Assembly: GCF_000211475.1 (NCBI RefSeq)
Contig: NC_015474.1
Location: 1,302,001-1,366,000 of the forward strand
Reading direction: 5' to 3'
Source: Pyrococcus sp. NA2
GTDB taxonomy: Archaea; Methanobacteriota_B; Thermococci; Thermococcales; Thermococcaceae
DNA: 64,000 bases
In this document: positions 1 through 64,000 of the stretch, one piece after another
Position numbering within the stretch: position 1 is the stretch's first letter
Layout of the letters: every line of letters begins with the position of its first letter
Notes under the pieces: generated by a model
Databases searched by the model: none
What the model saw: only the letters and a program-made list of their open reading frames with translations
Told to the model about the DNA's origin: nothing
Program-made: the position numbers and the translations under genes

Positions 1-283
1 GATTGAAAATTATCATGAAATATAAGATTAACATTATGCCTGAGATAATCAGAAAAAGTAAGTTTTTCAGTTGGCCATGCTCAGGGGGCCTTGCCAGGTA
101 GTCCTTAGTGGAGAGGGCCAGTAGGAGGAAGATTATTGCTATGAATATGTATCCAAATATGAACATTGTTACAACTATATCGACAAACTTAACATTATTG
201 TACCATACATTTGCTGTACTCCTAAGTATAAGCCCAAGGATCATAATCATCGCAATTAGGAGTACTATTGTCCTAACTTTCAC
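1..283 (-). CDS. Membrane protein, N-terminal part (truncated by window edge)
   Basis: An open frame on the minus strand runs from a GTG at 283 to the window edge without a stop. A ribosome binding site (GAGAGGTG) lies a few bases upstream of the GTG. The 94 visible codons contain three hydrophobic stretches: one at the extreme N-terminus, one around residues 38-58, and one at the visible end. A short charged loop (STKDYLARPPEHG) separates the second and third. This is an integral membrane protein that I do not recognise. It is transcribed divergently from the symporter gene at 446, so the AT-rich 284-445 interval should hold both promoters. Confidence 0.6.
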   Translation of the reverse strand, partial: MKVRTIVLLIAMIMILGLILRSTANVWYNNVKFVDIVVTMFIFGYIFIAIIFLLLALSTKDYLARPPEHGQLKNLLFLIISGIMLILYFMIIFN

Positions 284-445
284 ACTTAACACCTCTCTTG
301 TCTATCAGACAATTATTTGAGGCAAAGAGTTAAAAGATTTTATGGTAAAAAGAAATATTTCACCAGCATCAAATTTTGGACAAGTAAGTCTTAAATAGTA
401 CATCGAGTTATATTAAGGTTGAGTGTACCTCAGGAGGGAACATCG

Positions 446-1999
446 ATGGGCGGTATAATGGACTTCATCAATTGGCTCGATGGTGAAGTTTGGGGACCAC
501 CAATGATAGTTCTCTTGTTGGGTACTGGACTGCTATTGACAATAGTGCTTAAGGGAATACAGTTCAGGAGACTAGGATGGTCAATAAAATTTACATTGTT
601 TGAGGGAAGAAAGAAGACTGGGGAAGGTGATATTACACCATTTCAGGCGCTAATGGCTACAATATCTGGTACAGTTGGAATAGGAAACATCGCGGGTGTT
701 GCAACTGCGATACACGCTGGGGGTCCAGGAGCGCTGTTTTGGATGTGGATAACGGCACTGGTAGGGATGGCCACGAGGTATTCTGAAGGTCTTCTAGGAG
801 TTGCATTCAGAGGTAAGCTACCAGATGGAACAATGATAGGAGGAACGTTCAACTTCTTGGAGAGGGGATTCGCGGAGGTTAGAGGAACAGGGATTAGTAG
901 AGTTATAGCATCGGTATTCACGATACTATTTGCGATATTCCTGGCTAGAGATGGTCTTGGCTTAACAGGAGGACTCAAGATTCTAGCCTTCATTCTCGCA
1001 ATACTCTTCGCTGCATTGGGATTAGCATTGCTTAAGGAGAATTATCTACCAACAATTGGGAAGATACTTGCAGTACTATTTGCACTATTCGCCGCAATAG
1101 CTGCATTTGGAATAGGAAATATGACTCAAGCAAACTCTGTTGCTGATGCCATAAAGGCGGCGTTTGGAATTCCAGAGTGGGTAACTGGACTCGCTTTAGC
1201 TGTGCTGACGTTCATAGTTGTCATCGGTGGAATAAAGAGGATAGGTGAAGTTGCAGAGATGCTCGTTCCATTCATGGCAATAGTCTACTTCCTCTTCGCA
1301 ATAGGCGTCTGGATCAAGTTTGCTGGACAGATACCAGATGCAATAGCATTGATACTCAGGGACGCATTCACTGGAAGGGCTGTCGCTGGTGGTGCAATCG
1401 GTCAGGTGATAATCTGGGGTGTCAAGAGAGGGCTCTTCTCAAATGAAGCTGGACTTGGAACAGCTACACTTGCCCACGCTGCAGCTAAGACCGATCATCC
1501 TTCAAGACAGGCTCACGTAGCTATGCTTGGCCCATTCATTGATACATTGATTATATGCTCCCTAACTGGAATTAGCATAGTCGTTACTCAGGCTTACGCT
1601 AAATTCCCAGAGCTCAACGGAGCTCCTCTTACCCAGGCAGCATTTGCACAGGCCTTTGGACACCTAGGGGAGATCATGGTGGCTATAGGAATAATACTCT
1701 TTGCATATTCAACGATCCTTGCATGGTCATTCTATGGAAGGCAGAATGTGATGTACCTGGCTAAGTGGATAACTCAGAATCCACAGAAGTTTGCAAACCT
1801 ATATCCAAAGCTTCACCTTGTGTACAACCTCCTATTCGTGATCTTCATATACATAGGTGCGGTTAAGCCATTAGAAGAGGTCTGGAACTTCTCAGACATG
1901 ATGAATGGATTGATGGCAATTCCAAACCTGATAGGACTTATAGTGTTGTATCCGATAATTAAGCAGTACACCGAGGAGTTCATTGCCAAGAATCCATAA
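446..1999 (+). CDS. Sodium:alanine symporter, AGCS family
   Basis: This 517-residue multi-spanning protein belongs to the alanine/glycine:cation symporter family (AgcS/DagA), which imports small neutral amino acids with Na+. Visible family signatures are the FQALMATISGTVGIGNIAGVA block near residue 70, the GGAIGQVIIWGVKRGLFSNEAGLGTA block near the middle, and about ten hydrophobic segments. A TTG nine codons upstream (419) keeps the frame open, but the ribosome binding site CAGGAGGG at 431-438 lies inside that extension. It sits 7 nt before ATG 446, so I use 446. A T-rich tract follows the stop, and an aminotransferase/racemase gene starts 45 nt downstream. The pairing suggests uptake and conversion of alanine or a related amino acid. 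Family assignment is firm; the exact substrate is inferred. Confidence 0.9.
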   Translation: MGGIMDFINWLDGEVWGPPMIVLLLGTGLLLTIVLKGIQFRRLGWSIKFTLFEGRKKTGEGDITPFQALMATISGTVGIGNIAGVATAIHAGGPGALFWMWITALVGMATRYSEGLLGVAFRGKLPDGTMIGGTFNFLERGFAEVRGTGISRVIASVFTILFAIFLARDGLGLTGGLKILAFILAILFAALGLALLKENYLPTIGKILAVLFALFAAIAAFGIGNMTQANSVADAIKAAFGIPEWVTGLALAVLTFIVVIGGIKRIGEVAEMLVPFMAIVYFLFAIGVWIKFAGQIPDAIALILRDAFTGRAVAGGAIGQVIIWGVKRGLFSNEAGLGTATLAHAAAKTDHPSRQAHVAMLGPFIDTLIICSLTGISIVVTQAYAKFPELNGAPLTQAAFAQAFGHLGEIMVAIGIILFAYSTILAWSFYGRQNVMYLAKWITQNPQKFANLYPKLHLVYNLLFVIFIYIGAVKPLEEVWNFSDMMNGLMAIPNLIGLIVLYPIIKQYTEEFIAKNP

Positions 2000-2000
2000 C

Positions 2001-2028
2001 CTCTCTTTTGCCCTTTTTTCCTCTTTTA
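2001..2028 (+). terminator. T-rich terminator-like tract after the symporter
   Basis: Directly after the symporter stop the + strand carries consecutive pyrimidine/T runs (four to six T each). This is typical of archaeal RNA polymerase termination signals. The next gene's Shine-Dalgarno (GAGGTGAT) follows immediately, so read-through is possible. Sequence-only call. Confidence 0.4.
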
Positions 2029-2044
2029 GAGGAGGTGATTTGAG

Positions 2045-3418
2045 ATGGATTATCCAAAGATAGTTGTCACTCCCCCAGGCCCCAGGGCCAAGAAACTCAT
2101 TGAGAGAGAAAAGAAGGTCATGTCAACTGGAATTGGAGTTAAGCTATTTCCTTTAGTCCCAAAAAGGGGTTTTGGACCTTTCATTGAGGATGTAGATGGA
2201 AACGTTTTTATAGACTTCCTTGCTGGAGCTGCAGCAGCATCGACAGGTTATTCTCACCCAAAGCTCGTTGAAGCTGTTAAAGAGCAGGTAGAAAGGATAC
2301 AGCACTCGATGATAGGATACACTCACAGCGAGAGGGCTATAAGGGTTGCGGAAAAACTTGTTGAGATATCCTCCATAAGGAATCCAAAGGTCATATTCGG
2401 ACTAAGTGGTAGCGATGCAGTAGACATGGCAATAAAGGTAGCCAAATTCTCAACGAGGAGGCCGTGGATAATAGCGTTCATAGGGGCTTACCATGGGCAG
2501 ACCATAGGAGCAACGTCAGTAGCATCCTTCCAGGTTTCTCAGAAAAGAGGGTACTCTCCATTGATGCCAAATGTCTTCTGGATACCATATCCAAATCCTT
2601 TCAGGAATCCATGGGGAATCGATGGTTATGAGAACCCCGATGAACTAATAAATAGGGTTCTTGATTACCTAGAGTACTACGTGTTCTCTCATGTAGTTCC
2701 TCCTGATGAAGTGGCTGCCCTTTTTGCTGAGCCAATCCAAGGAGATGCTGGAATAGTAGTTCCACCGGAGAAGTTCTTTAGGGAATTGAAGAAGGTACTG
2801 GATGAGTATGGGATACTCCTAGTTATGGACGAAGTTCAGACTGGAATAGGAAGAACGGGGAAGTGGTGGGGTAGTGAGTGGTTTGACGTAACTCCTGACA
2901 TGATAATATTTGGGAAGGGAGTTGCCAGTGGAATGGGACTGAGTGGAGTGATAGGCAGAGGGGATATCATGGACATAACAAGTGGATCAGCCCTTTTAAC
3001 ACCTGCAGCAAATCCAGTAATTTCTGCTGCGGCTGAGGCTACGCTAAACATAATTGAGGAGGAGAATCTCTTGAGCAATGCCCTTAAAGTTGGAGAATTC
3101 ATAATGAGGAGACTCAAGGAATTACAAGAGAAATTTGAGATAATAGGAGATGTTAGAGGGAAGGGATTGATGATAGGAGTTGAAATAGTCAAGGAGGGGA
3201 ATAAACCAGACCCTGAAATGACAGGAAAAATATGCTGGAGGGCCTTTGAGCTGGGATTGATATTGCCAAGTTATGGGATGTTTGGAAACGTCATAAGAAT
3301 AACGCCTCCACTCGTGTTAACCCAGGAAGTCGCTGAAAAGGCCTTAGAGATAATTGAAAGGGCAATGAAGGATGCAATTTCAGGGAAAGTCAGTCATAAG
3401 GTGGTAACTTGGCATTAG
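2045..3418 (+). CDS. Class III PLP aminotransferase / amino-acid racemase family
   Basis: The 457-residue protein is a fold-type I PLP enzyme of aminotransferase class III (GabT/ornithine aminotransferase group). Visible landmarks are the FGLSGSDAVDMAIK phosphate-binding segment (around residue 120), GAYHGQTIGA, the LLVMDEVQTGIGRTGK block with the PLP-pyridine Asp, and FGKGVASG with the Schiff-base Lys near residue 295. ATG 2045 follows GGAGGTGATTTGAG. In Pyrococcus this clade includes characterised amino-acid racemases as well as true aminotransferases, so naming it a 4-aminobutyrate transaminase would be unsafe. Its position 45 nt behind an alanine symporter favours alanine or another small amino acid as substrate; that is inference. 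It converges tail-to-tail with the MBF1-like gene with no gap. Confidence 0.85.
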   Translation: MDYPKIVVTPPGPRAKKLIEREKKVMSTGIGVKLFPLVPKRGFGPFIEDVDGNVFIDFLAGAAAASTGYSHPKLVEAVKEQVERIQHSMIGYTHSERAIRVAEKLVEISSIRNPKVIFGLSGSDAVDMAIKVAKFSTRRPWIIAFIGAYHGQTIGATSVASFQVSQKRGYSPLMPNVFWIPYPNPFRNPWGIDGYENPDELINRVLDYLEYYVFSHVVPPDEVAALFAEPIQGDAGIVVPPEKFFRELKKVLDEYGILLVMDEVQTGIGRTGKWWGSEWFDVTPDMIIFGKGVASGMGLSGVIGRGDIMDITSGSALLTPAANPVISAAAEATLNIIEEENLLSNALKVGEFIMRRLKELQEKFEIIGDVRGKGLMIGVEIVKEGNKPDPEMTGKICWRAFELGLILPSYGMFGNVIRITPPLVLTQEVAEKALEIIERAMKDAISGKVSHKVVTWH

Positions 3419-3952
3419 CTATTTCTTTCTCTTCTTTATCTTTATCCTCGCAACATCTCCAAGCGTTGGAACGTAATCCTTGGGTATCGTTGGCCTCTCC
3501 TCAAATTCAGCTTCAACCTTCTCAATTAGCTTTATCTTGAAGAACTTCTCAAGTTTTCTTGCCTCCTCTATCGTTGGCATATACTCTCCATGTGCTATCC
3601 TCCTAAGGACATTGACAGAGAGGCCAACTTTATGTGATAATTCCTCATAACTTAATCCACTCTTCCTGATGGCTTCCATAACCCTCTCAGCATAATCCTC
3701 AACTATATCCTCCGTTATTAATGGTCTTTCCCTTCTGTAGGTGGGCTTAGGTTTTGGAGTAGATATTCTCCTCACCGGTTCTCTCCTCGGCATTATACTA
3801 AAGGTTCCAGGTTTTCTTCCGTACTTCCTATAACAATCATCACAAACAAGAAGTTCAGCCCCCTCTATCCTTACAACATGACCTTCCCCAACGATTTCTC
3901 TACCGCATAACTCACAATACCTTGGCTTGGCCTTTGCCATAACGTTCCCCAT
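3419..3952 (-). CDS. Multiprotein bridging factor-like protein (Zn ribbon + HTH)
   Basis: The 177-residue protein has an N-terminal zinc ribbon (CELCG ... CDDC, residues ~13-40), a basic proline-rich linker, and a C-terminal Cro/CI-type helix-turn-helix (SYEELSHKVGLSVNVLRRIAHGEYMP, ~100-126). This is the layout of archaeal aMBF1 (TIGR00270 family), which associates with ribosomes and the basal transcription machinery. An in-frame ATG four codons in (MAKAKP, at 3940), preceded by GGGGA, may be the true start. The gene is divergent from a C/D box RNA and the DNA glycosylase gene, sharing the short AT-rich interval 3953-3989. Domain calls are from visible motifs. Confidence 0.85.
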   Translation of the reverse strand: MGNVMAKAKPRYCELCGREIVGEGHVVRIEGAELLVCDDCYRKYGRKPGTFSIMPRREPVRRISTPKPKPTYRRERPLITEDIVEDYAERVMEAIRKSGLSYEELSHKVGLSVNVLRRIAHGEYMPTIEEARKLEKFFKIKLIEKVEAEFEERPTIPKDYVPTLGDVARIKIKKRKK

Positions 3953-3989
3953 TAAGGCTTTTAAATTGGATTATTAAAAACTCTACGGT

Positions 3990-4046
3990 CTGCGATGATG
4001 ACAGCGAACTGCGCTGAATTAAGGATGAGAATTCAAAGCTGAGCAG
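3990..4046 (+). ncRNA. C/D box sRNA (2'-O-methylation guide), candidate
   Basis: All elements of an archaeal C/D box guide RNA are present in order. There is a terminal stem arm CTGC (3990-3993), box C ATGATGA (3995-4001), a 12-nt guide (4002-4013) and box D' CTGA (4014-4017). A 4-nt spacer precedes box C' AGGATGA (4022-4028, one mismatch), followed by a 10-nt guide (4029-4038), box D CTGA (4039-4042) and the complementary stem arm GCAG (4043-4046). Such RNAs with L7Ae, Nop5 and fibrillarin direct rRNA or tRNA ribose methylation. Predicted targets contain CGCAGUUCG (D' guide) and CUUUGAAUUC (D guide). The 3' end abuts the Shine-Dalgarno of the glycosylase gene at 4056. Expression is not shown by sequence. 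Confidence 0.75.
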
Positions 4047-4055
4047 GTGAATACA

Positions 4056-4868
4056 ATGATAAGTCTTGAAAAGACAACCAACGAAATGATAAAGAACGGA
4101 ACTTGGAGATACAAAGATGGGATATTCTGGCAAGCTCTTCCATTTGGGATAGTTGGATTTGACGGGAATGATTTTATAATTCCAGATGAATTGAGCAGAA
4201 GGGAAAAGAAAATTGCAAAAGACAAGATTAAGTTTATTTTAGGCCTTGACACTGATCTAGACTCCTTCTATTCTGAGATAAGTGACTCAAGGTTTTCCTT
4301 CTTGATAGATGAATTTTATGGTCTGACGATTCCAGCGGCACCTAATGTGTATCAGGCTATCGTTGAAGTCATAGCCCAACAACAGGTGAGTTTTGAGTTT
4401 GCTCAGAAGACGATATTCAATTTAGTTAGGCTCATCAATAGGAGGGTCAAGGATTTATATTTATTTCCTAACCCAGAAGATGTTCTGAACTTGGGCGAAA
4501 AGATTAAAGAGGCAAAACTCGGATACAGGGCTAATTACATACTCTCAATAACCAGAGAATACCTAAATGGAAAATTTGAGAACATTGAGAAAATGGATGA
4601 TGAGGAAGCGATAAGGTATTTAACAAAGTTTAGAGGGGTAGGAAAGTGGAGTGCTGAGCTGTTCCTTATGTATGGACTTAGAAGGAACGTTTATCCAGCA
4701 GGTGACCTCGGACTAAGGAGAGGGATAGCTAAGATATTCGGTCTCAATCCAAAAGAAGTAAAGGAGAGACAAGTTAGGGAGATCATTGAACCATACGGCA
4801 AATGGAAGAGCTTGCTTGCCTTCTACATACTATGCTATGATAGAAAAACGGAGGGGATGAGAAGATGA
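4056..4868 (+). CDS. AlkA/OGG-like DNA glycosylase (HhH-GPD)
   Basis: The 270-residue protein is a helix-hairpin-helix GPD DNA glycosylase of the AlkA type, a base-excision repair enzyme. The EVIAQQQVSFEFAQK segment, the hairpin LTKFRGVGKWSAELFL (around residue 200) and the following VYPAGDLGLRRG with the catalytic Asp are characteristic. No C-terminal four-cysteine iron-sulfur motif is seen, which argues against the EndoIII/MutY branch. A GTG at 4047 lies in frame but sits within the Shine-Dalgarno AGGTGA, so ATG 4056 is preferred. The stop overlaps the MazG start by 4 nt, indicating an operon. Substrate (alkylated or oxidised/deaminated purine) cannot be decided from sequence. Confidence 0.82.
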   Translation: MISLEKTTNEMIKNGTWRYKDGIFWQALPFGIVGFDGNDFIIPDELSRREKKIAKDKIKFILGLDTDLDSFYSEISDSRFSFLIDEFYGLTIPAAPNVYQAIVEVIAQQQVSFEFAQKTIFNLVRLINRRVKDLYLFPNPEDVLNLGEKIKEAKLGYRANYILSITREYLNGKFENIEKMDDEEAIRYLTKFRGVGKWSAELFLMYGLRRNVYPAGDLGLRRGIAKIFGLNPKEVKERQVREIIEPYGKWKSLLAFYILCYDRKTEGMRR

Positions 4869-5152
4869 GAATCAGTGAGTTCCAGGAGATGATAAGGGAG
4901 ATATATTATCACAAGGATAAGAAGAGGGGAGTTGAGAAAACTTTCTTTTGGTTTGTGGAGGAGGTTGGTGAACTTGCAGAGGCCTTAAGGAAAAACGATA
5001 GGAAAGCCCTAGAAGAAGAGTTTGCGGATGTTTTGGCTTGGTTGGCTAGTCTAGCAAACCTAGTAGGGGTGGACCTAGAAGAGGCGGCCAAGAAGAAATA
5101 TCCTGGAGTCTGCCCTTATTGTGGCAAAAAGCCTTGTGAGTGTGAAGAATAA
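4865..5152 (+). CDS. MazG-like nucleotide pyrophosphohydrolase with zinc knuckle
   Basis: This 95-residue protein carries the MazG/NTP-PPase metal-binding signature. EEVGELAEAL (near residue 32) is followed by EEEFADVLAWL (near residue 50), supplying the EExxE and ExxD acidic ligands for Mg2+. These enzymes hydrolyse non-canonical or excess (d)NTPs to NMP and pyrophosphate. A short C-terminal CPYCGKKPCEC tail looks like a small zinc-binding knuckle. It overlaps the upstream glycosylase gene by 4 nt (ATGA). The two together suggest a DNA-damage and nucleotide-pool sanitation unit; that coupling is inferred from overlap only. Confidence 0.85.
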   Translation: MRISEFQEMIREIYYHKDKKRGVEKTFFWFVEEVGELAEALRKNDRKALEEEFADVLAWLASLANLVGVDLEEAAKKKYPGVCPYCGKKPCECEE

Positions 5153-7236
5153 TGTGGATCCCTCTCATTTCCATGTTCTTTGCCCTTCTGATTTTCACAA
5201 AAAATCCATGGGCCTTACTTATTTCTTCAATATACTTTGGATTTTTAATTGGCTTAAGATTCTTGAACTTGAATGGAGAAGATTTAGCTCTTATATCTCC
5301 GGGGATTGGTTTTTCAGCAATAATAATCCTAGTAGCAATTCTTAGTAGATTAAAAATTCCAGTTGTAGCTATTTATCCTGTTGTCGTGTTGTTGATGTTC
5401 CTTTTGTCATTCACTTCAAGGGATCATAAATTTAGGAGTATCAATATTAAGACACTGCGTGTCTTAACTCTAGCTTCATTTTTAGCCCTTATAGTTCGCA
5501 ATTTCTTCTTTCTCCTTCCAGATTACAGAGCTGCGGATACTTGGTTTCATGGTTCTAAGGTTAGAATGATAATCGATTCTGGAAGCCTCTACTTTACACA
5601 GGTTCCCAGGTACTTTAGTGGGAGTATAGTATCGTACCCCCCGGGCTATCATGCCCTGGTGTTTTACCTCTCTGGAAGTGTTTCTCGAAATATAATCTAT
5701 GCCATGAATACCCTGAGAATCTTTGAGTTCATATATCTCCCAGTTGCAACGTATCTTATTGCAAAGGAGATTGAGAGAAGAGTTGGTTACTTTGCGGCAC
5801 TAATAGTGCCTTTTTCAGCTCTCTACTATTATTTTGTCCAGTATGCTCTGTTGCCTTCCTTCTTTAATTATTTGCTCTTTCTCTTTGCTGTGTTCTTATT
5901 TGTTAAGAGTTTCAGTGGACAAGTCAACCCAATAGTTGTGGGCGTTGTATCTGGGGTTGTTCTCCTAGTTCATCCCTACCAGTTCATAGCACTTCAGATA
6001 TTCTTGATGACCTATTCTCTTCTAACTAGGAATTTTAGAGTATTTACAATCCAATTGGTCACTTCTCTCGTAATTTTTTCTGTTTTCTACCCATCTCCCG
6101 AAAACTATGCATCAAAAAGCCTTACTCTGCATTCTACATATTCCAATAAAGATAACTTGGATTTCATATTAAGCCTACTTGACTACTCTTTCTTGGATAA
6201 TGGACAGGCTCTCTTGGGCTTGTTCTTTGTTTCAGGAGTAGTTTACTCTATTTTGAGGGGAAATACTCTAGTTAGAACAATAACACTAACTTTTCTAGCT
6301 GTCTTTTTGGCTACCCTTAACAAAGTTTGGCCGAACTTTCACATTCCTGTGATCTCGGCAATTTGGAACTCAGAAAGAACATTCATGCTTGCGACTCCAT
6401 TGATTCCAATAATTGAAGGATTTGGCCTTTCAATAATAAAGAGAAGGAAATTAGCATGTATTCTACTTGGAGCATCCCTCGTTCTTGCTTATCCTTTCGT
6501 TAGAATTGAACATTTAGCTAGTGAGTCCTCGTATCTTCTCGATGATGAAGTCGTTGACTTCATTGAAAACGTCAGCAAAATCGTGAAAGGGGAAATAGGA
6601 ACTGCATGCATTTTTGATTCTGGAAGGTGGATACCAATTCTAACAAATGTCAAGATCTCTTGCATATCAGGGAAAGACAGACCTAAATACGTTTACCTCG
6701 ACACCAGGGGGGCAGGGGAACTTGAACCCTATCCTCTTAATTTAGAAGAATTCTACATGAACTATAGAGTTATCCTCTTCAAAAGAGGATTGTGGCTTAT
6801 GGAAAAAGGTAAGGGAACACTTTCCAAAGAAGTGTGCTCCTATTATCTACCTAGCTCAAATGAGATATCGTGGCTAAGATCAACAAATCATTTCGTGTAT
6901 GGATGGATAATTAAGAACTATGCTGCCCAAAAATTAAGATTAAGTAAGTATCCATATGCAATTTCTGTTTCCAATGTTTCCGTAGTCGCCTTTTGCTCAA
7001 ATAAGTACTATTCTGGATTTAACATAGAATTAGGCGGTACTCCTGGTTATACTCTCTCCTTATTCTTGGATGGAGACTACCTGGGAAGTTATAGGTTCAA
7101 TAAAACTGGAGCCTTGAGTGTTAATGTAACGAAATTGATAAGTCCCGGTTTTCATTTTCTGAGAATAGAATGTGAGGAGTGCAGTTACAAACATCCATTA
7201 GGATTGAAAAGGGTGGTGTTCTATGAACATAAATAG
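5152..7236 (+). CDS. Large polytopic membrane protein, GT-C glycosyltransferase-like
   Basis: The 694-residue protein begins with about a dozen hydrophobic segments up to roughly residue 450, followed by a ~240-residue extracellular-type domain. A DYRAADTWFHG motif in an early extramembrane loop resembles the acidic catalytic loop of GT-C lipid-linked-sugar transferases; it is not the WWDYG motif of AglB. The start codon shares one base with the MazG stop, and the 3' end overlaps the next gene by 14 nt, so the two membrane genes are surely co-transcribed. A role in surface glycan or glycolipid assembly is likely but not proven. Another possibility is a membrane protein of unknown function with a GT-C-like topology. 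Confidence 0.65.
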   Translation: MWIPLISMFFALLIFTKNPWALLISSIYFGFLIGLRFLNLNGEDLALISPGIGFSAIIILVAILSRLKIPVVAIYPVVVLLMFLLSFTSRDHKFRSINIKTLRVLTLASFLALIVRNFFFLLPDYRAADTWFHGSKVRMIIDSGSLYFTQVPRYFSGSIVSYPPGYHALVFYLSGSVSRNIIYAMNTLRIFEFIYLPVATYLIAKEIERRVGYFAALIVPFSALYYYFVQYALLPSFFNYLLFLFAVFLFVKSFSGQVNPIVVGVVSGVVLLVHPYQFIALQIFLMTYSLLTRNFRVFTIQLVTSLVIFSVFYPSPENYASKSLTLHSTYSNKDNLDFILSLLDYSFLDNGQALLGLFFVSGVVYSILRGNTLVRTITLTFLAVFLATLNKVWPNFHIPVISAIWNSERTFMLATPLIPIIEGFGLSIIKRRKLACILLGASLVLAYPFVRIEHLASESSYLLDDEVVDFIENVSKIVKGEIGTACIFDSGRWIPILTNVKISCISGKDRPKYVYLDTRGAGELEPYPLNLEEFYMNYRVILFKRGLWLMEKGKGTLSKEVCSYYLPSSNEISWLRSTNHFVYGWIIKNYAAQKLRLSKYPYAISVSNVSVVAFCSNKYYSGFNIELGGTPGYTLSLFLDGDYLGSYRFNKTGALSVNVTKLISPGFHFLRIECEECSYKHPLGLKRVVFYEHK

Positions 7237-9256
7237 GCATAAAATGCTATTCCTAATTGTGTTCGCAATTTATATCGCTCTAAGGCTCCCGTTACTATTT
7301 CCAACTAATGAGTACTGGGACTATGATGAGGGCACTTATCTGCTCATAGCCAGGTACATCAATCAAGGGTATATGCCCTATAGAGACATTCTTGCTGTTC
7401 ATCCTCCTTTCTTTTACTTTGTTCTGGCTTTCTGGCTTAGACTTTTTGGTGATTCCTACATCGTTGGTAGACTTCTCTCATTATCCCTGGGAGCGGTATC
7501 CTTAATCTTTGCATACAAGGTTGGCGAGAAGATTAAGGACAAAAATTTAGGCATTTTCTTTTCCCTACTTCTGGCTCTGGATCCCCAAACTATAATTTTA
7601 AACTCAACGGTGTTACATGGAAGTTTAATAGAATTCTTTGTGCTTCTGACACTTTATTTGTACATTAGGGGGAATTACTTATTAATGGCTTTCCTTCTAG
7701 GAATTGGAACTTCAGTTAAGCACACGTTTCTTCCTTATGCTGTTGGGATACTTGCATTTTTACTCATAAAGGACAAGGTTAAGATAAAGAACATAAACTT
7801 ATGGAAAATCCTTTCCTTGACATACCTGACCTACATAATAATCGTGTATGCGATCGTTCTATTGTACCCTGTAGACATTACAAGAATGTTATTCGTGGTA
7901 CCAGGAATTGGAGATATTAAGTTCAAGTTTAGTTTATATGCCCTGCTCCTGTTTTTCCTCCTGTTTTCCTATTATGCTTATCACTATGGCGAGATATCAC
8001 TCTCGGGTATGAACGTTGTCCAAGGACTCAAATTGTTCCTAATCTTTACCTTGGGCAAGCTACTCCTCGAGGGACCGTTCCTCGTAATTGCTGGTAAGGA
8101 TTATCTGAGGCAAGTGTATTTTATGAATATGGGTAGAGGAATTCCATTGATGAGTATCCCTGATATGGTTGCAAGGGCAATCAGGGATATCTCTAGGGGA
8201 AGATATGAGTTTCTCTATCCTTACTTCATGATAATAATGCTAACACTACTTGTTACGCTAGATAGACGACCACTTCCTAATAAAGACTTAAAGGGAGTGA
8301 CGTCCGTTATAGTGCTATCTTATTTGCTGTTCCCACTTCCTGAAGTTCCAAGGTTTCTTTACCCATTATTTATTCTTTTATTCCTGATACTATCTTCACA
8401 GGTTGACATAAACGGTAGAAAACTTGTTGCCCTGATAATCATCGTCCTCGTGATCGATTGTGTGTTCTTGGGTAGTTTAGTTACCGGGAGAACTAGAATA
8501 GCGTTTGCAGTTCATAGCGATTTGTTAAGAAAGGAAATTGTGGAGATCGTGCCACGAGGTAGCCGTGCATATTCCTTTAATCCAATGACAACGTATCTGT
8601 TAGAACTGGATGAGCCCCCTTATTACATAGATAACTTTGGGGCCTTCTATCTTGGAAACGTCAACTCTACAACCTTTTTAAATTATCTCGAGAGTAACAA
8701 TGTGACTTATATAATCATAGGTACATGGCTGATAAGAATTATGAAGGAAAATTCAAGGTTAGAGTCCCTTTATAGCAAAATATTAAGAGCAGTTACATCC
8801 CGATATGAGCTTATCTATGCACACTCTTTCTCAGATGGTGAACTTATAGCGGTGTATAGGAAAATGGAAAATATTAGGAATGAGCTCATCACAATAAATG
8901 TAAAGGAATCGAGAGTATCTTTCGAGTTTAATGGGAGCACGATTTTTTACATTACACCACATAACGAATCTGCTAGAGAAGTGATTGTAAGGTTACTGGG
9001 AGACACGTACATTATCGCCTTTGGGAACTCAAAGTTTATTGTTGATTTAGCTGAGAATAGAGTACTTGTGACAACAAATTCGTCACTTCAACTTGAATTC
9101 TTGGAACCTCCAATTTTGTTGGAGAGAGATAGTAACGAGATGTATTTGCAAGGTTACTTAATTAAAATTCTTTCTGGAGAATTCGACATCAACGGAACAA
9201 AAGTGTTGTTGAAGCCCTACAATGAAACAATATCACTATCCTTATATAGGGTGTAA
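7223..9256 (+). CDS. PMT/ArnT-like membrane glycosyltransferase (GT-C fold)
   Basis: The 677-residue polytopic protein matches the dolichyl-phosphate-mannose mannosyltransferase/ArnT superfamily. The first periplasmic-side loop has the WDYDEGTYLLIARYINQG motif with the catalytic acidic pair, followed by PYRDILAVHPPFFYFVLA and GRLLSLSLG, typical of PMT_2 domains. About eleven hydrophobic segments precede a C-terminal soluble domain of about 250 residues rich in N-x-S/T sequons. It overlaps the preceding membrane protein by 14 nt. Likely function: transfer of a sugar from a polyprenyl-phosphate donor to a lipid or protein at the cell surface. Acceptor and sugar are unknown. Confidence 0.75.
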   Translation: MNINRHKMLFLIVFAIYIALRLPLLFPTNEYWDYDEGTYLLIARYINQGYMPYRDILAVHPPFFYFVLAFWLRLFGDSYIVGRLLSLSLGAVSLIFAYKVGEKIKDKNLGIFFSLLLALDPQTIILNSTVLHGSLIEFFVLLTLYLYIRGNYLLMAFLLGIGTSVKHTFLPYAVGILAFLLIKDKVKIKNINLWKILSLTYLTYIIIVYAIVLLYPVDITRMLFVVPGIGDIKFKFSLYALLLFFLLFSYYAYHYGEISLSGMNVVQGLKLFLIFTLGKLLLEGPFLVIAGKDYLRQVYFMNMGRGIPLMSIPDMVARAIRDISRGRYEFLYPYFMIIMLTLLVTLDRRPLPNKDLKGVTSVIVLSYLLFPLPEVPRFLYPLFILLFLILSSQVDINGRKLVALIIIVLVIDCVFLGSLVTGRTRIAFAVHSDLLRKEIVEIVPRGSRAYSFNPMTTYLLELDEPPYYIDNFGAFYLGNVNSTTFLNYLESNNVTYIIIGTWLIRIMKENSRLESLYSKILRAVTSRYELIYAHSFSDGELIAVYRKMENIRNELITINVKESRVSFEFNGSTIFYITPHNESAREVIVRLLGDTYIIAFGNSKFIVDLAENRVLVTTNSSLQLEFLEPPILLERDSNEMYLQGYLIKILSGEFDINGTKVLLKPYNETISLSLYRV

Positions 9257-9261
9257 CAATT

Positions 9262-9453
9262 TCATCCACCAGTGTCATTCATTATTAATTTATCTGTAAT
9301 TTTCTTTCCAACTTCTTTAATTCCAAAACTTATAGTTTCATTTGCAGTTTTCTCAATGAAGTGACCATTTATCATGTTTATTGCAATTATTATTATCAAA
9401 AGGACAGTGGCAAATAAAATAAGATACCCTAAGGAAGACTGTGCTCTTTTCAT
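9262..9453 (-). CDS. Small class III signal-peptide (pilin-like) protein
   Basis: The 63-residue protein starts MKRAQSSLGYLILF, a class III (type IV pilin-like) signal sequence in which a short basic leader precedes Gln and a ~20-residue hydrophobic helix. Archaeal prepilin peptidases cleave before the Gln. The conserved Glu expected at mature position 5 is replaced by Gly, while the neighbouring paralogue keeps Glu. The rest is a short helix with one N-glycosylation sequon. AGGGGGT lies just before the ATG. A T-rich tract between the upstream pilin gene (stop at 9491) and this one may reduce its expression. Likely a minor pilin or surface peptide. Confidence 0.75.
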   Translation of the reverse strand: MKRAQSSLGYLILFATVLLIIIIAINMINGHFIEKTANETISFGIKEVGKKITDKLIMNDTGG

Positions 9454-9490
9454 ATATAACCCCCTAAAAAGAAAAAATTAAAAGCCCAGT

Positions 9491-9685
9491 TCAATCGCCT
9501 GTAGCCTCGCTGATCTCCTTACTGATGGCACTTTGGATTAAACTTCCGGCCTGTGATACTGTCTCATTAGCCTGTGTTCCAGCTGTTTTTCCAGTAGTTC
9601 TTAGGTACTTAATGACTACTGCAATTATTATCAACGCCGCAGCAATCATAAATAGGTATTCTATCGCACCCTGAGCCTTCCTCAT
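9491..9685 (-). CDS. Small class III signal-peptide (pilin-like) protein
   Basis: The 64-residue protein begins MRKAQGAIEYLFM and has the canonical archaeal prepilin signature: Lys-Ala, then Gln at +1 and Glu at +5 of the mature form. A single 18-residue transmembrane/assembly helix follows. The remaining ~35 residues are polar and helical with one NET sequon. The Shine-Dalgarno AGGAGGTG precedes the ATG at ideal spacing. It is upstream of a second, shorter-spaced paralogue (9262-9453) and divergent from an HTH protein at 9796. It probably forms a thin pilus or acts as a small membrane-anchored surface peptide. Confidence 0.8.
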   Translation of the reverse strand: MRKAQGAIEYLFMIAAALIIIAVVIKYLRTTGKTAGTQANETVSQAGSLIQSAISKEISEATGD

Positions 9686-9795
9686 CTCCTACACCTCCTA
9701 GCCTTTCCTTCAAAATATAAGAGGGGTAAAATCCTATATATACCTTTGCCCTCAATTTTGCAGAAAGAATACCTAATTTTAGGGGGAGAACGTCA

Positions 9796-10341
9796 ATGCT
9801 AGTACTCCTTCACACAGAGGGTACAAATGTCAGGGAATGTATAACAAAAATTAACAAAGAAATATTAAGAAAATTACCAATAAGTGGTAGGATAACAAAG
9901 GTTAAAGTTAAAATTGAAATGGGGGCATTCTTTTCCCTTTCAATATCCCTGATAATTGACACTTCCGAAGCTTATAGGCCGGGAATTTTAGTTGACTATG
10001 CAGTTGGAAGTAAGGATGAGGCCCTAAGTGAGCTTCAAGAAAAATTAAACAGGAAGATCCCAGTTGATGCAGAAATTCTTGATTTCATATGGGAAACATA
10101 CACCACCCCAGTTACCAGGAGGACATATATAGTTGGAGTCCTCCCCTATAATAGACCATTGTTGCGTAAATATTCAGACATGAAAATTGAGGGGAGGAGA
10201 AAGATCCTCAGTAAGGTTCTTGAGCTTTTGAATGACAATCCAAAGGCCCTGAATATCTCAGAGCTAGCCAGGATGTTTGGAGTTTCAAGAGATACAATAT
10301 ACAATGATATCCAGCAAATATTAAAAGAAAGGGAAGGTTGA
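9796..10341 (+). CDS. HTH regulator, divergent from pilin-like genes
   Basis: The 181-residue protein has a ~130-residue N-terminal alpha/beta region of unknown fold. A C-terminal winged-helix/HTH follows (RRKILSKVLELLNDNPKALNISELARMFGVSRDTIYNDIQQIL, ~residues 135-178). The divergent arrangement with the two pilin-like genes over a 110-bp interval makes those genes its most likely targets. The N-terminal region could be a ligand-sensing or dimerisation domain. I do not recognise the full-length family. The start is ATG 9796 with AGGGGGAGAAC upstream. Confidence 0.7.
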   Translation: MLVLLHTEGTNVRECITKINKEILRKLPISGRITKVKVKIEMGAFFSLSISLIIDTSEAYRPGILVDYAVGSKDEALSELQEKLNRKIPVDAEILDFIWETYTTPVTRRTYIVGVLPYNRPLLRKYSDMKIEGRRKILSKVLELLNDNPKALNISELARMFGVSRDTIYNDIQQILKEREG

Positions 10342-10381
10342 GGTTTTTAAACTAAGTTAGGCTTCTTTATTGAGGGGAGAC

Positions 10382-12835
10382 ATGACAGTGAAAGTTAAAT
10401 TTCCTAAGGACATTCGTGAGTATGCTAAGAAGGAGAAGGTTAAAGATTCGTTAATCAAGCTCACTGAAACTGCCTTAGCTGAGGCAATAAGTAAATTTCA
10501 TAGGAGAATGATTGTTCTCCAAGGAGAGACCCTGGAGAAAGCAAAGCTCGCTGGAATCTTAGCCGGTGGAGCTGCGAGAATTTTATCTGAATACATCCCA
10601 GAATTCCTTGATAGGAAGCTCAGAGATGAAGACAAAATTGAAGTTCTCTACGCAACAGATGCCTTGGGAGAGGAAACTTATGGAAGAAAGAGGTTTGAAG
10701 AGTTTAGAAAGCATTTCTCTGTGCTTGCACCAAATGCCGAGTTGACTTCCGTCACGTTCAAATACAGTAGGGACATACTTGGAAGAACATTTGACATATT
10801 GATTCTCGACTTAAGTTATGATTACTCTCCCAATGACCTCGGAAGGATAATTGAAACTGTTAGGGGAGGTGGATTAATCTTCATCCTTACTAATCCGTTT
10901 GAAAAGTGGAAAGACATGTGGACAGGGTTTCATAAGAGTCTTGTAACTCCGCCCTACACGATAGAGGATGTCAAAAAGAGGTTCAATAGAAGGCTCATCA
11001 GAAAGTTCACGGAACATAAAGGAATATACATAATTAATGCCGACAAGGGAAAAGTAGAGAGAAAACCTGGAAAAAGCAGAAGTCAGGCAAAGCTTCCTGA
11101 GAGAGAGAAGGTGGAGGTCCCAAGTGATGCAAAGTTTCCAAGAGAGTTGTATGAGCTTTGCCTCACTAAAGGTCAAGTCGAAGTCCTCAAGGCCTTTGAA
11201 GATCTGATAGATAATCCAGGAATGATAGTTCTAACTGCGGATAGGGGAAGGGGTAAGAGCGTTTCAGTAGGCATAGCCTCTGTTGGTTTAGCTGTTACCA
11301 GTAAGAGGAAAAGATTTAGAGTTGTAGTGACAGCTCCAGAGCTTGAAAACGTTCAGAGCTTACTTCGCTTTGCTGAAAAGAGCCTTAAGGTTCTGGGTTA
11401 TAAAACGAAGATTGTAAAGGAGAACGGCTTAATTAAGGAAGTATATGCAAGGGGAATAGGGATAAGATATTATCCCCCAACTAAGGGATACAGACAGAAG
11501 GCAGATCTTTATATAGTCGATGAAGCAGCTGGAATTCATGTCCCAATTCTTCATAGATATCTAGAAAAGGATAGAATTGTGTTCTCATCAACAATTCACG
11601 GTTATGAAGGAGCTGGAAGAGGATTCTCGGTTAAGTTTCTAAAAAAGGCCAGAGAGAAGAGAGAATACAAAGAGATACACCTCTCTGTTCCAATTAGATA
11701 TGCCGAGGGAGATCCCATAGAGAAGTGGCTCTTCGATGTCTTATTGCTGGATGCTGAACCAGTAAAGCTCACTGAGGAGGATTACGAGCTGATAAGAAAG
11801 AAGGAAGTTTATCTAGAGGAACCTGATCTAGATGATTGGTTCGAGAATGATAGGGAGGATCTAAGGCACTTCGTTGGAATTTATGTTCTTGCCCATTACA
11901 GGAATAGGCCAAGCGATGTTGCACTTTTAGCTGATGCTCCACATCATGAAGCTCGCGTACTTCGCCTTAAAAACGGAAAGATCGTCACTGCAATTCAGAT
12001 AGCTAAGGAAGGCGGAATACCAAAGGCCGTAATAGATAAAATGGCAAAGGGATACAGACCTCCAGGGAATATAATCCCAGATATGATGGTTAAACATCAC
12101 TATGCGAAGGAATTTGCAAAGTTAAGGGGCTATCGCATAGTTAGGATAGCAACGCATCCAGATGCAATGGATCTAGGTCTGGGTAGTAAAGCGTTGGAAT
12201 TGCTTGTAAAGGAGGCTGAAGAGAAAGGCCTTGACTGGGTTGGCTCAGGCTTTGGTGCAAGTGAGGAATTGATAAGGTTCTGGGTTAGGAACGGATTTGC
12301 CGTCGTTCACCTAAGCCCAACGAGAAATCCCGTTAGCGGTGAGTACACGGCAATAGTGATAAAACCGATAAGTGAGAAGGCGAAGGAGATAGTTAAGAAG
12401 GCCAACGATGAATTCAGATTAAGACTCACGGAATGGCTAGGAGACACTCACAGAGATCTCGAACCAGAGATAGCGAGATGGCTCTTCGAAACACCATTTG
12501 GAGAGGCCGTGAACTATCCGATATCCTTAACGAAGGTTCAGAGGAAGAGGCTGGAGATGTTCATAAAGAGAATCCTGACTTACGATACAGTCGTGGATGC
12601 GGTGAAACCTCTCGTGAAACTTTACTTCCTGGACGGATGGATGAGGCCTTATCTAGATGAGAGACAGATAATTCTACTAATACACCGAGTTCTACAGGCT
12701 CATGATTGGAAAGAAACGGCAAAACTTCTCAATAGAACGGAGCTTTACACGATGATAGAGCTAAGGGATGTCATTAGATCCCTCTGGTACTATTATAAGC
12801 ACCTGCTAAAGGATGAGGAAAAAGATATAAGCTGA
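10382..12835 (+). CDS. tmcA: tRNA(Met) cytidine acetyltransferase TmcA
   Basis: The 817-residue enzyme makes N4-acetylcytidine. Homologues act on elongator tRNA-Met, and in Thermococcales on many RNA sites, using ATP and acetyl-CoA. Domain order is an N-terminal DUF1726-like domain, an RNA-helicase-like ATPase with Walker A LTADRGRGKSVSVG (around residue 290) and DLYIVDEAAG (Walker B), a GNAT acetyltransferase domain with the HPDAMDLGLGSKAL acetyl-CoA loop (~residue 600), and a C-terminal tRNA-binding domain. A TTG at 10370 is in frame, but GAGGGGA just downstream of it is the likely Shine-Dalgarno; I use ATG 10382 (GTG 10388 is also possible). The TTTTTAAAC at 10345-10353 is a plausible TATA box. 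Confidence 0.92.
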   Translation: MTVKVKFPKDIREYAKKEKVKDSLIKLTETALAEAISKFHRRMIVLQGETLEKAKLAGILAGGAARILSEYIPEFLDRKLRDEDKIEVLYATDALGEETYGRKRFEEFRKHFSVLAPNAELTSVTFKYSRDILGRTFDILILDLSYDYSPNDLGRIIETVRGGGLIFILTNPFEKWKDMWTGFHKSLVTPPYTIEDVKKRFNRRLIRKFTEHKGIYIINADKGKVERKPGKSRSQAKLPEREKVEVPSDAKFPRELYELCLTKGQVEVLKAFEDLIDNPGMIVLTADRGRGKSVSVGIASVGLAVTSKRKRFRVVVTAPELENVQSLLRFAEKSLKVLGYKTKIVKENGLIKEVYARGIGIRYYPPTKGYRQKADLYIVDEAAGIHVPILHRYLEKDRIVFSSTIHGYEGAGRGFSVKFLKKAREKREYKEIHLSVPIRYAEGDPIEKWLFDVLLLDAEPVKLTEEDYELIRKKEVYLEEPDLDDWFENDREDLRHFVGIYVLAHYRNRPSDVALLADAPHHEARVLRLKNGKIVTAIQIAKEGGIPKAVIDKMAKGYRPPGNIIPDMMVKHHYAKEFAKLRGYRIVRIATHPDAMDLGLGSKALELLVKEAEEKGLDWVGSGFGASEELIRFWVRNGFAVVHLSPTRNPVSGEYTAIVIKPISEKAKEIVKKANDEFRLRLTEWLGDTHRDLEPEIARWLFETPFGEAVNYPISLTKVQRKRLEMFIKRILTYDTVVDAVKPLVKLYFLDGWMRPYLDERQIILLIHRVLQAHDWKETAKLLNRTELYTMIELRDVIRSLWYYYKHLLKDEEKDIS

Positions 12836-12854
12836 TGGAATATTTATCCAAGAC

Positions 12855-13850
12855 GTGAAGAAGATTGAAATATCACTGATAGTTGCATCATTGGCATCGC
12901 TTTTCCTTGCTCTATGCCTAGGTTCAGTTAGGATTCCCCTTGGAGAGGTTTTCAAATCTCTAACTCCCCACACAATATCCCTTTATAGAAGTGGCGAACT
13001 CTCAGGGTTGGAGTTCATAGTCTTAGACATAAGGCTACCGAGGATAGTACTCGCTTATCTAGTTGGATTTTCCCTAGCATTAGCGGGGACTGCAAGTCAA
13101 TCACTGTTTAGAAATCCCTTGGCTGATCCGTACATACTTGGAATAAGCGGTGGAGCTTCAATAGGTGCTGCGATAGCTTTAGTTTACAATCCAAGGTACA
13201 TGGAAATATTTGCATTCTTCGGTGCAATCGTTGCTGTCTACGTGGTCTATAATATCTCAAAGGTTAATGGTCACATACCTGTTGATGTGTTACTCCTGGC
13301 GGGAATTGCGGTTGGATTCTTCTCACATGCTGTAACGTCGTACATACTCTACATGAACAAGGACAAAGTTCATCAAGGCCTCTCTTGGCTTTTTGGAACA
13401 TTTGCATTAGCTGACTGGATGAAAGTTGTGATAATGCTTATTGCAACGCTCATTGGCTCTCTGATGCTATTCCTAAGCTGGAGGGAGTTGAACTTACTCC
13501 TACTAGGAGAGGAGAGCATAGCCTTGGGTTTGGACATAAATCTATACAGAAAGCTAATAATAATCGCAATCTCCATCTTAACTGGCGTAGCAGTAGCTGA
13601 AAGTGGAATAATAGGATTTGTTGGCCTTGTGAGTCCTCACATCATGAGAATGCTTGTGGGACCCAATCATAGGAGACTTCTTCCAACTGCTGCAATGTTT
13701 GGAGGAACATTGATGGTTCTCTCTGACCTACTTGCAAGAACCCTGGTTGCCCCTGTTGAGATACCGATAGGAATAGTAACCTCCCTCTTTGGTGCCCCCT
13801 TCTTTACGTACATACTTTTGAAGAGGAAGAGGGGTGAACTCTATGCCTGA
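12855..13850 (+). CDS. FecCD/BtuC-type ABC transporter permease
   Basis: The 331-residue polytopic protein belongs to the FecCD family of permeases for iron-siderophores, haem, cobalamin or molybdate. Recognisable segments are DIRLPRIVLAYLVGFSLALAG, QSLFRNPLADPYILGISGGA, and GFVGLVSPHIMRMLVGPNHRRLLP (the ATPase-coupling EAA-like loop). The start is GTG 12855. It overlaps the ATPase gene by 8 nt. No substrate-binding protein gene is adjacent on either side, so the substrate cannot be inferred from the cluster. It must be supplied by a binding protein elsewhere or be lost. Confidence 0.88.
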   Translation: MKKIEISLIVASLASLFLALCLGSVRIPLGEVFKSLTPHTISLYRSGELSGLEFIVLDIRLPRIVLAYLVGFSLALAGTASQSLFRNPLADPYILGISGGASIGAAIALVYNPRYMEIFAFFGAIVAVYVVYNISKVNGHIPVDVLLLAGIAVGFFSHAVTSYILYMNKDKVHQGLSWLFGTFALADWMKVVIMLIATLIGSLMLFLSWRELNLLLLGEESIALGLDINLYRKLIIIAISILTGVAVAESGIIGFVGLVSPHIMRMLVGPNHRRLLPTAAMFGGTLMVLSDLLARTLVAPVEIPIGIVTSLFGAPFFTYILLKRKRGELYA

Positions 13851-14559
13851 ATTGATAGTTGACATATCCTTTTCCTACGGTAATGTCAATGTCCTGAAGG
13901 ATGTTAAGTTTAGAGCTAACAAGGGATCAATATTGGCGATAATAGGGCCAAATGGTTCAGGAAAGTCAACTCTATTAAAGTGCATAGCTGGAATCTTAAG
14001 GCCGAAGGGGAAGATACTCTACGATGGAATAGACCTTATAAACTTAAAACCAAAGGAGAGGGCGAAGTTAGTTTCGTACGTTCCTCAATCATCCTATCCA
14101 GAGTTCTCGTTTACGGTTGAGGAGTTCGTTGAACTTGGAACATACGCTACGGGAGGCGACGTTGAGGAGGCTCTGAAGATCGTTGGGTTGTACGAGAAGA
14201 AGGACGAGTTGGTAACGAGGCTAAGTGGAGGAGAGTACCAGTTGGCCCTAATAGCTAGAGCTTTGGCCCAAGGTAGCGATGTCATGCTCTTGGACGAGCC
14301 GACGAGTCATCTGGATATAAATCATGCTCACGAGGTTATTGAGATACTTGGAAATCTTAAGGAGGAGAAGCTAATAATAACTGTGTTACATGATTTAAAT
14401 ATGGCAATAAACTATGCTGATGAAATACTAGTCCTAAACAGGGGGAGGGTCGTATGGAAGGGCTCCCCAAAGAATTTGTCCCCTAGGGTCATCGAGGACG
14501 TTTATGGTATTAGCCCAAAATTTGCCGAGGTAAACGGTTTGAGAGTTATATTACCTTAA
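13843..14559 (+). CDS. FepC/BtuD-type ABC transporter ATPase
   Basis: The 238-residue protein is the ATPase partner of the preceding permease. It has Walker A GPNGSGKST, the Q-loop region YVPQSSYP, the signature LSGGEYQLALIARAL, Walker B VMLLDEPTSHLD and the H-loop TVLHDLN. A GTG nine nt upstream is inside the GGGGTGA ribosome site, so ATG 13843 is used. Translationally coupled to the permease (8-nt overlap). Subfamily is that of iron/cobalamin uptake. No partner substrate-binding protein is present in the window. Confidence 0.9.
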   Translation: MPELIVDISFSYGNVNVLKDVKFRANKGSILAIIGPNGSGKSTLLKCIAGILRPKGKILYDGIDLINLKPKERAKLVSYVPQSSYPEFSFTVEEFVELGTYATGGDVEEALKIVGLYEKKDELVTRLSGGEYQLALIARALAQGSDVMLLDEPTSHLDINHAHEVIEILGNLKEEKLIITVLHDLNMAINYADEILVLNRGRVVWKGSPKNLSPRVIEDVYGISPKFAEVNGLRVILP

Positions 14560-14589
14560 ATTTATTAACCGTCTGGAGTACGCTTAACC

Positions 14590-15129
14590 ATGAAGCTGTT
14601 TGTAAGTGGGATGCCTGGAGTTGGAAAGACAACTCTTGCTAAGAGAGTTGCCGACGAAATAAGGAGAGAGGGCTTTAAAGTTGGAGGAATAATCACGGAA
14701 GAGATAAGAAGTGGAGCTAAAAGGGTTGGATTTAGAGTTATTTCCCTGGACACAGGAGAAATTGGAAGGCTTGCCTATATAGGCCAGGGTTATCCAAGGT
14801 TGGGAAAATATGTAATTGATGTGGAAGGGTTTGAAAAGGTCGCGATACCAGCAATCTCAAGGGCATTGAGAACTGCCGATCTCATAATAATAGATGAGAT
14901 TGGACCCATGGAGTTTAAGAGTAACGAATTTCTCAAGGCTTTAGGTCTAGCCCTCAAAAGCGAAAAGCCTTTACTGGCAACAGTTCACAGAAGGTTAGTT
15001 GACAGATACAGACCTCTCGGAACTTATTACTGGCTTACGCCTGAGAACAGAAATGAGATATTTATGGAGGTATTAAATGAGTTAAGGAGGGTTCTGAAGA
15101 GAGATGAGAACTCAAGTGATAAAACCTAG
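14590..15129 (+). CDS. Nucleoside-triphosphatase THEP1 family
   Basis: The 179-residue P-loop protein has Walker [13 protein letters not shown] at the N-terminus, the [17 protein letters not shown] segment typical of THEP1/NTPase_1 proteins, and a Walker [16 protein letters not shown]. Family members from Aquifex and human hydrolyse NTPs slowly without known specificity. It overlaps the start of taw2 by 26 nt, so the two are co-translated. A TATA-like AAATTTATTAA lies about 25 nt upstream of the start. Biological role is unclear; a link to RNA modification is only contextual. Confidence 0.85.
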
Positions 15130-15940
15130 GATTAGGGAGATACTCTCAAAGGAGCTTCCAGGAAATTTAGTTGATCTACTCCCGAAGAGGTGGGTTAAGA
15201 TAGGGGATGTCCTTTTACTTCCCATTAGACCGGAACTCGAGCCCTACAAATATAGGATAGCTGAGGTCTATGCAAAGGTAATAGGGGCAAAGGCAGTTTT
15301 AAAGAAGGGCCACATCTATGGGGAGACCAGGAAGCCCAATTATGAGCTTCTCTATGGAAATGACACGATAACGATTCACGTGGAGAATGGAATAAGATAT
15401 AAACTCGACGTTGCCAGGATAATGTTCTCACCTGCAAATGTAAAGGAAAGAGTAAGAATGGCAAGTGTTGCTAAACCCGGAGAGCTTGTCGTTGACATGT
15501 TCGCTGGAATTGGACATCTAAGCTTGCCAATAGCCGTTTATGGAAAAGCCAAAGTGATAGCAATAGAGAAAGATCCCTACACCTTCAAGTTCCTCGTTGA
15601 AAACATACACCTGAACAAGGTTGAGGACAGGATGTCAGCCTATAACATGGACAATAGGGAATTTCCTGGTGAGAACATAGCAGATAGAGTTCTCATGGGC
15701 TACGTCGTTAAAACGCATGAGTTCATACCAAAGGCACTAAGTATAGCTAAAGATGAAGCGATAATCCATTACCACAACACAGTTCCCGAAAGATTGATGC
15801 CGAAGGAGCCATTTGAGACGTTCAAGAGGATAGCACATGAACATGGTTATGAGGTGGAGAAGATAAATGAGATAAGGATTAAACGTTATGCCCCAGGGGT
15901 TTGGCACGTAGTATTGGACTTGAAGATTTTCAAAAGGTGA
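15104..15940 (+). CDS. taw2: tRNA wybutosine/wyosine aminocarboxypropyltransferase Taw2
   Basis: The 278-residue Rossmann-fold enzyme matches archaeal Taw2 (TYW2). Taw2 transfers the 3-amino-3-carboxypropyl group of SAM to the imG-14 base at position 37 of tRNA-Phe. Motif [20 protein letters not shown] (~residue 130) and the [11 protein letters not shown] acidic motif bind SAM. Length and sequence agree with the P. horikoshii enzyme; the related Trm5 methyltransferases have a similar core, so the distinction rests on overall resemblance. It overlaps the NTPase gene upstream and is followed at once by an arginase-fold gene. Confidence 0.85.
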
Positions 15941-15945
15941 GTGAG

Positions 15946-16662
15946 TTGACAACATTCATACCAAATGGAGAGGAGCCAAATGTCCTTGGGGTGAATTACA
16001 TTGCAAAGTTACTAAAGAGGGAAAGGTTAGTTGAAGAAATTAACATAGCTAGCTTGGATGAAATTCCCCTGGACACCTCCTATATCATAGGAGACCATTC
16101 AGGGACTTACAACGTCTTAAAGGTCATTAGGCCAAAGGTCTTGATAAGCTTGGACGCACATACGGATTTGATGCATGATTACTTTGACCACGCATCTTGG
16201 CTGGCCTATGCCTTGGAGGATAGATTAGTTGAAAAGGCCTGTGTAATTGGAGCCGTGTTGATGATACCCACAACGGAAAGAACAAAGCTCTGGACAAAAG
16301 GTGTCAAAATCTTCCCAGCTTTACCAAGAACTAGAAGGATAAAGGGGAGGTGGAAGGCCTACATGGATCTGAGAAGATATGGTCCCGAAAGGATTATTGA
16401 AGAGACTAAAAGATTTTTGAAAAGTAAAGAGGTATACTTAACAATCGATATGGACATTCTTAGGCCAGAATACAGAGTAGCAAGGTTTCAGCATGGAGAA
16501 CTAACTCTCAAGGAGCTCTTAACGTTAATAGATCTAATATCAAGAGAATTTAAAATTCTAGCATTTGACATCGCTGAAATATCATATAGAGTCATCAAAT
16601 CAAAATATGGAAGAAGAGCGATCCTTGAGGTTTTTTCTCTCCTCAAGGAGGTGGTCCGATGA
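15946..16662 (+). CDS. Arginase/agmatinase-fold hydrolase, substrate unknown
   Basis: The 238-residue protein keeps the ureohydrolase metal motifs. They are IIGDHSGTYN (the GGDHS histidine motif), SLDAHTDLMHD (DAHxD) and LTIDMDILRPE (DxD). Together these supply the ligands for the two Mn2+ ions. It is shorter and more divergent than typical agmatinase, so arginine or agmatine should not be assumed. The reading frame extends upstream into taw2 (to 15901). The Shine-Dalgarno AGGTGA spanning the taw2 stop precedes TTG 15946; GTG 15937 is an alternative. The stop overlaps the next gene by 4 nt. Confidence 0.7.
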   Translation: MTTFIPNGEEPNVLGVNYIAKLLKRERLVEEINIASLDEIPLDTSYIIGDHSGTYNVLKVIRPKVLISLDAHTDLMHDYFDHASWLAYALEDRLVEKACVIGAVLMIPTTERTKLWTKGVKIFPALPRTRRIKGRWKAYMDLRRYGPERIIEETKRFLKSKEVYLTIDMDILRPEYRVARFQHGELTLKELLTLIDLISREFKILAFDIAEISYRVIKSKYGRRAILEVFSLLKEVVR

Positions 16663-16976
16663 TCACGGACGAGGAAATTAGGAAAGTCATAGCACCACTC
16701 CTACTTTCAGGGGCTAAGATGCTTGATAAACATTGCCCAAAGTGTGGTTCTCCATTGTTCGAAAAGGATGGGAGAGTCTTCTGTCCAGTGTGTGAGTACA
16801 GGGAAAAGAAGCAAAGGGAAGAGTTAAAAGGGGTTGAAGAAATTTTAATGGGGAAGTTTAAGGAACTGGCATCCTCAATGCCTGAGGACATTGAAGAGCT
16901 AAGGGCTCATCTAGAGGTTATGGAGAAGTTGCTTACAATAATAGAGAGGTATAAGAAACTGGAGGGAAGGAAATGA
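16659..16976 (+). CDS. Sjogren/scleroderma autoantigen 1 (p27) family Zn-ribbon protein
   Basis: The 105-residue protein has an N-terminal helix (MITDEEIRKVIAPLLLSGAKML), a zinc ribbon CPKCGSPLF...FCPVCEY (residues ~26-48) and a C-terminal helical region. This is the UPF0148/autoantigen p27 layout. Function in archaea is unknown. It is joined by 4-nt overlaps to the arginase-fold gene upstream and to a small winged-helix gene downstream, so the three form one transcript. GGAGGTGGTCCG precedes the ATG. Confidence 0.85.
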   Translation: MITDEEIRKVIAPLLLSGAKMLDKHCPKCGSPLFEKDGRVFCPVCEYREKKQREELKGVEEILMGKFKELASSMPEDIEELRAHLEVMEKLLTIIERYKKLEGRK

Positions 16977-17185
16977 AGCACCTAAAGATTATAAAAATTT
17001 TGGAAAATGGGGAGAAGAGCGAAGAGGAGATAGTAAATGAGATTAAGCTTTCAAGGCTTGAAGTTAGAAGGATACTTTTGAGACTTGCAGAACAAGGAAA
17101 AGTCGAGAGTTTTCTGAGAAATGGAAAAATATATTGGAAAATAAGGGAGAAAAGGCCGGAAGAGGAGGAATTTAAATACATCTAG
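16973..17185 (+). CDS. Small winged-helix DNA-binding protein
   Basis: The 70-residue protein is almost entirely a winged helix: KIIKILENGEKSEEEIVNEIKLSRLEVRRILLRLAEQGKVESF followed by a short beta-wing (NGKIYWKI). The highly charged sequence and small size suggest a transcription or nucleoid-associated regulator. It overlaps the Zn-ribbon protein gene by 4 nt and ends the operon; 17186-17398 is non-coding. Confidence 0.75.
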   Translation: MKHLKIIKILENGEKSEEEIVNEIKLSRLEVRRILLRLAEQGKVESFLRNGKIYWKIREKRPEEEEFKYI

Positions 17186-17398
17186 TTTTCACATTTATCC
17201 CCACACATTTTGGCTATTAATGGTAATCCCCGGAAAATTGTAATCTCACACTTTCCATGTTTTATTGTTGCATTAATATATCTAATGAATTTACTCTTTG
17301 GTTTAATAAATTTAGCATACAATCAAGACTTGTGAAGAAAAATTTATAAATTTTAAGATCAATGAAATTATTAAAATATTTAGTGGAGGAATATGAAC

Positions 17399-17917
17399 AT
17401 GAAGAAATTATTGGCAATACTAGTTTGGGTGTTGATAATAGGAACAGTTGGACTTGTTAACGCCCGGCCAACAAACAATGAAATTTTGCCTCAAGATGGA
17501 GGAGGATACTGGGAATTATGGAAGGTAGAGAGTGTAGAAGAGATTGGATCAACATATGGAGAGTGGACTACTTTGGACGAAACGATGGGATATGCTGGCC
17601 AAACTTACTCTTTCACTACGCAGGTATCATGGTCACACAAGGTAAGCGGTAGTCTAATGGTAACATACAAGATGCTTTCAGCAGCCCTCGGTTTCGATGT
17701 ACTAGAATCCGGCACTGTTCAGGTGACCATTAGTGGGAAATTTGAACATGATGGACAGAAAATAGCTTTCCAAGTAAGGCCTAAATACATGAGACATAAA
17801 GTTGTTCAGAGGAAGTATATCCATATTGATGGACAGAATTATCCAACTAATGAAAGGAGAACACTTTGGGTTGATGAATTTTTACATTACCAACACAGGG
17901 CTAAGCCATTAAATTAG
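17399..17917 (+). CDS. Secreted protein of unknown function
   Basis: The 172-residue product starts with a clear Sec signal peptide (MKKLLAILVWVLIIGTVGLVNA, cleavage after about residue 22). A beta-rich, aromatic-rich mature domain of ~150 residues with few cysteines follows. An in-frame ATG two codons upstream (17393) is only 2 nt from GGAGGA, so the second ATG, at 8 nt, is chosen. The AT-rich leader holds a likely TATA box (TTTATAAATT, 17343-17352). I recognise no family. It is followed after 12 nt by a second exported protein gene. Confidence 0.65.
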   Translation: MKKLLAILVWVLIIGTVGLVNARPTNNEILPQDGGGYWELWKVESVEEIGSTYGEWTTLDETMGYAGQTYSFTTQVSWSHKVSGSLMVTYKMLSAALGFDVLESGTVQVTISGKFEHDGQKIAFQVRPKYMRHKVVQRKYIHIDGQNYPTNERRTLWVDEFLHYQHRAKPLN

Positions 17918-17929
17918 AGGGGAAAACAA

Positions 17930-18790
17930 ATGAACACAAGAAGTATTGGCACTTTAATGCTATTAGCTATACTTTTAGGTGTGGCAGGATACATGCATTA
18001 TCATGTTCCAAAGAGAAGTGTATTCTTGACTCCAACTGCATACATATATGGAGAAATCAATGATACCATATTAATGAGGATCTATTGGATTGGAACTGAC
18101 TCAAAGGAATACAGCATTATTAAAGATTCAAATCTAACAATAGCTGGTCTTGATAATTTTGCTACACTTAAAAAATTCGAAATAAAAGAGACCGTAAGAT
18201 ACAATGATAATAGAATAAAAGCGCTGACATTAGGAATATACCTTAAATTAAAGAAAACTGGCATTCACAAAGGCAATGTAACCCTCATAATAGAGAATGA
18301 AAAAGAAAACTATCGGAAGGAAGTTAGTATGGGATCTTGGGTTTTTGAAATTGCTCCTAGGCAGGATCACCTCTTAAAAATAACTGACATGATTGACCTT
18401 GAAATTGGACCTTTTAACAAAAATGTAAGCCCAGAGTGCATGTTTGCAGTAAAAAATACTGGAGACAAAATTATAGCAATAGAAGGCGTGCAACATGATC
18501 TCCAACTTATACCAATTGAAAAGATAACCTACGTAAACGCATCTTCTTTGGACGAGATAAATGAGAACACAATTGAGATACCACTTCCTGAAGCAGGGTT
18601 GTACTTAAGGCCAAATGAAAGCAAGGTTATAATTGTACACTTTAAGAGGGAAGATTTTAGGTATCCAAGGAAACCAGTTGTGATTAGGTTTAAAATAATA
18701 TACAGAACACAGGATAAGACTCTAGAAATTCCAACAATATTCACTTATGAAGTTGTGCCACTTCCGTCCCCGAAAGATATTATCTCCTGA
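17930..18790 (+). CDS. Membrane-anchored exported protein of unknown function
   Basis: The 286-residue protein has an N-terminal hydrophobic segment (residues ~7-24, TLMLLAILLGVAGYMHYHV) that looks like an uncleaved anchor or signal. A beta-sandwich-like exterior with several N-x-S/T sequons follows. The phrase SPECMFAVKNTGDKIIAIEGV and the repeated hydrophobic-polar alternation suggest Ig-like or CARDB-type folds. GAGGGGA lies 8 nt before the ATG. It is co-oriented with and close to the secreted protein at 17399, and its 3' end overlaps the convergent DUF2103 gene by 11 nt. No function can be assigned. Confidence 0.6.
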   Translation: MNTRSIGTLMLLAILLGVAGYMHYHVPKRSVFLTPTAYIYGEINDTILMRIYWIGTDSKEYSIIKDSNLTIAGLDNFATLKKFEIKETVRYNDNRIKALTLGIYLKLKKTGIHKGNVTLIIENEKENYRKEVSMGSWVFEIAPRQDHLLKITDMIDLEIGPFNKNVSPECMFAVKNTGDKIIAIEGVQHDLQLIPIEKITYVNASSLDEINENTIEIPLPEAGLYLRPNESKVIIVHFKREDFRYPRKPVVIRFKIIYRTQDKTLEIPTIFTYEVVPLPSPKDIIS

Positions 18791-19076
18791 ATTCTTTCAT
18801 TAATCTTTCAATTTCGTTCTTCACTTTTTCCCTATGAGCTCTGTCAACTACAAGAAATATCTCCTGGACACTTCCATCGCTCTTCGCTATGAGTTTTAAT
18901 CCTGTTTTTGTCTCCCTGGTTACCTTAATTTCGAAGCCTCTAGAGTCACTAGCATATATCCTTCCAGGAATAACTTTCTTAACGCCCTGAATTTTAGCAA
19001 TCTTTTCCAATGGCCTCTCTAGCCCTTTTAAAAAATGGTGCTCTCTCTTAACCCCATTTTTAAGATGCTTGGGCAT
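18780..19076 (-). CDS. DUF2103 family predicted metal-binding protein
   Basis: The 98-residue basic protein resembles the DUF2103 family of small archaeal proteins. It has an N-terminal HxxxHH-like run (KREHHFLKGLE), the central KKVIPGRIYAS segment, and a C-terminal basic helix. The predicted metal binding comes from the family description. Gene lies downstream of and co-oriented with trmBL2, separated by 45 nt that include a TTTAAA box, so it may have its own promoter. Role unknown. Confidence 0.65.
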   Translation of the reverse strand: MPKHLKNGVKREHHFLKGLERPLEKIAKIQGVKKVIPGRIYASDSRGFEIKVTRETKTGLKLIAKSDGSVQEIFLVVDRAHREKVKNEIERLMKEFRR

Positions 19077-19121
19077 GTCAAAAGATAAGCTAAAAAGTTT
19101 AAAAGTTTAAAGAGAAGAAAA

Positions 19122-19922
19122 TTAGACTTCAGCAGGTTCTGCTTTCTCCCAGTATTCATCAAACTTCTTCTTAAACAGCTCAACTATTCTGTGATCCTTT
19201 ATCCAAACTTGGGTTTCATAGTTGAAGTACCTTGCTGCCAAGTCCTCAAGTGCGAAGAACACCTCCTCATCACAGACCAGCATTGGTAGGTCGAACTTGT
19301 CAAGAACCTTCAGCTCGAGCTTTCCATCTTTTGCATACTGCAGGATCTTTGATCCCTTTAGCCTTGGTAAGAGGTTCTTTGTGAGGAGTATCTTCGTCTT
19401 TACTCCCTTATCAACGGCCCTAATTATGTCATCCTCAAGGTTTATCGCTATGAATCCATCATCAGCCAGAAGTATTTCTCTTTCAACTTCCTCAAGCATT
19501 TCCTTTGTCTTCAGCGTTGAGTTCTTTATCCCTCTTACCACCCAAACTCTCTCAACGCCATACTTTGGAACCTCTGTTTCGATTAGGGGAGCCATTAGTT
19601 CAAGGAGCTCTTCTTTAGCCTTCTTCTTGGCCTCGAGCTCTTCCTTAACTCTTTCTTGCCAATCTTGGATAAACTTCTCTAGAACGTTTGCTGGGTGGAC
19701 TGGTCTGTATTTGTTCGTCTTTCCCGGCTGGTTCATTGCAAAACCCTTCTTTTCCAAGCTCCTAAGTACATCGTAAGTTCTTGGAGCTGGAACTTCAGAA
19801 ACGCTTGCCAACTCTGCTGGTGTAAGGACTCCAAACGCAACTAGTGCAACATATGCCCTTGCCTCATATAAGTTCAGTTCAAAGTGTTCTTGTAATAATT
19901 CAACCATTCTCTCTTTGCTCAT
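19122..19922 (-). CDS. trmBL2: TrmBL2-type chromatin protein / global repressor
   Basis: The 266-residue protein is a TrmB-family member closely matching TrmBL2 of Pyrococcus/Thermococcus, an abundant DNA-binding protein that forms thick filaments on DNA and represses many genes. The N-terminal winged helix (residues ~15-75, with ELASVSEVPAPRTYDVLRSLEKKGF) is followed by a coiled-coil region (KEELEAKKKAKEELLELM) and a C-terminal domain. That domain corresponds to the TrmB region but lacks the sugar-binding extension. The first in-frame ATG (19937) precedes GGTGGT; ATG 19922 after that site is used. It lies downstream of reverse gyrase, separated by a 200-nt AT-rich spacer with several TATA-like elements. 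Confidence 0.9.
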   Translation of the reverse strand: MSKERMVELLQEHFELNLYEARAYVALVAFGVLTPAELASVSEVPAPRTYDVLRSLEKKGFAMNQPGKTNKYRPVHPANVLEKFIQDWQERVKEELEAKKKAKEELLELMAPLIETEVPKYGVERVWVVRGIKNSTLKTKEMLEEVEREILLADDGFIAINLEDDIIRAVDKGVKTKILLTKNLLPRLKGSKILQYAKDGKLELKVLDKFDLPMLVCDEEVFFALEDLAARYFNYETQVWIKDHRIVELFKKKFDEYWEKAEPAEV

Positions 19923-20124
19923 TTTTACCACCGTCATGGAATTGTCAATATAACTGGTGATGACATGTTATATAAATCTTTCCCTTGTATGAAATTAAAG
20001 TCATAACTTTATAGCATATTGGTAGGTAATACTTGGAATGCTCAGACTAGAATTGCATCATAATGCATATGGGTTACTAACTAATAAAATTTTCTACATA
20101 AAATTTGGAAAGAAGTGGGAGAAC

Positions 20125-23100
20125 TCACTTAACATAGGCCTTAATTTCGTCATAAAGTTCATTTAAAACATCCTGATAGTCCGCTTTTGCTTCTTCGACC
20201 ATATCCATTATTTTCTCTAACTGTCTAGTCCTCTCCTCATTGACGAGAGGTTTATACTTGCTCATGAGATATTGATATACTTTGATTCCTTTCTCAGTCG
20301 GCACTAGCTTCTTCTTACCCTTCGTCTCTATAACGTAGCCCCTCTGCAGTAGGGTTTGAACGATCTTAGCATAGGTAGACGGCCTTCCTATTCCCCTCTC
20401 CTTCATCAATGCTATGACATCTCCCTGGGTATACAGTGAAACTTTTGGAGCTCTCCACTGTTTAACCTCCTTCACCTTGATTACCTGTCCCTTCTCAAGC
20501 TTTGGTATCTTCTTCAGTGGAAGAGGCTTGATCCTTGACCAACCATCATAGATCACATCTATATATCCCTCTACTTCAACATCACCAAATGGCGTGCTTA
20601 TTATTGCCTCCTCATAGATTACCTTTGCAGGCTTCATCTGGCTGGCTATGAATCTCCTAAAGATCAAATCATAAAGTCTGAAGTGATCCCTAGTTAGGTT
20701 CCTGGGCAACGTTATTATTCCATCCCTGATCAACTGGATAAGCCTTCCAGTATCCACTGGTCTGGTGGGCCTTATAGCTTCATGAGCTCCTTCCTCTCCC
20801 CACTTCCTGGGGGCAAAGTATTCCTCACCAATTTCCTGAGTTATATATTCCTTTGCTATCTCTATTCCGGTATTGCTGACATGAGTGCTATCTGTCCTGT
20901 GGTATGTACATAGACCAAGCTCGAAGAGGTCCTGAGCAAGTTGCATCGTCTTGGTTGCAGAGAAGCCTAGGAATCTTGAGGCATCCTGAAGCATTGCATC
21001 AGTAGTGTAAGGTGGCAGTGGATTTATCTCCCTCTCCTCTATTACAACATCCTTTACGGTAACCTCACTGACGTTCCCTTTTGCGTTCTCAATTGTTATA
21101 CTTATCCCATTCTCCAATACTAGACCCAGGAAATCCGTCTCACTTTCAGTAAATTCCTTGTACCTCTGGACTATCCAGCCAAGGACGGGAGTCTGTACCC
21201 TTCCAGCTGACAAATTCCTGTTTTCAAAAACCTCCCAGAGCTTCTGACTTAGCTCAAACCCAATCCATCTATCCTCTATTCTTCTGACGAGTTGAGCATT
21301 AACTCTATCCTCATTTATGTCTCTGGCCTCTCTAATTGCCTTGAGAATTGCGGGCCTTGTGACCTCATGGAATTCTATTCTCTTTATATTTGGAGTGTAA
21401 GGACTGAGAACGTTCCTTATGTCCCAAGCTATCTTCTCACCCTCAGTATCTGGATCTGTTCCGATGAGTATCTCATCAACCTCCAATGCTAGCTCTCTCA
21501 TCGCCTTGACGTTCTCTAGGGCATCGTGAACGTTCCTGCTTCCGCACTTTGGACATACACCCTTCTGCTCCCAATCCACGAATTGATGTCCACAATCCCT
21601 GCACCTCTTTATTGTATCGTAAATTGGAACGAAGTATGGCTTTCCATTTCTCTTTAGCATTAGAACACCATGATAACCCTCGGTTGTTACGAGATCAAAC
21701 ATGTGTCCACCACTTGCAAGTATCGTCAGCATTCTGTCACCTATGCTGACCTCATAGGCTACTAGATCTCCTATCTTCCTCTTACTTGGCTGTCCAAAGA
21801 AGCTCGCTATTGTTCTAGCCTTATTCGGACTTTCAACTATCATTAATGCAGATTTCACAAGGTCTTTAACTTGTTCGCTGATTTTGCCCTCTATTACCAT
21901 CCTAACCTTTTTTCTGTCTTCGTCAATTTCCCTCAGAACATCATCTATGTCAACCTCATCAAACCTTTTCATCTCGAACTCAACGAAACGCCATCTCATC
22001 TGTCTTAAGAGACCATTGAAGACCTTCTCATCGTCCACTATCACGACGCTTAGCCCTTTAGTTATTCCTCCAGCGAAGAGCCTGCTTGTTCTTCCACTAG
22101 CTTGGATGTACGTTCTAACATCTGGAATTTCTATGTACAATTTGCCTTCTATCTCCTTCAGACTTAGGAAGGGATTCTCTGCTATCCTCTTAATGACCTC
22201 TTCATCTTTTAAAACAGCCCTCAGGAACTCAACAGCACTCTTAAAAACCTCCAACACATGGTTATAGAACCCTTCAAGTTCTAATCCTTCGGCTAAAGCC
22301 TCCTCTATCTTCATGAGCTCGTACTGTGGAATGTTCCTTATTAACCTTCTAAGCCTTGCATATAGTTTCTCCCCCTCTGCTCTCTTATCCTCGGGTAAAA
22401 ACTCGAGGATCTCTGACATCAGTCCTAGAACCCTGTATATCGTTGGTTGTTCTAGATCCATAGAGAATCTGAACTTTGGAACCCCTGTGAATATTGCGAA
22501 TCTAACCAGGTGAGGTAGATCTAGACCTCTAACTATCGTTCCATAATATGTGGCAACGCCAACTAAATAATCAACTTCTTCATTCTCAAATAGTTCTATT
22601 CCCTTCTTACTCTTTGCAGATACCAGTTCTACCCTGAATCCCTTCTTCTTCAAATACTCCGTTAATTTCTCAGCATATTCAATTCCCCTATCGATTGGAA
22701 CGAAAATCAAACCACCTTTGCCTAACTTCCTAAGCAACTCCTCGACATGTTCCTCAATTGACTTCTCTGGAATCAGGTATGTATCGACAATATTCCTGAG
22801 AACACTCCTACCACTCCCAACTTCAAATCCTAGCAATTCTCTATACAGCTTTATCCTATCTCCCCTGGCAGTTCCAGTGGCAGATGCAACTATCAAGATT
22901 CCAATATTGTTGTTCTTCTTATAGGCTTCTATTTCTCTTTCAGCTTTCTCTATCTCTCTATTGAGCTTCTCTACTTCTTCCTCTTTCCCCTCATTCTGGA
23001 GTAGCTTTGCCAACTGTTTCTTCAGTTTTATTATCTCCCATGCCTTGTTTATCATCTCCTCACTAAAGCCCAGCATTAACAGCGATCTGTCTATGTTCTT

Positions 23101-23769
23101 GCTTGCCTTGAGAAATGCATCAACGTCATCAACAAATATGAGATCGAACCTCTTATCCCTAAGTAGCTCATCAAATCTAGTCGCCAAAAACTGACTTGAA
23201 GTTACTAGAATATCGAAATCTCCATTCCTAATCTTCTCTAATGCCTCCTCCTTTTCTTTCTTCTTTAAATTCCCATGATAATAAACAAGGTTCACATTCA
23301 ATTTTGCTCTCTCGAGCATTGCCTTAATCTTCTTGACAGTCTGGATAACTAAAGGCGTCGTCGGCACAACTATATAGCTCTTCTTCCCCTTGGTTGCAAA
23401 GTATATTGAGATAAATGCTCCAAATGTGCTCTTACCCATCCCGGTCGGAGCGATTATGGAGAAACTCTTTCCCCTTATTATCCTCTTTACCCAAGTTCTC
23501 TGGGCACTCCAAAACCTGAACCCTGTTGCCCTCTCAAACAACTCTTCCACTTCAGAAACCTCTTTATTTAATCTGTAAAGCTCTTCCCAGTCCTTTAGCG
23601 TATCCCTAAGCTTTAGGGCATTTCTGATGGCCTCTATAAGTTTATCGTAATCTTGGAGAACAATGGGCTCGGCCAAACAGCCTTCGCAGGGATTCTTACT
23701 TGAAAGCCTCTCATCGGTTATCGCACCACCACAATTTGGACACATCCCCCTATAAATGGCCTTCATCAT
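20125..23769 (-). CDS. rgy: Reverse gyrase
   Basis: The 1214-residue enzyme introduces positive supercoils with ATP and is the hallmark of hyperthermophiles. The N-terminal half is a helicase-like module. It has a zinc finger (C10, C13, C28, C31), Walker [12 protein letters not shown] near residue 110, motif II VDDVDAF and [10 protein letters not shown]. The C-terminal half is a type IA topoisomerase: the TOPRIM start [30 protein letters not shown], a second zinc finger CRDCGHQ...CPKCG, and the catalytic Tyr in [14 protein letters not shown]. There is no intein, unlike some Pyrococcus copies. Two consecutive Met codons occur at the start; GAGGGAGAC precedes them and either may be used. Confidence 0.97.
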
Positions 23770-23876
23770 GTCTCCCTCTTATCAATATTTCCACGACTTG
23801 ATTTTTAAAAAGGTTTCTTAATCCTCAAAATCCAAAAATAACCTCTATAAATTCTCCTAATAAAATTAAATAAATC

Positions 23877-24293
23877 TTAGAGGGTTAGCGGCCAGAGGGC
23901 AAGTCCGTCTTCAGTCGGCTTTCTTTCTAAAATATCTCCCTTCAACTCTTGAATGACAACTTCGGCAACGAAAACTTTTCCCTCAATTAAATGTCCCCCA
24001 AATACCCTGCCTTCATGATCTCCCAATGTGACGTGAACATGAACAAAAGGCCTTCCATCCTTAAGGCTTATGTTCCCCATTAATGACAACAATTCATAGG
24101 TGCCCTCAAGTTCAATAACCTTATACCTCTTTTCCTCCTCAAGAAAGTATCCAATCTTCGGATTCTTTAAGGTTCCAATTCCATTAACTGTTCCAACTCT
24201 GATTCCCTCCTTTTCGCAGATCCTTGCTATGTATTCAACTATCTCCTCTCCCTTTGGAACTCTAAACATGTAAACTCTGCCAATCGAGAACAT
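23877..24293 (-). CDS. PPC (DUF296) domain protein
   Basis: The 138-residue protein is a stand-alone plant-and-prokaryote-conserved (PPC/DUF296) domain. The motifs VGTVNGIGTLKNPKIGYF and FVHVHVTLGDHEGRVFGGHL carry the histidines that bind metal in solved members. In plants the domain accompanies AT-hooks; the archaeal proteins are trimers of unclear function, often annotated as DNA-binding. It lies upstream of reverse gyrase on the same strand, about 107 nt away. Family is clear, role unknown. Confidence 0.85.
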   Translation of the reverse strand: MFSIGRVYMFRVPKGEEIVEYIARICEKEGIRVGTVNGIGTLKNPKIGYFLEEEKRYKVIELEGTYELLSLMGNISLKDGRPFVHVHVTLGDHEGRVFGGHLIEGKVFVAEVVIQELKGDILERKPTEDGLALWPLTL

Positions 24294-24360
24294 CCCAAAT
24301 CACCACTAGCCAATAAAACAAAAGCATATAAAATGTTAGGGGAAGTATTGAGTGATAGCC

Positions 24361-24693
24361 ATGCCGTTTGGATGGGGAAGGGGGAGGGGTAGAAGGAGAA
24401 AGATGAGGATGATAGGCTTTCTTCCTCAGGCTAGACACTTCTATCCAGCAACACCACCGTTTGGGCCTCCAAAGCCACCAATAATAATGACATATGAAGA
24501 ATTTGAAGCCCTAAGACTAGTTGATTATGAGGGATTAACTCAAGAGGAAGCTGGAAAAAGGATGGGAGTCTCGAGGGGAACCCTATGGAGGGCCCTCTCG
24601 TCAGCAAGGAAGAAAGTGGCTCAGATGCTCGTTGAGGGAAGGGAGTTAATAATTCTACCCCAGGGAAACGAGGTAATCAGTGATGAGAAATGA
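24361..24693 (+). CDS. UPF0251/DUF134 HTH protein
   Basis: The 110-residue protein has an Arg-rich N-terminus (PFGWGRGRGRRRK), a proline-rich stretch and a sigma-70 region-4-like helix-turn-helix (TYEEFEALRLVDYEGLTQEEAGKRMGVSRGTLWRALSSARKK). This matches UPF0251/DUF134 DNA-binding proteins. A GTG at 24352 is in frame, but the short GTGAT there acts better as a ribosome site for ATG 24361. The N-terminal Gly/Arg stretch differs from the usual MPRPRR start. It overlaps the next gene by 4 nt and is divergent from the PPC protein. Confidence 0.8.
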   Translation: MPFGWGRGRGRRRKMRMIGFLPQARHFYPATPPFGPPKPPIIMTYEEFEALRLVDYEGLTQEEAGKRMGVSRGTLWRALSSARKKVAQMLVEGRELIILPQGNEVISDEK

Positions 24694-25508
24694 AAAGGTT
24701 AATTCCAATCTTAATTCTAATTCTAATGGCAGGTCTTGTCCAGGGAAACAAAGTTGAAGTGTTAGTTTTTCCTGACGGTTATGCGAGGGTTGATTTAACG
24801 TTGAACGTAACTTCTGGAGAAAACATTTCTATAGCATTGCCTGTGTATGAGTTCTCAAATTTAAGCGTGAAATTGAATGGAAGGGAAATTCATTTCATCT
24901 TAAATGAAAATGGAATAGTCGTCTATCCCAATGAGAACGGAACTCTTGAGATAAGTTATTTGACACCAGAATTAACGGAAAAACATGGAAAAGTTTGGAG
25001 GGTGAATTTGCCATTTAACTTCACCAAGGAGGTCACGCTGCCCAAGGATAGTGTCATTGTAGGACTTTCGGGAATTCCCCTGGCGATAACCGAAAATTCC
25101 GTGATAATGCCCAAGGGAAATCAGTACGTTGAATACGTGCTTCCCCATATAGCTGAGGGTACCAAAAATAACACCCAAGTGCTTCCAACATTAGTTGCCT
25201 TCCTTATAGGAGCTCTGTTGGGTAGATACTGGAGGAGGATTAAGATATCAATGTCCAGAGGTGTTTCAATTGAAGATCTAGCTGATAAGTATAACTTAAA
25301 CAAAGACGAGCAGGAGGTGTTACTTTACATAGCTGAAAAAGGGGGAAGAGCGAAGCAGGCCGAAATAAGAAATGATCTTGGAATACCAAGGACAACAACC
25401 TGGAGGATACTTAGAAGACTGGAAAAAGAAGGACTCGTCAAGTTGAGCAAGGTGAACAATGAAACTTTGGTTGAACTCAAAATTAGATTAAAAATTAAGG
25501 AAGACTAG
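24690..25508 (+). CDS. Membrane-anchored winged-helix regulator
   Basis: The 272-residue protein has an unusual layout. A signal peptide (MKRLIPILILILMAGLVQG) leads a ~145-residue exported beta-rich domain with NVT/NIS/NGT sequons. One transmembrane helix (LPTLVAFLIGALLGRYW, near residue 175) and a cytoplasmic C-terminal winged helix follow (SIEDLADKYNLNKDEQEVLLYIAEKGGRAKQAEIRNDLGIPRTTTWRILRRLEKEGLV). The topology would let an external signal reach a DNA-binding domain. Similar proteins are common in Thermococcales but uncharacterised. It is co-translated with the UPF0251 gene (4-nt overlap) and converges with the membrane protein at 25505. Confidence 0.75.
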   Translation: MKRLIPILILILMAGLVQGNKVEVLVFPDGYARVDLTLNVTSGENISIALPVYEFSNLSVKLNGREIHFILNENGIVVYPNENGTLEISYLTPELTEKHGKVWRVNLPFNFTKEVTLPKDSVIVGLSGIPLAITENSVIMPKGNQYVEYVLPHIAEGTKNNTQVLPTLVAFLIGALLGRYWRRIKISMSRGVSIEDLADKYNLNKDEQEVLLYIAEKGGRAKQAEIRNDLGIPRTTTWRILRRLEKEGLVKLSKVNNETLVELKIRLKIKED

Positions 25509-25972
25509 CTTCTTTGTTGTGTTCTCCCTGGACCTCCCAGGGCAAGTCCCAAGATCGAGAGTATCATTATAAGGAATATGCCATATTCCGGAACGATGTT
25601 CTTTGTCATGAGGAGTAACAACATGAACAAACTTCCAATTAAGGAAAGAGCAAAACCTGCCCTTGAAAATAATGCAAGCACCGCTCCTATTGGCGTTACA
25701 AAGAGAAGGCCCAGGAAGGTTATTATGAGCAACGTCATCATGTTTAGTTCAAGGGGTTCATAATCCTCTTTAAGGAAATCGTAGAGTAAACTCGTTAGGT
25801 TACTATAACTTTCTCTGACAATCGATTTCATGAGAAGGGTTGCTGATGCAAGTGCTACTGGTCCGTATGGCACTTCATAAGTTTTTTCGTTTAATTCCAA
25901 CTTAATAACTGGAGCAACGAGGATTGTAAGGATTAATAAAATTGCAATTCCGATTCTAGCTAACCTTCCCAT
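25505..25972 (-). CDS. Small polytopic membrane protein of unknown function
   Basis: The 155-residue protein has about four hydrophobic segments: the N-terminal IGIAILLILTILVAPVI, two central ones around residues 80-125, and one near the C-terminus. An extracellular loop of ~50 residues lies between the first and second. The tail GPGRTQQRS is polar. It converges on the membrane-anchored regulator with a 4-nt overlap. No family is recognised. Confidence 0.6.
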   Translation of the reverse strand: MGRLARIGIAILLILTILVAPVIKLELNEKTYEVPYGPVALASATLLMKSIVRESYSNLTSLLYDFLKEDYEPLELNMMTLLIITFLGLLFVTPIGAVLALFSRAGFALSLIGSLFMLLLLMTKNIVPEYGIFLIMILSILGLALGGPGRTQQRS

Positions 25973-26207
25973 TTTTCTTCACCTCAATATCTGCCGCATG
26001 TAATCCCTTATAAAAATATTGAGACTTGATCTAAATACGTTGTATAATAGTTATTTGAAAACTAATTATCTCGACTTTTAGTAACTTTTAAATGTTATAA
26101 TCTAATAATTTAACATCAATAAATATAGTTATCATGACGATGTAGTTATATATGCCATTATTCCGAGTGATCGAATCCAATAAAATATGGTAAAAAATAT
26201 ACATTTT

Positions 26208-26498
26208 TTACTTATTTAATTCATTAAGAGCTTTTCTTGTTGCTTCGATAATTTCTTCTATTCCAATTCCAAATATTCTATCGTTCAACTCCATGAAGGC
26301 ATTCCTAATTTCCTCCTCGATGTATTCGATTGGCACCTCTATCCTCTCCAGTCTCTCTATGATCTTTTCAAATTCTTCTCCTGGATCGACAAAGAAATCT
26401 CCCGTTATCAGGACCCCTTTCACAATGCCATCTTCGACATTAAGGCAGACTTTAACTAGTTTACCACCTGGACGCTTCTTCTCACCACACACTATCAT
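26208..26498 (-). CDS. Lipoate-protein ligase, C-terminal accessory subunit
   Basis: The 96-residue protein matches the small LplA C-terminal domain that is a separate polypeptide in many archaea. Recognisable elements are KRPGGKLVKVCLNVEDGIVKGVLITGDFFVDP and the helical tail. In Thermoplasma the equivalent subunit is needed for lipoate adenylation by the catalytic subunit. It overlaps the catalytic-subunit gene by 4 nt, so the two are made together. Upstream and downstream regions are AT-rich and non-coding. Confidence 0.82.
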   Translation of the reverse strand: MIVCGEKKRPGGKLVKVCLNVEDGIVKGVLITGDFFVDPGEEFEKIIERLERIEVPIEYIEEEIRNAFMELNDRIFGIGIEEIIEATRKALNELNK

Positions 26499-27352
26499 CG
26501 GAGTAAACCCCCAATAATCTTCTCTTGTTCGTTATCAGGAGTTGCAACCTTCATGAGTATCTCAACTTCCCTTTCCTCAAGCATATCTCTTATGAAGTTC
26601 ATGTACCTTAGGTTCCATGACAACCTGGAATACTTACCTTTGTAGAGGTTAAGAGCTTCCCCTATTTCTTCTTCATTGGGCTCAGACTCCTCGGGGGTTA
26701 ACTTCAGGGTATCCGATAATGAGTCTACTATTGCCTTGTAGATTTCTTTAAGGTTGACCTTCCTTCCTAGCTCTTCTTCCACTGTGGTTACTCTCTTTCT
26801 CCTACTTTCGGTGAACTTCTTGTCGCTTAACTTTTCCCTGCTTATCTTGAGAACCTTCCCTAAAATTGAGAGATCGCTACCTACCAGAAGAGCTCCATGG
26901 ACGAATACCCTGTCGGAAAGCGTTAAGCCTGCTAAGCCTGAAATCTTGAGACCTTTGACTTCTATATCATTCAGTGGTCTATAGTAGACCCCCTCTATCC
27001 CTAGGCTTTCGAGAGCTGAGGATATCGTTTTGCCAACTAGTTTGAAGAGATCGAGAACATTGGTTGCATATTCCTTGCCAGCGACAATTGAATAGTTTAT
27101 ATTGCCTAAGTCATGGTACACCGCTCCTCCACCAGTGAACCTCCTAACGAGCTTCACTCCGTGTTCCTCGAGAGCGTAGCTGTTAACCTCTAGTGCGGCG
27201 CATTGGTGTCTGCCTATTATCACCGCCCTATCATTTCTCCAGAGGCGTAGTGCTGGTCCCTTGTTTATTCTCATGAAAGCTTCCTCGAAGGCGAGGTTGA
27301 AGAATGGATTCTCTGGCCACTCGGCAAATATTACCCTCAAATTTATCACCAA
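26495..27352 (-). CDS. Lipoate-protein ligase A, catalytic subunit
   Basis: The 285-residue BPL/LplA-family protein attaches lipoate (or octanoate) to E2 or GcvH proteins. Signature segments are PFFNLAFEEAFMR, LRLWRNDRAVIIGRHQCAALEVN, VRRFTGGGAVYHDLGNINYS (lipoyl-AMP loop) and DIEVKGLKISGLAG with the catalytic Lys. A GTG at 27352 and a TTG at 27343 (MRVIFAEWP) are both possible starts; GGTGAT favours the TTG. Paired with the separate C-terminal subunit downstream. No lipoylated protein gene is seen in this window, so the target lies elsewhere. Confidence 0.85.
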   Translation of the reverse strand: MVINLRVIFAEWPENPFFNLAFEEAFMRINKGPALRLWRNDRAVIIGRHQCAALEVNSYALEEHGVKLVRRFTGGGAVYHDLGNINYSIVAGKEYATNVLDLFKLVGKTISSALESLGIEGVYYRPLNDIEVKGLKISGLAGLTLSDRVFVHGALLVGSDLSILGKVLKISREKLSDKKFTESRRKRVTTVEEELGRKVNLKEIYKAIVDSLSDTLKLTPEESEPNEEEIGEALNLYKGKYSRLSWNLRYMNFIRDMLEEREVEILMKVATPDNEQEKIIGGLLR

Positions 27353-27885
27353 AGGTAAAATTAAAATAGGAATTAATCAATTTTGCTCTTTATCAATTGT
27401 CATTGTGTTAGATGAGACCCTGGATTTATGTGTATATTTATGTGCATTTAATTGGATATAAGCATCGTTATATCCAAAATTCATGAACAAAAAAGAACAT
27501 TAGGTTCTTGGGAAGGGCCTTTCACAAGTTGATGACTTTTTCCAATGATACCCTGCTTTTCCACCAAACTTTTCTATTACGCTGAAAGGTAGTCACAATA
27601 TAGGATTTTTTACTATTTATAATTATAGTTTTATTCAAAAACAAAAACGTAAAAATTGAAGTATTTTACGTCCCTGCATAGATATATTCAGCTTCTTCTT
27701 ATCGTAATTTTTAACTTTTTAGTATCTTCTCAACAACTTAATATATTAGGAATTAGAGTTCTGAGTACATAAAGTTAGATTATTCTATCCTCAATTTAGA
27801 ATAGTCTTTGTAAATTCTAAAGAGTTTTACTCACAAACTCTTTGCACTGTGCATTATTCTTAATAATGTACTAATGAGCCTCTAA
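27353..27885. other. AT-rich intergenic region, no gene seen
   Basis: About 530 nt contain no reading frame with coding character and no GC-rich hairpin. Long A/T runs dominate, including TTTTTTACTATTTATAATTATAG near 27610. The segment separates lplA from the decayed coding relic at 27886. I found nothing that I can support as a gene or RNA. Confidence 0.5.
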
Positions 27886-28137
27886 TTCAGAATCATTGGA
27901 GAAAAATTGTTACTCTCAGAGAATGAAAAGATAAGGTGCATGCTTGAGGATGAGGACGTCGAGCTCTATAGGAGGGAAGCACTTGGAATGTGATAAAGAA
28001 CGAATTACCGGGCTAATAAACGAGGCCGAAAAAATGCCCTTATCAAAAAAATAAACTCGATTATGCTGATTCGTTTAAAGTTCTAGAGGAAAATTTATCA
28101 GATTATCACAGAGGACATTAAGGATATAGATCATTAA
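27886..28137 (+). pseudogene. Decayed coding relic, family not recognised
   Basis: Three frame-shifted pieces on the + strand read like one degraded helical protein. The first is ENEKIRCMLEDEDVELYRR then a stop, the second resembles ERITGLINEAEKMPLSKK, and the third reads KLDYADSFKVLEENLS then, in a further frame, QIITEDIKDIDH with a stop at 28135-28137. The charged amphipathic character is typical of Pyrococcus proteins, and stops interrupt every frame. No start or promoter is evident. The interpretation as a pseudogene is inference from composition and frame continuity. Confidence 0.4.
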
Positions 28138-28501
28138 GGTAAGGACATGAACAAACAGGACAATTCCAGTGCTCTCCTTTCGGTTGGATAAGAGAAAGAT
28201 TTACCCGTCTACATCTCAATAAATTGCTTTTTAACCAGCTGCTGTGAGAAACCGGAGATTCTACTTTGAAACCCATGCTAATATTGAGGCCTACAAGGAT
28301 ATCACCTAAAAAGGCTAGGGCAAAGTGAGACTCAACAAGATTGTCTGTTGCATCACCATGCAACTCTTTTACTCAAGCTTCTTTTGGCTTGTTCTAAAAG
28401 AAAGAACTCGGTTCGAAATAAATTTGTACCTAAATAAAAAAGAAAAAATACTTACTTAAAGTAAATAGAAAAATTTATAAGGCAAAGTTAGTCAAAATAT
28501 A
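28138..28501. other. Non-coding interval upstream of the secreted-protein gene
   Basis: This 364-nt stretch follows the coding relic. A minus-strand frame across it (28118-28363) shows no family resemblance, no ribosome binding site and unusual Cys/Ser/His content, so I do not call a gene. The last ~60 nt are AT-rich and hold a TATA-like AATTTATAA (28472-28480), placed to serve the gene that follows. Confidence 0.4.
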
Positions 28502-29251
28502 ATGCGAAAACTTCATGGTGGTGAACCTCGTGAAGTGGAAACCATTGTTCGCAGTCCTATTGGGACTGTTGATGATGGAGTAACAGCAGGAAGTGTAGCA
28601 GCAACACCTCAGGACAGTTACATAAGACCCACAAGTGGTTTTGGTCTAGGCTCGTACGTCTCTATATCAATAAAAAATGCCAAACACTATTCCGTTCCAC
28701 TCTACAGTCCCCCAGTTCCTGTCGTTCCTGTAAGAGAACTCGATGTATGGAAAGTTCAAAGGGACAAGTGGTACACCGTTGAGGTAATATACTATAGAAT
28801 CCCTCTCAGTGGGCAGTACCAGTTTATCGTAGCGTTCCCTGAAAGTGCTCAAGTAAACCTCAGAGATGCAACAGACTTAGACGGAAAGAAAATACTTTCA
28901 GATGAGTATAAAAAAGTCGAGTATCTTGGCCCATGGTTAGTGAAAAATAGCTTCCACTTTAAAAAAGAAGGATGGCTGGCTTGGAAGGTTGGTGTTGGGC
29001 TTCCTACGAAGTTCACCAAAAAAGGATGGACCATAATTGCTACCATTGGAACATCAATGTCATCATTTAGCGATTCTGGAAAACTAATAGCTAGTTTCTA
29101 TGGAGTCAAAAAACTAGTCGAGTCCCTTGGCACAAAGTTTACACTAAGTGCCCTTAAAGATTTAGCACTGAGATCCAACTTAGTGGGATTAATAGTCACA
29201 ATAATAGAAACAGGAGTTAATGCAGATGTAGTATTCGTTTATGTGGGGTGA
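28502..29251 (+). CDS. Unknown protein whose signal peptide is out of frame (probable frameshift)
   Basis: The open frame encodes 249 residues from ATG 28502, but its first ~26 residues look non-native. In the +1 frame, the Shine-Dalgarno GGTGGTGA (28517-28524) precedes GTG 28530. That GTG starts a textbook signal peptide (MKWKPLFAVLLGLLMM) ending at a TAA at 28581. Restoring one G in the GATGATGGAG tract near 28577 would join it to GVTAGSVAATPQDSY of the main frame. The rest is beta-rich with a hydrophobic C-terminal region (GLIVTIIETGVNADVVFVYV). So the gene was probably an exported protein now frameshifted, or there is a sequence error. It overlaps two small membrane-protein genes downstream in one cluster. 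Confidence 0.6.
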   Translation: MRKLHGGEPREVETIVRSPIGTVDDGVTAGSVAATPQDSYIRPTSGFGLGSYVSISIKNAKHYSVPLYSPPVPVVPVRELDVWKVQRDKWYTVEVIYYRIPLSGQYQFIVAFPESAQVNLRDATDLDGKKILSDEYKKVEYLGPWLVKNSFHFKKEGWLAWKVGVGLPTKFTKKGWTIIATIGTSMSSFSDSGKLIASFYGVKKLVESLGTKFTLSALKDLALRSNLVGLIVTIIETGVNADVVFVYVG

Positions 29252-29255
29252 TCAT

Positions 29256-29663
29256 ATGCGACCCTCGGGTTTCTTTTTTATTTACTCTTTTCTCTCCATA
29301 GTGTTTCTGGCTGAAGTAACCACTGGCAGTGTAGACGTAGGAAATATCTTGGAAGGTACTATTATATACGCCGTGATAATTCCTTTGGGAGTTGCAGTGA
29401 TACTCCTAACAGTTGCTATAGCATATGAGTATCTAAACTTCGGTAGGGCCAGAGAGTACACACTTAAAGCACCGATGAGGAACTTGCTCAAAACTGCCTG
29501 GTTTCTTGGGATGGGAGTCTTTTTTTCAGTGATTCCCTCCTTAATGGGCCACTACTTGAATCCTATAACTGGGTGGATGCTACTTCCACTTGTAATTTTC
29601 CTTTTGTACAAATTGGACAGAAAAATGGGGGGAAGCAAATGTTCAAGTCACGTCTCTGGATAA
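29256..29663 (+). CDS. Small membrane protein of unknown function
   Basis: The 135-residue product begins with a hydrophobic signal-like segment (PSGFFFIYSFLSIVFLAEVTTG). Two or three further membrane spans follow (IIYAVIIPLGVAVILLTVAIAYEYL; AWFLGMGVFFSVIPSL; GWMLLPLVIFLLYKL). ATG 29241 is in frame, but GGGGTGATC just before ATG 29256 decides for the latter. The upstream frameshifted gene ends 5 nt before this start, and the next gene overlaps it by 25 nt. The three appear co-transcribed. No family recognised. Confidence 0.6.
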   Translation: MRPSGFFFIYSFLSIVFLAEVTTGSVDVGNILEGTIIYAVIIPLGVAVILLTVAIAYEYLNFGRAREYTLKAPMRNLLKTAWFLGMGVFFSVIPSLMGHYLNPITGWMLLPLVIFLLYKLDRKMGGSKCSSHVSG

Positions 29664-30124
29664 AAATCCCAGCTTATGCATGGATGTTTTATTTGCCCCA
29701 GATATTTTCTATTTCAATGTGGGGTGCATTGTTCGGTAATGGAGGACTTTTTCTTATGTTTATTGCATCGAGCATTGGATATCTCATTAGGGGTGTTATG
29801 TTTCTGACATTTCCTTTAATTCTTCTGAAGATCCTTCTAAGATCTCACTTCAAAATGAGCCCTGAAGTTGTAGAGTACTTTAAACCTCTTGCCGTTTATG
29901 GAATCATTGCCTTCCTTATGAGAAGTGCCAATGTCATATTTCCCCAGTTTTCCATTATCAGAGGTATTCTAGAGCAGGGGTTGTTGTTGACTGCCCTTAT
30001 ATTTTCATATTACAAACTTGGGATTATTGTATCCTCTAACTTTCAGGAGAGACAAAGTTTGGTTAAAATAACGGGATTTATGGCTGGAATAGCAACCTGT
30101 CTGATATTTCCTCCTCCACTCTAA
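29639..30124 (+). CDS. Membrane protein of unknown function
   Basis: The 161-residue protein has about four hydrophobic segments, starting with AYAWMFYLPQIFSISMWGALFG and ending GFMAGIATCLIFPPPL. The frame extends upstream to 29573, but the strong GGGGGGA site at ~29629-29635 precedes ATG 29639. It overlaps the previous membrane-protein gene by 25 nt and is the last of the three-gene cluster. I see no catalytic motif. Possibly an accessory, lineage-specific module, as flanking DNA is AT-rich and decayed. Confidence 0.55.
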   Translation: MFKSRLWIKIPAYAWMFYLPQIFSISMWGALFGNGGLFLMFIASSIGYLIRGVMFLTFPLILLKILLRSHFKMSPEVVEYFKPLAVYGIIAFLMRSANVIFPQFSIIRGILEQGLLLTALIFSYYKLGIIVSSNFQERQSLVKITGFMAGIATCLIFPPPL

Positions 30125-30325
30125 ATCCATTTATTTATGTCGAGACATAAACATTGATCTTATCAGCTTAAGGGAATATGCTTCTTGGATATTATCATCA
30201 ATCTCATCACTTTGTCAAAAGATAATTCCAACAGTAACTAAGATATCAAATATCTTTACTGCCTTAAGTTGTAGTATAAGATTGTATTGAGATAACTCAA
30301 ATATAATATTAGAATTTGTGTACAG

Positions 30326-30343
30326 ACGTGAACGTCGTCACGT
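30326..30343. repeat. Short inverted repeat ACGTGA-N6-TCACGT
   Basis: Two perfect 6-nt arms flank a 6-nt spacer (ACGTCG) that itself contains palindromic ACGT. It stands out in a very AT-rich intergenic region, about 420 nt upstream of the binding-protein start. It could be an operator or a small hairpin; no known regulator site is recognised. Confidence 0.4.
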
Positions 30344-30389
30344 ACATCTGTTTCCGTCCAACAGGTCACTAATGTTCGATGCATATATT

Positions 30390-30472
30390 CTATTTGGTTT
30401 GACATTTTTGATCAGATTTTCTTAGTTAAACTTTCTATACCTGGAAATTTGACAAAACGTCAAACCAAATAG
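30390..30472. repeat. 19-nt inverted repeat with 45-nt loop
   Basis: CTATTTGGTTTGACATTTT (30390-30408) is repeated in inverted orientation as AAAACGTCAAACCAAATAG (30454-30472), with one mismatch in 19. The outer flanks (CATATATT / GATATAAT) also roughly match in inverted orientation. Within the right arm, TTTGAC-AAAAC-GTCAAA (30448-30464) is a smaller dyad. The element may be a regulatory hairpin, a small mobile-element relic or an attachment site. Its nature cannot be decided from one copy. Confidence 0.55.
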
Positions 30473-30760
30473 ATATAATTACCAAATGTAAATAAAACTT
30501 GAAGGATTCTAGGGTTTTTTCTAAATTTCTAACCATTAATTAAAGTTTCCAAACTAAAACAAGCGTGAAAACATACCACATCTGCAATTTGCCACTATTC
30601 ACGAAAAGTTTAAAGTAAAATCTGAATTTTCTAAACCAATTTCTAAAAGAGGAGGATTTTCCCCGGTAATTTTTCGCAATACCGAGATCCTTAAATTGAT
30701 TACCAATGCACCTACATATGCCCCACTCTACATATTTGAGGTGTTTGTGGGTGGTGAACC

Positions 30761-33229
30761 ATGAATAGAAAACAGCTAGGATTAATGTTGTTGGTTGTGG
30801 CATTGGGTTTGTTAGTGAGTCCCATTGTTAATCCAGTGGCAGCTCAAGAAAAGAAAACACTAAAGATAGCAATGTACTCAGCAACCGGTTCTCTATTCAT
30901 GGGCGTCTGGAACCCAAGTGCTGCTGGATTCATGGACATATACTCAATGAGGGCTGCAAGTCTTGCCCGAGATGAAGGAGCAGCAGTCTTCGCAATTGAT
31001 CAGGATTATCATCCATACAGGTGTAGGATTTTGGAGGCTGGGGAGAATGTTAGGGTGCCTGAGGATGCTGTGATATTTAATTCAACGAGTAAGGAGTGGG
31101 TTGCTGCTCATGCTGGTGAGGTTGCTCCAACTTATGTTAAGTTCGAGTGCCAGAAGATTTACTTCCACGATGGTCACAAGTTAAGCGTCGCCGACGTAAT
31201 GTACACCTTCGCCTGGGAATGGGAATGGACAACCAAAGACGGACCAAACGACCCATACTACGATCAGAATGAGCATGATGTGAACTCAGAGTTCCTTAGT
31301 AAGATACTTGGTATTCAGGTTATAAGTGAGGACGACAATCACTTCGTGATAGCAATATACCACACCTACACATTTAGACCATACAAGCCCTATGAGGAGT
31401 GGTACTTCACTGTATACCCAATATATCCCTATCCATGGCAGTTGCTGTACGCTATAAGTGAGGTTGTTGCTCACAATCCAAAGTTCTCGTATAGTGAGTC
31501 TACTGAGGAGGTTCAGCAGATTGATATGTTGACGCCTAGTCATGCTAGGGTTGTTATGGAGGAGCTTGAGAGGTTGAAGAAGGAGAAGCCGATTCCGGAC
31601 TTCTTGAAGCCGTACATTTATGACGAGCAGGATGAGTTGAAGGAATACGATGACATTATTAACTTCATAAAGAAGCACAACCACATGTTCATCTCAAATG
31701 GACCCTACATCATCGATGTTTACAAACCAGAAAACCTCTACCTAAGATACGTAAAATTCGACAAGTGGATTCCACCAGAATATGCTGAACAGAAATTCAA
31801 GTTCACACCATACTTCGACGTTATCGAGCTTTATGGAATTCAGAATGAGAACACGATAATTCTCGGTGTTGCAAAGGGAGACTACGACCTATCATGGTAC
31901 TCATTCCCATCATTCAAATTCTCAGCTCTGAGCCAAGAACAGAGAAAGAATGTTGACATGTATGTTGACATCGGTGGATACTGGAGCATTGTTTGGAATC
32001 CTGTGCATGATAAGGATAATCCGTATTTGGTTACGGTGGGTGATAAGAAGTACTTCAACCCATTCGCAATTAGAGAAATAAGATTCGCAATGGAATACCT
32101 AATCAACAGAAACTACATCGTCCAAAACATACTACAAGGATCTGGATACCCAATGTTCCTTCCATGGATAAGCAGAGTTGAGAGCATCTCTGAGAAGATG
32201 CAGTCTGTTGTTGATGCTTTTGGTTTGGATGCGCAGGGTGATGAGGAGTATGCTTTGAAGCTTATTGATGAGGCTATGAGGAAGGCTGCCGAGGATCTAG
32301 CCAAACAGGGTTACAAACTCGAAAAGAAGAACGGAAAATGGTACTTCAACGGAGAACCAATAAAACTCATTGGAATAGGGAGATCCGAGGATGAGAGGAA
32401 GGATGAGGCTTACTACATTGCAAACATACTAAAGAAGGCTGGATTTGATGTGCAGGTCAAGATCGTCGACAGAAGAACGGCGAACCAGATCGTCTATCTA
32501 AGTGATCCAAAGAACTTTGAGTGGAACTTCTACACTGAAGGGTGGATTATCACGGCTACTGTGAAGTTCCCAACGTGGGAAGTGCTTCAGTTCTACACTT
32601 CGGCTTTAGTGGGTCCTGCCATGGTTGGGTGGAAGATAACTCCACAGAACACTCATAGGGCAACGGTTGAGGAAGTTCTCAAGTACTTAGGTGATGGTGA
32701 TATCCAAGCCGGCATTGACGTCCTAGGCTTGGAATACTTCACAAGCGTCGACAAAATCAAACCAATACTCAACTGGACCAATGAGGATATTGGATGGATT
32801 ATCATGGTCATGAACTATAAGAACAGAACGATCAACTCAGAGCCAGAATTATGGGACTTCAGTAAGCTAGGTGCAGCTTTGGGTATCTATGAGAGCTTCA
32901 GAGTATTCACTGCCGAAAACTGGAACTTCTACCTAGTCAATAAGAGGATTAAGTTTAGGGTCATGGATCCTGTGTTAGGCATTGGTCCTGGAATTGTTAT
33001 GAAGAGTGCTTATGTTGCTGAGGCTCCTGAGACGCCTACGAAGACTGAGACTACTACGACGACAACGACTCAGACTCCGTCACCTTCTCCAACGTCATCT
33101 CCAAGTCCAACCTCGCCAACTCAGACTACAACTGCATCGCCAACTGAGACTGGGGGAGGAATTTGTGGCCCAGCAATCCTCATAGCCCTAACAGCAACAC
33201 CACTACTACTAAGAAGAAGGAAACGTTAG
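30761..33229 (+). CDS. ABC transporter substrate-binding protein (family 5) with CGP-CTERM anchor
   Basis: The 822-residue exported protein belongs to the family 5 extracellular solute-binding proteins (oligopeptide/oligosaccharide). It has a signal peptide (residues 1-28), two long alpha/beta lobes, and a Thr/Ser/Pro linker (~residues 755-795). The C-terminal sorting signal GGGICGPAILIALTATPLLLRRRKR is the CGP-CTERM type of Thermococcales. GGTGGTGAACC precedes the ATG. No permease or ATPase genes follow, which is unusual because relatives head five-gene dpp-type operons. Codon choice switches abruptly along the gene between G/T-ending and C/A-ending blocks. A T-rich terminator-like stretch follows the stop. 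Confidence 0.88.
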   Translation: MNRKQLGLMLLVVALGLLVSPIVNPVAAQEKKTLKIAMYSATGSLFMGVWNPSAAGFMDIYSMRAASLARDEGAAVFAIDQDYHPYRCRILEAGENVRVPEDAVIFNSTSKEWVAAHAGEVAPTYVKFECQKIYFHDGHKLSVADVMYTFAWEWEWTTKDGPNDPYYDQNEHDVNSEFLSKILGIQVISEDDNHFVIAIYHTYTFRPYKPYEEWYFTVYPIYPYPWQLLYAISEVVAHNPKFSYSESTEEVQQIDMLTPSHARVVMEELERLKKEKPIPDFLKPYIYDEQDELKEYDDIINFIKKHNHMFISNGPYIIDVYKPENLYLRYVKFDKWIPPEYAEQKFKFTPYFDVIELYGIQNENTIILGVAKGDYDLSWYSFPSFKFSALSQEQRKNVDMYVDIGGYWSIVWNPVHDKDNPYLVTVGDKKYFNPFAIREIRFAMEYLINRNYIVQNILQGSGYPMFLPWISRVESISEKMQSVVDAFGLDAQGDEEYALKLIDEAMRKAAEDLAKQGYKLEKKNGKWYFNGEPIKLIGIGRSEDERKDEAYYIANILKKAGFDVQVKIVDRRTANQIVYLSDPKNFEWNFYTEGWIITATVKFPTWEVLQFYTSALVGPAMVGWKITPQNTHRATVEEVLKYLGDGDIQAGIDVLGLEYFTSVDKIKPILNWTNEDIGWIIMVMNYKNRTINSEPELWDFSKLGAALGIYESFRVFTAENWNFYLVNKRIKFRVMDPVLGIGPGIVMKSAYVAEAPETPTKTETTTTTTTQTPSPSPTSSPSPTSPTQTTTASPTETGGGICGPAILIALTATPLLLRRRKR

Positions 33230-33302
33230 TTTTCCCTTCTACCTTTCTTTTAGGTCAACATTTTTAAATCTTTTATAACCATTTTTCATTATGGTGGCGT
33301 AA

Positions 33303-34166
33303 ATGATTAATCCTGTTGAAGATGTAAGGATGAAACTTGCATTGGGTTCTATCCTGTTAATTCTTTCACCTTTAATTTCCATAATTGGGTTTTTTACGGG
33401 GATAATTGGTTTTATACTCTATTTTATGGCCTTAAGTGAGTGGAAGAAAGTTGATGAGAGGCCCTTAAAATTGGCAATATTCCAAGTCTTCCTGGGCTTC
33501 TTATGGATGATCATCCTGATTTTTGTTTCTCCAACGATAATTAACAGGATTCACTTTGTCAGCGAATCGATGTTCATGTTCTTATATGTGCACTTCCTAA
33601 TTTCATATCCAGTTGTTGCTCTCCTCCTCTATCTGTCAGCTAAGATATCCGAGTATTTCTTTGAAGTTACCGGTGACTATAATTTCAACCTTGCAAAGAG
33701 ACTTTATCTCGTGGCCATACCCCTTTATCCCGCATTCTTACTGGGAACAGTCTTGGGGATCTTTGGGAGAATTGCCGAGATTATTGGTTATTTAAATATG
33801 AAAAAGATTGTGAGGAGGCCTGGTGGATACAACATAAGACTGAGAGATGCTCTTGGCATTGTTGCCACGGTTCCCCTAACCATCTTGCTAGTATTAATGA
33901 TTGCTCCTAATTACATAATTGAAGTCGAGAAGGGAGATGTTGGAGTCTTAGTTGAAGAGGACAATGGTGTTTACAATGTGATCGTTTATTGTAGGGCCTG
34001 TTATATTGACGAGGTCATATTCGAGAACGAGTCCATCTATTCTAAATATCGGGGTAGCTACGTTGTTATAAACGGAATTCAATATGTTAAGGTTTCAACA
34101 CCGAGAATACCAAGGTACGTGGAGGTGAAGGTTGGACCCTCTTATGTTCACTTTGACTTACACTAA
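33303..34166 (+). CDS. DUF996-like membrane protein
   Basis: The 287-residue protein has about six hydrophobic segments. The opening KLALGSILLILSPLISIIGFFTGIIGFILYFMALSEWKK resembles DUF996 membrane proteins of archaea. A C-terminal extracytoplasmic domain of ~75 residues contains a CRAC pair and beta strands (GVYNVIVYCRACYIDEV). GGTGG lies 6 nt before the ATG. It ends 40 nt before mpgS; whether they are co-transcribed is uncertain. Function unknown. Confidence 0.65.
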   Translation: MINPVEDVRMKLALGSILLILSPLISIIGFFTGIIGFILYFMALSEWKKVDERPLKLAIFQVFLGFLWMIILIFVSPTIINRIHFVSESMFMFLYVHFLISYPVVALLLYLSAKISEYFFEVTGDYNFNLAKRLYLVAIPLYPAFLLGTVLGIFGRIAEIIGYLNMKKIVRRPGGYNIRLRDALGIVATVPLTILLVLMIAPNYIIEVEKGDVGVLVEEDNGVYNVIVYCRACYIDEVIFENESIYSKYRGSYVVINGIQYVKVSTPRIPRYVEVKVGPSYVHFDLH

Positions 34167-34206
34167 GGTTATTAAAATGTGACGGGATCTTATTATGGTG
34201 GGATAG

Positions 34207-35388
34207 ATGCTCTTGGAGGCTCCCGTTTATAAGGAGATATTTGGGGCTGTTACCATACATGAGGTTCAAAAGGTAATAAAGATGGATACGGAGACTGAGG
34301 AGGTTCCCATTTATACGATAAGCAACATCCCCAGGGAAAAGATATACAAATTGCTTGGAGAGATGGCAGTTATTGTCCCGATGAAGAATGAGAAGTTGCA
34401 CTTAATTGATGGCGTTCTTAAGGCGATTCCTCATAAGTGTCCAATTATAATTGTCTCAAATAGCAAGAGGGAGGGGCCAAACAGGTATAAGCTTGAAGTT
34501 GATTTGATTAGGCATTTCTATAATCTGACCCATTCTAAGATCATGATGATACACCAGAGGGATCCTGGACTTGCCAAGGCCTTCAGCGAAGTTGGCTATA
34601 CGGATATTCTCGAGGACGGAAAAGTTAGGAGTGGGAAGGGGGAGGGAATGCTGATAGGAATCCTTCTGGCAAAGGCGATTGGAGCTAAGTACATTGGATT
34701 CGTTGATGCCGACAATTACATTCCTGGTTCAGTTAACGAGTATGTAAAGGATTACGCCGCTGGATTTCTCATGAGTGAGAGTGAGTATGCGATGGTTAGG
34801 CTTCACTGGAGGCACAAGCCAAAGGTGACTAGGGGGACTCTATATTTCAAGAAATGGGGAAGGGTAAGTGAGATCACGAATTATTATCTAAACTTGCTGA
34901 TAAGTGAGCACACGGCGTTTGAGACAACGATAATGGTCACTGGAAATGCTGGAGAGCATGCGATGAGCATGAAGTTAGCTGAAATAATGCCATTCTCCAC
35001 TGGTTACTCGGTGGAGCCATATGAGATTGTTTACCTTCTTGAGAGGTTTGGTAAGTGGGAAAACGTTGAGGAATTCAAGGATGTATTTGATCAGGGGATT
35101 GAGATATTCCAAATAGAGACCCTAAATCCTCACTTTCACGAGGACAAGGGAAAGGAGCATGTAAAAGAGATGATACTACTGAGTTTAGCTACAATCTATC
35201 ATTCAAAGCTTGCAACCGAAAACTTAAAGAAAAGGATTTTGAGGGATCTCAAGGAACATGGAATTATCAAGGAGAATGAAGAACCTCCCAAGCCACTAAT
35301 CATGAGGCCGATCAAGGATATTCCAATCAAGGAATGGATGGAGACGGTTGAGAATTATTCAGAAACTCTCCTGAGGTTTGAGCTATGA
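34207..35388 (+). CDS. mpgS: Mannosyl-3-phosphoglycerate synthase
   Basis: The 393-residue GT-A enzyme joins GDP-mannose and 3-phosphoglycerate to mannosyl-3-phosphoglycerate. This is the first committed step to the compatible solute mannosylglycerate. Sequence and length closely match the characterised P. horikoshii enzyme. The metal-binding DAD lies in [11 protein letters not shown] (near residue 165); [14 protein letters not shown] and [12 protein letters not shown] form the nucleotide-sugar pocket. It heads a tightly coupled operon (4-nt overlap with mpgP). A TTATTAAAATG box about 40 nt upstream is a likely promoter. Confidence 0.96.
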
Positions 35389-36113
35389 TAAGGATAATAT
35401 TCCTCGATATAGATAAGACCCTAATCCCCGAATACGATCCCGAGCCAGCCAAACCGATAATAGAGGAGCTTAAGAGAAGGGGTTTTGAGATAGTTTTTAA
35501 CTCGTCTAAGACCAGAGCTGAACAGGAATATTATAGGAGAGAACTTGGCATTGATTCTCCCTTCATATCTGAAAATGGGAGTGCAATCTTCATTCCAAAG
35601 GGGTACTTCCCCTTTGATATCAAGGGGAAAGAAACAAAGGATTACATAGTTATAGAACTAGGTGTGAGCGTTGATGTTATTAGGAGGGAGCTGAAGAGGC
35701 TTGAGAATTTCTATGGTCTAAAGTACTATGGCAATTCTAGTAAAGAGGAAATCGTTGAGTTTACGGGGATGCCGGAAGATCTCGTTCCATTGGCAATGGA
35801 AAGAGAGTACAGTGAGACCGTATTTAGATGGTCAAGGGAAAGTTGGAAGAGAAACATCGAAGAAAAGGGCTTTGCAGTCACCATGGGCAGTAGATTTTTC
35901 TCGGTTCATGGTAAGAGTGACAAGGGTAAGGCTGCTAAGTTGATAATAGATTTCTATAGGAGACTAGGTCCAGTTAGGAGTTATGCGGTTGGAGATAGCT
36001 ATAATGATTTTCCCATGTTTGATGTCGTTGATAATGCATTTATAATTGGGAACTTGAGGCATGAAAAAGCTCAAAATGTATCATCTATAGTTGAGGTTTT
36101 GGAGGTGATCTGA
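35385..36113 (+). CDS. mpgP: Mannosyl-3-phosphoglycerate phosphatase
   Basis: The 242-residue HAD-superfamily (Cof/MpgP type) phosphatase removes the phosphate from mannosyl-3-phosphoglycerate to give mannosylglycerate. Motif [14 protein letters not shown] supplies the catalytic Asp pair. Motif II is FNSSKTRAE and motif IV is [14 protein letters not shown]. It overlaps mpgS by 4 nt and the next gene by 1 nt, so stoichiometric expression is likely. Confidence 0.95.
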
Positions 36114-37507
36114 TGAAAACTTTGATCTTAGCAGGAGGCAAAGGAACAAGACTTTGGCCTTTAAGCAGAGAGGCCATGCCTAAACAATTCATAAAGGTAT
36201 TCTTCGAGAGGTCCTTATTCCAGAAGACTATCGAAAGAGCTCTTCTTTTCTCAAAGCCCAGGGAGATATTCATAGTGACGAACAAGGAATATAGGTTCAG
36301 AGTTTTGGATGATCTGAATGAGCTCGGCATAACTATCCCCGAGGAAAACATCCTGCTGGAGCCTGTGGGCAAGAATACTTTGCCCGCAATTTATTGGGGA
36401 TTAAAGGTCATTGAGGAGAATTATGGAGATTCTGTTGTAGCTGTTTTGCCAAGTGATCATGCAATAAAGGTGAACGAGAGCTACATAAATGCATTTAAGA
36501 GTGCAGAGAAGTTGGCTGAGAAGTACCTGGTAACATTTGGAATAAAACCCACGAGGCCTCACACGGGTTATGGTTACATAAAACCGGGGGAGAAGATAAG
36601 GGTCAATGGAAAGGTCATGGGCTATCTAGTTGATGAGTTTAAAGAAAAGCCAGATCTGGAGACCGCAAAGAAGTATGTGGAAAATGGCTATTACTGGAAC
36701 AGTGGAATGTTCATGTTCAGGGTTTCGGTGTTCATGGAAGAAGCCAAAAAGTATGCTCCTGAGATAGTTAGGGCATTTGAAGATGGAAAGAGCATAGAGG
36801 AAGTTTACGAGTTGGCACCTGAGATAAGCGTTGATTACGGGATATTGGAGAAAACTGAAAAAGCAGCTGTGGTTCCACTAAATACTTATTGGAACGATCT
36901 TGGGAGCTTTGACGCTTTATATGAGGCACTTGATAAGGACGAGAATGGGAATGCCGTTTACGTTTCAGGTTTCAAGGCCAAGTACATAAACGTTGATTCA
37001 AGGAACAATCTAATTTTAACCGAGAGGCTTACCGCAACCGTGGGGGTTGAGGATTTAATAATAGTTGACACGGGAGATGCTCTTCTCGTTGCAAAGAGGG
37101 GAGAAACCCAGAAGGTCAAGGAGATCTACAAGAGGCTTAGAGAGGAGAACGATGAGAGGGCCATAGTTCATAGAACAGCCTATAGACCTTGGGGAAGCTA
37201 TACCGTTCTAGAGGAGGGCGAGAGGTATAAGATAAAGAGAATTACCGTTTTGCCCGGGAAGAGGTTGAGCCTGCAGATCCATTATCATAGGAGTGAGCAC
37301 TGGGTCGTGGTTAGGGGAACGGCTAAGGTCATAGTTGGTGACAAGGAGTTCATCCTTAGGCCAGGTGAGAGCACGTTCATTCCAGCTGGAGTTCCTCATA
37401 GGCTCGAGAATCCAGGGAAAGTAATCCTTGAGGTAATAGAAACCCAGATAGGAGAGTATCTAGGAGAAGATGATATCGTTAGATTGGAAGATGATTACGG
37501 GAGGTGA
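36113..37507 (+). CDS. manC: Mannose-1-phosphate guanylyltransferase / mannose-6-phosphate isomerase
   Basis: The 464-residue bifunctional protein makes GDP-mannose for MpgS. The N-terminal nucleotidyltransferase domain starts LILAGGKGTRLWPLSREAMPKQF and includes VAVLPSDHAI. The C-terminal cupin domain (from ~residue 350: RPWGSYTVLEEGERYKIKRI, LSLQIHYHRSEHWVVV) carries type II phosphomannose isomerase residues. It shares one base with mpgP upstream; the next gene begins 4 nt after its stop. Position in the operon supplies substrate for mannosylglycerate synthesis. Confidence 0.94.
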   Translation: MKTLILAGGKGTRLWPLSREAMPKQFIKVFFERSLFQKTIERALLFSKPREIFIVTNKEYRFRVLDDLNELGITIPEENILLEPVGKNTLPAIYWGLKVIEENYGDSVVAVLPSDHAIKVNESYINAFKSAEKLAEKYLVTFGIKPTRPHTGYGYIKPGEKIRVNGKVMGYLVDEFKEKPDLETAKKYVENGYYWNSGMFMFRVSVFMEEAKKYAPEIVRAFEDGKSIEEVYELAPEISVDYGILEKTEKAAVVPLNTYWNDLGSFDALYEALDKDENGNAVYVSGFKAKYINVDSRNNLILTERLTATVGVEDLIIVDTGDALLVAKRGETQKVKEIYKRLREENDERAIVHRTAYRPWGSYTVLEEGERYKIKRITVLPGKRLSLQIHYHRSEHWVVVRGTAKVIVGDKEFILRPGESTFIPAGVPHRLENPGKVILEVIETQIGEYLGEDDIVRLEDDYGR

Positions 37508-37511
37508 GAGC

Positions 37512-38882
37512 GTGGGCAAGCTATTTGGTACTTTCGGAGTCCGTGGAATTGCCAATGAAAAAATAACACCTGAATTTGCCCTAAAAATAGGGATGGCGTT
37601 TGGGACAATGTTGAAGAGGGAGGGAAGGAAGAAGCCTCTTGTCGTCGTTGGTAGGGACACGAGAGTTAGTGGGGAGATGCTGAAGAGTGCTCTAATAAGT
37701 GGCCTCCTAAGTGTTGGTTGTGATGTAATCGATGTTGGCATAGCACCGACTCCGGCAATTCAGTGGGCAACAAAGCACTTTAATGCTGATGGAGGCGCTG
37801 TAATAACCGCTAGCCACAATCCTCCTGAGTACAATGGAATAAAGTTGCTTGAGCCCAATGGAATGGGACTAAAGAAGGAGAGAGAAGCTATAGTTGAGGA
37901 ACTCTTCTTCAATGAAGACTTCGACAGGGCAAGATGGGATGAGATTGGAGAAGTTAGGGAGGAGGATATAATAAAGCCGTATATAGAGGCGATAAAAAGC
38001 AAGGTTGATGTGGAGGTCATAAAGAAGAGGAGACCCTTCGTCGTTGTTGACACATCCAATGGCGCTGGTAGCTTAACTTTACCATACCTTTTAAGGGAGC
38101 TTGGTTGTAGGGTTGTAAGCGTTAACGCACATCCGGATGGCCACTTCCCGGCAAGAGATCCTGAACCAAGTGAAGAGAACCTTAAGGGTCTTATGGAGAT
38201 AGTTAAAGCCCTAGGAGCAGACTTCGGAGTTGCCCAAGATGGAGATGCCGACAGAGCTGTATTCATAGATGAAAATGGAAGGTTCATCCAGGGAGATAAA
38301 ACCTTTGCCTTGGTTGCAGACGCTGTTCTCAAGGAAAAGGGAGGAGGACTACTTGTAACTACTGTTGCAACATCAAATCTACTTGACGATATAGCTAGAA
38401 GGAACAACGCTAGAATAATGAGGACGAAGGTCGGAGACTTGGTGGTTGCAAGGGCCCTGCTCGAACATAGCGGAACAATTGGCGGAGAGGAAAACGGTGG
38501 AGTTATATTTCCAGATCATGTCCTCGGAAGAGATGGCGCAATGACCATCGCGAAGGTAGTTGAGATATTTGCCAAAAGCGGAAAGAAGTTCAGTGAGCTT
38601 ATAGATGAGCTTCCAAAGTATTATCAGATAAAGACAAAGAGGGAAGTAGAGGGGGACAGGTATGCCATAGTTAACAGGGTCGCGGAGATAGCCAGGAAAA
38701 AAGGCTACAAAGTTGACACGACGGATGGGGCCAAGATAATATTTGAAGATGGCTGGGTTCTTGTTAGGGCAAGTGGAACTGAACCAATAATTAGAATATT
38801 CAGTGAGGGTAAAAGTGAGGAGAAGGCTAGGGAGTACTTGAACTTAGGTCTTAGCCTACTGGGGGAGGCCCTTGATAGCTGA
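37512..38882 (+). CDS. manB: Phosphomannomutase/phosphoglucomutase
   Basis: The 456-residue alpha-D-phosphohexomutase interconverts mannose-6- and mannose-1-phosphate. The phosphoserine loop TASHNPPEYNG (near residue 100), the metal loop QDGDADRAVF (~235), the sugar-binding GGEENGG (~320) and phosphate-binding RASGTEP (~410) are all intact. The frame extends to 37470, but GGAGGTGA (37500-37507) precedes GTG 37512, and the resulting MGKLFGTFGVRG start matches homologues. It completes the four-gene mannosylglycerate operon. Its 3' end overlaps a convergent regulator gene by 32 nt. Confidence 0.94.
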   Translation: MGKLFGTFGVRGIANEKITPEFALKIGMAFGTMLKREGRKKPLVVVGRDTRVSGEMLKSALISGLLSVGCDVIDVGIAPTPAIQWATKHFNADGGAVITASHNPPEYNGIKLLEPNGMGLKKEREAIVEELFFNEDFDRARWDEIGEVREEDIIKPYIEAIKSKVDVEVIKKRRPFVVVDTSNGAGSLTLPYLLRELGCRVVSVNAHPDGHFPARDPEPSEENLKGLMEIVKALGADFGVAQDGDADRAVFIDENGRFIQGDKTFALVADAVLKEKGGGLLVTTVATSNLLDDIARRNNARIMRTKVGDLVVARALLEHSGTIGGEENGGVIFPDHVLGRDGAMTIAKVVEIFAKSGKKFSELIDELPKYYQIKTKREVEGDRYAIVNRVAEIARKKGYKVDTTDGAKIIFEDGWVLVRASGTEPIIRIFSEGKSEEKAREYLNLGLSLLGEALDS

Positions 38883-39177
38883 TTCTCTCTATTATCTCCT
38901 TCAGGGTTCTTAAGAACTTCATTGTCTCCCTGGAGCCCTTCTCCGTTATCTCAATCATCGTCCTAGGCCTGTCGGCTATTACTTTGTACACCTTCACAAA
39001 TCCCTCCCTCTGGAGGGCTCTTAAATGGGAATCTAAGTTTCCTGGAGTTAAGTCTAGGACTCTTTGAATTTCTGAAAATAGGGCTCTTCTTCTAGGTAAA
39101 AGGAATATCATTATTCCCAACCTCACTGGACTTCCCAAAATGTGAGATTTCATCAATGTCCTCAGCTCTTCCTCCAA
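38851..39177 (-). CDS. ArsR/MarR-like winged-helix regulator
   Basis: The 108-residue protein is a winged helix of the HTH_34/ArsR type. LGSPVRLGIMIFLLPRRRALFSEIQRVLDLTPGNLDSHLRALQREGFVKVYKVI is followed by a short dimerisation helix. It starts at TTG 39177 immediately after the stop of the membrane-protein gene, which is the usual two-gene arrangement of such regulators with a polytopic partner. An internal ATG (39153) is an alternative. It overlaps the end of manB convergently. Target unknown; autoregulation of the pair is plausible. Confidence 0.8.
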   Translation of the reverse strand: MEEELRTLMKSHILGSPVRLGIMIFLLPRRRALFSEIQRVLDLTPGNLDSHLRALQREGFVKVYKVIADRPRTMIEITEKGSRETMKFLRTLKEIIERISYQGPPPVG

Positions 39178-39684
39178 TCATATCACCTTGAATGCCTTGT
39201 AGAGATTAAAGGTTGCCACAGCTGAGTAAGTCACTACCACCATGTAGCTTGCAAACGTCCAATTCGGTTTGAGAAACACTAGGATCAGCAGTAGGGGGAT
39301 CAACATGCTCTCCTCTCTGAATGATATTGCCATACCTATGTGGCCGGAAATTATCATACTTGCAAGTCCCCTAGGATCTCCAAGTATCCCATATAAGATT
39401 CCGCCAACTATCCAGCCAACTATCCAAGCGTAACCCTCCTTGTTTTCTCCTTCTACTGTAGGGATGTACTTCCTGTAGACGTAGAATACAAGAATGAATA
39501 TTGCCATTATGGATGCGAGCCAGTAATAACCAAGGTAATCTGGCTTGAATAGGGTTATCAGTAAACTTCCTCCAACTGCAAGGGTCCATGCGGAATATAT
39601 TAATGCTGTGTATATGTGAAATGTAGCGATGAGCTTTGCCTCAACCCTCTCAAGCACATCTTTCAGTTCTCTAACCTCCTCCAT
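39178..39684 (-). CDS. Membrane protein paired with winged-helix regulator
   Basis: The 168-residue protein has an N-terminal amphipathic helix (MEEVRELKDVLERVEAKL) and about five hydrophobic spans. Its stop codon abuts the TTG start of the winged-helix gene. Pairs like this recur in Thermococcales genomes, but I know of no characterised example. It may be a membrane sensor or sequestering partner for the regulator. GGAGG-type sequence is weak before the ATG; the promoter probably lies in 39685-39790, shared with the divergent helicase gene. Confidence 0.6.
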   Translation of the reverse strand: MEEVRELKDVLERVEAKLIATFHIYTALIYSAWTLAVGGSLLITLFKPDYLGYYWLASIMAIFILVFYVYRKYIPTVEGENKEGYAWIVGWIVGGILYGILGDPRGLASMIISGHIGMAISFREESMLIPLLLILVFLKPNWTFASYMVVVTYSAVATFNLYKAFKVI

Positions 39685-39790
39685 AGGATCACCAATTTCA
39701 ATATAGTGGCCAAGGAGTAAATATAAGTGGATTAAATTCTGAAATTCAGAGTACCTTAACTTTATTAATTAACTTTCAAAGCTGAAGGCG

Positions 39791-41758
39791 ATGAGCATTA
39801 TAAGTTTCATCAATAGGCTTAAGGAACTTGTTGAAATTGAGAGAGAAGCTGAAATAGAGGCGATGAGGTTAGAAATGAAGAGGCTTAGCGGAATAGAGAG
39901 GGAGAGGGTTGGAAGGGCTATCCTCAATCTCAACGGTAAGATAATTGGAGAAGAATTAGGATACTTCCTGGTAAAGTATGGAAGGGAAAGGGAGATTAAG
40001 ACCGAGATAAGCGTTGGGGATTTAGTTGTTATAAGCAGAAGGGATCCCCTTAAGAGTGATCTAGTTGGCACGGTTGTTGAGAAGGGTAAGAGGTTCATAG
40101 TTGTTGCCTTGGAAACCGTTCCAGAGTGGGCCCTTAGAGGCGTTAGGATAGACCTCTATGCCAATGATATAACGTTTAAGAGATGGCTGGAAAACCTGGA
40201 TAGAGTTAAGAAGGCTGGAAAGAGGGCGTTGGAGTTTTACCTGGGAATGGAGGAGCCCTCAAGGAGTGAAGAAGTCAAGTTCGAGCCCTTCGATAAGAAC
40301 TTAAATCCGAGCCAAAGAAGGGCCATAGGAAAAGCCCTTGGTAGTGATGACTTCTTCTTGATCCATGGGCCCTTTGGAACTGGAAAGACAAGAACGTTAG
40401 TTGAGCTAATAAGACAAGAGGTGAAAAGAGGGAATAAAGTTCTCGCAACTGCAGAAAGCAACGTGGCTGTGGATAACCTAGTCGAAAGATTGGTAGATGG
40501 TGGGTTGAAGATAGTCAGAGTTGGGCATCCAAGTAGAGTTTCCAGGCACCTGCATGAAACGACGTTGGCTTATCAAATAACAAAACATGAGCTTTATGGC
40601 GAACTGAGAGAGCTCCGAGTGATAGGGCAGAGCCTTGCTGAGAAAAGGGATACATATACAAAGCCATTACCTAAGTATAGGAGAGGTTTAAGTGATTCTG
40701 AGATATTGAGGTTAGCTGAAAGAGGTAGAGGAGCCAGGGGACTCTCAGCTAGGTTAATAAGGGAGATGGCAGAATGGATAAAGCTGAATAGGCAGGTTCA
40801 AAAAGCCTTTGAAGATGCCAGGAAACTTGAGGAAAGGATCGCCAGGGAAATTATAAGAGAGGCTGATGTGGTTCTAACTACGAATTCATCGGCAGCACTT
40901 GAAGTTGTTGATGCAGGAGATTATGATGTTGCGATAATAGATGAGGCAACCCAAGCAACAATACCAAGCATATTGATTCCACTGAATAAGGTGGAGAGAT
41001 TCATCTTAGCCGGTGATCATAAGCAATTACCCCCAACGATACTAAGCCTTGAGGCCCAGGAACTTTCAAGGACTCTCTTTGAAGGTCTAATAGAGAGGTA
41101 TCCCTGGAAGAGCGAAATGTTAACCGTTCAGTACAGAATGAACGAGAGGATAATGGAGTTTCCGAGCAAGGAATTCTATGGAGGGAGGATAGCTGCGGAT
41201 GAGAGCGTTAAGGACATAACTTTGAGAGATCTAGGCATTTTAGTTGATTCTAGTGATATGTGGGCCGAGATATTGAAACCCGAGAATGTCCTGGTGTTCA
41301 TAGATACCTCGAAAGCGGAGAACAAGTGGGAGAGACAGAGAAGGGGTAGCGAGAGCAGGGAAAATCCGCTTGAGGCAAAGATAGTTAGTGAAATCGTGGA
41401 GAGACTATTGAGAATTGGCGTTAAGAAGGAGTGGATAGGCATTATAACTCCTTATGACGATCAAAGGGATCTCATAAGTTTAAACGTTCCTGAAGATGTT
41501 GAGGTGAAGACTGTTGATGGTTACCAGGGAAGAGAGAAGGAAGTGATAATTCTCTCTTTCGTTAGATCTAATAAAGCGGGAGAAATAGGATTCCTCAAAG
41601 ATTTGAGAAGGCTCAATGTTTCTCTAACTAGGGCAAGAAGAAAGCTGATAATCGTTGGCGATTCATCAACTCTCAGTTCTCATGAAACGTATAGGAGGTT
41701 AATCGAATTCATTAAAGAGAAAGGGCTCTTTGTTGATGTGTTGAAATTGTTACCGTAA
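39791..41758 (+). CDS. Upf1/IGHMBP2-like superfamily 1 DNA/RNA helicase
   Basis: The 655-residue SF1B helicase has a beta-barrel 1B insertion and all core motifs. These are Q/I HGPFGTGKTRTLVELI (~residue 195), Ia ATAESNVAVDNLVERL, II VAIIDEATQATIPS, III ILAGDHKQLPPTI, IV TVQYRMNERIMEFPS, V TVDGYQGREKEVIILSFVRSN and VI LNVSLTRARRKLIIVG. This is the archaeal Hcs1/UPF1-like branch, probably acting in RNA or replication-linked processing. The gene is monocistronic, divergent from the regulator/membrane pair. Confidence 0.9.
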   Translation: MSIISFINRLKELVEIEREAEIEAMRLEMKRLSGIERERVGRAILNLNGKIIGEELGYFLVKYGREREIKTEISVGDLVVISRRDPLKSDLVGTVVEKGKRFIVVALETVPEWALRGVRIDLYANDITFKRWLENLDRVKKAGKRALEFYLGMEEPSRSEEVKFEPFDKNLNPSQRRAIGKALGSDDFFLIHGPFGTGKTRTLVELIRQEVKRGNKVLATAESNVAVDNLVERLVDGGLKIVRVGHPSRVSRHLHETTLAYQITKHELYGELRELRVIGQSLAEKRDTYTKPLPKYRRGLSDSEILRLAERGRGARGLSARLIREMAEWIKLNRQVQKAFEDARKLEERIAREIIREADVVLTTNSSAALEVVDAGDYDVAIIDEATQATIPSILIPLNKVERFILAGDHKQLPPTILSLEAQELSRTLFEGLIERYPWKSEMLTVQYRMNERIMEFPSKEFYGGRIAADESVKDITLRDLGILVDSSDMWAEILKPENVLVFIDTSKAENKWERQRRGSESRENPLEAKIVSEIVERLLRIGVKKEWIGIITPYDDQRDLISLNVPEDVEVKTVDGYQGREKEVIILSFVRSNKAGEIGFLKDLRRLNVSLTRARRKLIIVGDSSTLSSHETYRRLIEFIKEKGLFVDVLKLLP

Positions 41759-41801
41759 ACGTTTTCAAGCATATGTCGATAACAACACCGGTGATTGTCG
41801 A

Positions 41802-43193
41802 ATGGTTCAAATCATAGACACCACCTTTAGGGATGCTCATCAATCACTTCTTGCAACTAGGCTTAGAACTGAGGACATGTTGAAAATTGCAAGGGTCATG
41901 GATGAAATAGGGTTTTACTCCATGGAAGTTTGGGGCGGGGCAACGTTCGATGTGTGTATAAGGTACCTGGGTGAGGATCCCTGGGAACGACTTAGACTTC
42001 TAAGGGAAGAGATAAGAAGGACAAAACTTCAGATGTTACTCAGGGGAAAGAACCTCGTAGGATATAGGCATTATCCAGAGGATGTTGTGAGGAAATTCAT
42101 TGAAAAAGCATTTGAAAATGGAATAGATATCTTCAGAATATTTGATGCCCTTAACGATATTGAGAACATGGAGGTTGCCATACGCTCAGCTAAGGCAGTG
42201 GGAGCAGAAGTTCAGGGGGTCATAGTGTACACCACAGGTCCAATGTTCACCCTCGAGTATTACTTGAGCAAGGCGGAAGAGTTGATGAGTCGGGATGTTG
42301 ATGTGATAACTATAAAGGATATGGCTGGTTTGTTGGATCCCTATACTGCCTATGAACTTGTTAGAGAAATAAAAAGGGAATATGGAATTCCAGTGAACGT
42401 TCATACTCACTCAACAACGGGAATGGCAGTTGCAACTTATCTAAAGGCAGTTGAAGGTGGTGCAGACTTTATAGATACCTCAATAAGCCCTCTGGCTTTT
42501 GGCACCGCTCAGCCTGGAATACAGACGGTTCAATATGTTCTCAAGCTTAACTTAAAATCCGAGAAAATTAAGGAGGTCTCTGAATACTTAGAGAAATTGC
42601 TAGATGGAAAATATAATATCGACAAGAAGGTGATAGCCGTTAATCCCTACGTTCTAGAATATCAGGTTCCTGGAGGAATGCTTTCGAATTTAATAGCTCA
42701 ACTCAAGGAAATGAGAGCCCTTCACAGGTTAAAAGATGTTTTGAGAGAGATACCTAGAGTTAGGGAAGATCTAGGGTGGCCTCCGCTTGTAACCCCTATG
42801 AGCCAAATAGTTGGAACACAAGCATTGCTAAATGTTCTCTTTGGAAGGTACAAAAGATTGACGAGGGAAGTTAAGGCCTACATAAAAGGAAAGTATGGAA
42901 AACCTCCAGGGAGAATAAATCCAAAACTAGTTGAAATGGTGAGAGATTTTGAGGTTGATGATGACTCCTTGACATTTGAAGAAGCAAGAAGAAAACTAAT
43001 TGAGATGGGTTTCCTAAAGGAAGCCCAAAAGGACGAGAACGTTCTTACTTATGCCCTGTTTCCTCAGATTGCAAAAGAATTCTTTGAAGGAAAAGTTAGG
43101 GAGGATTCTAGACGGAAAGTGTTTAAGAAACTCAAATTATTGATAAATGGAGTGGAGTATGAGGTAGGTATCCTGAGCGATGATGTAGATTAG
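41802..43193 (+). CDS. Pyruvate/oxaloacetate carboxyltransferase (PycB/OadA-like), no biotin domain
   Basis: The 463-residue TIM-barrel protein has the HMGL-like carboxyltransferase signature IIDTTFRDAHQSLLATR, metal-binding VNVHTHSTTGMA and the PYC-OADA C-terminal conserved domain. It lacks the biotinyl AMKM domain, so a separate biotin carrier is required. In archaea such proteins are subunits of pyruvate carboxylase or of Na+-pumping decarboxylases; no partner gene is in this window. GGTGAT precedes ATG 41802. Its last codons overlap a C/D box RNA gene on the same strand. Confidence 0.85.
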   Translation: MVQIIDTTFRDAHQSLLATRLRTEDMLKIARVMDEIGFYSMEVWGGATFDVCIRYLGEDPWERLRLLREEIRRTKLQMLLRGKNLVGYRHYPEDVVRKFIEKAFENGIDIFRIFDALNDIENMEVAIRSAKAVGAEVQGVIVYTTGPMFTLEYYLSKAEELMSRDVDVITIKDMAGLLDPYTAYELVREIKREYGIPVNVHTHSTTGMAVATYLKAVEGGADFIDTSISPLAFGTAQPGIQTVQYVLKLNLKSEKIKEVSEYLEKLLDGKYNIDKKVIAVNPYVLEYQVPGGMLSNLIAQLKEMRALHRLKDVLREIPRVREDLGWPPLVTPMSQIVGTQALLNVLFGRYKRLTREVKAYIKGKYGKPPGRINPKLVEMVRDFEVDDDSLTFEEARRKLIEMGFLKEAQKDENVLTYALFPQIAKEFFEGKVREDSRRKVFKKLKLLINGVEYEVGILSDDVD

Positions 43194-43234
43194 CCCCGAC
43201 TGAGTTGTGATGAGGCTGGCCCATCGCTGAGCTG
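43174..43234 (+). ncRNA. C/D box sRNA overlapping the pycB-like stop codon, candidate
   Basis: The sequence has box C ATGATGT (43180-43186, last base off consensus), a 13-nt guide (43187-43199) and box D' CTGA (43200-43203). A GTT spacer is followed by a perfect box C' GTGATGA (43207-43213), a 13-nt guide (43214-43226) and box D CTGA (43227-43230). Flanking AGC (43176-43178) and GCT (43231-43233) can form the terminal stem. Predicted targets contain UCGGGGCUAAUCU (D' guide) and CGAUGGGCCAG (D guide). The 5' third lies within the last codons of the carboxyltransferase gene, which has precedent for archaeal guide RNAs. Confidence 0.75.
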
Positions 43235-43312
43235 ATGTTCTTATATTTATTTGATTTGATGTTCATCAAATTTGGCTCAAGGAGTTCATTCAAGAGTTTT
43301 GATAAATCTTTT

Positions 43313-44391
43313 TTACTCACCAAGAAGCCGTTTCCACAGCGGGACTACTTTCACGCTCATCTCACCTTCCCTAAGCCTCTTGTATGAGGTACTCAATTCC
43401 AGAGCGTCCCTTAACCACAAAGTCAACTTTTCCTCTTTCCTTCCAGTAATAAAGGGCATAGCCTCTCCTAACTAATTCTACAGTGACAGTATTCTCCATT
43501 CTCCTCCCAAAATCGGAGAAATTGGAGTTTGGGGATTCGATAAAGGCAGGATCAATAACATAGGCCTTTCTTGGAGACTCGAGAGTTTCTTTAAGCTTGT
43601 AGGAGAACCTCCTTGCCGTGACTATCAGGTAGGCCTCCTCAAGGTAGTCAATTCAGCGTGTGGACGCTTCCCACCTTGAAGAGTTTTTGAGCTAGTATAG
43701 GTGAATTCTCAGGGCAAAGTTTGAGATAAGATAGAGGGCCAACTCGTATAGAGTGTAGCGATGTTTTTTCCTCCTCACGATGTCCCTTAGGACTATGCTG
43801 TCGAAGAGCATTCTCCCATAGTCCCTCGCATCGTAGCCCTTAACAACGACCTCAGGGAAGCTGGAGGTATTCGGTAAGGTGGGAGAGGAGCTTTTCCTCT
43901 TTCATCGGAAGCTCGGGCTTTTCCTTAAAGTTTCCCCCCAGAAACTCTCTAAATGAGAAGGGGAACACTTTAACATCGAAATATCTCCCGGTAAGGTGGG
44001 TTGCTAGCTCACTGCCGAGAAGTCTGGAGTTAAACCCGTTATCACGACGTTGTAGCCCAACCGTTGGGCCTTGAAACTATGAGCTCCCACTTTGGGAGAT
44101 TCTGCACCTCATCGAGGAAAACCACCTTAAAGCCCCCATAGACCTCATGGAGAATCTTTAAGAGTTCATCGAAATCGGAAACTTCCGCTAGAACTTCGTC
44201 GTCGAAAGTTCGCATAGCCAAAATTTTCCTTAATGACTCTCACCGCGAGAAAGCTCTTTCCAGCTTTCCTTGGTCCACTGATGACCTTTATAAGGTCTGT
44301 TTTCATGCCTATTCTCGGCGTCTCTTCTAACCTACAGCCCTTTCCTCATTCTTTCAAGTTCGTACCTCTGGGAGAGCACCCTTTCTCTCAT
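43313..44391 (-). pseudogene. Decayed AAA ATPase (AAA_14/DUF4143 type)
   Basis: Reading the minus strand across several frames reconstructs a typical archaeal AAA ATPase. The start is MRERVLSQRYELERMRKGL, followed by the Walker A segment VISGPRKAGKSFLAVRV, Walker B FKVVFLDEVQNLPKWE, and YNVVITG. Then come SELATHLTGRYFDVKVFPFSF, RDYGRMLFDSIVLRDIVRRKK, YVIDPAFIESPNSNFSDFG, and the C-terminal nuclease-like GYALYYWKERGKVDFVVKG, ending VPLWKRLLGE and a stop at 43313-43315. At least four frameshifts or stops break it. These ATPases are frequent in mobile or toxin-like gene sets of Thermococcales. The gene is non-functional as it stands. Confidence 0.8.
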
Positions 44392-44456
44392 CCTACATAT
44401 CCACATAATGCATAATGTTTTAAGTGCATGCAACACTTACCTTTTTCTTTTGAAAG

Positions 44457-44476
44457 CCTCGCCCTTTAGGGTGGGG
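44457..44476 (+). mobile_element. Possible IS200/IS605-type right-end hairpin (relic)
   Basis: CCTCGCCC-TTTA-GGGTGGGG forms an 8-bp stem with two G:T wobbles and a TTTA loop, preceded by GAAAG. The form resembles the GC hairpin at the 3' end of archaeal TnpB genes and their guide RNA. No transposase reading frame remains next to it. It may instead be part of an unrelated RNA or terminator. Offered as a weak call. Confidence 0.3.
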
Positions 44477-44514
44477 ACAAACAACAGTCCAACAGTCTTT
44501 AAACCATTGAAATC

Positions 44515-44523
44515 CTTTTAAAC
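44515..44523 (+). promoter_or_regulatory. TATA-like box for the structured RNA
   Basis: CTTTTAAAC lies about 22-30 nt upstream of the first base of the GC-rich RNA (44539). This is the spacing expected for an archaeal TATA box, and it is preceded by purine-containing sequence suitable for a BRE. A second TTTAAACC box sits at about 44498-44505. Confidence 0.45.
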
Positions 44524-44538
44524 TTTGGAGCGTAATAA

Positions 44539-44763
44539 GGTCTTGGAGGGGCCACTCAAAAGAGGGGTTTCACGTTCCCACTCCGCCTTGGAGTGGTTGA
44601 CGCCGGTAGGCGTCCTCTCAAAAGATGGCCTCTAAGGCGATAACCCCGAGCCGGTAGGGGTAACGGGCTCAAGACCGGGCCCTCGGGCTGAACCGAAAGG
44701 GGTAATCCGAGTAGGTGATGGGCCCGTAAACCTTCCCGCCAATGGCGAGGGGGAGGTCAGATC
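44539..44763 (+). ncRNA. GC-rich structured RNA of ~225 nt, identity unknown
   Basis: This block is strikingly GC-rich in an AT-rich genome, the classic sign of a stable RNA in a hyperthermophile. Helices visible by eye: CACTCC/GGAGTG (44579-44595), GACGCC-GGTA-GGCGTC (44599-44614), and CGGGCCC/GGGCCCG (44676-44682 with 44720-44726) enclosing TCGG/CCGA and an ACC-GAAA-GGGG loop. CCTTCC/GGGAGG encloses CGCC-AAT-GGCG (44731-44756). A closing GGTCT/AGATC stem is at 44539-44543 with 44759-44763. A TATA box precedes it. It is not tRNA or rRNA, and I do not see the RNase P or SRP core motifs. It may match one of the Hgc RNAs reported from P. furiosus, or be new. Confidence 0.7.
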
Positions 44764-45045
44764 TATATCCAGCTCTTTAGATATTAGTTTTTCTCCCATC
44801 TTTTAAGCCCAACAAACTCGACCTTCCTTATTAGGTTCCTCAGAATTTCTTGTGCTCTCTTGCGAGGATTTTTTGGTTATTTATTCCAATGTTTTCTCTC
44901 TAGTTAGGATGTTTTTGAATTTCATTAATTAATTGTGCTTATGTTAAACAAACATGGCTATTGTACAAAAGTTCCAAAAAGTTTTTAAAACTTTAAATCT
45001 CTTATAAAATTTGTAAAATGTACAAGCAATAATGGTGAAATTATA
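44764..45045. other. Spacer between structured RNA and radical SAM gene
   Basis: About 280 nt, AT-rich. The first ~110 nt read on the minus strand like a short decayed coding tail (fragments such as RKVEFVGLKRWEKN), with no intact gene. The last ~80 nt hold the promoter of the radical SAM gene, listed separately. Confidence 0.4.
44978..45009 (+). promoter_or_regulatory. Promoter of radical SAM gene with perfect dyad upstream of TATA
   Basis: AAAGTTTT-T-AAAACTTT (44978-44994) is a perfect 17-nt palindrome. It lies 6 nt upstream of the TATA box CTTATAAAA (45001-45009), which is placed to start transcription near 45030. GGTGA at 45034-45038 then precedes ATG 45046. TTGTACAA-like motifs flank the dyad at ~44961-44968 and ~45019-45025. 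The dyad is a candidate binding site for a regulator of the peptide locus. Confidence 0.5.
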
Positions 45046-46497
45046 ATGAATGTTATTAAATTAAAAGATATTACAGCCATAAAAACTGAAATAGACGGCG
45101 TTGAAAAGTTCTTTGTCCTTCATGAAACCTCAGGGTATTTCATCGAGATTGAAAAGGAAACTTATGAAGGCTTAGAAAAACTTAGCAAAGGAGAGAAAGA
45201 TAAGCTCACTAAAGAAGAAAAAACTAAATTGACCGAGCTTTTCATATATACAGCCCAACTACCACAACTCAAAATAAACGAGGATGTACAAGAGCCTATA
45301 TACTTTCTCGGAGGTAGCATTAACGTCTCTCAAGCATGTAACTTCTCATGCGTCTATTGTTATGGAAATAAAGGGCTTTACGGGAACGAAAAGCCGAAAC
45401 TTATGAACTTAGAAACTGCAAAGAAAAGCATTGATTTGTTACTTCAAAAAAGCAGTAATATTACAATAATAACGTTTTTTGGTGGAGAGCCTTTGTTAAA
45501 CTTTAAAGTGATAAAAGAAGCCGTCGAATACGCCAAAAAGAGAGCTAACGAGCTTAATAAAAAAGTATCCTTTACAATAACCACAAAAGGTTATCTATTA
45601 ACTCCAGAAATTGCCGATTTTCTCTTAGAAAACAACTTTGACATAAACATAAGCCTCGATGGATATAGAGAACTACACAACAAAAACAGACTCTTAGCAG
45701 ACGGTAGCCCAACATATAACGTTGTAGCAAACAACATTAAATACCTTCTAAAAAGGGCTAAAGAGCTTGGTAGATTTAAGAATATTTCCATAAAAGCAAC
45801 TCTCATGCCCGACCAAGTTAAAGAAGCTTACAAAGTCTATAAACACATAAAAGAAGAGTTTAACCCACCAATAATAGCAATAGGCTTTGCTACACTCTCC
45901 AATGGTGCAATGACCACAAAACATTTGGACATTTACCTAAAAGAACTCGAAAAAATAGCCATTGATGAATTAGAAACCTTTGGAGAGCTTAACAGAGTGC
46001 TCTTTGGAGATTTCATACTACAATTCAGAGATATTTACGGTGGTAGGATTAAAGCCCAACATTGCGGTGCTGGGTTCGGTAGCATAGCAATAGACGTTGA
46101 TGGGAACGTTTACCCATGCCAAAGATTTGTATCCTTCAAAGATTTCAAACTTAGTGATATAAACTCATTCACCCTAAAAGACCTCTCAAAATTTGAAGGA
46201 CAAAAATATACACCATTTAACCATGAACCATGCAAATCATGTTGGCTTAAGTTCTATTGTCGTAACTTTTGCTACTATGACAACATGATTTACACAGGCA
46301 AAATCATAATTCCATCGAATTTATCATGCTATTATGCAAAAGAAAAATTCAAAATCGGGCTTTGGCTTTATTCAAGACTCTACGACGAATACGAAGAAAA
46401 ATTTGAAGAATACCTCGAAAAGAGCATGAACATGCCCAGAACAACGAGTAATCAGGTTACTTACCTACCACGCAACACGGTTAATGTAAAAACCTAA
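45046..46497 (+). CDS. Radical SAM/SPASM peptide maturase (putative RiPP enzyme)
   Basis: The 483-residue enzyme has an N-terminal ~95-residue region resembling the PqqD-like recognition domain of peptide maturases. The radical SAM core follows, with CNFSCVYC (CxxxCxxC, near residue 100), FFGGEPLLNF and a TIM-barrel. The C-terminal SPASM domain matches the seven-Cys rule exactly: CX12GX4C (CGAG...YPC), then CX2CX5CX3C (CKSCWLKFYCRNFC), then a final Cys in NLSCYYAK. Such enzymes form thioether or C-C crosslinks in ribosomal peptides. Two short Cys-containing peptide genes and an MFS exporter follow directly. Codon use is A-rich compared with neighbours, suggesting acquisition. Confidence 0.92.
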   Translation: MNVIKLKDITAIKTEIDGVEKFFVLHETSGYFIEIEKETYEGLEKLSKGEKDKLTKEEKTKLTELFIYTAQLPQLKINEDVQEPIYFLGGSINVSQACNFSCVYCYGNKGLYGNEKPKLMNLETAKKSIDLLLQKSSNITIITFFGGEPLLNFKVIKEAVEYAKKRANELNKKVSFTITTKGYLLTPEIADFLLENNFDINISLDGYRELHNKNRLLADGSPTYNVVANNIKYLLKRAKELGRFKNISIKATLMPDQVKEAYKVYKHIKEEFNPPIIAIGFATLSNGAMTTKHLDIYLKELEKIAIDELETFGELNRVLFGDFILQFRDIYGGRIKAQHCGAGFGSIAIDVDGNVYPCQRFVSFKDFKLSDINSFTLKDLSKFEGQKYTPFNHEPCKSCWLKFYCRNFCYYDNMIYTGKIIIPSNLSCYYAKEKFKIGLWLYSRLYDEYEEKFEEYLEKSMNMPRTTSNQVTYLPRNTVNVKT

Positions 46498-46531
46498 CAT
46501 ATTGTCTTAAAAAATTAAAGAAGGGATGAAC

Positions 46532-46624
46532 ATGAGAGTTTTAACGAAAAAACGCCAAACGACCACGAGGTATATATGTGGTAGCATTGCCGATGTAATG
46601 TGTGAGGTTAGCTATGTAGAATGA
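46532..46624 (+). CDS. Putative RiPP precursor peptide 1 (30 aa)
   Basis: ATG 46532, 34 nt after the maturase stop and preceded by AAGGGATGA, opens a 30-codon frame. It begins MRVLTKKRQTTTR, continues YICGSIADVMCE and ends VSYVE. The N-terminal part is basic and could be the leader; the C-terminal part has two Cys eight residues apart and acidic residues. The second peptide gene 41 nt downstream shares MRxLTK and YxCxSIxDxxCE at the same spacing. Conservation of exactly the Cys, Ser-Ile, Asp and Glu positions between otherwise diverged copies argues for selection. The ribosome site is weaker than that of peptide 2. Confidence 0.75.
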   Translation: MRVLTKKRQTTTRYICGSIADVMCEVSYVE

Positions 46625-46664
46625 TTCTAAATCCCGCTCACAACTTAAAGGAGGTGAAAACGAA

Positions 46665-46763
46665 ATGAGAGCCTTGACCAAAGCCAAACCAACCATAGCC
46701 AACCTCTATGCATGCAACAGCATCGGCGACATCCTCTGTGAGAAAATCCACGAAATATTCTGA
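46665..46763 (+). CDS. Putative RiPP precursor peptide 2 (32 aa)
   Basis: A perfect AGGAGGTGA (46650-46658) precedes ATG 46665 by 6 nt. The 32-codon frame begins MRALTKAKPTIANL, continues YACNSIGDILCE and ends KIHEIF. It is a paralogue of peptide 1, with identical positions MR, LTK, T10, Y, C, SI, D and CE. The strong ribosome site shows that the small frame is meant to be translated. It is predicted to be modified by the upstream radical SAM/SPASM enzyme and exported by the MFS protein downstream; those roles are inferred from context. Confidence 0.82.
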   Translation: MRALTKAKPTIANLYACNSIGDILCEKIHEIF

Positions 46764-46803
46764 AACCAAAAACACGATGTAGCAAATAGAAAGATTGTTC
46801 AAA

Positions 46804-46823
46804 CTTTTTCCTTTTTATTTTTT
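46804..46823 (+). terminator. T-rich tract between precursor peptides and exporter
   Basis: A nearly continuous run of T (interrupted by CC and A) lies 41 nt after the stop of peptide 2 and before the exporter's Shine-Dalgarno. It has the form of an archaeal terminator. Partial termination here would give more precursor and maturase than exporter transcript. Confidence 0.45.
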
Positions 46824-46848
46824 AATAAAACCAATAGGAGGCTTTCAA

Positions 46849-48066
46849 ATGGATTTAATCAAAAGATACATGGTGCTTTACGCTCTAATGAACACAAGCT
46901 TTGTAAGTGGGATTATAACTATTTACTATCTTGCAAAAGGCTTAACATACGCTCAAATAGGAATAGCAACCGCAATATCAACCATTGGCTTCTTCCTATT
47001 CGAAGTTCCAACAGGAGTAATCGGAGACAAAATAAGCCGAAAGAAAAGCGTCCTAATCGGCTTAACACTCTTCCCAATCGGCACAATAATCCTAATATTC
47101 CTAAAAAACTTCCCAATGCTAATAGCCTACGCTATAATAACCTCCCTCAGCCTAACATTCATCAGCGGAAGCTTAGAAGCATGGCTATTTGACAACCTCA
47201 AACATCTCGGCAAGGAAAAAGAATACAGAAAACTCATGAAAAGCATAAAAACCATAACTCTACCATTATCAGCAACAACAATCGTAATCGGAAGCTTTTT
47301 AGCCCAAAAATATGGCTTCAAACTACCACTAACCCTATCATTAGCACTCGAAATAACAATGCTCATAGTAGCCCTAAGCATCCCCGAATATGAGTTTAAA
47401 AAGCCTAAGGTTGCCTATCACATTCACGTTTTACACTCAATCAAAGAAATCACAAAACCAAACATACTCTGGCTAATTATTGTAGCAATAATCGTAACCA
47501 TGTCAATCAACCAATTCCGACAATACTTTGAACCTTACTTGGGCAACATCTTAGCTCAGAGCCTCAAAACCACCATAATGGGAACGTTGGGTATTCTCGG
47601 ACTAATCGAGGCAATAGTAAAAGTCATCCCTAAAATAATTGGCGTAAGGCTTAAAGAAAAATGGAGTGTCTTCGCTTACTCAATAGCACCCGTGAGCATT
47701 CCAATGCTCACGGCATTATCAGTAATCCACCAAAATCCTATCTTCATCGTAATACTTGGAGTTATTGCAACGATAATCAACACGGCTTATGCCTTCAACT
47801 TTGGCATTGAATTGCAAGTAAGAATCCCCAGCGAAAAAAGAGCAACCATAATATCTCTTTATTCCATGATTTCAGCCCTGATAATGGCAATCTTCTACGG
47901 AATCTATGGTCTTATCGTTGATAAACTTGGCTTAGCAGAGGCAAGATTAGTATTTGCACTAACCCTCTTTGGCATTGGTTTAGCATTCAAAGGAGCACAA
48001 ACAATTGGAATCCTGAAAGAACCATTAGAACTAAAACACCTACAACTTCTTTCAAAGGAGCAATAG
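46849..48066 (+). CDS. MFS transporter, putative peptide exporter
   Basis: The 405-residue protein has twelve predicted membrane spans. Its MFS signature between TM2 and TM3 reads FEVPTGVIGDKISRKKSVLIG (the GxxxDxxxRKK loop), typical of drug-efflux type carriers. The frame extends to TTG 46795, but AGGAGG (46836-46841) precedes ATG 46849, which gives the MDLIKRYMVLYAL start. Its place directly after a peptide maturase and two precursors suggests export of, or resistance to, the modified peptide. Like the maturase gene it favours C/A-ending codons and contains CGA/CGC-type Arg codons rare in the neighbours. Confidence 0.85.
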   Translation: MDLIKRYMVLYALMNTSFVSGIITIYYLAKGLTYAQIGIATAISTIGFFLFEVPTGVIGDKISRKKSVLIGLTLFPIGTIILIFLKNFPMLIAYAIITSLSLTFISGSLEAWLFDNLKHLGKEKEYRKLMKSIKTITLPLSATTIVIGSFLAQKYGFKLPLTLSLALEITMLIVALSIPEYEFKKPKVAYHIHVLHSIKEITKPNILWLIIVAIIVTMSINQFRQYFEPYLGNILAQSLKTTIMGTLGILGLIEAIVKVIPKIIGVRLKEKWSVFAYSIAPVSIPMLTALSVIHQNPIFIVILGVIATIINTAYAFNFGIELQVRIPSEKRATIISLYSMISALIMAIFYGIYGLIVDKLGLAEARLVFALTLFGIGLAFKGAQTIGILKEPLELKHLQLLSKEQ

Positions 48067-48318
48067 AGCCATATTTATGTCCATTTGTGTTCTATAACTA
48101 TTTTAAAGTCTTGTGTGTATTTATTTCAAAAACTTTCAAAATCTCAATATCCTAGCGTTTAAAGGCTTTTTCATATGATATACATGACTCAAGTGGATCC
48201 CATAAGCTGACAGTTCCAATGGAGCGTGAGCTTAGGGTAGGATTGATACAAAAAATATTAGTAACTAAATAATTTTTAAATAGCAGGAATATAAAGAATA
48301 AACACTGAGGGATTATAA

Positions 48319-49449
48319 ATGGATAACTTGGACATTAAATTTATCGTCTTCCTTACCATCTTTATTTTAATCGGGGCATATATTATTGGCGTTCCAGACA
48401 TGTTTTTCTCAAAGCATCAGTCAAATCCTCCACATCCATACGTGTATTCAAAGGAGGACATTGAAGAAATGCAGAAGCATTATTCCCTAGCAAATTTCAG
48501 CGGCCTCACTACGGACGCTTCATTGATAAACAAAACACGCTCACTGTTCATGGAACTTAACAGCACTAGAAAATGTAGCATTTTAATAAGAGACATGGAA
48601 AGGGATTTCTATTCTGCAAGAATCTACACGTTCGTGCCAACGTTTGCATACTTGGCTGCAGATAAGATAGAGTGCAACATGAACCAATATAAAGGAAACG
48701 TTAGCTTAGCCCTAAGCGAGGTAGAAAAGCTCCTAAGTGAAATAAGGGAGATCGAAAAGACAAAAGGCCAATCTCCGTGGTTAGCCGTTGCAGAACTCTA
48801 CCTAGAATGGTCTCAAAACCCAAACATGACTTCTACACGGGTCATCTTTACCCTTGAGTATCTCATACCATTCCTTAAGGAGCACATTGAAGGAGAATAC
48901 GAGAGAATTAATTTTGAGCTGTCCAATATTACGAGAACTAGGATGAAAGTTGAAGAATTAGAAAGAGCCCTAAAAGAGGACAAAACTCAGAGAGCTAACT
49001 TAATAGTCTTTGCCTCAGCTTGGCTGAACATGTCGGAGGAAGCATATAAGAAAGGTGAGAAATCACTTGCCCTATGGTATTATTCGGTTGCTCTCGCGTA
49101 CCTTAATTTAACCGAAACGGAGTGGGCCAAGGCTCCCCATCCGTACTTTGTTGGGGGAGGGCTTCAGAAAGAAAAGGACGTGCCCTACAATATTACAGGA
49201 ATCAGAAAAGAAGTTTACGAAAGGGCATTGGCCTTTGCTAGGAAGAAGGGAGAAGGGCCTTATGCAGAGCTCCTATCCAATTACGTTCTATTAGATCTTT
49301 GGGCATTAGATTCATCCACACTTCCAAAGCTTTCAGATCCAAATAATCCCCTCCTGAAGTATTACCCCTCTGCCACGTATGAAGAATATTTACGCCTTTT
49401 AGGCATGGTGGTTGCCTTGGAAATCTTTGCTTCTCATTTCTCCTCTTAG
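48319..49449 (+). CDS. Secreted/membrane-anchored helical protein of unknown function
   Basis: The 376-residue protein has one N-terminal membrane segment (FIVFLTIFILIGAYIIGVPDMFF). A long, mostly alpha-helical exterior follows, with TPR-like helix pairs (FASAWLNMSEEAYKKGEKSLALWYYSVALAYLNLTETEW) and many N-x-S/T sequons. I do not recognise the family. It is flanked by the RiPP-like locus (252 nt upstream) and convergent hypF. A TATA-like AATTTTTAAATAG at ~48270-48282 serves it separately. Codon use returns to the Pyrococcus norm. Confidence 0.65.
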   Translation: MDNLDIKFIVFLTIFILIGAYIIGVPDMFFSKHQSNPPHPYVYSKEDIEEMQKHYSLANFSGLTTDASLINKTRSLFMELNSTRKCSILIRDMERDFYSARIYTFVPTFAYLAADKIECNMNQYKGNVSLALSEVEKLLSEIREIEKTKGQSPWLAVAELYLEWSQNPNMTSTRVIFTLEYLIPFLKEHIEGEYERINFELSNITRTRMKVEELERALKEDKTQRANLIVFASAWLNMSEEAYKKGEKSLALWYYSVALAYLNLTETEWAKAPHPYFVGGGLQKEKDVPYNITGIRKEVYERALAFARKKGEGPYAELLSNYVLLDLWALDSSTLPKLSDPNNPLLKYYPSATYEEYLRLLGMVVALEIFASHFSS

Positions 49450-49469
49450 TCTTGTTAAAATTTTCAAAG

Positions 49470-51803
49470 TTAAATACTAAGGTCTTCCCTATTTAGGTAA
49501 CCCTCACTGTAGAGTCCTCCTAGAAAAGCCTGGCCAACGTTTATTCCATTGTCTCCCCTAGGAACTTCGTATGTAGTTAGGAACCTTAGTCCATTTCTTT
49601 CAACAATCTTCCTTATCGTTTTAACTATCAATTCATTGTAGGCAACCCCTCCGCTGAGAACTATTATCTTTGCTCCGAACTCTTTGGCTTTCTCAACGCT
49701 AAGCTCGGCAAATGTTCTTGCAAGTGCGAGATGGACAGAGTATGCGATATCAACTGGATTTGCATCTTCAATTACATTTAAAACCTCTTCAAAGAGCTCA
49801 GAAACCTTTACCTCTTCTCCCTCTACTGGGACTGTGAAGTTCAGATCATTCTTACCCCTGAAGGCAAAGCTCTCAAGCTTCATCGCTGGTTCTCCTTCAT
49901 AATTCCTTTTGTAAGAGACGTTTAGGAGAACCGAAAACGCATCTAGAACCCTACCCATTGAGGATGCTTGAGCAACGTTGATTCCACTTGTTAACTGTCT
50001 CATTATTACCTTGAATTCCGTTTCACCGTATCTTAAGCTTTGTATCGCTCCTGGACAGTGCTTTCTAATGATGCCCTCTATTTCCTCGATGTCATGATTT
50101 AAACTCAATATACCAATCAGGGCTCTCAATGGATAATAGCTTGCGAGGTCTCCTCCGGGTAATGGATAGTACTCTATGTGTGCCAGCCTCTCAATGTCCT
50201 CATAACTAAGGTAAATTACCTCACCACCCCAGGTCCTTCCATCGGTTCCGTAACCAACTCCATCCATTGCTATTCCAACAACTTCCTCCAGATTATGCTC
50301 AGCCATGACGCTTGCAACGTGGGCATAGTGATGCTGAACCTGAAGGAGTTCTGCGTTAAACTCCTCCGCAATTTCCATTGCAAGTTTCGTTGTGTTGTAT
50401 GTTGGGTGGAGATCCGAGATTACAAGGTCTATTCCCTTGATCCTCAATATCTTGAAGAAGTGTCTTATTGCTTCTCTCATGAACTCGAGAACCTCAATCT
50501 TGGAGGTGTTGCCTATATACTGGCTTGGATAGACCTTTCCATTCTTTATGACTCCGAATGCATTCATCAACTCTGCCCCAACTGCCAATCCCTTATATTC
50601 AAATGGTATCTCTATTGCAAGTGGAACAAAGCCTCTACTTCTCCTTATAACTGCTCTTTTACCGTCTACGAACCTAACCACACTGTCATCAGCCCTATTC
50701 GGAATTCTCCTGTTGTGGAGTAACAAATAATCGGCAACATCTTTTAGCTTTTCAAACGCCTCCTCGTTCTCCTTAATCATTGGCATTCCAGGGAAGTTGG
50801 CTGAGGTCATTACGTAAACTGGCGTTTCACTCCAGTGGAAGAGGATGTAGTGGGTTCCAGCGTAGGGCAACATGACGCCAATTGTATGCAACCCTGGAGC
50901 TAAACTTTCCGGTAATGGAAAAGGTTCCTTTTTTCTAAGAGCAACTATTGGCCTTCTGTAACTTGTTAACTCCTCTTCTTCCTCTTTAGATACATAAGCA
51001 AACGTTTTTACTGTCTCGAGATCCCTTGCCATTATTGCAAATGGCTTTTGAGGCCTGAATATCCTTTTCCTCAGCTCTTTAACTATCTCGTCATTAGTTG
51101 CGTCACATGCTAGATGTATTCCCCCTATTCCTTTTATCGCAACGATGTATCCCTTATCTATGAGCTTTGCAGCCTTTCTCAGGGGGTCTCCTATTATCTC
51201 ATTCCCATCGGCGGTGTATAATCGATAACTTGGTCCACATGTTGGACATGCAACGGGTTCTGCATGATACCTTCTGTTCAGTGGATCTTCATACTCACTT
51301 CTACAAAAGTCGCACATTGGAAATTCTCTCATCGCCGTATTCTCTCTATCGTAGGGTAAGTCTTCAATTATCGTAAACCTGGGCCCACAATTTGTACAGA
51401 CTATGAAGGGGTACATGTAGCGTTTGTTTGTCGGATCGAAGAGCTCTCTAAGACAATCATCACATATAGCTATGTCAGGCGGAATTATCGAGTCTCCCTC
51501 TTTTTTACCTTCTTTGGAACTTTTTTCGATATAGAATCTGTCAAATCCCTGGATCGGGATTTCTTCTTTTTCTATTTTGTCTATTCTGGCTATTGGGGGC
51601 TTTTTCTTTATTAGATCTTCAAGAAACTTTTTTATATCTTCTTCTCTTCCTTCAACAACTATCTCAACCCCAGCATCACCAAGGTTTCTCACATATCCCT
51701 TTAAATTGTGAGCGTGAGCTATTCTGTAGACGAATGGTCTGAATCCAACGGCTTGAACTATACCTTGGACATGTATTTTGTATGCTTTCATTAACTTCCC
51801 CAT
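49470..51803 (-). CDS. hypF: Hydrogenase maturation carbamoyltransferase HypF
   Basis: The 777-residue protein converts carbamoyl phosphate to a thiocarbamate on HypE, the source of the cyanide ligands of NiFe hydrogenases. Domain order is acylphosphatase (VQGIVQAVGFRPFVYR, residues ~12-28), two zinc fingers (CDDC...CTNCG, CDFC...CPTCG, ~105-185), a YrdC-like domain, and a Kae1-like domain (LLQVQHHYAHVASVMAEHNL, GVGYGTDGRTWGGE). The C-terminal IIVLSGGVAYNEL is intact. An alternative start MKAYKI at 51791 has GGGGAA upstream. hypD follows the same strand upstream, 79 nt away. Confidence 0.96.
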   Translation of the reverse strand: MGKLMKAYKIHVQGIVQAVGFRPFVYRIAHAHNLKGYVRNLGDAGVEIVVEGREEDIKKFLEDLIKKKPPIARIDKIEKEEIPIQGFDRFYIEKSSKEGKKEGDSIIPPDIAICDDCLRELFDPTNKRYMYPFIVCTNCGPRFTIIEDLPYDRENTAMREFPMCDFCRSEYEDPLNRRYHAEPVACPTCGPSYRLYTADGNEIIGDPLRKAAKLIDKGYIVAIKGIGGIHLACDATNDEIVKELRKRIFRPQKPFAIMARDLETVKTFAYVSKEEEEELTSYRRPIVALRKKEPFPLPESLAPGLHTIGVMLPYAGTHYILFHWSETPVYVMTSANFPGMPMIKENEEAFEKLKDVADYLLLHNRRIPNRADDSVVRFVDGKRAVIRRSRGFVPLAIEIPFEYKGLAVGAELMNAFGVIKNGKVYPSQYIGNTSKIEVLEFMREAIRHFFKILRIKGIDLVISDLHPTYNTTKLAMEIAEEFNAELLQVQHHYAHVASVMAEHNLEEVVGIAMDGVGYGTDGRTWGGEVIYLSYEDIERLAHIEYYPLPGGDLASYYPLRALIGILSLNHDIEEIEGIIRKHCPGAIQSLRYGETEFKVIMRQLTSGINVAQASSMGRVLDAFSVLLNVSYKRNYEGEPAMKLESFAFRGKNDLNFTVPVEGEEVKVSELFEEVLNVIEDANPVDIAYSVHLALARTFAELSVEKAKEFGAKIIVLSGGVAYNELIVKTIRKIVERNGLRFLTTYEVPRGDNGINVGQAFLGGLYSEGYLNREDLSI

Positions 51804-51882
51804 AATACTATCTGGAATTGGAGCCTTTATACGTTTCTAAAACCAAAAGTTGGGAACGAGAGGAGAGTTTTCAACCTTAGGT

Positions 51883-52986
51883 TTAAAACAATGCTCCGTA
51901 CTTGTAGAATATTGAGCATGTTCCCTCGTAGGAAACCATGCAGGGCCCTATTGGATGTCTTGGTGTACATGTCTTTCCGAAGTGTGGGCAATCCGTCGGA
52001 AGGGCAAGTCCTCTTAGAACTGCCCCACATAGGCAACCTTTCTCTAGATCTGGAAGCTTTGGAACATCTGGATTATAATAGGTTCTTATCTCGAGCTCTT
52101 TCCATTCCCTCTTAAGCTCAAGGCCACTCCTTGGTATCACTCCGAGGGCTCTCCACTTGGCATCTTTAATTCTAAAGAATTTCTTTATCAACTCTTGAGC
52201 TTTCAAGTTACCTTCCCACTTAACTACCCTTGTGTACTCATTGACTATCTTTGCCTCGCCTTCCTTCACTAATCTTATCAGCGTTAATATTCCTAGGAGA
52301 ACATCAACTGGTTCAAATCCAGCAACGACCTGGGGAATGCCATACTTCTCAGTTATATGAGCCCATCCCTTGACCCCTATAATAGTTGATACGTGTCCTG
52401 GATCTATTAACCCGTGAAAAGTTGTCCCAGCTTTTACCAGGGCCTCAACTGCTGGGGGTGTTAGCCTATGGACTGAGTATATCTTGAAGTTTTCAATTCC
52501 CTCTTCAATAACTGTTTCGAGCATCCCCGCTGTTGGAGCTGTCGTTGTTTCAAAGCCAGGAGAAAAGTGAACCACGAGCTTATCCGGATTGTTCTTGGCT
52601 ATCTTATAAGAATCATAAATTGAGTACACTATTCTAACGTCATATCCTTGGCTTTTTAAATCTGCAAAACTACCTCTTGGAGTAGGAATTCTGTACATGT
52701 CACCAAATGTCGTTAATATTATCTCCTCTCCTTCCTCCCTCGCAATCTTCATGATTTCCATCATCTTCACTATATCCTCAACGGGGGTTATACAAACTGG
52801 ACATCCCGGCCCACTCATGATCTTCACGTTTTCTGGGAGTAGTGATCTTATTCCAGTTCTTGTCACAGTATCTTCATGGGTTCCACATACATGCATGAAC
52901 TTTAGCTCTCCTAGTCCCTTTGATTCCTCGTGGATTTTCTTAACGATTTTTTGTGCTACCGCTCTTTCTCTGAACTTTTCTAGCAT
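51883..52986 (-). CDS. hypD: Hydrogenase maturation protein HypD
   Basis: The 367-residue iron-sulfur protein forms with HypC the scaffold on which Fe(CN)2CO is assembled. Conserved Cys motifs are all present: CGTHEDTVTRTGIRSLLP (~residue 35), SGPGCPVCITP (~65), and the C-terminal CLCGAVLRGLALPTDCPHFG with CTPRHPIGPCMVSYEGTC. Its ATG follows the hypC stop directly, and its Shine-Dalgarno (GGAGGTGA) lies within the last hypC codons, so hypC and hypD are translationally coupled. Confidence 0.96.
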   Translation of the reverse strand: MLEKFRERAVAQKIVKKIHEESKGLGELKFMHVCGTHEDTVTRTGIRSLLPENVKIMSGPGCPVCITPVEDIVKMMEIMKIAREEGEEIILTTFGDMYRIPTPRGSFADLKSQGYDVRIVYSIYDSYKIAKNNPDKLVVHFSPGFETTTAPTAGMLETVIEEGIENFKIYSVHRLTPPAVEALVKAGTTFHGLIDPGHVSTIIGVKGWAHITEKYGIPQVVAGFEPVDVLLGILTLIRLVKEGEAKIVNEYTRVVKWEGNLKAQELIKKFFRIKDAKWRALGVIPRSGLELKREWKELEIRTYYNPDVPKLPDLEKGCLCGAVLRGLALPTDCPHFGKTCTPRHPIGPCMVSYEGTCSIFYKYGALF

Positions 52987-53214
52987 TTACTCACCTCCTA
53001 AGACGGAGAATACCTCTTCCCACGCTTCAAGAATTTCTTTGGCTCTCTCCTCGTCCAACTTCTCAATTGCAAAACCAGTGTGAACTATTACGTAATCGCC
53101 AACCTTTACATCGTCAAGAAGGTCGAGCCTAACCTCTCTCCTTATTCCTCCAAAATCAACTATTCCAACCTTACCCTTAATTTCCACAACTTTCCCTGGA
53201 ACTGCGAGACACAT
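52987..53214 (-). CDS. hypC: Hydrogenase maturation chaperone HypC
   Basis: The 75-residue protein is the HypC/HybG chaperone that carries the iron-ligand complex. It must start Met-Cys, and MCLAVPGKVVEIKG gives exactly that when ATG 53214 is used. The longer frame from 53241 would bury the essential Cys2, and GGGGAGAG precedes 53214. The GTTTTTAAAAC stretch at about 53255-53265 is the probable TATA box. The neighbouring divergent gene is a regulator at 53351. Confidence 0.95.
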   Translation of the reverse strand: MCLAVPGKVVEIKGKVGIVDFGGIRREVRLDLLDDVKVGDYVIVHTGFAIEKLDEERAKEILEAWEEVFSVLGGE

Positions 53215-53350
53215 TTCTCTCCCCGATCCTATGTTTGGCAATGAAATTTTTAGATGTTTTTAAAACCAAGGGTTTCACACCTCTCACAGGCTAAAATGTG
53301 ATCAGTTATGAGCAGAAGTGATATATAAAGAAACTAACAAAATTAAGAAC

Positions 53351-53797
53351 ATGCAAACCCAGGATTTAACTAGCGAAATCAAGGAGCTCAAGAGGATTCT
53401 AAATGAGCTAATGTCTAGCTTTGAGCTTTTGGCCCAGATGGCACAGGCTTATATAAGACTGCTAATGGTGTATGCAGAATATGGTGGTATTGGAATAGAT
53501 ATTGCCATTCCTGAGATAAGGCATGATCCAATAGCCAGGGAAATTGTTAAAATATTGTTTGAGCTTAAGAAAGCAAACGTGAGTCAAATAACTAGAGAGT
53601 TAAAGGGGAGGAGAGGGAAAGCATCTAGAAATACAGTTAGGATTAAGTTGGAGGAATTGAAGAGGCTTGGAGTTGTTGTTGAGGTTTCCGGTCAAAGAGG
53701 TAAGGTGTATTCCCTTTCTAGGGAAGTGATTAATAAGTGGTTTGAGTTGATCGGAATGCCAATTAAGATTGAGCACATAGATAGATATTTGAGGTGA
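53351..53797 (+). CDS. HTH regulator divergent from hypC, probably leaderless
   Basis: The 148-residue protein has an N-terminal coiled coil (TSEIKELKRILNELMSSFELLAQMA) and a C-terminal winged helix (IVKILFELKKANVSQITRELKGRRGKASRNTVRIKLEELKRLGVVVEV). A GTG at 53318 is in frame. However, GATATATAAAG at ~53320-53330 is a strong TATA box that places the start of transcription almost at ATG 53351, so the mRNA is likely leaderless. Divergence from hypCDF makes a role in hydrogenase gene control possible. It is not the known sulfur regulator SurR. Linked by a small gap to the helical protein downstream. Confidence 0.75.
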   Translation: MQTQDLTSEIKELKRILNELMSSFELLAQMAQAYIRLLMVYAEYGGIGIDIAIPEIRHDPIAREIVKILFELKKANVSQITRELKGRRGKASRNTVRIKLEELKRLGVVVEVSGQRGKVYSLSREVINKWFELIGMPIKIEHIDRYLR

Positions 53798-53802
53798 ATG
53801 AG

Positions 53803-54264
53803 ATGGAGGAAAAAGTCAAGACCTTAGTTGAGGAACTTGTTGAAGAGATCAAGAACGCAAAGACAAAAGAAGAGGTTGAAGTGCTGGAGAAGAAAGCCAA
53901 AGCTGTAGAAAGGTTGATAGAAGCATATGAAGGAGACAAGGATCTAGATAAAATTGCCATGTTAATGGATAAAGTTGGTCCAATGATGGAGGACATATTG
54001 GGTTCCTTACAGAAGATGCTTAGTGATCTTTACTCTCCAGAAAAAATGCAGGCCATTGGAAAGACAGTTGCTCAGTTCTATAAGGATCTTATCGAGGCTG
54101 GAATGGACAAAGAAACGGCTACTGAGCTAACAAAAGAATACATGAAGAGCATAAATTTCCTAAGAACATTGCTTGAGTCCTTTATGAACATGATGCAGAA
54201 GAAGGGAGGATTCATGCCTCAAATTCCAAAAAGAGAAAAGCATGAAGAAGGGGAAGAGGAGTGA
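53803..54264 (+). CDS. Coiled-coil cytoplasmic protein of unknown function
   Basis: The 153-residue protein is highly charged and almost wholly helical. It has an N-terminal coiled coil (EEKVKTLVEELVEEIKNAKTKEEVEVLEKKAK), a Met-rich C-terminal region and a polyglutamate tail. GAGGTGA spanning the preceding stop supports ATG 53803 rather than GTG 53794. It overlaps the following hydrophobic gene by 4 nt. The regulator, this protein and the next form one transcript. No family recognised. Confidence 0.65.
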   Translation: MEEKVKTLVEELVEEIKNAKTKEEVEVLEKKAKAVERLIEAYEGDKDLDKIAMLMDKVGPMMEDILGSLQKMLSDLYSPEKMQAIGKTVAQFYKDLIEAGMDKETATELTKEYMKSINFLRTLLESFMNMMQKKGGFMPQIPKREKHEEGEEE

Positions 54265-54500
54265 GGTTTCTGATTATTTTTCTTCTTAAATTTTTATTCT
54301 TTGAAATTCCAAAGATATTGTTCATGATTGCCGGCTTATTTAAGGTTATCAACAGGGGGAATAGAGCGTTTAGGAAGGCACTAATTAAGGAAGACGTGCC
54401 TAAAGAAGTAGTTGATAGTTTATGTAAAGAGCTCAGGCTAGATGTTAAGGCAATCTTTAAGTTTCTCACTCAACAGTTCGATTTCTTCTTCCCACCCTAG
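54261..54500 (+). CDS. Small membrane-associated protein
   Basis: The 79-residue protein begins with a hydrophobic N-terminal helix (RFLIIFLLKFLFFEIPKILFMIAGLF), followed by a basic helical region. It starts at GTG 54261, overlapping the upstream gene by 4 nt with GGGGAGGA before it. Its last ~63 nt overlap the convergent cbiO frame, so the C-terminal FDFFFPP may be a read-through extension. Function unknown. Confidence 0.55.
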   Translation: MRFLIIFLLKFLFFEIPKILFMIAGLFKVINRGNRAFRKALIKEDVPKEVVDSLCKELRLDVKAIFKFLTQQFDFFFPP

Positions 54501-55252
54501 CCCAATTTGTATACCAAGTTTTAGGAATAACTCCATAATGGGATGAACGTCTAAATTGCAAGCTTTTAAAAGCTCAAAATCCCTGAGAATCTCATTTGGT
54601 TTGCCAACCTTAATTACCCTTCCATCATATAGAAGGGCTATTCTATCACAGATCAACAAGGAATCAATGTCGTGTGATGCTATTATAATTGTTTTTCTGT
54701 CTTTTTATTTAACTCCAAAATTAGATTTCGGACTAATGTTTTTGCCTTAAAGTCTAGATTTGCAAAGGGTTCATCCAAAATCAGTATTTCTGGTTTCATT
54801 GCAACTACTGTTGCTATTGCTATCCTCTTTTTCTCTCCAAAACTTAGATTTTTGGTCTCTTTCCATATATAATCCCTCATTCCAACTTTGTCTAATGCCC
54901 ATAAGACCCTATTCTTTAGTTCGTTTCCTCTCAATCCTAAATTATAAGGACCAAAAGCAACATCTTCAAATACCGTAGGGCAGAAAAGTTGATCATTAGG
55001 ATCCTGAAATACTATTCCAACAATTTTTCTAACTTCTTTTGGATTTTTACTTGGATCGATTCCATTTACTTCCACTCTTCCCTTCTTGGGCTTAAGTAAA
55101 CCATTAAGGTGAAGGAGAAGAGTGCTCTTACCAGCTCCATTTGGTCCTAATATCCCAAATATTTCTCCTTTCTTTATCTCTAAGTTCACTCCTTTCAACA
55201 CCTCTTTATCCGAGTTTTGATAAGAAAAGTGTAGGTTAATGATCCTTATCAT
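54438..55252 (-). pseudogene. cbiO: Cobalt/nickel ABC transporter ATPase CbiO/NikO, frameshifted
   Basis: The gene is split by a single frameshift. The first part (from 55252) reads a normal CbiO with Walker A GPNGAGKSTLLLHL, FQDPNDQLFCPTVFEDVAFGP, signature LSFGEKKRIAIATVVAM and Walker B ILILDEPFANLD, then stops at 54683. In another frame the protein continues DRKTIIIASHDIDSLLICDRIALLYDGRV to 54438. This restores the H-loop His and gives a ~271-residue protein, the usual length. The break falls at a run of five A (T5 on the + strand, 54702-54706), so a one-base slip or a sequence error explains it. CbiMNQ are intact. Confidence 0.85.
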
Positions 55253-55899
55253 ATAAACAATCCCCCTAGTGCTAATGCTGTTAATATGATGATACTAACG
55301 GTTTGTGATTCCATCTCGATGTCTGGGAAGTTTCCAAATCCTCTTGATAACATAGCTAGATACACCCTTTCACTTCTAAAATATGCTCTGGTAAGTATCT
55401 CTGCTATTATTGATGCAAGCATCCTATAGTATTCCAATTTTCTCAAATTAAACCCCCTTGAATCAAGGGCCATTTTTACCCGTTGGGCTTCTTCGATTAT
55501 CAGTTCTAAATATCTGTAGGTAAATATTACAGTCAAGAGGAGTATTCTTGGAACCTTAACCCTCTTCATTTCATTTACTATCTTAAGGAACCCAACTCTA
55601 TCTATTATCACTACCATGGCTCCAGCTGAGAGCAATGCTTTTCCTAAAAGCATTGAAAACCTGTAAACACCTTCATACGTTATGGGGGTATTCAAAATTT
55701 GTGTCCCAGGACTGAAGAGTGCTAATATAAACATCATACCTTCAAAGCTGGCTATGAAACCTAGCTTCTTCAAGGTTTTCATTTTGGGCCTAAAAAGGAT
55801 CAGCAAGATGAAGAAAAGTAGGGCAAAATAGATAAGTTCGCTTAATTTTTTTCTCGTTACCACTCCAATTGAATAAATTATTAAAAAGAACAAATACAT
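55249..55899 (-). CDS. cbiQ: Cobalt/nickel ECF transporter transmembrane protein CbiQ/NikQ
   Basis: The 216-residue membrane protein is the T-component of the ECF-type metal transporter. It has about five hydrophobic spans and the coupling motifs RGFNLRKL (ALDSRGF; A-R-G type) and AMLSRGFG, which contact the ATPase. It overlaps cbiO by 4 nt and lies 3 nt after cbiN. Works with CbiM (metal-binding core) and CbiN. Confidence 0.88.
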   Translation of the reverse strand: MYLFFLIIYSIGVVTRKKLSELIYFALLFFILLILFRPKMKTLKKLGFIASFEGMMFILALFSPGTQILNTPITYEGVYRFSMLLGKALLSAGAMVVIIDRVGFLKIVNEMKRVKVPRILLLTVIFTYRYLELIIEEAQRVKMALDSRGFNLRKLEYYRMLASIIAEILTRAYFRSERVYLAMLSRGFGNFPDIEMESQTVSIIILTALALGGLFI

Positions 55900-55902
55900 A
55901 TG

Positions 55903-56154
55903 TCAGATCCCCTTCTTTACAACTCTTGAAATACCATAAGCTACCATAAACGTTATCATTATTCCTACTATACCCATAGCAGTACTTTGAAGCCAAGTTT
56001 CACCATAGTCAAGAGGTGCCTGATACATGGGCTTTTCTTTAAGTCCGAGCTTTTCCATTGTTGTTTCTAATCCGTCTGGGTTACTTGAGGCTAGAGGAAG
56101 GAATAGGGCAAGGAAGATAGCTATGATGATTAATCCTTTAATAACCTGCTTCAC
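55903..56154 (-). CDS. cbiN: Cobalt/nickel transporter small subunit CbiN (PDGLE domain)
   Basis: The 83-residue protein has two hydrophobic helices flanking the SNPDGLETTMEKLG motif, typical of the PDGLE/CbiN-NikN accessory subunit. The longer frame from 56196 is rejected because GGAGGTG precedes GTG 56154 at good spacing, giving an MKQVIKG start. It overlaps the end of cbiM by 17 nt. Confidence 0.87.
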   Translation of the reverse strand: MKQVIKGLIIIAIFLALFLPLASSNPDGLETTMEKLGLKEKPMYQAPLDYGETWLQSTAMGIVGIMITFMVAYGISRVVKKGI

Positions 56155-56764
56155 TCCTAACACCTCCAAAAACTGGAAGTTTTGTTCTGACTGCATTAAT
56201 TATCAAGATTGTGAGTATTGCCTCTCCAATACCTATTATAGAGTGGTAACCAAGCATAAGGGTCATTACCTTGAACAATGGAAGGGTATTGCTTAACCCT
56301 ATTTCAAGGGACGCTAGTATTGCTCCCAATACAACTGAACACCATGAGGCAATTCCAATTGCTAATTGCTCATTTAAAGGTTTTAACTTGGAGTATATTC
56401 CGTATCCGATAAATGCTCCTACTATTCCCATATTTAGAATATTTGCACCAAGTGCGGTAATTCCTCCATCTCCAAAGAGAAACGTTTGGACTATTAAAAC
56501 AGCCGTCATTACAATTACTGCAGGATAGGGGCCTAATAATATTGCCACTAATGTTGCTCCTAGTAGATGTCCGCTGACTCCACCTATTATTGGGAAGTTT
56601 ATCATTTGAGCTGCAAATATCCCTGCTGCAAATAACCCCAACAGTGGTATCCTTTCCTCTGGATACTCTTTAAGCTTCCTCAAAGAATATGCTAGTACTC
56701 CGAGTGTTATTATAAATGTAATTCCTGCTATCTTAATACTAAGTAGCCCATCAGGGATATGCAT
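56138..56764 (-). CDS. cbiM: Cobalt/nickel transporter core subunit CbiM/NikM
   Basis: The 208-residue membrane protein starts MHIPDGLLS, the invariant N-terminal metal-binding motif of CbiM/NikM, where the amino group and His2 bind the ion. About six or seven hydrophobic spans follow. It heads the cbiMNQO operon. Whether the metal is nickel or cobalt is not decided by sequence. The nearby hyp genes and the NikR-like repeats in the promoter favour nickel. Confidence 0.92.
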   Translation of the reverse strand: MHIPDGLLSIKIAGITFIITLGVLAYSLRKLKEYPEERIPLLGLFAAGIFAAQMINFPIIGGVSGHLLGATLVAILLGPYPAVIVMTAVLIVQTFLFGDGGITALGANILNMGIVGAFIGYGIYSKLKPLNEQLAIGIASWCSVVLGAILASLEIGLSNTLPLFKVMTLMLGYHSIIGIGEAILTILIINAVRTKLPVFGGVRSEAGY

Positions 56765-56779
56765 CTCTTTTCCCTCCTT

Positions 56780-56863
56780 GTGTTATCAATCTCATAAATA
56801 GTGTTACAAAATAAAATTGTTTCTTTAACTATCATATGTTAACATAAAGGTGGTAACATAAAG
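56780..56863. promoter_or_regulatory. Repeated GTGTTAC / GTAACAT elements upstream of cbiM
   Basis: The cbiM leader has GTGTTAT (56780-56786) and GTGTTAC (56801-56807) 14 nt apart. In inverted orientation it also has TAACATAAAG (56840-56849) and a second TAACATAAAG (56854-56863). GTGTTAC/GTAACAC half-sites are the form described for some NikR nickel-repressor operators. The first pair lies within ~45 nt of the start codon, suitable for repression. Binding is not shown. Confidence 0.45.
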
Positions 56864-56886
56864 TTAAGAAGAGGTAGCAAAAGAAG

Positions 56887-58084
<1,198 letters not shown>

Positions 58085-58088
<4 letters not shown>

Positions 58089-58369
58089 TCCTCACCCTCC
58101 TCAATCGGATAATACCTTTGAAATGTCATATCATCTATTATTTCAATATCATAACCCCTGAGTGCCTTTACAATATCCTTCACTATCCTTGCCTGAAGTG
58201 GCCATACCATTGCCATAGGGGCTGGTTTTCTTGGTGTGAACCTTGAGAATGCTACGAATATTATTATCTTCTTGTTTTCCACCATGACTTTACTTATCAA
58301 TCCCTCGGAGACTATATCCCTCTCTGTGAATGGATTTTTTACATTTTTAAGTAACTCAGTGATCTCCAA
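58085..58369 (-). CDS. MIP18/DUF59-family protein
   Basis: The 94-residue protein resembles the MIP18 (DUF59) iron-sulfur assembly family: NVKNPFTERDIVSEGLISKV corresponds to the DPE..ivdlGLV motif, followed by VAFSRFTPRKPAPMAM. The usual Cys of SufT-like members is absent, so it is a divergent member. It overlaps the ArsA-like ATPase gene by 14 nt. In bacteria and eukaryotes such proteins work with Mrp/ApbC P-loop ATPases on Fe-S clusters; the same pairing is suggested here. Confidence 0.65.
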
Positions 58370-59345
58370 TTATCATACCTCCAACTTTCTCAAGCCATTC
58401 AATCCCCCTGGGTTCTTCTTGGAACATGGGAATCTCAATGATTTCAACATTTTTGAATGTCTTCTTGACTTCGGAGATTATCTTTTCTTGGGTCCTTATC
58501 TTCCCTTTTATCTCCGGAATTTCCATCCTGACTATCTTATTGATCACTATCATGTTGAATGGTATTTTAAACTCTCTTAGGCTTTCGTAGGCTCTCTTTG
58601 TTTCATAGAGGGAAAGCATTTCAGGATTCATAACTGCAATAACAGCTGTTCTTTTAGGATTCGTTAGAACATTGTAAACGAACATTATCTCTTCTCTATA
58701 GGCATTTAGTTCCCTCATCACGGCATCTTCTTCCTCCCTACTTGCAAGCCTTATCTCTTTTCCATCCACAACGAATCTTCTTTCGCCTTGAATTTTCTCT
58801 ATGGCCCGTCTCCTTTCGAGTATTTTCCTTCTCAATTCGATCAGCTTGTCAGTCCATATTAGGGATATTTTTGGCAAGGCCAAAACTCTGAGAGTTAACC
58901 CCGTTGGTGGCGTGTCAAACACTATTACATCCCACTCATCTCCCTCGAGCAGAATCTCTCTTATTGCTTCAAGCGTTGCGTATTCTTCAATGCCAGGAGA
59001 ATATCTTAGCACTTCAAAATACTTTTCGAGGTTTATCACAGTTAGATAACGGTACATCATTTTCATGGTCTTTTCTAAATGCTCCAAATACTCTTTAATC
59101 ATTCCCTCCATGTCAAGTTCACTCGCATAGAGATTCTCCATTATTTCCCTGGGCTTATTGTTAAGCTTCTCCATAAATACGTCACCAAGATTGTGGGCTG
59201 GATCCAGTGAGACAACTAAGGTTTTGTATCCTTTTCTTGCCAGAGCAACAGATAATGAGGCACTTGTAGTTGTTTTTCCCACACCTCCTTTCCCTATAAC
59301 AAAAATGACCCTGAAACCGTCAACTGGTTTTAAAAACTCCTTCAA
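58356..59345 (-). CDS. ArsA/Get3-family P-loop ATPase
   Basis: The 329-residue protein has the deviant Walker A of the SIMIBI class: VIGKGGVGKTTTSASL. It also has switch I SLDPAHNLGDVF, switch II VFDTPPTGLTLRVLALP, and the C-terminal A-loop-like region. It matches single-domain ArsA/Get3 proteins, which in archaea are not obviously arsenic pumps. No Cys-x-x-Cys zinc motif of eukaryotic Get3 is seen. It overlaps the MIP18-like gene by 14 nt and is preceded 11 nt upstream by a small helical protein. Role in tail-anchored protein targeting or metal cluster delivery is inferred. Confidence 0.85.
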   Translation of the reverse strand: MKEFLKPVDGFRVIFVIGKGGVGKTTTSASLSVALARKGYKTLVVSLDPAHNLGDVFMEKLNNKPREIMENLYASELDMEGMIKEYLEHLEKTMKMMYRYLTVINLEKYFEVLRYSPGIEEYATLEAIREILLEGDEWDVIVFDTPPTGLTLRVLALPKISLIWTDKLIELRRKILERRRAIEKIQGERRFVVDGKEIRLASREEEDAVMRELNAYREEIMFVYNVLTNPKRTAVIAVMNPEMLSLYETKRAYESLREFKIPFNMIVINKIVRMEIPEIKGKIRTQEKIISEVKKTFKNVEIIEIPMFQEEPRGIEWLEKVGGMIIGDH

Positions 59346-59356
59346 TTTAAACCCCC

Positions 59357-59623
59357 CTAGTCTATGTCGAACATGCCAGCTATTTCAGCGAAGATATCAT
59401 CTAAATCTACGGCCCTCTGTTGCATGACCTTAATCTCCCTAATCATGTGTGGCATGAGTCTAAGTACGAGAGTTGTTGGCGGAGAGGGAATTCCTATAAA
59501 GGATCCCATGAGGATTAAAGCGAAGATGTTCTCTAACTCTCTCAGCTCGAATTCTATGTATTCAGTAGAACTCTGCTTGAAATACTCAAGAAAACCCTTG
59601 AGAAACTGTTTTATTGGCTCCAC
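59357..59623 (-). CDS. Small helical protein heading the ArsA-like operon
   Basis: The 88-residue protein starts MEPIKQFLKGFLEYFKQ after a strong GGAGGTGA; the longer frame to 59695 is rejected. It is helical, with a central hydrophobic segment (NIFALILMGSFIGIPSPPTTLVLRLM) and the end VDLDDIFAEIAGMFDID. No family known to me. It lies 11 nt before the ArsA-like gene and may be its partner or substrate adaptor. Confidence 0.65.
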   Translation of the reverse strand: MEPIKQFLKGFLEYFKQSSTEYIEFELRELENIFALILMGSFIGIPSPPTTLVLRLMPHMIREIKVMQQRAVDLDDIFAEIAGMFDID

Positions 59624-59652
59624 TATTTCACCTCCATAAAAAATAAAATGAA

Positions 59653-61431
59653 TCAGGCGGGAGCGGCCTGATATTCTTCTGCAGGCTTCTTCCATGCCCT
59701 GTACCAGTCAATCACTAGAAGGAAGTTCAGGGCTAGTCCTATTATAGTTATTATGCTGACCCAGACGTTAGCTCTTCCGACGTAGATGAGGAACCATAGT
59801 AATGCTGCCGTTACAGTGACCCAGAGGAAGAGTGCTGGAATCAACACTGCCCACTTCCAAAGCCCTCCAGGTCTTTGAATCTTTGCCACCCAAATCGAGG
59901 CGGTCATCATTGCTATACTCGCTAGCATCTGGTTCATTCCACTGAAAGCTGGCCAAATGATTAGCCAGCTTCCCTTCCATGCTAGGGCTATTCCGAGAGC
60001 GACGAGAATGAAGGATGCAATCCACTTGTTTCTGAGGATCTCTGGCCCCTTGACCATCTCAATTATCTCTTGCCACGCGAATCTGCCTAGCCTCGTTGCC
60101 GTGTCAAGCGTTGTTAACGCGAATGCCGAAACCCAAAGGCTTGCAAAGAGAGCTCCCAGCTTTGGATCAATTCCGAAAGCATCGCGCAGTCCGTATGCAT
60201 AGCTAGTTGCAAATATTCCGACTTTTCCAATTACCGTTCCATTCTTGAACGTCTCAAGTGCCGCGACACCTAGCTTCTGCAATAATCCTGAGTCTATCGA
60301 TTTTGCAGCGACAAGAGGAGCATAGGCCCTGGCCCATGTTTCAGCGGTTATTCCTATTCCCGCATTGTGGAACACCTGAAATCCATAGACTGCTATTGAG
60401 GAGATCACTATCGTTGACAAGAATCCCTCAGTGAACATTCCACCATAGCCAACTAGTAGTCCATGAAGCTCGTTGTCAAGTTGCTTCGATGATGTACCAG
60501 AACCAACTAATGAGTGGAATCCGCTCAATGCTCCACATGCAATCACTAGCGGTACCGTGGGCCAGAATGGCGATGGCTTTCCTCCGACCACGTGTGCACT
60601 GAACGTTGTGAATCCAGGAGCTGTAAAGGCTCCCAATCCCTTGAACCCTATTACGAAGAATGCTAGACCTCCCAAGGCCAAACCGAACCAAAGTATATAT
60701 GCATTGAGATAATCTCTTGGCTGTAGGAGAACCCACACTGGAAGTGATGATGCAACGATGACATATATTCCCAGGAATATGTACCATACCTTTGCACTTG
60801 CAACTATTGGGAATTTGAATCCGATGTAGATCGCTAGAATCAGTAGTATTATCCCAATTAAAGTTCCAACCTTGAAGTTCACCTGAACCTTGTACAGTAA
60901 CCATCCGAGTATTACAGCTATTATCAAGAACAATATTGATGCTGTAGCTGCTCCAGGCGTCTTAACGAAGATTCCAGCTATAACTGCTGCAAAAGCTGCT
61001 ATCACAAGAAGCAATGCAAACCAGACATAGAGCTCAAATGCCATGCTCGTCCTTTTGCTCATGAGCTTGCCGGCTATCCACTGGATTGATTTGCCATCGT
61101 ACCTTACTGATGACATTAGGGCTAGGTAATCGTGCACAGCACCTATGAATGCGTTACCAAACCAGACCCAGAGTAATGCAGGAATCCATCCCCAAGCCAT
61201 GGCAACGGCAGGGCCTACTATTGGCCCCGCTCCAGCTATGCTTGCGAAGTGGTGTCCATAGAGAACCAATGGGTGTGCGGGAACGTAATCAACACCATCA
61301 TAGAGCTTGTGTGCTGGTGTTGGCCTGTTTGGATCGGCCTTGACGACTTTGTTTTGCAGTCCTTTACCGTACATAAAATAAAAACTGACATATATTATCC
61401 CTGCAACAAGAATTATAACGGTGGAGTTCAT
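59653..61431 (-). CDS. CstA-family carbon starvation/peptide transporter
   Basis: The 592-residue polytopic protein matches CstA (carbon starvation protein A). ADPNRPTPAHKLYDGVDYVPAHPLVLYGHHFASIAGAGPIVGPA is the family signature, followed by many spans and SLVGSGTSSKQL. In bacteria CstA/BtsT members import peptides or pyruvate with protons. The start chosen is ATG 61431, after GGTGAC; the frame extends to 61443. It lies upstream of and co-oriented with the ArsA operon, but spaced. Confidence 0.9.
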   Translation of the reverse strand: MNSTVIILVAGIIYVSFYFMYGKGLQNKVVKADPNRPTPAHKLYDGVDYVPAHPLVLYGHHFASIAGAGPIVGPAVAMAWGWIPALLWVWFGNAFIGAVHDYLALMSSVRYDGKSIQWIAGKLMSKRTSMAFELYVWFALLLVIAAFAAVIAGIFVKTPGAATASILFLIIAVILGWLLYKVQVNFKVGTLIGIILLILAIYIGFKFPIVASAKVWYIFLGIYVIVASSLPVWVLLQPRDYLNAYILWFGLALGGLAFFVIGFKGLGAFTAPGFTTFSAHVVGGKPSPFWPTVPLVIACGALSGFHSLVGSGTSSKQLDNELHGLLVGYGGMFTEGFLSTIVISSIAVYGFQVFHNAGIGITAETWARAYAPLVAAKSIDSGLLQKLGVAALETFKNGTVIGKVGIFATSYAYGLRDAFGIDPKLGALFASLWVSAFALTTLDTATRLGRFAWQEIIEMVKGPEILRNKWIASFILVALGIALAWKGSWLIIWPAFSGMNQMLASIAMMTASIWVAKIQRPGGLWKWAVLIPALFLWVTVTAALLWFLIYVGRANVWVSIITIIGLALNFLLVIDWYRAWKKPAEEYQAAPA

Positions 61432-61598
61432 GGATGTCACCAAAGGTAAATGTTTCCTTTCTACAATTAAAAGTTTTCCACTTGATCGTGACTATATTGG
61501 ACAAATACCCACTAAATATTGACTTATCTTGTACAACATCATTCAAGGAAAGAAAAATTGATAAAAATTGCTGAGTGCCTCTCAATTTGGTGGTGCTG

Positions 61599-62624
61599 GT
61601 GAGCTACGATGAACTATTTGAAAGAATAAGGGAGAAAGCTAAATTCGTTGACGAAAAGTTGTTTGAGATTATTCCTGAGAAAGAACCGAAGGTGTTGTAC
61701 GAAGCGGCAAGACATTACCCTCTGGCCGGAGGCAAGAGAGTTAGGCCCTTTGTAGTATTAACTTCAACTGAAGCTGTTGGAGGAGATTGGAGAAAGGCCC
61801 TTTATCCGGCGGTTGCCATAGAATTAATCCATAACTATTCTCTTGTTCACGATGATATAATGGATATGGATGAAACAAGGAGGGGTAAGCCCACCGTTCA
61901 TAGGGTATGGGGAATAAATATGGCAATACTTGCTGGGGATCTACTCTTTAGCAAGGCCTTTGAAGCGATATCCAGGGCTGAGGTTCCACCAGAGAAGAAA
62001 GCTAAAATCCTTGAGACCATAGTTTTAGCTTCAAACGAGCTTTGTGAAGGACAGGCTATGGATTTAGAATTCGAGAATAGGGAGGCGGTAACAATAGAAG
62101 AATACATGAACATGGTTAGTGGAAAAACTGGGGCTTTATTCGAAGCCTCGGCGAAAATTGGAGGGATAGTTGGAAGTGAAAGTGAGGAATACATAAACGC
62201 TCTTGCGAGATGGGGTAGAAATGTAGGAATAGCCTTTCAGATATGGGATGACGTTCTCGATCTGATAGCCGATGAGAAGAAGCTTGGAAAGCCTGTAGGG
62301 AGTGACATAAGGAAGGGTAAGAAGACCTTAATAGTTGCTCACTTCTTTGAGAACGCAGATGAAAAAGCCAAGGAGAGATTCCTAAAGGTCTTTGGAAAGT
62401 ATGCTGGGGACGTTAGGGGAAGTGGCATAATAGAGGAAGATGTGAAAGCGGAGGTTATGGAAGCAATAGAATTATTAAAGGAGTATGGAAGCATAGATTA
62501 TGCAGCTAAAGTCGCCAAAGAACTTGTAGATAAGGCAAATGAAGCGTTAAGCATCCTTCCAGAGAGTAAAGCCAGGAGAGATCTTGAGTTACTTGCCAAT
62601 TTCATTGTTGAGAGGGAGTATTGA
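61599..62624 (+). CDS. idsA: Bifunctional short-chain polyprenyl (FPP/GGPP) synthase
   Basis: The 341-residue trans-prenyltransferase makes C15/C20 isoprenyl diphosphates for archaeal ether lipids. The first Asp-rich motif is VHDDIMDMDETRRG (near residue 83) and the second is FQIWDDVLDLIAD (~220). LAGGKRVRPF and SGKTGALFEASA are also intact. Several GTG codons lie in frame (61575 onward); GGTGGT upstream of GTG 61599 decides for MSYDELFERI. It is divergent from cstA. Confidence 0.95.
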   Translation: MSYDELFERIREKAKFVDEKLFEIIPEKEPKVLYEAARHYPLAGGKRVRPFVVLTSTEAVGGDWRKALYPAVAIELIHNYSLVHDDIMDMDETRRGKPTVHRVWGINMAILAGDLLFSKAFEAISRAEVPPEKKAKILETIVLASNELCEGQAMDLEFENREAVTIEEYMNMVSGKTGALFEASAKIGGIVGSESEEYINALARWGRNVGIAFQIWDDVLDLIADEKKLGKPVGSDIRKGKKTLIVAHFFENADEKAKERFLKVFGKYAGDVRGSGIIEEDVKAEVMEAIELLKEYGSIDYAAKVAKELVDKANEALSILPESKARRDLELLANFIVEREY

Positions 62625-62845
62625 ATGGACAAGTTCGACTTGGAGTTGGAGAAACGTAAGTTGGGTCTCCTCTCATAGTTTTTCCTTTGTTATGGGAAGC
62701 ATTAAAGTTCATGTCACGTTCTCATGCTAAAGGGAGACATACTCTCAAACCTCTTTATGAACTTCAAGGTCAGTAACCTAAAATTCATTTCATCTAGTGA
62801 GCGGTAAAGTTAAAAAATTAAGGTTTCCGAAAATTTTCGATTTTC
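62625..62845. other. Intergenic region before NAD kinase
   Basis: About 220 nt with no supported gene. A 16-codon frame from 62625 (MDKFDLELEKRKLGLLS) has no ribosome site. TTAAAAAATTAAGG at ~62810-62823 is the likely TATA box of the NAD kinase gene, about 25 nt from its start. Confidence 0.4.
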
Positions 62846-63679
62846 ATGAAATTTGGCATAGTTGCAAGAAGGGATAAGGAGGAAGCCCTTAAGCTTGCCT
62901 ACAGGGTTTACGATTACCTCAAGGTTAAAGGTTATGAGGTTATAGTTGATTCTGAGACCCATAAGCACTTTCCATATTTCAGAGATGAAGATGTTGCAAG
63001 GCTTGAGGACTTTGATGTTGACTTTATAATAGCCATTGGAGGAGATGGGACAATTTTAAGGATAGAACACAAAACCAAGAAGGATATTCCCATATTAAGC
63101 ATAAACATGGGAACTCTCGGATTTTTAACGGAGGTAGAACCTTCAGAAACATTTTTTGCTATAAATAGACTCTTAAGAGGGGAGTATTATATAGATGAGA
63201 GGATAAAGCTCAGAACCTACATTGATGGGGAGGCTAGAATCCCGGATGCATTGAATGAGGTTGCAATACTAACCGGAATTCCAGGGAAGATAATTCATCT
63301 GAGATATTACGTTGATGGCGGATTAGCTGATGAGGTTAGGGCAGATGGACTGGTTGTCGCGACACCAACTGGTTCAACAGGATACGCGATGTCAGCTGGA
63401 GGTCCATTTGTCGATCCTAGACTTGACGTAATAATAGTAACTCCCCTCTTGCCCCTTCCAAAGACCTCCGTTCCAATGATAATTCCCGGATACTCGACGA
63501 TTGAAATTGAGTTCGTTACGAAAAGGGAAGTGATACTTGCTGTTGATGGCCAATATTATGAGCACATATCTCCTGATGTTGAGATTACAATTAAGAAGAG
63601 TCCCAGGAAGACGAAATTTGTTCGCTTCACAAAGGAGATATATCCAAAGTACACTATGAGAATAAAGGAAAGGCATTAG
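62846..63679 (+). CDS. ppnK: NAD kinase
   Basis: The 277-residue enzyme phosphorylates NAD+ to NADP+. The GGDG motif is in [15 protein letters not shown] (~residue 70). Other landmarks are [27 protein letters not shown] and [21 protein letters not shown]. The start is placed by homology ([11 protein letters not shown]). The TATA box ~25 nt upstream and lack of a ribosome site suggest a leaderless mRNA. It converges with homoserine dehydrogenase by 4 nt. Confidence 0.95.
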
Positions 63680-64000
63680 CGTAAGTTAGGAAACTTAAGT
63701 GCTGCCTTTATTATGTCTGTAAAGACACCACTAGCAGTTACCCTTCCTCCTCCCCCAGGTCCTTTTAGAACAACTTCTAAGTTATTCGTCTTTATTATAG
63801 CTGCATTCATCACTCCAGATACGAGCAGAGGACTTTCACTCTCGAGTTTTCTCGGCATAACTTTGACTCTGCCCCTCGAGATTTCGGCCACAAGTCTAAC
63901 ATTTCTAGCGTCTCTTACTTCTCTAATGCCAATTCTTTCCTCCTCCTCTGGAGGTTCTCCATAGGAAACCCAATGCAATATCCTAGCTTTATAATAAGCA
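63676..64000 (-). CDS. Homoserine dehydrogenase, C-terminal part (truncated by window edge)
   Basis: The minus-strand frame is open from the window edge to a stop at 63676; the internal Met/TTG codons are not starts. It encodes the C-terminal ~108 residues of a homoserine dehydrogenase: [49 protein letters not shown], and [18 protein letters not shown], the end of the catalytic domain. The enzyme reduces aspartate semialdehyde to homoserine in threonine/methionine synthesis. The remainder lies beyond the window. Confidence 0.85.

Follow-up and report, generated by a model that had tools for sequence, protein, structure and literature searches.

An HgcC-related omega-RNA predicted within a non-autonomous IS200/IS605-type element of Pyrococcus sp. 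NA2

TnpB is an RNA-guided nuclease and an ancestor of CRISPR-Cas12. HgcC (Rfam RF00062) is a long-known archaeal RNA family that is listed without a function. The omega-RNA (reRNA) of ISDra2 is made up of the 3′ end of tnpB, the right end of the element and ∼16 nt of flanking DNA (PMC8612924), and the sotRNAs (Rfam RF02656/RF02657) are omega-RNAs of halophiles (PMC12558985). Palindrome-associated transposable elements (PATEs), which were described in Haloquadratum, are short and transposase-free (PMC3119063). Five HgcC RNAs were detected by dRNA-seq in T. kodakarensis, three of them with a start within a transposase gene and two with no association with such genes (PMC4247193).

The locus described here (L001) lies in a window of 64 000 nucleotides from Pyrococcus sp. 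NA2, in which a first-pass annotation had proposed a gene for an unidentified structured RNA. The RNA gene with its promoter was borne out; its identity can now be predicted, as an omega-RNA related to HgcC. It resembles the ISDra2 omega-RNA (PMC8612924) in its position at the tnpB 3′ end and right end, its structured scaffold, the variable 3′ flank at the guide position and the target motif to the left of the element. Unlike ISDra2, the window element has no tnpB; it brings its own promoter, its RNA has a further domain at the 5′ end, and its target motif is TTAC instead of TTGAT. With the PATEs (PMC3119063) it shares near-terminal IS605-type palindromes and the absence of target duplication, but at its core stands a conserved RNA gene with a promoter. 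The nearest archaeal parallel is provided by the sotRNAs, which likewise overlap the tnpB 3′ end; these reside inside halophile tnpB genes, however, and match the window region only at chance level in Rfam. HgcC, one of the Hgc families that had been named for checking, proved to be a relative: its 3′ part and its right end GGAGGTCAG are common to the window RNA, and many of its matches overlap a tnpB end while others are TnpB-less. No Rfam family reached its gathering score over the RNA; the best, HgcC, gave 14.9 bits where 50 are required, such that the window RNA is a relative through its 3′ part rather than a member, and most HgcC loci above the threshold represent a shorter element type than the window element.

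Element architecture and RNA structure

Comparison of copies showed that the repeat unit begins ∼100 bp upstream of the RNA (44441; about 44440) and ends at 44760, replacing the 44539–44763 unit of the earlier annotation. The features are summarized in Table 1. TnpB similarity is absent at the window locus. The left-end motif also occurs solo elsewhere in the home genome. The TATA box that had been noted at the right distance is real and conserved among copies, and its position sets the predicted transcript start near 44539, as proposed; the predicted transcript extends from there to the right end, GGTCAG.

Table 1. Features of the element and its predicted RNA (window coordinates)
Feature	Position	Strand	Remarks
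Target tetranucleotide TTAC, predicted transposon-associated motif (TAM)	44437–44440	+	Left of element
Non-autonomous IS200/IS605-type element	44441–44760	+	320 bp, without tnpA/tnpB; ends set by comparison of copies
IS605-type left end, hairpin CTCGCCC-TTTA-GGGTGGG	44441–44477	+	Also 5′ of the ORFs in complete TnpB elements
BRE/TATA promoter element GAAATCCTTTTAAAC	44509–44523	+	Conserved in an alignment of 46 TnpB-less copies
RNA 5′ domain	44539–44639	+	In TnpB-less copies only; from alignment and covariation; shortened in the window copy
Predicted omega-RNA (reRNA) core	44640–44760	+	In complete elements, homology falls on the tnpB 3′ end and right end
Right end GAGGTCAG	44753–44760	+	Preceded in most copies by a terminal hairpin (∼45 nt), deleted here
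Predicted guide, first 16 nt of the flank (ATCTATATCCAGCTCT)	44761–44776	+	By analogy with the ISDra2 reRNA (PMC8612924); flanks vary among copies

The GC content over 44500–44800 is 55–57%, compared with roughly 24–46% on either side, in agreement with the unusual block first described. The plus strand folds at −104.3 kcal/mol versus −92.3 ± 4.8 kcal/mol for shuffled sequences (z = −2.5), with none of the 200 shuffles as good. An RNA on the minus strand was considered and rejected, since that strand folds more weakly. Structure is also backed by the covariance check that had been recommended. The consensus structure of 34 TnpB-less copies contains 37 pairs, which are paired in 97.3% of cells. 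Changes on both sides affect 14 pairs and 82 cells (24 ± 4 cells in shuffles, with 0/500 as high), counts that are inflated by kinship among the copies; when the partners are slid, a control that keeps the kinship, they drop to 3–7 pairs and the covariation signal is gone.

Two details of the initial description did not survive this comparison. The 5′/3′ closing stem is indeed present in the predicted fold, which pairs 44538–44543 with 44759–44764, but of the six bases on its 3′ side four belong to unique flanking sequence rather than to the element, and the 34-copy consensus retains just a two-pair contact elsewhere. The recurrence of CCGGTAGG is a coincidence: one occurrence belongs to the hairpin GACGCC-GGTA-GGCGTC, which is part of the RNA 5′ domain, and the other arose because the apical hairpin of another stem was deleted in the window copy, where other copies read CCGCTTTGCGGTAGGGG.

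Copies, target sites and the relationship to TnpB and HgcC

A DNA search of the home genome and 60 relatives detected matches to the window repeat in 25 of the 61 genomes, all from one archaeal family. A single genome has at most 16 matches (the number in both G021 and G027), and one copy may yield more than one match. The locus is not the lone orphan gene that it had seemed, as another full-length copy with 80% identity occurs in the home genome, along with several partial copies. Flanking sequences are unrelated from copy to copy; the left-end motif takes the form CTTTTTTCTTTTGAAAGCCTCGCCCTTTAGGGCGGGGA, and the right end reads GGCGGGGAGGAGGTCAG. The window copy and ∼45 others make up a TnpB-less class, with ends ∼320–424 bp apart and no tnpB between them. 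The BRE/TATA block and the ∼100-nt 5′ domain are common to this class; no convincing match to the 5′ domain was found in complete elements, and its derivation from tnpB coding sequence was rejected for that reason. In the sibling copy (L026; home genome C1, ∼1814.2–1814.5 kb) a stretch that codes for NGDLYEY in one frame precedes the right end; sequence beyond that end resembles it closely and may reflect local copying.

Of the 46 TnpB-less copies, 34 have TTAC no more than 22 nt from the left-end motif, compared with 5.7% of background windows. For a sister copy (L075), the flanks joined at TTAC|AAGG match another genome, G008, at 260 of 260 positions without gaps. This empty site keeps one TTAC and shows no target duplication, which indicates insertion after TTAC without duplication of the target. 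Insertion of this kind is the behaviour of IS200/IS605 elements. The second home-genome copy interrupts an ORF that reads through when the flanks are joined at TTAC. Empty sites for the window copy and for copy L027 were looked for and not found. The features that define a non-autonomous IS200/IS605 element (PATE) were observed here: subterminal palindromes common to autonomous elements, in the form of the left-end motif and the right end; a fixed short target without duplication, as seen in the TTAC enrichment and the L075 empty site; and a length, 320 bp, that is too short for a transposase gene, with none inside.

The TnpB domain (PF07282) is found in many of the relatives and the Y1 transposase (PF01797) in a few. 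The left end of the window repeat is found 5′ of a tnpA or tnpB ORF in complete elements, and both the left and the right ends are common to TnpB-less and complete elements. Nucleotides 44650–44752 of the window RNA align to the last ∼100 nt of the tnpB ORF or, where this ORF is shorter, just 3′ of it; in either case the right end comes next. One complete element (L120 of G004, with a TnpB of 436 amino acids), for example, has its left end at 663, the ORF at 923–2233, the core at 2126–2229 and the right end at 2274. A joint alignment of 17 TnpB-less and 17 tnpB-linked copies has identical landmarks throughout and three shared helices, in which six of 16 pairs are changed on both sides. Homology to the RNA at the tnpB 3′ end and right end and a conserved secondary structure, which characterize omega-RNAs, were both found. 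The placement of the RNA at the tnpB 3′ end and right end matches that of the ISDra2 reRNA (PMC8612924), and the window RNA is, as judged from these comparisons, a putative omega-RNA (reRNA) related to HgcC and carried by a non-autonomous IS200/IS605 element. A TnpB-less, promoter-bearing element with an extended guide RNA in many copies across an archaeal family is unusual; no earlier reports of TnpB-less omega-RNA elements were found among open-licence papers, a description elsewhere being possible, and a literature search for an omega-RNA with TnpB in Thermococcus returned nothing.

HgcC itself appears to consist of TnpB omega-RNAs, as the RF00062 matches in the relatives often lie right at tnpB 3′ ends. 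In ten of 25 examined HgcC loci, tnpB homology on the same strand ends 32–88 nt before the right end. On that strand the remaining loci lack tnpB; several are short elements of ∼160–205 bp. Five TnpB-less HgcC elements of this size (L140, L141, L161, L162 and L163) have an IS605-like left-end hairpin and are a second, smaller type of non-autonomous element. Limited literature searches found no paper that links HgcC to TnpB, although such a link may have been made before.

Proposed mechanism, alternatives and genomic context

We consider the whole to be best explained, with a probability of roughly 85%, by a PATE-like derivative of an IS200/IS605 element whose sole product is an omega-RNA and which would operate as follows. 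A Y1 transposase acting in trans would move the element as single-stranded DNA. RNA from the element's own promoter would run past the right end into ∼16 nt of flank, which would serve as the guide, as in ISDra2 (PMC8612924). TnpB from an autonomous relative may load this RNA in trans and, by the same analogy, cut TTAC plus guide, a sequence that is present only after the element has departed; repair after the cut would restore the element. RNA-guided cleavage, like the flank guide, the loading in trans and the repair, is inferred from ISDra2. A bolder proposal, to which we give about an even chance, is that the TnpB-less copies, equipped with a promoter and an extra RNA domain, constitute an independent family of guide-RNA transposons, which employ TnpB in trans for retention, and that the orphan HgcC RNAs are of the same kind.

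The window copy is probably a decaying relic, possibly still transcribed. Missing from it are the terminal right-end hairpin (∼45 nt), the apex of one stem and some of the 5′ domain. In the home genome the cognate tnpB (C1, ∼955.6–957.1 kb) is split between two reading frames by a frameshift near residue 95, where a sequencing error is possible, and the only Y1 transposase match has two stops. This loss of the right-end hairpin, together with the state of the two genes, points to decay, and the frameshift and the stops make operation of the full mechanism in the home strain unlikely at present. Two long open TnpB frames of the home genome (at 525.6 and 447.8 kb) share only 25–36% identity with the matching group or with each other's relatives. 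These distant but intact frames (L129, C1 ∼524–526 kb, 437 amino acids; L166, ∼446–448 kb, 434 amino acids) are each preceded by an ORF of ∼200 amino acids that resembles, as judged by eye, an IS607-type serine recombinase.

The home-genome sibling copy is also shortened and, with tnpB and the Y1 transposase broken as described, one might regard the entire class as deletion derivatives of TnpB elements that have no function in any copy and whose structure is inherited from the tnpB-linked RNA. We think this unlikely: the compensatory changes across the TnpB-less copies include a 5′-domain hairpin that is missing from complete elements, the promoter is conserved across the same copies, and these patterns argue for family-wide selection. 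The extra 5′ domain, missing from tnpB-linked RNAs, and the abundance of TnpB-less RNAs in some genomes, such as the two with 16 matches each, would also suit decoys or regulators; by titrating TnpB or the transposase these would shield the host or the element, with no guidance of cleavage. Such a role seems improbable, as nearly all copies are conserved right up to the GGTCAG that adjoins the guide position, which guidance would require and a decoy would have no clear need of. That the RNA is a free-standing chromosomal sRNA gene unrelated to transposons, with a host function such as regulation of the radical-SAM/RiPP-like locus or guidance of modification, would fit its own promoter, its strong conserved structure and a radical SAM/SPASM gene that begins ∼280 bp downstream. 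This reading is hardly credible given the dispersed copies with unrelated flanks, IS605-type ends and TTAC target, and it is already contradicted by the perfect empty site and by the homology to, and overlap with, the tnpB 3′ end. The connection to the RiPP-like locus suggested by the first-pass annotation is one of proximity only.

Under the preferred reading, the origin of a structured RNA gene would be settled and its function become testable; HgcC, which Rfam lists without a function, is indicated to consist of RNA guides for TnpB. With as many as 16 loci in a genome, a single nuclease could serve many mobile elements. Such sharing of guides between selfish elements could be tested in culturable hyperthermophiles, and thermostable pairs of TnpB and omega-RNA are of practical use as well.

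The RiPP-like locus to the right of the element comprises the radical SAM/SPASM protein (45046–46497, plus strand) and an MFS transporter (46795–48066, plus strand); the protein encoded at 48319–49449 in this locus has no Pfam match. Just to the left of the element, broken ORF pieces on the minus strand (43313–44306), one with a Walker-A-like GPRKAGKS, look by eye like a decayed archaeal ATPase gene. Further to the left, a C/D box sRNA at 43176–43233 on the plus strand (Rfam snoPyro_CD, RF00095; 53.5 bits), the only hit in the window at a curated threshold, overlaps the last bases of the ORF at 41802–43193.

Follow-up and report, generated by a model that had tools for sequence, protein, structure and literature searches.

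The locus at 45046-48066 of the 64,000-nucleotide stretch of Pyrococcus sp. NA2 DNA analysed here (the window) raises the question of whether a radical SAM/SPASM enzyme, two very short frames and an MFS transporter gene together make a ribosomally synthesised and post-translationally modified peptide (RiPP), as the initial annotation had proposed, and by which chemistry. Reading of the ORFs and the surrounding sequence confirmed the tandem order of maturase, two peptide frames of 30-32 aa and MFS gene (Table 1), with the start codons slightly in question. The peptide 1 frame is open from an ATG at 46526, which would give 32 aa, and from a second ATG at 46532, which gives 30 aa; homologues suggest the second as the start. 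The MFS frame is open from a TTG at 46795, and the ATG at 46849, preceded by AGGAGG, is the likely start because homologues start there; the protein scored 82.5 bits against Pfam MFS_1 (cut-off 33.4). The T-rich tract before the MFS gene, which satisfied a numeric criterion in four of the six cassettes read and was recognised by eye as T-runs in the other two, is possibly a partial terminator.

Table 1. Features of the cassette, its upstream flank and the third-clade peptide genes. Coordinates are those of the window unless a contig is named.
Feature	Coordinates	Strand	Basis or remarks
C/D box sRNA	43176-43233	+	Rfam RF00095, 53.5 bits; overlaps 3' end of carboxylase-like gene 41802-43193
Broken AAA-type ATPase frame fragments (KVISGPRKAGKSF...)	43313-44306	-	Between sRNA and repeat relic
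GC-rich repeat relic	44436-44748		About 300 bases upstream of maturase; 12 partial matches within the genome, one next to a TnpB-like frame (L113)
Radical SAM/SPASM peptide maturase, 483 aa	45046..46497	+	ORF; PF04055 and PF13186 above cut-off; seven invariant SPASM Cys; AF2 model and Foldseek match to CteB
Precursor peptide gene 1, MRVLTKKRQTTTRYICGSIADVMCEVSYVE	46532..46624	+	Sequence; profile match 1.4e-12 (profile includes peptide 1); paralogue of peptide 2
Precursor peptide gene 2, MRALTKAKPTIANLYACNSIGDILCEKIHEIF, 32 aa, strong SD AAAGGAGGTGA	46665..46763	+	Sequence; kept in G003 and L001
Pyrimidine/T-rich tract after the last peptide gene and before the MFS gene	46803..46825	+	Same place in 6/6 cassettes read
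MFS drug-efflux-type transporter, 405 aa from ATG 46849	46849..48066	+	Pfam MFS_1; third gene in every cassette found
Third-clade peptides, MEFEVVNPGD...	L026:9463-9615, L095:4519-4665, L096:5986-6132, L097:4520-4666		Motifs CGVLD, CPFPED, CWWPED, CYGPE/CYRPE

The initial annotation had made its reading depend on codon-level conservation of the peptide frames and on their presence beside maturase homologues, and both were found. A peptide frame occupies the same position in genome G003 (maturase 75% identical to that of the window) and on contig L001 (82%). Peptide 2 and the G003 peptide differ at 36 bases, 22 of which are third positions (22/31 third versus 14/62 first and second positions), with pN at 0.24 against pS at 0.91, and amino acid identity is 74% in frame compared with 27-40% in the other two frames. 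By this comparison the peptide frames are under purifying selection, and chance ORFs were ruled out by the codon test together with recurrence at the equivalent position in six other loci. The same cassette in these six Thermococcaceae loci likewise upholds the proposed RiPP-cluster organisation.

A search profile made from four peptides of three cassettes was run over 94 Thermococcaceae genomes and retrieved three further genomes blind, G110, G081 and G082, at E about 1e-7, each match being flanked by a maturase of the window clade and an MFS gene; searching reciprocally with the maturase added G071 and also G096, which contributed two peptides. Searching the same 94 genomes with an 11-peptide profile, to answer the initial annotation's question of whether the peptide always lies beside the maturase, revealed no peptide away from one; this later profile contains the known peptides, and the informative results are the blind matches of the earlier one and the absence of strays. 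An apparent free-standing peptide in G079 (E 0.037) was discarded, since the match covers 15 residues within a frame of 313 aa. In the genomes searched, such peptides immediately follow every intact maturase of the window clade. The sole member of the clade that lacks them, G071 (L085), has a maturase ending near residue 300 with an intact MFS gene directly next; the locus shares its site, next to an enolase-like gene, with those of G081 and G082, and is on this evidence a natural deletion in which the C-terminal half of the maturase and the peptides were lost together.

The short frames are thus adjacent to the maturase gene, conserved at the codon level and co-inherited with it, in the manner of RiPP precursor genes, although the window peptides gave no match to the precursor models of NCBIfam and Pfam. 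Because codon-level conservation coincides with the presence of peptides behind every intact maturase of the clade, there is strong genetic support for the proposal that both peptides are substrates of the maturase, and we regard it as very probable.

Peptide copy number varies among loci, with one copy in G003, L001, G081 and G082, two in the window and G096 and four in G110. Across the 11 distinct peptides C17, D22 and C25 are invariant, R2 and E26 are nearly so, and M1 is encoded in 9/11, having been entered by hand in the alignment for two G110 copies with ATA or AGG. Most copies have the leader MR[AV]L[TV][KR]xxP, and the core is C-x4-D-x2-C, followed by E in 10/11 peptides (the first G110 copy has x1 and no E). 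The motif first described for the window, MRxLTK...YxCxSIxDxxCE, therefore proved too narrow for the family, while its Cys/Asp core recurs. A Cys followed by an acid at short spacing, as in ranthipeptides, is present as C17-x4-D22 in 11/11 peptides. Around the second Cys, an acid stands at exactly +5 in 7/11 peptides (reached by 47/20000 shuffles); acids at +3 to +5 taken as a class are not enriched (1499/20000 shuffles), and across the 11 peptides the spacing of the second acid varies from +4 to +7. Because of the acid at exactly +5, peptide 2 can be read as C-NSIG-D-IL-C-EKIH-E, i.e. two tandem C-x4-[DE] units. The third and fourth G110 copies (L036:8875-9093) retain the codons conserved elsewhere as well as a ribosome site; at the expected ATG, however, they carry ATA and AGG, which may represent rare starts, decay or an assembly error.

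The maturase carries the radical SAM motif CNFSCVYC at residues 98-105 (C98xxxC102xxC105) and belongs to both Pfam Radical_SAM (PF04055, 78.3 bits, cut-off 29.5) and SPASM (PF13186, 27.9 bits, cut-off 21.5). Its SPASM cysteines, C340-X12-G-X4-C358, C396-X2-C399-X5-C405-X3-C409 and C428, were all invariant in an alignment of 15 homologues, bearing out the full seven-Cys signature noted initially. The AlphaFold model (overall pLDDT 79.9, pTM 0.85) begins with a beta-beta-beta-alpha-alpha arrangement at residues 9-71 (pLDDT mostly 84-94), and the top PDB match in Foldseek was full-length CteB (5WHY/5WGG; TMt 0.84-0.86 over 451-461 columns), with its N-terminal RRE included in the alignment; CteB was also the nearest solved structure by sequence (8e-47). 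The predicted start and the full-length match support the view that the N-terminal domain (about residues 9-71) is a PqqD-like RRE at the level of the fold, as had been proposed. In G082 the maturase gene (L038, about 8960) contains an in-frame TGA ahead of the final SPASM Cys; the close relative G081 has a sense codon there, and the G082 peptide is intact.

The maturase falls below every curated NCBIfam cut-off for the PapB, nif11, QhpD and SCIFF families, the nearest models being those of thioether-forming or related peptide maturases. Membership was rejected for the nif11-like peptide maturases (TIGR04064, 248.7 bits, cut-off 518.7), whose nif11 leader the window precursors lack, for PapB (NF047865, 235 bits, cut-off 340), for QhpD (TIGR03906, 219.5 bits, cut-off 453) and for the SCIFF maturases (TIGR03974, 198.2 bits, cut-off 425), the window precursors having two conserved Cys, not six. 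Since every score is below its cut-off, the enzyme was filed as PapB-like in its working and not as a family member.

Related maturases within the same archaeal family bear on the chemistry. The nearest other Thermococcaceae maturases, 35-38% identical to that of the window, are followed in nine genomes (L024, L025, L088-L094) by one or two tandem copies of a 42-67-aa peptide with an MFKKLN-type start and dense Cys-X2-4-Asp motifs. In these sister peptides Asp is found at +3 to +5 for 95/103 Cys (shuffle mean 52.1, 0/5000 shuffles as high), and the reverse order, Asp at -3 to -5 of Cys, is depleted; the two sister peptides tested gave no family-library match. ABC transporter-like genes surround the sister loci instead of an MFS gene (annotated by eye from sequence starts). 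In a third clade (Table 1) the motifs CGVLD, CPFPED and CWWPED account for 9/12 Cys, CPFPED and CWWPED being C-x4-D, and two membrane-protein genes lie downstream. The occurrence of three maturase/peptide families within one archaeal family suggests that thioether peptides may be a shared trait of many Thermococcaceae.

PapB links Cys-Xn-Asp/Glu (n = 0-6) by joining the Cys sulfur to the Asp beta-carbon or the Glu gamma-carbon, and failed on the transposed order, Asp...Cys (PMC9413430); the Cys-before-acid direction of the sister peptides is PapB's direction. By analogy, and with moderate confidence, the window maturase would work like PapB while standing outside its family. The PqqD-like domain would bind the conserved MRxLxK leader of each precursor of about 32 aa, and an AdoMet-derived radical would take a hydrogen from the beta-carbon of the Asp22 side chain and probably likewise from the gamma-carbon of the downstream Glu; the Cys N-terminal to each acid would then be joined through its sulfur to the activated carbon. 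For peptide 2 as many as two thioether rings in line are predicted, C17-D22 and C25-E30, with 2 Da lost for each, the second ring being proposed with weak to moderate confidence. No peptidase gene is present in the cassette, and an unlinked cellular protease would cut off the leader before probable export by the MFS protein.

Cys-to-Asp/Glu thioether rings are favoured over other modifications because the sister maturases precede peptides packed with Cys-X2-4-Asp; if the peptides are the substrates, we consider this chemistry likely, and the joint proposition that the cassette makes a RiPP from these substrates by such linkage is slightly less secure, but still probable. Counting against it, the maturase scores below the PapB cut-off, and the window peptides keep one strictly spaced Cys-acid pair, whereas those of the sister clades are dense in Cys-Asp. 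The same cassette might instead install sactipeptide linkages (Cys to alpha-carbon) or another Cys or backbone modification on C17 and C25, and the two invariant Cys, the sub-cut-off matches to several sactipeptide and other maturase models, and the PDB title of the nearest solved structure, CteB, which refers to sactipeptide thioether formation, would all accord with this; we nevertheless judge it unlikely, as neither an invariant Asp at fixed spacing nor Cys-Asp-rich sister substrates would be expected if any alpha-carbon could serve as acceptor.

PQQ-type systems also pair a PqqD-like domain with short precursors, and two Cys with acids could bind metal, so that the peptide might be the precursor of a small redox cofactor (in the style of PQQ or mycofactocin) or a metal-binding peptide, in which case the MFS protein would have nothing to do with exporting an antagonistic product. 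The one to four divergent copies at each locus and the patchy, mobile distribution are unlike a cofactor pathway, the cassette has no accessory enzymes, and the lack of any matching NCBIfam or Pfam precursor model also weighs against this explanation, which appears improbable. Most improbable is that the small frames, lying between the maturase and MFS genes, are chance ORFs or leader frames with a regulatory role and not translated substrates: their very short length and the two G110 copies without a standard start codon would fit, but codon-level conservation, strong SD sites, copy-number variation, the conserved C-x4-D-x2-C core and strict co-occurrence with the maturase would then have no ready place.

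The suggestion that the MFS protein exports the peptides is weakly supported. Its gene is third in every cassette found, a position that suggests export or self-protection; however, MFS homologues occur in 58/94 Thermococcaceae genomes, most of them without a maturase, and a cassette-specific transporter was rejected, since homologues of more than 50% identity lie beside unrelated genes in many genomes that have neither maturase nor peptides. Export is thus weakly suggested by gene position. As the tandem copies are divergent and the spread is patchy, antagonistic or signalling peptides fit better than a cofactor pathway, although either role is speculative.

The order maturase, peptide(s), MFS gene is common to the window, G003, G081, G082, G096, G110 and contig L001, with several kinds of flanking sequence among the seven loci. 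G001 and G007 lack the cassette-bearing stretch, the two sides of window 41.7-48.3 kb being adjacent there. The three-part gene cassette is mobile. In the maturase gene tree the window is placed next to L001 (support 0.81), apart from the Pyrococcus genome G003, and the flank of L001 shares 92-93% identity with genomes from a different genus, which we take to be Thermococcus. The 'Thermotogota' label of L001 (JAADCS010000157.1) was rejected on the basis of this flank as a binning error in a public MAG. Because the window maturase pairs with L001, whose flank belongs to another genus, transfer of the cassette between genera is likely, a reading limited by the moderate tree support and by the partial sequence of L001. 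A search of the phylum of G058, run without a positive control, found no close maturases, a negative of little weight.

Upstream of the maturase, the repeat relic (Table 1) is probably an IS200/IS605-type remnant. Compared with G001 and G007, window 39752-41735 has the opposite orientation; in those two genomes its other end adjoins the orthologue of 48319-49449. G001 has a 98% identical copy of the C/D box sRNA elsewhere, between that orthologue and hypF.

Taken to its fullest extent, the locus would encode the first RiPP made by a radical SAM enzyme in a hyperthermophilic archaeon. The product would be a small ranthipeptide, bicyclic through two Cys-(Asp/Glu) thioether rings in line; the MFS protein would export it, horizontal transfer would have carried it among Thermococcales, it would serve in antagonism or signalling, and the sister clades would make multi-ring relatives. 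We offer this tentatively, as possible rather than probable. The locus is in any case a compact test case, comprising an enzyme, two substrates and a transporter, with natural variation to guide mutants and parts that are presumably thermostable.

Ranthipeptides and sactipeptides are among the abundant archaeal classes in the antiSMASH survey of Song et al. 2025, where clusters were reported in aggregate and only lanthipeptides were characterised; neither Thermococcales nor Pyrococcus is named in its main text (PMC12144867). In the literature searched, lanthipeptides are the only archaeal products characterised, and nothing of the kind proposed here is so far known from a hyperthermophilic archaeon. 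Our literature search found no report of a Thermococcales radical-SAM RiPP, an absence that is not proof, with subscription papers outside its scope. The cassette would represent a new family of RiPPs within an already established kind. The nif11-like maturases (TIGR04064) provide the best NCBIfam match, over nearly the full length (residues 34-450), whereas the window precursors lack a nif11 leader and any family match. SCIFF/CteB is nearest among solved structures by both sequence and fold, but SCIFF precursors have six Cys in forty-five residues compared with two conserved Cys here. The quinohemoprotein amine dehydrogenase maturase QhpD forms Cys to Asp/Glu thioethers; it acts, however, on an enzyme subunit rather than on a peptide of 32 aa, and the window cassette has no amine dehydrogenase genes. 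The ranthipeptide system PapB/PapA likewise sets a radical SAM/SPASM maturase beside a Cys-Xn-Asp precursor, NF047865 being the second-best NCBIfam match, and the window C-x4-D lies within PapB's accepted range of n = 0-6 (PMC9413430). PapA has six C-x3-D motifs, whereas the window peptides have one or two C-x4-[DE] pairs, and the window cassette differs further in its 30-37 aa precursors with an MRxLxK leader, its archaeal host and the MFS gene within the cassette. If the proposed chemistry is correct, a thermostable enzyme that crosslinks Cys to Asp/Glu in a substrate of 32 aa would find use as a tool, as PapB already has.
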